12,086 nt of DNA from Fimbriiglobus sp. Its GTDB lineage: Bacteria; Planctomycetota; Planctomycetia; Gemmatales; Gemmataceae. The notes under the pieces were generated by a model that was not told where the DNA came from, did no database searches, and saw only the letters and a program-made list of their open reading frames with translations. Position numbers and translations under genes: made by a program. The stretch is taken from contig JANXTD010000022.1 of assembly GCA_025352585.1 (NCBI GenBank), positions 1 through 12,086 on the forward strand. Direction: 5' to 3'. Shown piece by piece: positions 1-12,086 of this stretch. Each line of letters begins with the position of its first letter. Position 1 is the stretch's first letter.

Positions 1-151
1 GCGTGAGCAGCCCGGCGGCGACCCGGGAAGCGCTGTGCGGGTGGGCGACCTCGCCGCGGTCGTAGAGCCGGAAGCGGACGCCGCGTGCGTGCAGTTGCCA
101 CGCCAGCGTCGTGCCGGCGAGGCCGCCGCCGAGGACGGCGACATCGGTCAC
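1..151 (-). CDS. FAD-dependent oxidoreductase, DAO superfamily (N-terminal 50 codons only)
   Basis: The protein begins VTDVAVLGGGLAGTTLAWQL and runs off the left edge of the window. Residues 5-30 form a Rossmann beta-alpha-beta FAD-binding fold with the GxGxxG-type dinucleotide motif GGGLAG. They are followed by an acidic strand end (LYDR) and by SRVAAGLLT, a motif typical of the D-amino-acid-oxidase/MnmC-C-like flavoprotein superfamily. The GTG start (149-151) overlaps the TGA stop of the upstream topA gene (148-150) in a GTGA arrangement, so the two are probably co-transcribed and translationally coupled. I see no independent Shine-Dalgarno sequence. TrmFO, a common topA neighbour in other bacteria, was considered, but the residues after the FAD motif fit the DAO type better. 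The substrate cannot be inferred from this fragment. Confidence 0.83.
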   Translation of the reverse strand, partial: MTDVAVLGGGLAGTTLAWQLHARGVRFRLYDRGEVAHPHSASRVAAGLLT

Positions 152-3100
152 GCTTCGACCGCCGTGCCGCCCGGGTTGGCCTCGGCCGCGGCGATCTGGG
201 CGAGCAGCTTCTGCGAGCACTGCTGGGTCGCCTTGCACTTCGGGTAGGCCGTGCAACTGAGGAAGTACCGACCGCCGCCGAAGCGCGACTTCTTCAGCCC
301 CATCGGCGAGCCGCAGTCGGGGCACTTCTCGTCGACCGTGACGTTCGGCCCCGTCGGCTTCGCCGCCTTGTCGGTCTTCTCCGGCATCGGCGGCAGGATG
401 TCCTTCAACTGCTCCCGCAGTTCGGCGTTAATCGACTTGGCGTTCCGGCAGGCCGGGTAGCCGGTACACGACAAGAACGGCCCGCGCCAGCTCGTGCGGA
501 TCACCATCGGCTTCTTGCACTTGTCGCACAAGACACCCGTGTCGGCCGGGACCGCGGGGGCACCGTCGGCGTCGGCGTCGCTCATGAACTTGCACTTCGG
601 GTCGGGGCACCCCAGGTACGGCTTGCCGGCCTTGCTGCGCTTCAGCAGCATGTTGACCTTGCCGCACTTGAGGCACAGGTGCTTCGTCGGCAACGCCGTG
701 ACGACCGGCTTGCCGTCGGCGTCGAGGTTCATCAGCGTCGGGCAGTCGGGTGCCCCCTGGCAGGTGAAGAACGTGCCGAAGCGGCCTTCCTTCTTGACCA
801 TGAACTTGCCGCAGGCCGGGCAGGCGATGTCCGTGACCGTCGGCTCGGGGCGTTCGGCTTCGCCCTCGGCCGGCTTGATGTAGCTGCACTTCGGGTCGTC
901 GCGGTAGCCGGAGCAGCCGATGAACGGCTTGCCGGTCTTCGCACTGAACAGTTGCAGCAGAGGCTTGCCGCAGCGCGGGCAGGCCTCGCCGATCTCGATG
1001 CCGCGCAGCGCCGGCATGTCGGTCTGCGCCTTCGCCAACGCGGCGCTGAACGGCCCCCAGAACTCGTCGAGCACGTCCTCGTAGCGGTGCTTGCCGCTCT
1101 CGATCTCGTCGAGTTCCTCCTCGAAGTGGCTCGTGAACTTCAGGTCCATGATGTTGGCGAAGTGCGCCACCAGCAGGTCGGTGACGACCTTGCCCACGTC
1201 GGTGGCGAAGAAGCGCCGCGCCTCCTGCCGGACGTAGCCCCGGGCCTGGATCGTCTCGATGATGCTGGCGTAAGTGCTGGGCCGGCCGATGCCTTCCTTC
1301 TCGAGCATCTTCACCAGCGACGCCTCGTTGAAGCGCGACGGCGGCTGGGTGAAGTGCTGCGTCTCGAACAGGTCGAGTTTCCGCAGTGGCATGCCCTGCG
1401 TGATCATCGGCAACTCGGTGTCGTCGTTCTTGCCGGCCGGCGACAGGACTTTGCGGTAGCCGTCGAACTTCTGGATGCGGCCGGTCGCCTTGAACAGGCC
1501 GGGGCCGGCGGTCACCTCGACGTTGGTGACCGCGAAGATGGCCGGCGTCATCTGGCAGGCGACGAAGCGGTTGTAGATCAGCGTGTAGAGCCGCAGTTGG
1601 TCGGCGCCCAGGCCGGCCGACTCGGCGCGGCGGGGGGTCATGGTCACGTCGGTCGGCCGCACGCACTCGTGGGCCTCTTGCGCGCCCTTACCGGACGAGT
1701 AGAAGTTCGGCTTGGCCGGCAGGTACGCGCCGCCGAAGGTGGTGTCGATGTAGCTGCGGACGTTGTTCAAGGCGTCCGGGCCGATGCGGGTCGAGTCGGT
1801 CCGCATGTACGTAATCAGCGCGACGGTGCCTTCGCTGCCGAGATCGACGCCCTCGTAAAGCCGCTGGGCGGTCTGCATCGTCCGCGAGGCGCTGAAGCGC
1901 AGGCGGATGTTGGCCTGCTGTTGGAGCGTCGAGGTGGTGAACGGCGCGGGGGCACGCTCGGGCCGGTCCTTCTGTTCGAGCTTCGAGACGACGAACTTCG
2001 CGCCCTGCAACGCCGCGGCGATGCGGTCGGCGTCGGATTCATTGTTCAGCACCGGCTCGGCGTCGTTCCACTTGGCCAGCTCGGTCATAAAGCTGCCCTC
2101 CGGCGGCCGCGGCAGCCCGGCCTTCTCCGGCGCGGCCGACTTCGCGGCGGCCTGGCCGTCGGCGTCGGCGGCGTCCGGCGTCTCGGTGTCCGGCGTGTCT
2201 TCGGCGTCGTCCTTGTCGTCTTCCTCCGGCGAGCCCGGCTTGGGCGCGTCCTTCGGCTTCTCGTCCTTCTTCTTGGCGAAGATCTTGGCCTTCTTGGGGT
2301 CGGCCGTGTACGCGATCTTCATCGCCTCCGGCGCGAGCAACGCCGTGATCCGCCAGTACTCGGCGGTGCGGAACGCCTCGATCTCGCGCTCCCGATCGAC
2401 GATGACGCGGACCGCCACCGACTGCACCCGGCCGGCGCTCAGTCCGCGGGTGACCTTGTCGCCCAGGATCGCCGACAGCGGGAAGCCGACGACGCGGTCC
2501 ATCGCCCGGCGAGCTTCTTGCGCCCGCACCCGGTCGAGGTCGATCTTCTCGGCCGCGGCGAGGGCCTGGTTGATCGCGTTCTTGGTGATCTCGTTGAAGC
2601 GGACGCGGAAGGTCAGCGCCTCGTCGAGTTGCAGTTCGTCGGCGATGTGCCAGGCGATCGACTCGCCCTCGCGGTCGGGGTCGCTAGCCAGCAGCACCCG
2701 CTTGGCCTTCTGCGCGGCGGCGGCGAGTTCGTCGAGGATTTCCTTCTGCGTGCGGCGGCCGCGCCCCTTGCCGGCTTTGGCCTTCGCTTTCGCCCCGGCA
2801 TCGACGAGGTAGCGCAGCTTCCAGCCGTCGCCGATGCGGATGCCCGACACCTCCTCGCCCTCGACGCGGCGGCCGGTGGCGAGGTCGCGGACGTGGCCGT
2901 AGCTGGCGAGCACTTTGAACTTGTTGCCGAGGTACTTGTTGATCGTCTTGGCCTTGGCCGGCGACTCGACGATGAGCAGGTCGTAGCCGCCGGAGCCGTC
3001 GGGGACCAGCGGTTCGCGGACGGTCACCCCCGGCGTCTTCTTGGTCGTCTTGCGGGCGGCGCGCTTGGCGACCGGCTCGACGCCGGTGCTGGCCTTGGTC

Positions 3101-3216
3101 GCCTTGCGGGCCGGGGCCTTGCGGGTCGTCTTGGCGGTGGTCGCCGTCGCGCCGTCGCCCTCCATATGGGAAGGGCTGGCGGCGGCGGGCTTGGTCGTCT
3201 TGCGGGGGGCAGGCAC
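148..3216 (-). CDS. topA: DNA topoisomerase I (type IA), 1022 aa
   Basis: This enzyme relaxes negatively supercoiled DNA by transient single-strand cleavage through a 5'-phosphotyrosine. Residues 1-77 are a Lys/Ala/Thr-rich basic tail. The TOPRIM domain starts at about residue 78 with LLIVESPAKAKTINKYLG (catalytic Glu84) and continues to SDPDREGE, where D179, D181 and E183 are the acidic metal-binding triad. The active-site tyrosine is Y470 in ITYMRTDSTRIG, with R472 two residues later as in Escherichia coli TopA. Residues about 306-375 are a charged low-complexity insertion not present in E. coli TopA. The C-terminus has five tetracysteine zinc ribbons (Cys746/749/768/777, 799/802/819/825, 848/851/870/875, 897/900/917/923, 965/968/988/994). 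The start is GTG at 3214-3216, with GGAG (complement of 3226-3229) 9 nt upstream. The stop overlaps the next gene, and the gene is divergent from the 913-aa membrane protein gene. Family identity is essentially certain. Confidence 0.97.
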   Translation of the reverse strand: MPAPRKTTKPAAASPSHMEGDGATATTAKTTRKAPARKATKASTGVEPVAKRAARKTTKKTPGVTVREPLVPDGSGGYDLLIVESPAKAKTINKYLGNKFKVLASYGHVRDLATGRRVEGEEVSGIRIGDGWKLRYLVDAGAKAKAKAGKGRGRRTQKEILDELAAAAQKAKRVLLASDPDREGESIAWHIADELQLDEALTFRVRFNEITKNAINQALAAAEKIDLDRVRAQEARRAMDRVVGFPLSAILGDKVTRGLSAGRVQSVAVRVIVDREREIEAFRTAEYWRITALLAPEAMKIAYTADPKKAKIFAKKKDEKPKDAPKPGSPEEDDKDDAEDTPDTETPDAADADGQAAAKSAAPEKAGLPRPPEGSFMTELAKWNDAEPVLNNESDADRIAAALQGAKFVVSKLEQKDRPERAPAPFTTSTLQQQANIRLRFSASRTMQTAQRLYEGVDLGSEGTVALITYMRTDSTRIGPDALNNVRSYIDTTFGGAYLPAKPNFYSSGKGAQEAHECVRPTDVTMTPRRAESAGLGADQLRLYTLIYNRFVACQMTPAIFAVTNVEVTAGPGLFKATGRIQKFDGYRKVLSPAGKNDDTELPMITQGMPLRKLDLFETQHFTQPPSRFNEASLVKMLEKEGIGRPSTYASIIETIQARGYVRQEARRFFATDVGKVVTDLLVAHFANIMDLKFTSHFEEELDEIESGKHRYEDVLDEFWGPFSAALAKAQTDMPALRGIEIGEACPRCGKPLLQLFSAKTGKPFIGCSGYRDDPKCSYIKPAEGEAERPEPTVTDIACPACGKFMVKKEGRFGTFFTCQGAPDCPTLMNLDADGKPVVTALPTKHLCLKCGKVNMLLKRSKAGKPYLGCPDPKCKFMSDADADGAPAVPADTGVLCDKCKKPMVIRTSWRGPFLSCTGYPACRNAKSINAELREQLKDILPPMPEKTDKAAKPTGPNVTVDEKCPDCGSPMGLKKSRFGGGRYFLSCTAYPKCKATQQCSQKLLAQIAAAEANPGGTAVEA

Positions 3217-3238
3217 CTTGATCGACTCCGTGTTGCGG

Positions 3239-3266
3239 TTGTTACGAACCGCGGAATTCCTACAAT
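3239..3266 (+). promoter_or_regulatory. Possible sigma70-like promoter in the topA / 3414-gene divergent spacer
   Basis: TTGTTA (3239-3244) and TACAAT (3261-3266) are separated by 16 bp and match 4/6 and 5/6 of the sigma70 -35 and -10 consensus. If used, it would drive the plus-strand gene starting at 3414 with a leader of roughly 140 nt. The -35 hexamer sits in a short inverted repeat (GCGGTT at 3235-3240, AACCGC at 3247-3252). This is a pattern match only. Promoter consensus is poorly defined in planctomycetes, and I see no equally good match for topA. Confidence 0.28.
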
Positions 3267-3273
3267 CGAACTT

Positions 3274-3309
3274 CCGCCCCCACTCCGGACTCGGGGAGTG
3301 CCGGGGCGG
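3274..3309. promoter_or_regulatory. GC-rich stem-loop in the divergent intergenic region
   Basis: CCGCCCC (3274-3280) plus CACTCC (3281-3286) pairs with GGAGTG (3295-3300) plus GGGGCGG (3303-3309). This gives a 13-bp stem with an 8-nt loop and a 2-nt bulge (CC, 3301-3302). It lies 58 bp upstream of the topA start and 105 bp upstream of the 3414 start, so it could be an operator or a leader-RNA structure for either gene. No run of T follows on either strand, so a terminator is unlikely. Confidence 0.4.
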
Positions 3310-3413
3310 CGAACAGTCACACTTAGAGCAGTCCTACGGGGGCTGTCAAGGGTGGCGGCCCCCGCGGGGCGGCCGGCGGCGGGTAACGGACGCAACGTAA
3401 CTAGGGCTGTGTC

Positions 3414-6155
3414 ATGGCTTTCAACCCGTTCGACATTTTTCGCCGCAACACGCGAATCTTGTTCATCATCCTCACCTGCGTCATGATGTTCGTCTTCGTC
3501 CTGCAGTTCGGGCAGGGCGACCTCTTCTCGATGATCCCGCGCCTCCTCGCCGCCCGCACCCGCGGCGGCGAAGTCCTCGCCGTCGTCGGCGGGAGCAAAG
3601 TTTACTCGTCCGAACTCGGCGACCTCGAAACCCGCCGCCTCGTCGCCAACGAGTACATGGTCCGCGGCAGCGAGCGGGCCTTGCTCAACTTGCAAACCGC
3701 CGTGGCCGACAACCTCAAGACGGTCACCGCCCAGAACAAGCAGACCATCGAGAAGGCCTTCACGGCCGTCCAGCGCAACTTCTTCAGCCAGGAACTCGAG
3801 CAGCGCTACCAGATGCTGCAGCGCTTCAACTTCGGCACCCCCATCACGATGGACGACGAGCGCACCGACCGCGAGCGCACCCTGCAATTCACGCTGTTCA
3901 GCCTCGAGCAGATCGTCCAGGGCAAGAACCCGCCCGAGGCCGACCGCACCGCCGCCCAGGCGCTGATGCAGCTCATCGACCTGCGCGAGCGCCGCATCCA
4001 GGCCGCCGGCAGCGGCAACAAGACGCACTACTTCGGCAACCAGCCGGCCAACACGACCCGCGACAACGTCGAGTTCATGCTGTGGCTCAAGAAGGCCGAC
4101 CAACTCGGCATCCACTTCGCCGCCGCCGAGGTCAGCGACCTGGCGAACCACGAACTCTTCCAAAAGATGACGGCCGACGACTGGCGTGCGGTGGACGGCA
4201 GCCTGCGCGACAAGGCCCGCTTCTCGCCGTCGATGGTGCAGTCGGCGCTCGCCGACGAGTTCCGCGTGCGCTCGGCCCAGGCCGCGGTCATGGGCCAGTC
4301 GGCGCTGAACCCGCTGGCGACCGAGTACCAGTCGCCCGCCGAGTTCTTCGAGTACTTCCGCAAGGAAACCAACCCGGCGACCTACCGCGTCATCGCCGTC
4401 CCGGCCGAGAACTTCGTCGACCGCGTGACCGGCAGCCCAGACGACGTGGCCCGCCGCGAACTCTTTCAGGCCGGCAAGAACGACGACCCCAACCCGAAGC
4501 TGGCCAAGCTGGGCCTGCGCGAGCCGCGCAAGCTCAAACTCGGCTGGCTCGAGGTCACCGGCGAGGAGCCGTACTTCAAGGCCGCCGCCGCCGAGGCCGC
4601 GCCGAAGCTCGACCTGGCCGCGAAGCTCAGCGGCTTTTTGGTCGCCCCGCTGCCGGGTGTGAGCCTCACGTCGCTGCTGGCCGCCCCCGCGCCGGCCTTC
4701 ACGCCGAACCTGCTGACGGGCGAGCTGTACCGGGCGTACGTCGCCACGCACAAGTCCGGGCTGACGCAGTCGTGGTTCAGCCTCTTCGGCGGCCAGAGCC
4801 TGCCCGACCCGGCGTTCGTGCGGCCGGCCCACGTCGCCACGCTCGCCGCGAGCCTCGCCGGGGCCTTCGCCGGCCAGGGCGGGCCGTTCGCCGCGCCCTC
4901 GGCGTTCGTCGGGGCCGCCGTGCTGGCCGACCGCAAGACCCGCTTCGAGACGCTGCCGACCGCGGTCATCGCCCCGCTGTCACCCGGCCTCGGCGGCCTC
5001 GTCACGGCGCTGGGCAACCTGGCGGTGCAGAACGTCGCCGCGCAGCCGCTGCCGCAGGCCGTCGTGCAAGGCCGGCTGCTGAGCCAGTTCGAGGAGCGGC
5101 TCGTCAAGACCGTCGCGGTGACCGACATCGTCAAGCTCATCACCGACCTCGACAAGATCAAGCCGGCCGCCGACTCGCCGGAGGCCAAGAAGCTCGTCGC
5201 CGACTTCGTCGCGGCGCGGGGCTTGAAAGTCGGCGGGTCGAAAGAGTTCCGCGACCAGTACGGCATCGGCTCCGACGAGGGCTTGAAAGTCCTCGTCGCC
5301 AAGAAGGAGGAGTCGAACCCGCTGCACAGCGCCGCGGAGGTCACCCCGGCGAAGTTCGGCCGCCGCTTCTTCTTCGAGCAGACCCGCGGCCCCGACGGCA
5401 GCCCCGGCCGCGAGGTGCCCAGCAGCGGCTTCTTCCGGCCGCAGCCGTACCCCAACGAGTCGTTCCCGATGCACCTGGTCTACCGCACCCAGGAGCAGAC
5501 GCCCGAGCCGCTGCGCGACCCCAACAGCGCCGAGGCGAAGGCCAAGGTCGAGGCGGCGTGGCGGCGCAAGCAGGCCCGCGAACTCGCCAAGAAGGCCGCC
5601 GAGGGACTCGCCGCCCAGGCCCAGGCGCTGGGCGGCAACGCGATCGAACTCAGCCCGAAGCTGACGCAGTGGCACAGCGACTTCGTCAAGTCGTTCGCGT
5701 CGCCCGAGGCCCAGGCCCGCGTCAAGCTCTTCTCGCTCGACAACGTGGCCCCGGTCGTCGAGACTTCGGGCATCGGCATCATGGCCCAGCGCGGGGCCGG
5801 CGGCTACTCGATGAAGGAGACCGCCGACATCGCCTTCCCGACCCAAACGATGGTCGAGGAGGTCGTCCGCGCCAAGGACAAGCCCCTCGGCACGGCCCTG
5901 GTGCTGACCGACGAGCCGGGTGACACGGCGTACGTCGCGGTCCTGAGCAGCCGCGAGGAGAAGTCGATCGACGACTTCTACACCTACGCCTACGGCTCGT
6001 CGTCGAAGTTCACGCCCTTGCAGCCTGTCGTGAGGCGCAACCAGCGCGCGGCACTCCGCAAGCAGGCCCGCGACACGGCGGTACTGCTGCTGAAGTCCGA
6101 GTTCGGCTACGAGAAGGAGAGCGAGAGCCTGAACAAGAAGTCGATCGACGAGTAG
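3414..6155 (+). CDS. Membrane-anchored PpiD/SurA-like periplasmic chaperone (putative), 913 aa
   Basis: The protein has a short cytoplasmic N-terminus (MAFNPFDIFRRNTR), one transmembrane helix at about residues 15-32 and a long extracytoplasmic part. This is the PpiD topology. After the anchor, VLAVVGGSKVYSSELGDL (residues 55-72) resembles the start of the SurA/PpiD N-terminal chaperone domain. A helical region follows to about residue 320. Residues 321-380 (YRVIAVPAENF, then GLREPRKLKLGWLEV) resemble the region leading into the parvulin domain. I do not see a recognisable parvulin catalytic core. Instead, residues about 390-585 are Ala/Leu/Pro-rich. Residues 673-690 (FFRPQPYPNESFPMHLVY) and a charged helix (705-735) resemble the C-terminal part of such proteins. 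The ATG at 3414 has AGGG (3403-3406) 7 nt upstream. It is probably a foldase-type helper without isomerase activity, but this rests on weak similarity. The coding call is firm; the function is tentative. Confidence 0.8.
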   Translation: MAFNPFDIFRRNTRILFIILTCVMMFVFVLQFGQGDLFSMIPRLLAARTRGGEVLAVVGGSKVYSSELGDLETRRLVANEYMVRGSERALLNLQTAVADNLKTVTAQNKQTIEKAFTAVQRNFFSQELEQRYQMLQRFNFGTPITMDDERTDRERTLQFTLFSLEQIVQGKNPPEADRTAAQALMQLIDLRERRIQAAGSGNKTHYFGNQPANTTRDNVEFMLWLKKADQLGIHFAAAEVSDLANHELFQKMTADDWRAVDGSLRDKARFSPSMVQSALADEFRVRSAQAAVMGQSALNPLATEYQSPAEFFEYFRKETNPATYRVIAVPAENFVDRVTGSPDDVARRELFQAGKNDDPNPKLAKLGLREPRKLKLGWLEVTGEEPYFKAAAAEAAPKLDLAAKLSGFLVAPLPGVSLTSLLAAPAPAFTPNLLTGELYRAYVATHKSGLTQSWFSLFGGQSLPDPAFVRPAHVATLAASLAGAFAGQGGPFAAPSAFVGAAVLADRKTRFETLPTAVIAPLSPGLGGLVTALGNLAVQNVAAQPLPQAVVQGRLLSQFEERLVKTVAVTDIVKLITDLDKIKPAADSPEAKKLVADFVAARGLKVGGSKEFRDQYGIGSDEGLKVLVAKKEESNPLHSAAEVTPAKFGRRFFFEQTRGPDGSPGREVPSSGFFRPQPYPNESFPMHLVYRTQEQTPEPLRDPNSAEAKAKVEAAWRRKQARELAKKAAEGLAAQAQALGGNAIELSPKLTQWHSDFVKSFASPEAQARVKLFSLDNVAPVVETSGIGIMAQRGAGGYSMKETADIAFPTQTMVEEVVRAKDKPLGTALVLTDEPGDTAYVAVLSSREEKSIDDFYTYAYGSSSKFTPLQPVVRRNQRAALRKQARDTAVLLLKSEFGYEKESESLNKKSIDE

Positions 6156-6180
6156 GCGAGCCGGAAGCGTCCGGAGTTCC
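6156..6180. repeat. Truncated copy of the GAGCCG-type dispersed repeat
   Basis: Immediately after the stop of the 913-aa gene, GAGCCGGAAGCGT (6158-6170) runs straight into CCGGAGTTCC (6171-6180). Compared with the copy at 7289-7320, seven bases (GAGCGCC) are missing between the two blocks. The CGGAGTTC part is also the outer end of the 64-bp inverted repeat that follows, so the two repeat elements abut or share sequence here. Confidence 0.6.
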
Positions 6181-6365
6181 GTGGCTCCGCCGCAGGCGAC
6201 TCTTGTTAGCCCGACGCGCGAGCGAGGGGAGCAAACCCCGGTGGGCAACGCGGGTGGGGAAAGCCAAAGCCGTCAACACCCAGCAGCATTGCGGATTCGG
6301 ATTTGCTCCCCTCGCTCGCGCGTCGGGCTAACAAGATGCGCCTGCGGCGGGGCCACGGAACTCCG
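6172..6365. repeat. 194-bp inverted-repeat element with 64-bp arms
   Basis: The left arm (6172-6235) and right arm (6302-6365) are reverse complements at 61 of 64 positions and flank a 66-bp centre. The arms contain TTGTTAGCCCGACGCGCGAG (6213-6232 on the plus strand), a motif I recall as widespread between genes in Gemmata-type genomes. That recollection is unverified. The outermost bases of each arm are CGGAGTTC / GAACTCCG, also found in the palindrome at 7289-7360. No open frame of plausible protein composition lies inside, and I see no target-site duplication next to the arms. It could be a miniature inverted-repeat element, or a large stem-loop at the 3' end of the upstream gene's transcript. 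Confidence 0.85.
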
Positions 6366-6484
6366 TCGCTGAGGTGCAATTCGCATCAGCTCACCGCACG
6401 GCCACCGCCGACTCGAGCAAGGCACTTGGGGGCGACCGCAATGTGCGACCTGGCCCTCGCCGACCACACCCCGACGCCGACGCC

Positions 6485-6656
6485 ATGCCCCGAGTCGTCG
6501 TCAGCGGCGCGGGCATCGGCGGGCTTGTCGCGGCCGTCGCGTTCCGCCGCCGGGGCTGGGAGGCGGCCTTCTACGAGGCGGCCCCCGAGTCCCGGCCCGT
6601 CGGCAAGGGCATCTGGGTGCCGATCAACGCGATGTCGGTGCTCGGCCTCGCCTCCC
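6485..6656 (+). pseudogene. 5' remnant of an FAD-dependent monooxygenase gene
   Basis: Starting at ATG 6485, the frame reads MPRVVVSGAGIGGLVAAVAF, then about 35 residues ending GIWVPINAMSVLGL. This is the N-terminus of a flavoprotein aromatic hydroxylase/monooxygenase. It has the Rossmann GAGIGG motif (residues 8-13), an acidic strand end (YEAAP) and the RPVGKGIW segment that follows in this family. Intact members run to about 370-400 residues. Here similarity stops at about residue 55 (near 6650), and the frame closes at 6698-6700 after unrelated residues. Base composition also drops at this point. No later part of the family (no GD FAD motif) follows in any plus-strand frame. It is best read as a truncated gene whose 3' part was lost or replaced. 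No Shine-Dalgarno sequence is evident. Confidence 0.7.
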
Positions 6657-6678
6657 GTTGTCACACAGGATATGTCTT

Positions 6679-7116
6679 TTGCGATACTTCTCGGCCGTAA
6701 TGATTTCCGCCTGGTCGTTAAGCTGTTCCGGGGGAGGTACCACGAACATCGTGTTCCACAGCAGTGCCGCGAAGGTTGCGGACGGGTTGTACATCGTCGT
6801 CCAAAGTCGTAACGCCAATTTGCGCAAAGAAAGCGGCGTCACCACAATCGACTTTGCCGACTCGAACATCGGTCACGTGCCGGACAGGAGATTGTTCAGT
6901 CATTTCGTCGTGACATTCACCAACGGCGACGGCACTGAGGTGCTACCGATGGCATTTCATCGTCAGACACTTGAGCCGGGCAAGAGATACGTCATACCAC
7001 TGCCCTACGGAAACGACCCCTTTTGGTTTTACGTCGGCACTAACGACGGCTACAAGGCGTGTCGGGCGCAACTCAAACACAAACTTGGCGACTACGAGAT
7101 CGACTTCAGTCCGTGA
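6679..7116 (+). CDS. Small probable lipoprotein of unknown function, 145 aa
   Basis: I do not recognise the family. From the TTG at 6679 the protein begins MRYFSAVMISAWSLSCSGGG, with a short basic start, a hydrophobic stretch and a cysteine followed by Ser-Gly-Gly-Gly. This is a plausible lipoprotein signal, though Ser at -3 is not ideal for a lipobox. The mature part looks beta-rich and globular (FVVTFTNGDG, YVIPLPYGND, PFWFYVGTND). AGGA (6667-6670) lies 8 nt before this TTG and decides the start. Alternatives are TTG 6658 (seven residues longer, no ribosome site) and ATG 6700 (too short a signal peptide). My hand count gives 228 G+C in 420 bases (54%) over 6661-7080, clearly below the neighbours, which suggests separate origin. 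It begins where the monooxygenase remnant ends and converges on the M50 gene. Confidence 0.7.
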   Translation: MRYFSAVMISAWSLSCSGGGTTNIVFHSSAAKVADGLYIVVQSRNANLRKESGVTTIDFADSNIGHVPDRRLFSHFVVTFTNGDGTEVLPMAFHRQTLEPGKRYVIPLPYGNDPFWFYVGTNDGYKACRAQLKHKLGDYEIDFSP

Positions 7117-7156
7117 CGCGAGGGAGTGGATGAGGACTCCGCCACTAGCAACGGCA

Positions 7157-7184
7157 GCCTTTGAAGCGGCCACATGCCAAAGGC
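7157..7184. terminator. Short stem-loop downstream of the lipoprotein gene
   Basis: GCCTTTG (7157-7163) and CAAAGGC (7178-7184) form a 7-bp stem with a 14-nt loop, 40 bp after the lipoprotein stop codon. No T-run follows. A role as a weak terminator is possible but unproven. Otherwise 7117-7288 holds nothing I can assign. Confidence 0.25.
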
Positions 7185-7288
7185 GGTAGCGTCCTCCCGG
7201 CGCTGCGGGCCTACAACGGCTTGGGGTAACTGCACGACCGCGCGCCAGCCGAGCGCTGCTCGACCGGCCGTACCGGCTGAACTCCTGA

Positions 7289-7360
7289 GGCGAGCCGGAA
7301 GCGTGAGCGCCCGGAGTTCTGCACGTGTAGAACTCCGGGCGATCACGCTTCCGGCACGCC
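7289..7360. terminator. 72-bp near-perfect palindrome between convergent genes
   Basis: The sequence is symmetric about 7324/7325 (centre CACGTG, 7322-7327). Of 36 potential pairs, only 7293/7356 and 7307/7342 mismatch, and 7321/7328 is a G-T pair. It consists of two inverted copies of the repeat block that also occurs at 6156-6180 and 12038-12067. It lies in the gap between the plus-strand lipoprotein gene and the minus-strand M50 gene, 7 bp beyond the stop codon of the latter. A bidirectional terminator or mRNA 3'-end protector would fit this position. There is no T-tract on either side, so a classical Rho-independent terminator is not established. Confidence 0.75.
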
Positions 7361-7367
7361 TTGAGTG

Positions 7368-9617
7368 TTACTGGTACAGCCCGAAGTCCAGCGCCTCGCT
7401 GGCGGCGCGCTTCAGCCACCACGCGGCCGTGCGCCACTTGCAGTGGATCTTCGCGTTCACCAGCGCCCCGGACTTGATGCTCGCGTCGGGGTCGGTCAAC
7501 TCGACCTCGACGAGGTAGACCTGCGCGACCGGGATCAACTCCTGGTTGTTCTCGCCGCCCTGCTGCACCGCCACCGGGCCGGTGCTGCGACTCGTCAGCC
7601 CGTACGGCACCTGCTTGGCGCTCGACTGCGGCAGGCGTGTGACCTTCCCCCGGAAGACGCGGTCGGTGCGGCCGCGGACGTAGACCGACACGTCGAGCGA
7701 GCCGCCGGCGGGCATGTCCTCCGCGAGCAACTTGTGGTCCATCGAACTCACCGGGACTTTGATGATGAGCTTCGTCGGGTCGCCGACCGTGCAGATCGGC
7801 TTGCCCTGCTGGAAGTTGCGGTCGAACAGCTTGCCGACCTCGCCGCGGTTGACCAAGCCCATCACCACGCCGTCGCGCGGGGCGACCTTGTCGCGGAGCA
7901 GGGCCAGTTCCCCGGCGACCTGCGTCACGACCCGCTGCTGCGCGGCGGCCTCGTCGGCGGCTAAAGTCATATCGTTGGTGATCTTCGAGACGTCGATGCC
8001 GCGCGGCGACGCGAGGAGGACGTTGCCGAGAATCGACCGCTCGATGTTCTTCTCGTCGCGCTTCGACTCGGCCGTCGCCAACTGCTCCTTGAGTTCGTGA
8101 CTGTCGAAGTTGCCGATGAGTTGCCCGCGGGTGACGACCTGGCCCTCCTGCACGTGCAGGCTCACCAGGTTGGCCGGCTGCGCCAGCACCACCGGCTCGG
8201 AGAAGCCGGGGTCCACCGTCACCAGGCCGATCTCGCGCACCCGGCTCACCGGCAGCGGCACGAAGCAGGCCACGGCCAGCAAGCCGAGGGCCACGGACGC
8301 CGTGACCGCCACGCGTTGGGTCTTCATGTCCGGTAGCCGCCCCCGTTGTTTGATGTTCTTGATCATGCGATACGTCGGCCAGATGAACATGGTGCCCAGC
8401 GAGAACGCCGCGAGCATCTGGCTCAGGATTTTCAACTGCGGCCCGAGGAAGTCCGCCAGGAAGAAGATGATGCTAAACGTCACCACCCACCGGTAGACGT
8501 AACTCGCGATCGCGTAGCCGACGAACAGCAAGCGCCGCCCCGGTGCCATGTACTGTTCCGGCGGCACCTCGATGCCCAGGCAGATACTCAGGAACAGGTT
8601 CGTGAGGTACCGATTCGCCCGGTCCCGCAAGTTGGGAATCTCGATCCAGTCGGCCAGCATGTAGTAGCCGTCGAAGCGCATCAGCGGGTTGGCGTTGAAG
8701 AAGACCGTACTCACGGAGCACAGCACCATCACCGCCATCGCGATGTTGTTGACCGTGACGAGGTGCGGCGTGTACCACCACACGAAGGTCGCCAGCGCGG
8801 CGATCACCAGCTCGACGTAGATGCCGGCGAAGCTGATGATGATGCGCTTCCACTTGTCCGCGACCGTCCAGGCGTCGGTGACGTTGCAGTACATCGCCGG
8901 CGAGAAGCACATGAGCAAAAAGCCCATCTCGTGACTCTCGCCCTTGAACGCCTTACAACTCAAGCCGTGGCCGAACTCGTGGATGATCTTGACGACCCCC
9001 AGGCTCATCCACATGTACAACACGGTGTTGATCGCGAAGAATTCCTGGTAGCGCGGGATCTTGTCGTGGAAGGTCTGGAAGTGGACCAGCACCTGGAACA
9101 CGGCCGCGAGCATGAGCGTCACGCTCGCCGCGAAGAACCACGGCGTGAAGATCCACCAGAGGTAGCCGTACATCCACGTCAGCAGCCGGTCCGGGTCGAA
9201 GACCGGGATCTTCCAGTACATCACGTTCGACACGGTGGCGAGGCGCTTGAGCCGGCGCTGCTTGGCGCGGCGCTGGTACAGGTGCTTGCCCGCGCCCCCG
9301 GTTTCGTGCTGCACCAGGCCGGCGGTTACGAGTTGCCGCGCGAAGCTCTCGAGGTCGGCGAACTCGAGCCGGTGCGGCTTGAACTCGCTCTCGAAGTCCT
9401 TGCGCACATCCTCCATCGTGTGCTTCCCGTCGAAGCGCTCGAAGACGTGGTACTCCTGCCGGCTGAAGCGGTAGTAGCGTAGGCAGACGGGGTCCTTGAC
9501 GACGTGGAAGACCTTGCCCTCGTAGCGCTGCTCGGTGATTTGCAGGTCCGGCCGGACGCGCAGTCGCACCGCCTTGCGGCGTTCGGCCGGGTTGTCGAGC
9601 AGTTCGGCGGCGTTCAT
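7368..9617 (-). CDS. M50 (site-2-protease-like) metalloprotease with PqqD-like N-domain and C-terminal HlyD adaptor module, 749 aa
   Basis: The domains are, in order: residues about 20-102, a winged-helix-like PqqD/RRE-type domain (YYRFSRQEYHVFERFDGK, then a helix ending LVTAGLV); about 155-453, a polytopic membrane part with roughly eight hydrophobic segments; about 460-730, a periplasmic adaptor module. Zinc-protease motifs are H213-E214-F-G-H217 in the membrane and NPLMRFDG (310-317), whose D316 is the expected third zinc ligand. The adaptor has two lipoyl half-motifs (ANLVSLHVQEGQVVTRGQLI at 482-501 and DGVVMGLVNRGEVGKLFD at 582-599) around a helical hairpin, then a beta-barrel-like region. 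ATG 9617 has GAGGGG (complement of 9626-9631) 8 nt upstream. It lies downstream of the WD40 adaptor gene in the same direction. It probably cleaves or moves an envelope or peptide substrate; the substrate is unknown. Confidence 0.92.
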   Translation of the reverse strand: MNAAELLDNPAERRKAVRLRVRPDLQITEQRYEGKVFHVVKDPVCLRYYRFSRQEYHVFERFDGKHTMEDVRKDFESEFKPHRLEFADLESFARQLVTAGLVQHETGGAGKHLYQRRAKQRRLKRLATVSNVMYWKIPVFDPDRLLTWMYGYLWWIFTPWFFAASVTLMLAAVFQVLVHFQTFHDKIPRYQEFFAINTVLYMWMSLGVVKIIHEFGHGLSCKAFKGESHEMGFLLMCFSPAMYCNVTDAWTVADKWKRIIISFAGIYVELVIAALATFVWWYTPHLVTVNNIAMAVMVLCSVSTVFFNANPLMRFDGYYMLADWIEIPNLRDRANRYLTNLFLSICLGIEVPPEQYMAPGRRLLFVGYAIASYVYRWVVTFSIIFFLADFLGPQLKILSQMLAAFSLGTMFIWPTYRMIKNIKQRGRLPDMKTQRVAVTASVALGLLAVACFVPLPVSRVREIGLVTVDPGFSEPVVLAQPANLVSLHVQEGQVVTRGQLIGNFDSHELKEQLATAESKRDEKNIERSILGNVLLASPRGIDVSKITNDMTLAADEAAAQQRVVTQVAGELALLRDKVAPRDGVVMGLVNRGEVGKLFDRNFQQGKPICTVGDPTKLIIKVPVSSMDHKLLAEDMPAGGSLDVSVYVRGRTDRVFRGKVTRLPQSSAKQVPYGLTSRSTGPVAVQQGGENNQELIPVAQVYLVEVELTDPDASIKSGALVNAKIHCKWRTAAWWLKRAASEALDFGLYQ

Positions 9618-9652
9618 CCGGGCGGCCCCTCGGCGTGGATTGGATGCGATGT

Positions 9653-9726
9653 CGAGCCGTCGGCGTCAGCCGGGGGTTTCTCGGTGCCCGCAGGCCCGGA
9701 GACCCCCGGCTCACGCCGACGGCTCG
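9653..9726. terminator. Hairpin with 28-bp arms between the WD40-adaptor and M50 genes
   Basis: The left arm (9653-9680) and right arm (9699-9726) are complementary at 26 of 28 positions, with an 18-nt loop. It begins 9 bp after the stop of the WD40-adaptor gene and ends 36 bp before the M50 start. The outer part carries the GAGCCGNNNGCGTSAGC skeleton (9654-9670, and inverted at 9709-9725), so it belongs with the palindromes at 7289 and 12038. No T-run follows on the minus strand. It could attenuate or process the transcript between the two genes rather than fully terminate it. Confidence 0.7.
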
Positions 9727-9735
9727 CCGGGGGCG

Positions 9736-11928
9736 TTACTTCGGCAACGCGTGCGTCGGGGCCAGCGGCACCGGCGGGACGGTCACCAGGGGCGTCGTCG
9801 CCGACGCGGGCAGCACAGCCGGGCCGCCGGGCGTCGGGGCCGCCACCGCGCCGACGGGGATGATCGCCGCCTTGGCGGGCGGGGCGGCCAGCACGTTCGG
9901 CACGGCCGTCGCCGGGACGCCGCCGGGCGGGACGATGATCGTCGCCGCGCTGCGGTCCTGCAAGCCCTCGGGGTTGGCCTTGTCGATCGGGTTCATCAGC
10001 TCGACGCGGACCTGCACGCTCTTGGCGTCCGCGGGGACGACCGAGACGATCTCGCCGACGATCCGCTTGCCGTCGCCGTCGGTCGGCGAGGTCCAGAAGT
10101 GGACGCCGCCGTCCACCGTGCCGACCGCGACGTACTTGAACGCCGGGTCGGCCGAGAACGCCGCGCACGTAATCGCGGCGTTGCGCGGGGTCACCAGCCG
10201 GCGGCGCTCCGCGGCGCGGTTGCCGGGGGCCGGCGTGTCCCAGACCGTCAACTCGCCCCGCTGGTCGTTGTCGGCCCCGGCGGTCAGAATCAGCGTGTCG
10301 TCGGGGCTGAACAGCGCGAAGCCGGCGAACCTCGCCCCGCCGCCGGGGTTCTGGACCGTGCCGACCGTGCTCGCGTCGGCCAAGCTGACCACGTCGAGCC
10401 GCGAGGCGTCCTTGTCGAAGAGCACCCGCGAGCCGTCCGACGAGACGCCCAGGACCTCGACGGTGCCGCCGCGGTGGTCGATGACCGTGGCGACGTTGGC
10501 CCCGGTCTCGCCGAGCTTCCAGGTCCGCACCGACTTGTCCTTCGACACGGTCACCAGCGTCGATTGCGGCGTGAAGCGCACGGCCGTCACGGCGTCGCGG
10601 TGCTCCGGCGGCAGGGCGTACATCTTGCGGCGGTCGGCGACACTCCAGACGAACACGTCGCGGCCACTCGTGGTGGCGAGGTGCCGGCCGTCCGGCGTGA
10701 AGGCCATCGCGGTGACGCTGCCGACGTGGGCCTCGTCGAAGGTCGCCACCGGCTCCTTGGGCATCTTGTCCGGGTTCGACAGGTCCCAGAGGCGGACCTT
10801 GCCGTCCTCGCCGCCCACGGCGACGAGGTGCCCCTTGGCCTTGGCCCCGGTCGCCGCGACGCTGCGAACCCCGACGCCCGGCGGGTTGGCCAGCCGCGTC
10901 GATTGCTTGGTCGCGGTCACGTCCCACACCAGCGCCGCGCCGTCGAGGCCGCCGGAGACGACCATCGGCCGGCCGGGGTGCGCCGTCACGGCCACCGCGG
11001 TCACTTCCTGGCGGTGGTAGTTCGTCAGCGCGTTCGACCCCAACGGCCGGGTCGGCTCGACGTAGACGAGCATCCCCTTGCGGACCTGCGAGGCGTAGCC
11101 GATGTCGAGCTTGGCCTCGACCTTGACGCGGTCGATCGACTGCAACTCGAGGATCGTCTCGCCGGCCTTGGCGAAGTCCTGGGCGCTCTTCAACAGCCGC
11201 ACGACGCGGCCGTTCTGCTCGCTGATGATCCAGTAGCGCTTGTGCTGCGTCTCGGCCGACTTGTACTCGCCGTCGTTCTTGATCAACTCCTTCTCGGAGT
11301 TCATCTGGTTCTCGACGTACCGCGCCCAGAGCGACTGCTGCTGGAGCAGTTCGCTCACGCTGACCGAAGTCGTGAGGGCTTCGAGCTTGTCGAGCAGCTT
11401 CTTCTGCAACACGGCGGCCTCGGTCGAGGCGGCGAGCGCCCGCTTGATCGCGGGGGCCATGCTGAGGTACTGCATCTTCTGCGTGTAGACGAGTTGGTCG
11501 TCGAGGCGGGCCAGGATTTGGCCCTTGACGATCAGGTCGTTCTCGCGCAGCCGGCGGTACGGCTGCTCCTTCTTCACGTCGCGCGGGTGGAAGACGATGT
11601 CGGGGTCGTTGGGGTTGTACGGGGCCTTGTCGGGCAGCGGCGTGGCGATCAACTCGACGACGCCGTCGACGGCGGCCGGGATCTGCGTCCGCATGTCGTA
11701 CTGGACGACCGCGTTCGGCAGCACGATCGGCTCGCCGACCGGCGTACTCGCCGGCAGCGCCGGCATCGCCGCGGCGGGGTACAGCAGCCCGCCGACCTCC
11801 GTCGGCACCGTGCCCGAGGGGTTGCCGCTACCGTTGCCGGTGGTGGGGGCGGGCGGGGTGCAGGCGATGGCGGTGAGGCCCGCGCTGCCGACGGTTGCGA
11901 ACGCGAGCCAACTCTTCAGGGACTTCAT
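9736..11928 (-). CDS. Lipoprotein membrane-fusion adaptor (HlyD/RND type) with inserted seven-bladed WD40 propeller, 730 aa
   Basis: The signal peptide MKSLKSWLAFATVGSAGLTA-IA is followed by Cys23, the likely lipidated residue, then a Gly/Pro/Ser linker. Residues about 65-142 carry the first lipoyl half-motif (IPAAVDGVVELIA, then RENDLIVKGQILARLDD), split by about 30 extra residues. Residues 145-235 form a helical, probably coiled-coil, hairpin. Residues 236-263 are the second lipoyl half (ISEQNGRVVRLLKSAQDFAK). Residues 264-295 start a beta-barrel (VKVEAKLDIGYASQVRKGML). Residues about 302-614 hold seven WD40-type repeats, with strand ends VWDV, LWDL, VWSV, TWKL, VVSL, VWDT and FWTS. Residues 623-666 (VGEIVSVVPADAKSVQVRVE onward) look like the rest of the adaptor barrel. 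A Pro/Ala/Val-rich tail ends the protein. GGAGAGG (complement of 11934-11940) lies 5 nt before the ATG. It precedes the M50 gene and probably works with it. Confidence 0.92.
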   Translation of the reverse strand: MKSLKSWLAFATVGSAGLTAIACTPPAPTTGNGSGNPSGTVPTEVGGLLYPAAAMPALPASTPVGEPIVLPNAVVQYDMRTQIPAAVDGVVELIATPLPDKAPYNPNDPDIVFHPRDVKKEQPYRRLRENDLIVKGQILARLDDQLVYTQKMQYLSMAPAIKRALAASTEAAVLQKKLLDKLEALTTSVSVSELLQQQSLWARYVENQMNSEKELIKNDGEYKSAETQHKRYWIISEQNGRVVRLLKSAQDFAKAGETILELQSIDRVKVEAKLDIGYASQVRKGMLVYVEPTRPLGSNALTNYHRQEVTAVAVTAHPGRPMVVSGGLDGAALVWDVTATKQSTRLANPPGVGVRSVAATGAKAKGHLVAVGGEDGKVRLWDLSNPDKMPKEPVATFDEAHVGSVTAMAFTPDGRHLATTSGRDVFVWSVADRRKMYALPPEHRDAVTAVRFTPQSTLVTVSKDKSVRTWKLGETGANVATVIDHRGGTVEVLGVSSDGSRVLFDKDASRLDVVSLADASTVGTVQNPGGGARFAGFALFSPDDTLILTAGADNDQRGELTVWDTPAPGNRAAERRRLVTPRNAAITCAAFSADPAFKYVAVGTVDGGVHFWTSPTDGDGKRIVGEIVSVVPADAKSVQVRVELMNPIDKANPEGLQDRSAATIIVPPGGVPATAVPNVLAAPPAKAAIIPVGAVAAPTPGGPAVLPASATTPLVTVPPVPLAPTHALPK

Positions 11929-11933
11929 GACGA

Positions 11934-11940
11934 CCTCTCC
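11934..11940 (-). promoter_or_regulatory. Strong ribosome binding site of the WD40-adaptor gene
   Basis: GGAGAGG on the minus strand, 5 nt upstream of the ATG at 11926-11928, is the best Shine-Dalgarno match in the window and fixes this start codon. Confidence 0.8.
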
Positions 11941-11960
11941 AACCAGGGTTGAGGGAATTC

Positions 11961-11976
11961 GCCCACCAGAGTGGGC
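11961..11976. promoter_or_regulatory. Small perfect hairpin upstream of the WD40-adaptor gene
   Basis: GCCCAC (11961-11966) and GTGGGC (11971-11976) form a 6-bp perfect stem with a 4-nt loop (CAGA), 32 bp before the start codon. It could be an operator half-site pair or a leader hairpin. I see no convincing promoter hexamers in 11941-12037. Confidence 0.3.
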
Positions 11977-12037
11977 CGTTGTTCGGGGTGGCCGCCAAGT
12001 CCCCCGGCGGTCCGGGGCCGGTCAGGCCGTGGTAGCA

Positions 12038-12067
12038 GGCGAGCCGGAAGCGTCAGCGCCCGGAGTC
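12038..12067. repeat. GAGCCG-type dispersed repeat at the right edge
   Basis: GAGCCGGAAGCGTCAGC (12041-12057) followed by GCCCGGAGT matches the left half of the 7289-7360 palindrome, apart from one G/C difference in the skeleton and divergence after CGGAGT. The window ends 19 bases later, so it cannot be seen whether an inverted partner follows. Confidence 0.65.
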
Positions 12068-12086
12068 TTGGAGCGTGAGCGTCTGG

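Follow-up and report, generated by a model that had tools for sequence, protein, structure and literature searches.

A WD40 propeller nested in the beta-barrel of a MacA-like periplasmic adaptor of the Gemmatales

Periplasmic adaptors form a well-studied modular family, and a whole propeller inside the domain that forms their ring and contacts the transporter is an unusual change of plan. The window analysed here, which is a stretch of 12,086 nucleotides from Fimbriiglobus sp. (assembly GCA_025352585.1, contig JANXTD010000022.1), belongs to the order Gemmatales, which includes species with heavily invaginated membranes (PMC8567305), and it encodes an adaptor, B, next to a partner gene, C. The locus raises the question of whether the WD40 propeller of B is nested in the beta-barrel or appended to it, how often such a propeller was gained, and what it could do there. 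The features of the two genes are as follows.

9736..11928, minus strand: adaptor gene B, 730 aa, lipoyl domain, alpha-hairpin and beta-barrel with nested WD40 propeller (ORF calling, Pfam/NCBIfam, AlphaFold)
11860..11928, minus strand: signal peptide and lipobox LTAIAC, B residues 1-23 (sequence, alignment)
11503..11727, minus strand: leading strands and first lipoyl half, B residues 68-142, including an extra loop with HPRD at 114-117 (alignment, AlphaFold, profile)
11239..11496, minus strand: alpha-helical hairpin, B residues 145-230, helices 145-184 and 191-230 (AlphaFold)
11137..11232, minus strand: second lipoyl half, B residues 233-264 (Pfam, AlphaFold)
11044..11136, minus strand: first half of the beta-barrel, B residues 265-295 (AlphaFold, profile, junction alignments)
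10081..11022, minus strand: seven-bladed WD40 propeller in the barrel hairpin loop, B residues 303-616 (Pfam, AlphaFold, fold search)
9925..10071, minus strand: second half of the beta-barrel, B residues 620-668, strands 623-634, 637-645 and 661-666 (AlphaFold, profile, alignments)
9739..9924, minus strand: Pro/Ala-rich C-terminal tail, B residues 669-730 (alignment, AlphaFold)
7368..9617, minus strand: partner gene C, 749 aa, PqqD-like N-terminus, M50 metalloprotease part (HEFGH) and C-terminal HlyD (Pfam/NCBIfam, sequence)

In B, Pfam places HlyD_3 at residues 236-291 and WD40 repeats above the curated cut-off, and the seven WD40-type repeats reported by an earlier, sequence-only reading of this DNA were confirmed, with a seven-bladed propeller in the predicted structure. 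The HlyD_3 match scores 26.6 bits (curated cut-off 22.2), covers the first part of the profile only, and ends at profile position 60 of 106, just ahead of the first WD40 repeat. The cut-off of NCBIfam RND_mfp (TIGR01730) was not reached by B (33.2 bits vs. 94.9). The strand order and two long helices of the AlphaFold model indicate a lipoyl (barrel-sandwich) domain split by the alpha-hairpin, followed by a barrel first half consisting of strand 267-275, cap helix 276-281 and strand 287-292. The C-terminal tail is mostly of low confidence, variable among close relatives and missing in P0020. A second, smaller insert lies in the first lipoyl half (residues 98-126, window 11551-11637); its HPRD is invariant in 17/17 close relatives, and in 32 of the 49 B proteins with a propeller the match to the profile described below breaks at this point, leaving a gap of 2 to 103 residues.

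The sequence-only reading took B for a lipid-anchored adaptor, and for this protein and its nearest kin that description stood: Cys23 of the lipobox, an anchor called by pattern only, is invariant in 17/17 aligned close relatives. As a rule for the B family the lipoprotein anchor was rejected, because only 14 of the 49 B with a propeller and 7 of the 79 without show the lipobox pattern, counts made with uncertain start codons. Several Gemmatales B begin with an apparent N-terminal membrane helix, as judged by eye. A fold search with the model of window B gave WD40-type propeller structures only, among the matches listed, and was therefore uninformative on the adaptor part. The adaptor fold was instead compared through the AlphaFold model of a propeller-less relative, which is folded like MacA and matches MacA and biotin carriers. 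Sequence and prediction together identify B as a MacA-like periplasmic adaptor that is predicted to end after the barrel, without a membrane-proximal domain.

The central claim of the earlier reading was that the two barrel halves are split by the propeller, as an insert and not an appendage. It had suggested looking for homologues that lack the insertion; such proteins occupy the corresponding place next to the M50 gene, immediately on its upstream side, and 29 of them were used to build a propeller-less profile. Residues 127-295 of B correspond to positions 70-256 of this profile and residues 615-678 to positions 255-319; the two pieces, which flank the propeller, meet at about 255-256, so that the propeller sits at a single point of the profile. 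All 79 of 79 propeller-less B match the profile in one uninterrupted piece, including the 29 sequences that built it. Other inserts at the same loop were considered in the longer propeller-less B (L084, L168, L169, L179, L193, L198, L207, and L209) and rejected, the extra length being upstream.

The adaptor beta-barrel comprises six antiparallel strands and a single helix cap (PMC8277102), and by profile and strand series B meets this plan in two pieces around the propeller. Were the propeller appended, the barrel would be finished before residue 300, and the part after residue 614 would be an eighth blade or a disordered tail. The second-half profile match of window B speaks for this when taken alone, being weak (i-E 0.0072), as do the low-confidence residues 615-620 and 674-730 in a model of middling quality (mean pLDDT 76.3, pTM 0.56). 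Against it, the same model has strands at 623-634 and 637-645 (10-residue pLDDT means of 82, 87, and 76) and a third at 661-666 (pLDDT 77), corresponding to strands 245-257, 263-271, and 282-288 in the model of the propeller-less relative, and the structural alignment of the propeller stops at 613-616 in most rows listed.

The wider family was scored with 49 propeller-bearing B from unique loci, and 490 copies with shuffled tails served as control. Both barrel pieces lie in order around the propeller in 41 of the 49; the second piece was missing in first scoring in the other eight, which is a further point for an appended propeller. At i-E up to 10 the second piece was found in 42/49 proteins vs. 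2/490 shuffled tails, and at i-E 0.01 or better in 36/49 vs. 0/490. Junction alignments likewise retain the second half of a standard adaptor barrel after the propeller, most clearly in L104 and L117. The appended arrangement is thus largely contradicted, and we regard it as very improbable. From the profile and the predicted structure, we consider it right that the propeller interrupts the barrel of B, at the hairpin loop that joins residues 292 and 623. Because a WD40 propeller starts and ends at neighbouring points, it can occupy a hairpin without breaking the barrel.

The propeller is a regular possession of the Gemmatales. In their families f1 and f2 it was found in 44 of the 47 loci examined (three second copies included), 43 by the main script and one as a partial gene at a contig end; no B lies beside C at L069, L113, and L137, and at L069 A (the third gene of the set, see below) and B occur together on another contig. 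In most other families of the class that were examined, the position directly upstream of the M50 gene is held by a short HlyD protein without WD40. The 33 loci of other families include 29 propeller-less B, one propeller-bearing B (G104, Planctomycetes bacterium Pan216), and three without B by script. The script, applied to 80 named loci, found B with a propeller in 19, B without one in 53, and no B in eight, although L186, one of these eight, is propeller-bearing. Three of the 19 (L177, L199, and L217) are without an order name, and two others, Pan216 and the related MAG locus L140, fall outside Gemmatales in the tree of C.

The main script missed B in 14 of 142 unique loci, L069 and the L088 and L138 loci described below included. 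Among the others, L112 (partial, at a contig end) and L186 carry propeller-bearing B, and an HlyD-like frame was seen by eye at L089; no B was found by the script at L113, L137 (a weak second copy), L192, and L195, and almost no sequence lies upstream of C at L145, L164, L196, and L212. Thirteen proteins were listed by a search from the Pan216 B: five contain WD40, and the other eight match ordinary adaptors weakly. A search from another B copy, of Gemmatales, listed 55, all with WD40 among their precomputed domains. The Pan216 relative P0021 bears the public name "Nickel and cobalt resistance protein CnrB", which is not supported by its gene context.

The presence of the propeller in the Pan216 group as well as in Gemmatales could reflect one gain or two insertions at the same loop. 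The tree of C was built by a quick method from 67 thinned rows (39 with propeller, 24 without, and 4 lacking B). Leaving out the B-less loci, it needs one change between with and without propeller; counting them, it needs two changes for the propeller label, and the deep forks, among them those between Gemmatales and the Pan216 group, are open, which leaves room for two insertions. Further evidence came from profiles of the propeller, with a test set comprising the WD40 ORFs of three Fimbriiglobus genomes, one other-family locus and neighbour ORFs, the other WD40 proteins of Pan216 being left out. The irregular blades 5-6 are common to Gemmatales and the Pan216 group: by best domain, the Gemmatales profile of these blades gave 56 bits for L140 and 39 bits for Pan216 vs. 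at most 29 for other WD40 ORFs, and the two hits above them were the missed B proteins of L186 and L112. With the propeller profile, the best domains of the Pan216 group scored 135 and 152 bits, and no other ORF tested exceeded 111. When scores are summed over the whole sequence, so that many repeats count together, the Pan216 group does not stand out and some other WD40 proteins score higher (L021_3, 135 bits vs. 71 and 82 for the Pan216 group; L028_0, 326 vs. 168 and 166). Likewise, when the Pan216 propeller was run against Gemmatales genomes, B was not ranked first and other WD40 proteins had higher partial scores. On balance we find two separate insertions unlikely. A single gain is the more probable history, on the lineage leading to Gemmatales and the Pan216 group; the adaptor that received the propeller has an ordinary short loop elsewhere in the class.

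The genes around B belong to a three-gene set found across the class Planctomycetia, in which A (GAF-HlyD) is followed by B in the middle and by C (PqqD/M50-HlyD). The C gene lies 118 bases downstream of B on the same strand. Matches to C at E<=1e-30 were obtained in 85 of 95 family genomes, 80 of 83 order genomes (at least 85% complete), and 340 of 346 class genomes (at least 94% complete), the class sample being drawn from a larger group, without the window's own genome. The nested-propeller design is kept across Gemmatales within an export-like gene set that is present in nearly all class genomes searched. The HE.GH motif is intact in 141 of 142 C proteins, PqqD was matched at E<=1 in six of eight (best E 2.2e-4), and C matches daptide_HExxH with 174 bits (E 4.8e-51), below the cut-off of 300.

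In relatives, gene A encodes about 700 residues and lies upstream of B, and a relative of A was found there at 46 of the 49 loci with a propeller and 69 of the 79 without. Its GAF match, from the one protein scanned, is weak (E 0.0018, 19.2 bits, under the cut-off of 22.4), and its C-terminal HlyD part was recognised by eye and from the published description. At L088 and L138 (family f4), A stands beside C and no HlyD gene was found in between. No A gene was found in the window's own assembly at E<=1e-10, likely because of the contig break, since the contig ends 158 bases upstream of B. A copy of an interspersed palindromic repeat located 20 bases from that end may explain the break. Its copies in the window are at 7288-7361 and 12037-12066; the 28-base pattern has 63 genome matches with up to 3 mismatches and none in a reversed control, and at least 9 copies begin within 60 bases of a contig start.

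The rest of the window holds several other elements. An inverted repeat at 9653-9726, between the B and C genes, has 28-base arms that are 93% complementary and belongs to a second repeat family (13 genome matches, none in the reversed control), and a large inverted repeat at 6172-6365 has 87-base arms, 86% complementary and 20 bases apart. On the plus strand, 3414-6155 encodes a 913-residue protein that appears to start with a membrane segment and has a weak SurA-like match (E 0.039); it may be a periplasmic folding factor. The short frame at 6374-6700, also on the plus strand, has by eye an FAD-dependent oxidoreductase-like start (VVVSGAGIGGLVAA) and ends early; it may be a gene remnant.

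This gene set has been described before. Kamneva, Poudel and Ward (2015; PMC4452313) reported that GAF+HlyD, HlyD/biotin-lipoyl, and M50+HlyD proteins share a locus with a secondary SecA_DEAD, Planctomycetes being among the hosts; they proposed a type-I-secretion-like role with a SecA-like ATPase as the suggested energy source, and called the broader biological role "completely unknown". In all 20 genomes tried we found two or more SecA_DEAD matches, including one whose frame spans 649-880 aa. The window genome has its second SecA_DEAD frame outside the window, at G000:C773, and no A, B or C relative lies within the 6 kb stretch around it; the same was found around the secondary SecA of G001, G087, and G104 (6 to 13 kb stretches including that of G000). 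In G251 (L088, L232) the secondary SecA_DEAD frame adjoins gene A, on the side that faces away from C.

The earlier reading saw in B the type of adaptor that usually docks onto a transporter; the adaptor itself stood, being MacA-like, and its likely partners would be the neighbouring M50 and GAF proteins, not an ordinary RND or ABC transporter. B could still be an ordinary drug or metal efflux adaptor with a transporter encoded elsewhere and an incidental propeller, as the MacA-like fold of the propeller-less relative and the automatic names of relatives (CnrB and efflux RND adaptor among them) would suggest. Set against this, the usual neighbours of B are GAF-HlyD and M50-HlyD genes, and no RND, ABC or MFS family is among the Pfam matches listed for the four main window proteins (for B, 25 of 40 families); we find such an efflux role improbable. 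Docking to a TolC-like channel is also unsupported. The RLS motif (RxxxLxxxxxxS) at the adaptor hairpin tip mediates TolC binding (PMC3391258). It is absent from window B (P0001) and rare in relatives, with 4/48 propeller-bearing and 11/76 propeller-less B, slightly above the shuffled fractions of 0.051 and 0.083, when S or T is allowed at the last place.

Adaptor barrels both assemble into a hexameric ring by self-association and contact the transporter (PMC8277102), and a propeller in the barrel hairpin would consequently stand out as a collar. In the mechanism that we propose, B would assemble into a ring that includes the HlyD parts of A and C or lies next to them, giving a conduit from the inner membrane; C may process or admit the substrate; and a SecA-like ATPase encoded elsewhere may supply the energy (cf. 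Kamneva et al.). The propellers would project from the barrel ring as a collar of docking sites for a protein partner, with the substrate, a wall or outer-membrane protein, or a regulator as candidates.

Two other roles were weighed. With HE.GH intact in nearly all C proteins, C may be more than a pore and have protease activity. This motif and the PqqD-like start of C keep peptide maturation and export a serious rival, in which a modified peptide would be cleaved and exported by the set, with the propeller binding either this peptide or its maturase. PqqD-like N-termini are associated with leader recognition, and the C HExxH is related to peptide-processing enzymes; the PqqD matches are weak, however, and a typical peptide cluster would not be expected in nearly every genome of the class, so that on our estimate this role has a minority chance. 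The propeller may also have no particular protein to bind and serve as a structural spacer or attach to the wall, given that elsewhere in the class the gene set includes adaptors without it. Its regular occurrence in Gemmatales loci and the recognisable conservation in the irregular blades 5-6 argue otherwise, and we hold this to be rather doubtful.

From its conservation and position, we favour the propeller as a putative collar around a trans-envelope conduit, at which a protein partner would dock. The joint reading, in which the B of this gene set carries a nested propeller that was probably gained once and acts as such a collar on a conduit with A and C, is the one towards which we lean. 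The wider proposal that Gemmatales rebuilt a class-wide export machine, with a propeller in the adaptor ring, a protein-recruiting collar, an M50 protease and possibly a second SecA, is put forward tentatively, as a possible and not a probable account. Relatives have a short loop in place of the propeller, which makes it cleanly removable, and the roles of the propeller and of the gene set are therefore directly testable.

Among known systems, MacA, the adaptor of MacAB-TolC (PDB 3fpp, 9qgy, 5nik, 4dk0), has an ABC transporter, MacB, as its partner and, unlike B, no insert in the barrel hairpin. It also continues past the part aligned with the B relative, into a membrane-proximal domain. EmrA-type adaptors (4tko) are without that domain, like B (PMC4158417), and differ from it in their MFS partner, very long hairpin and lack of a propeller. 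The seven-bladed WD40 propellers of PkwA (5yzv), WDR5, and Apaf-1 have the same fold as the B propeller. They are domains of signalling or scaffold proteins and not inserts in transport adaptor barrels.

An open-access literature search, with subscription papers outside its scope, found no description of a WD40 insert in an adaptor, and WD40 is not mentioned in the main text of Kamneva et al. (2015). If the proposal is true, the collar-bearing B would be a kind of adaptor without description in that literature. The module of Kamneva et al. (2015) has an M50+HlyD gene beside an HlyD gene, as does the window; the window differs in being without a secondary SecA and in an HlyD protein that carries a propeller. 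As far as the literature searched goes, the gene set was already known and the nested propeller in its adaptor is new.
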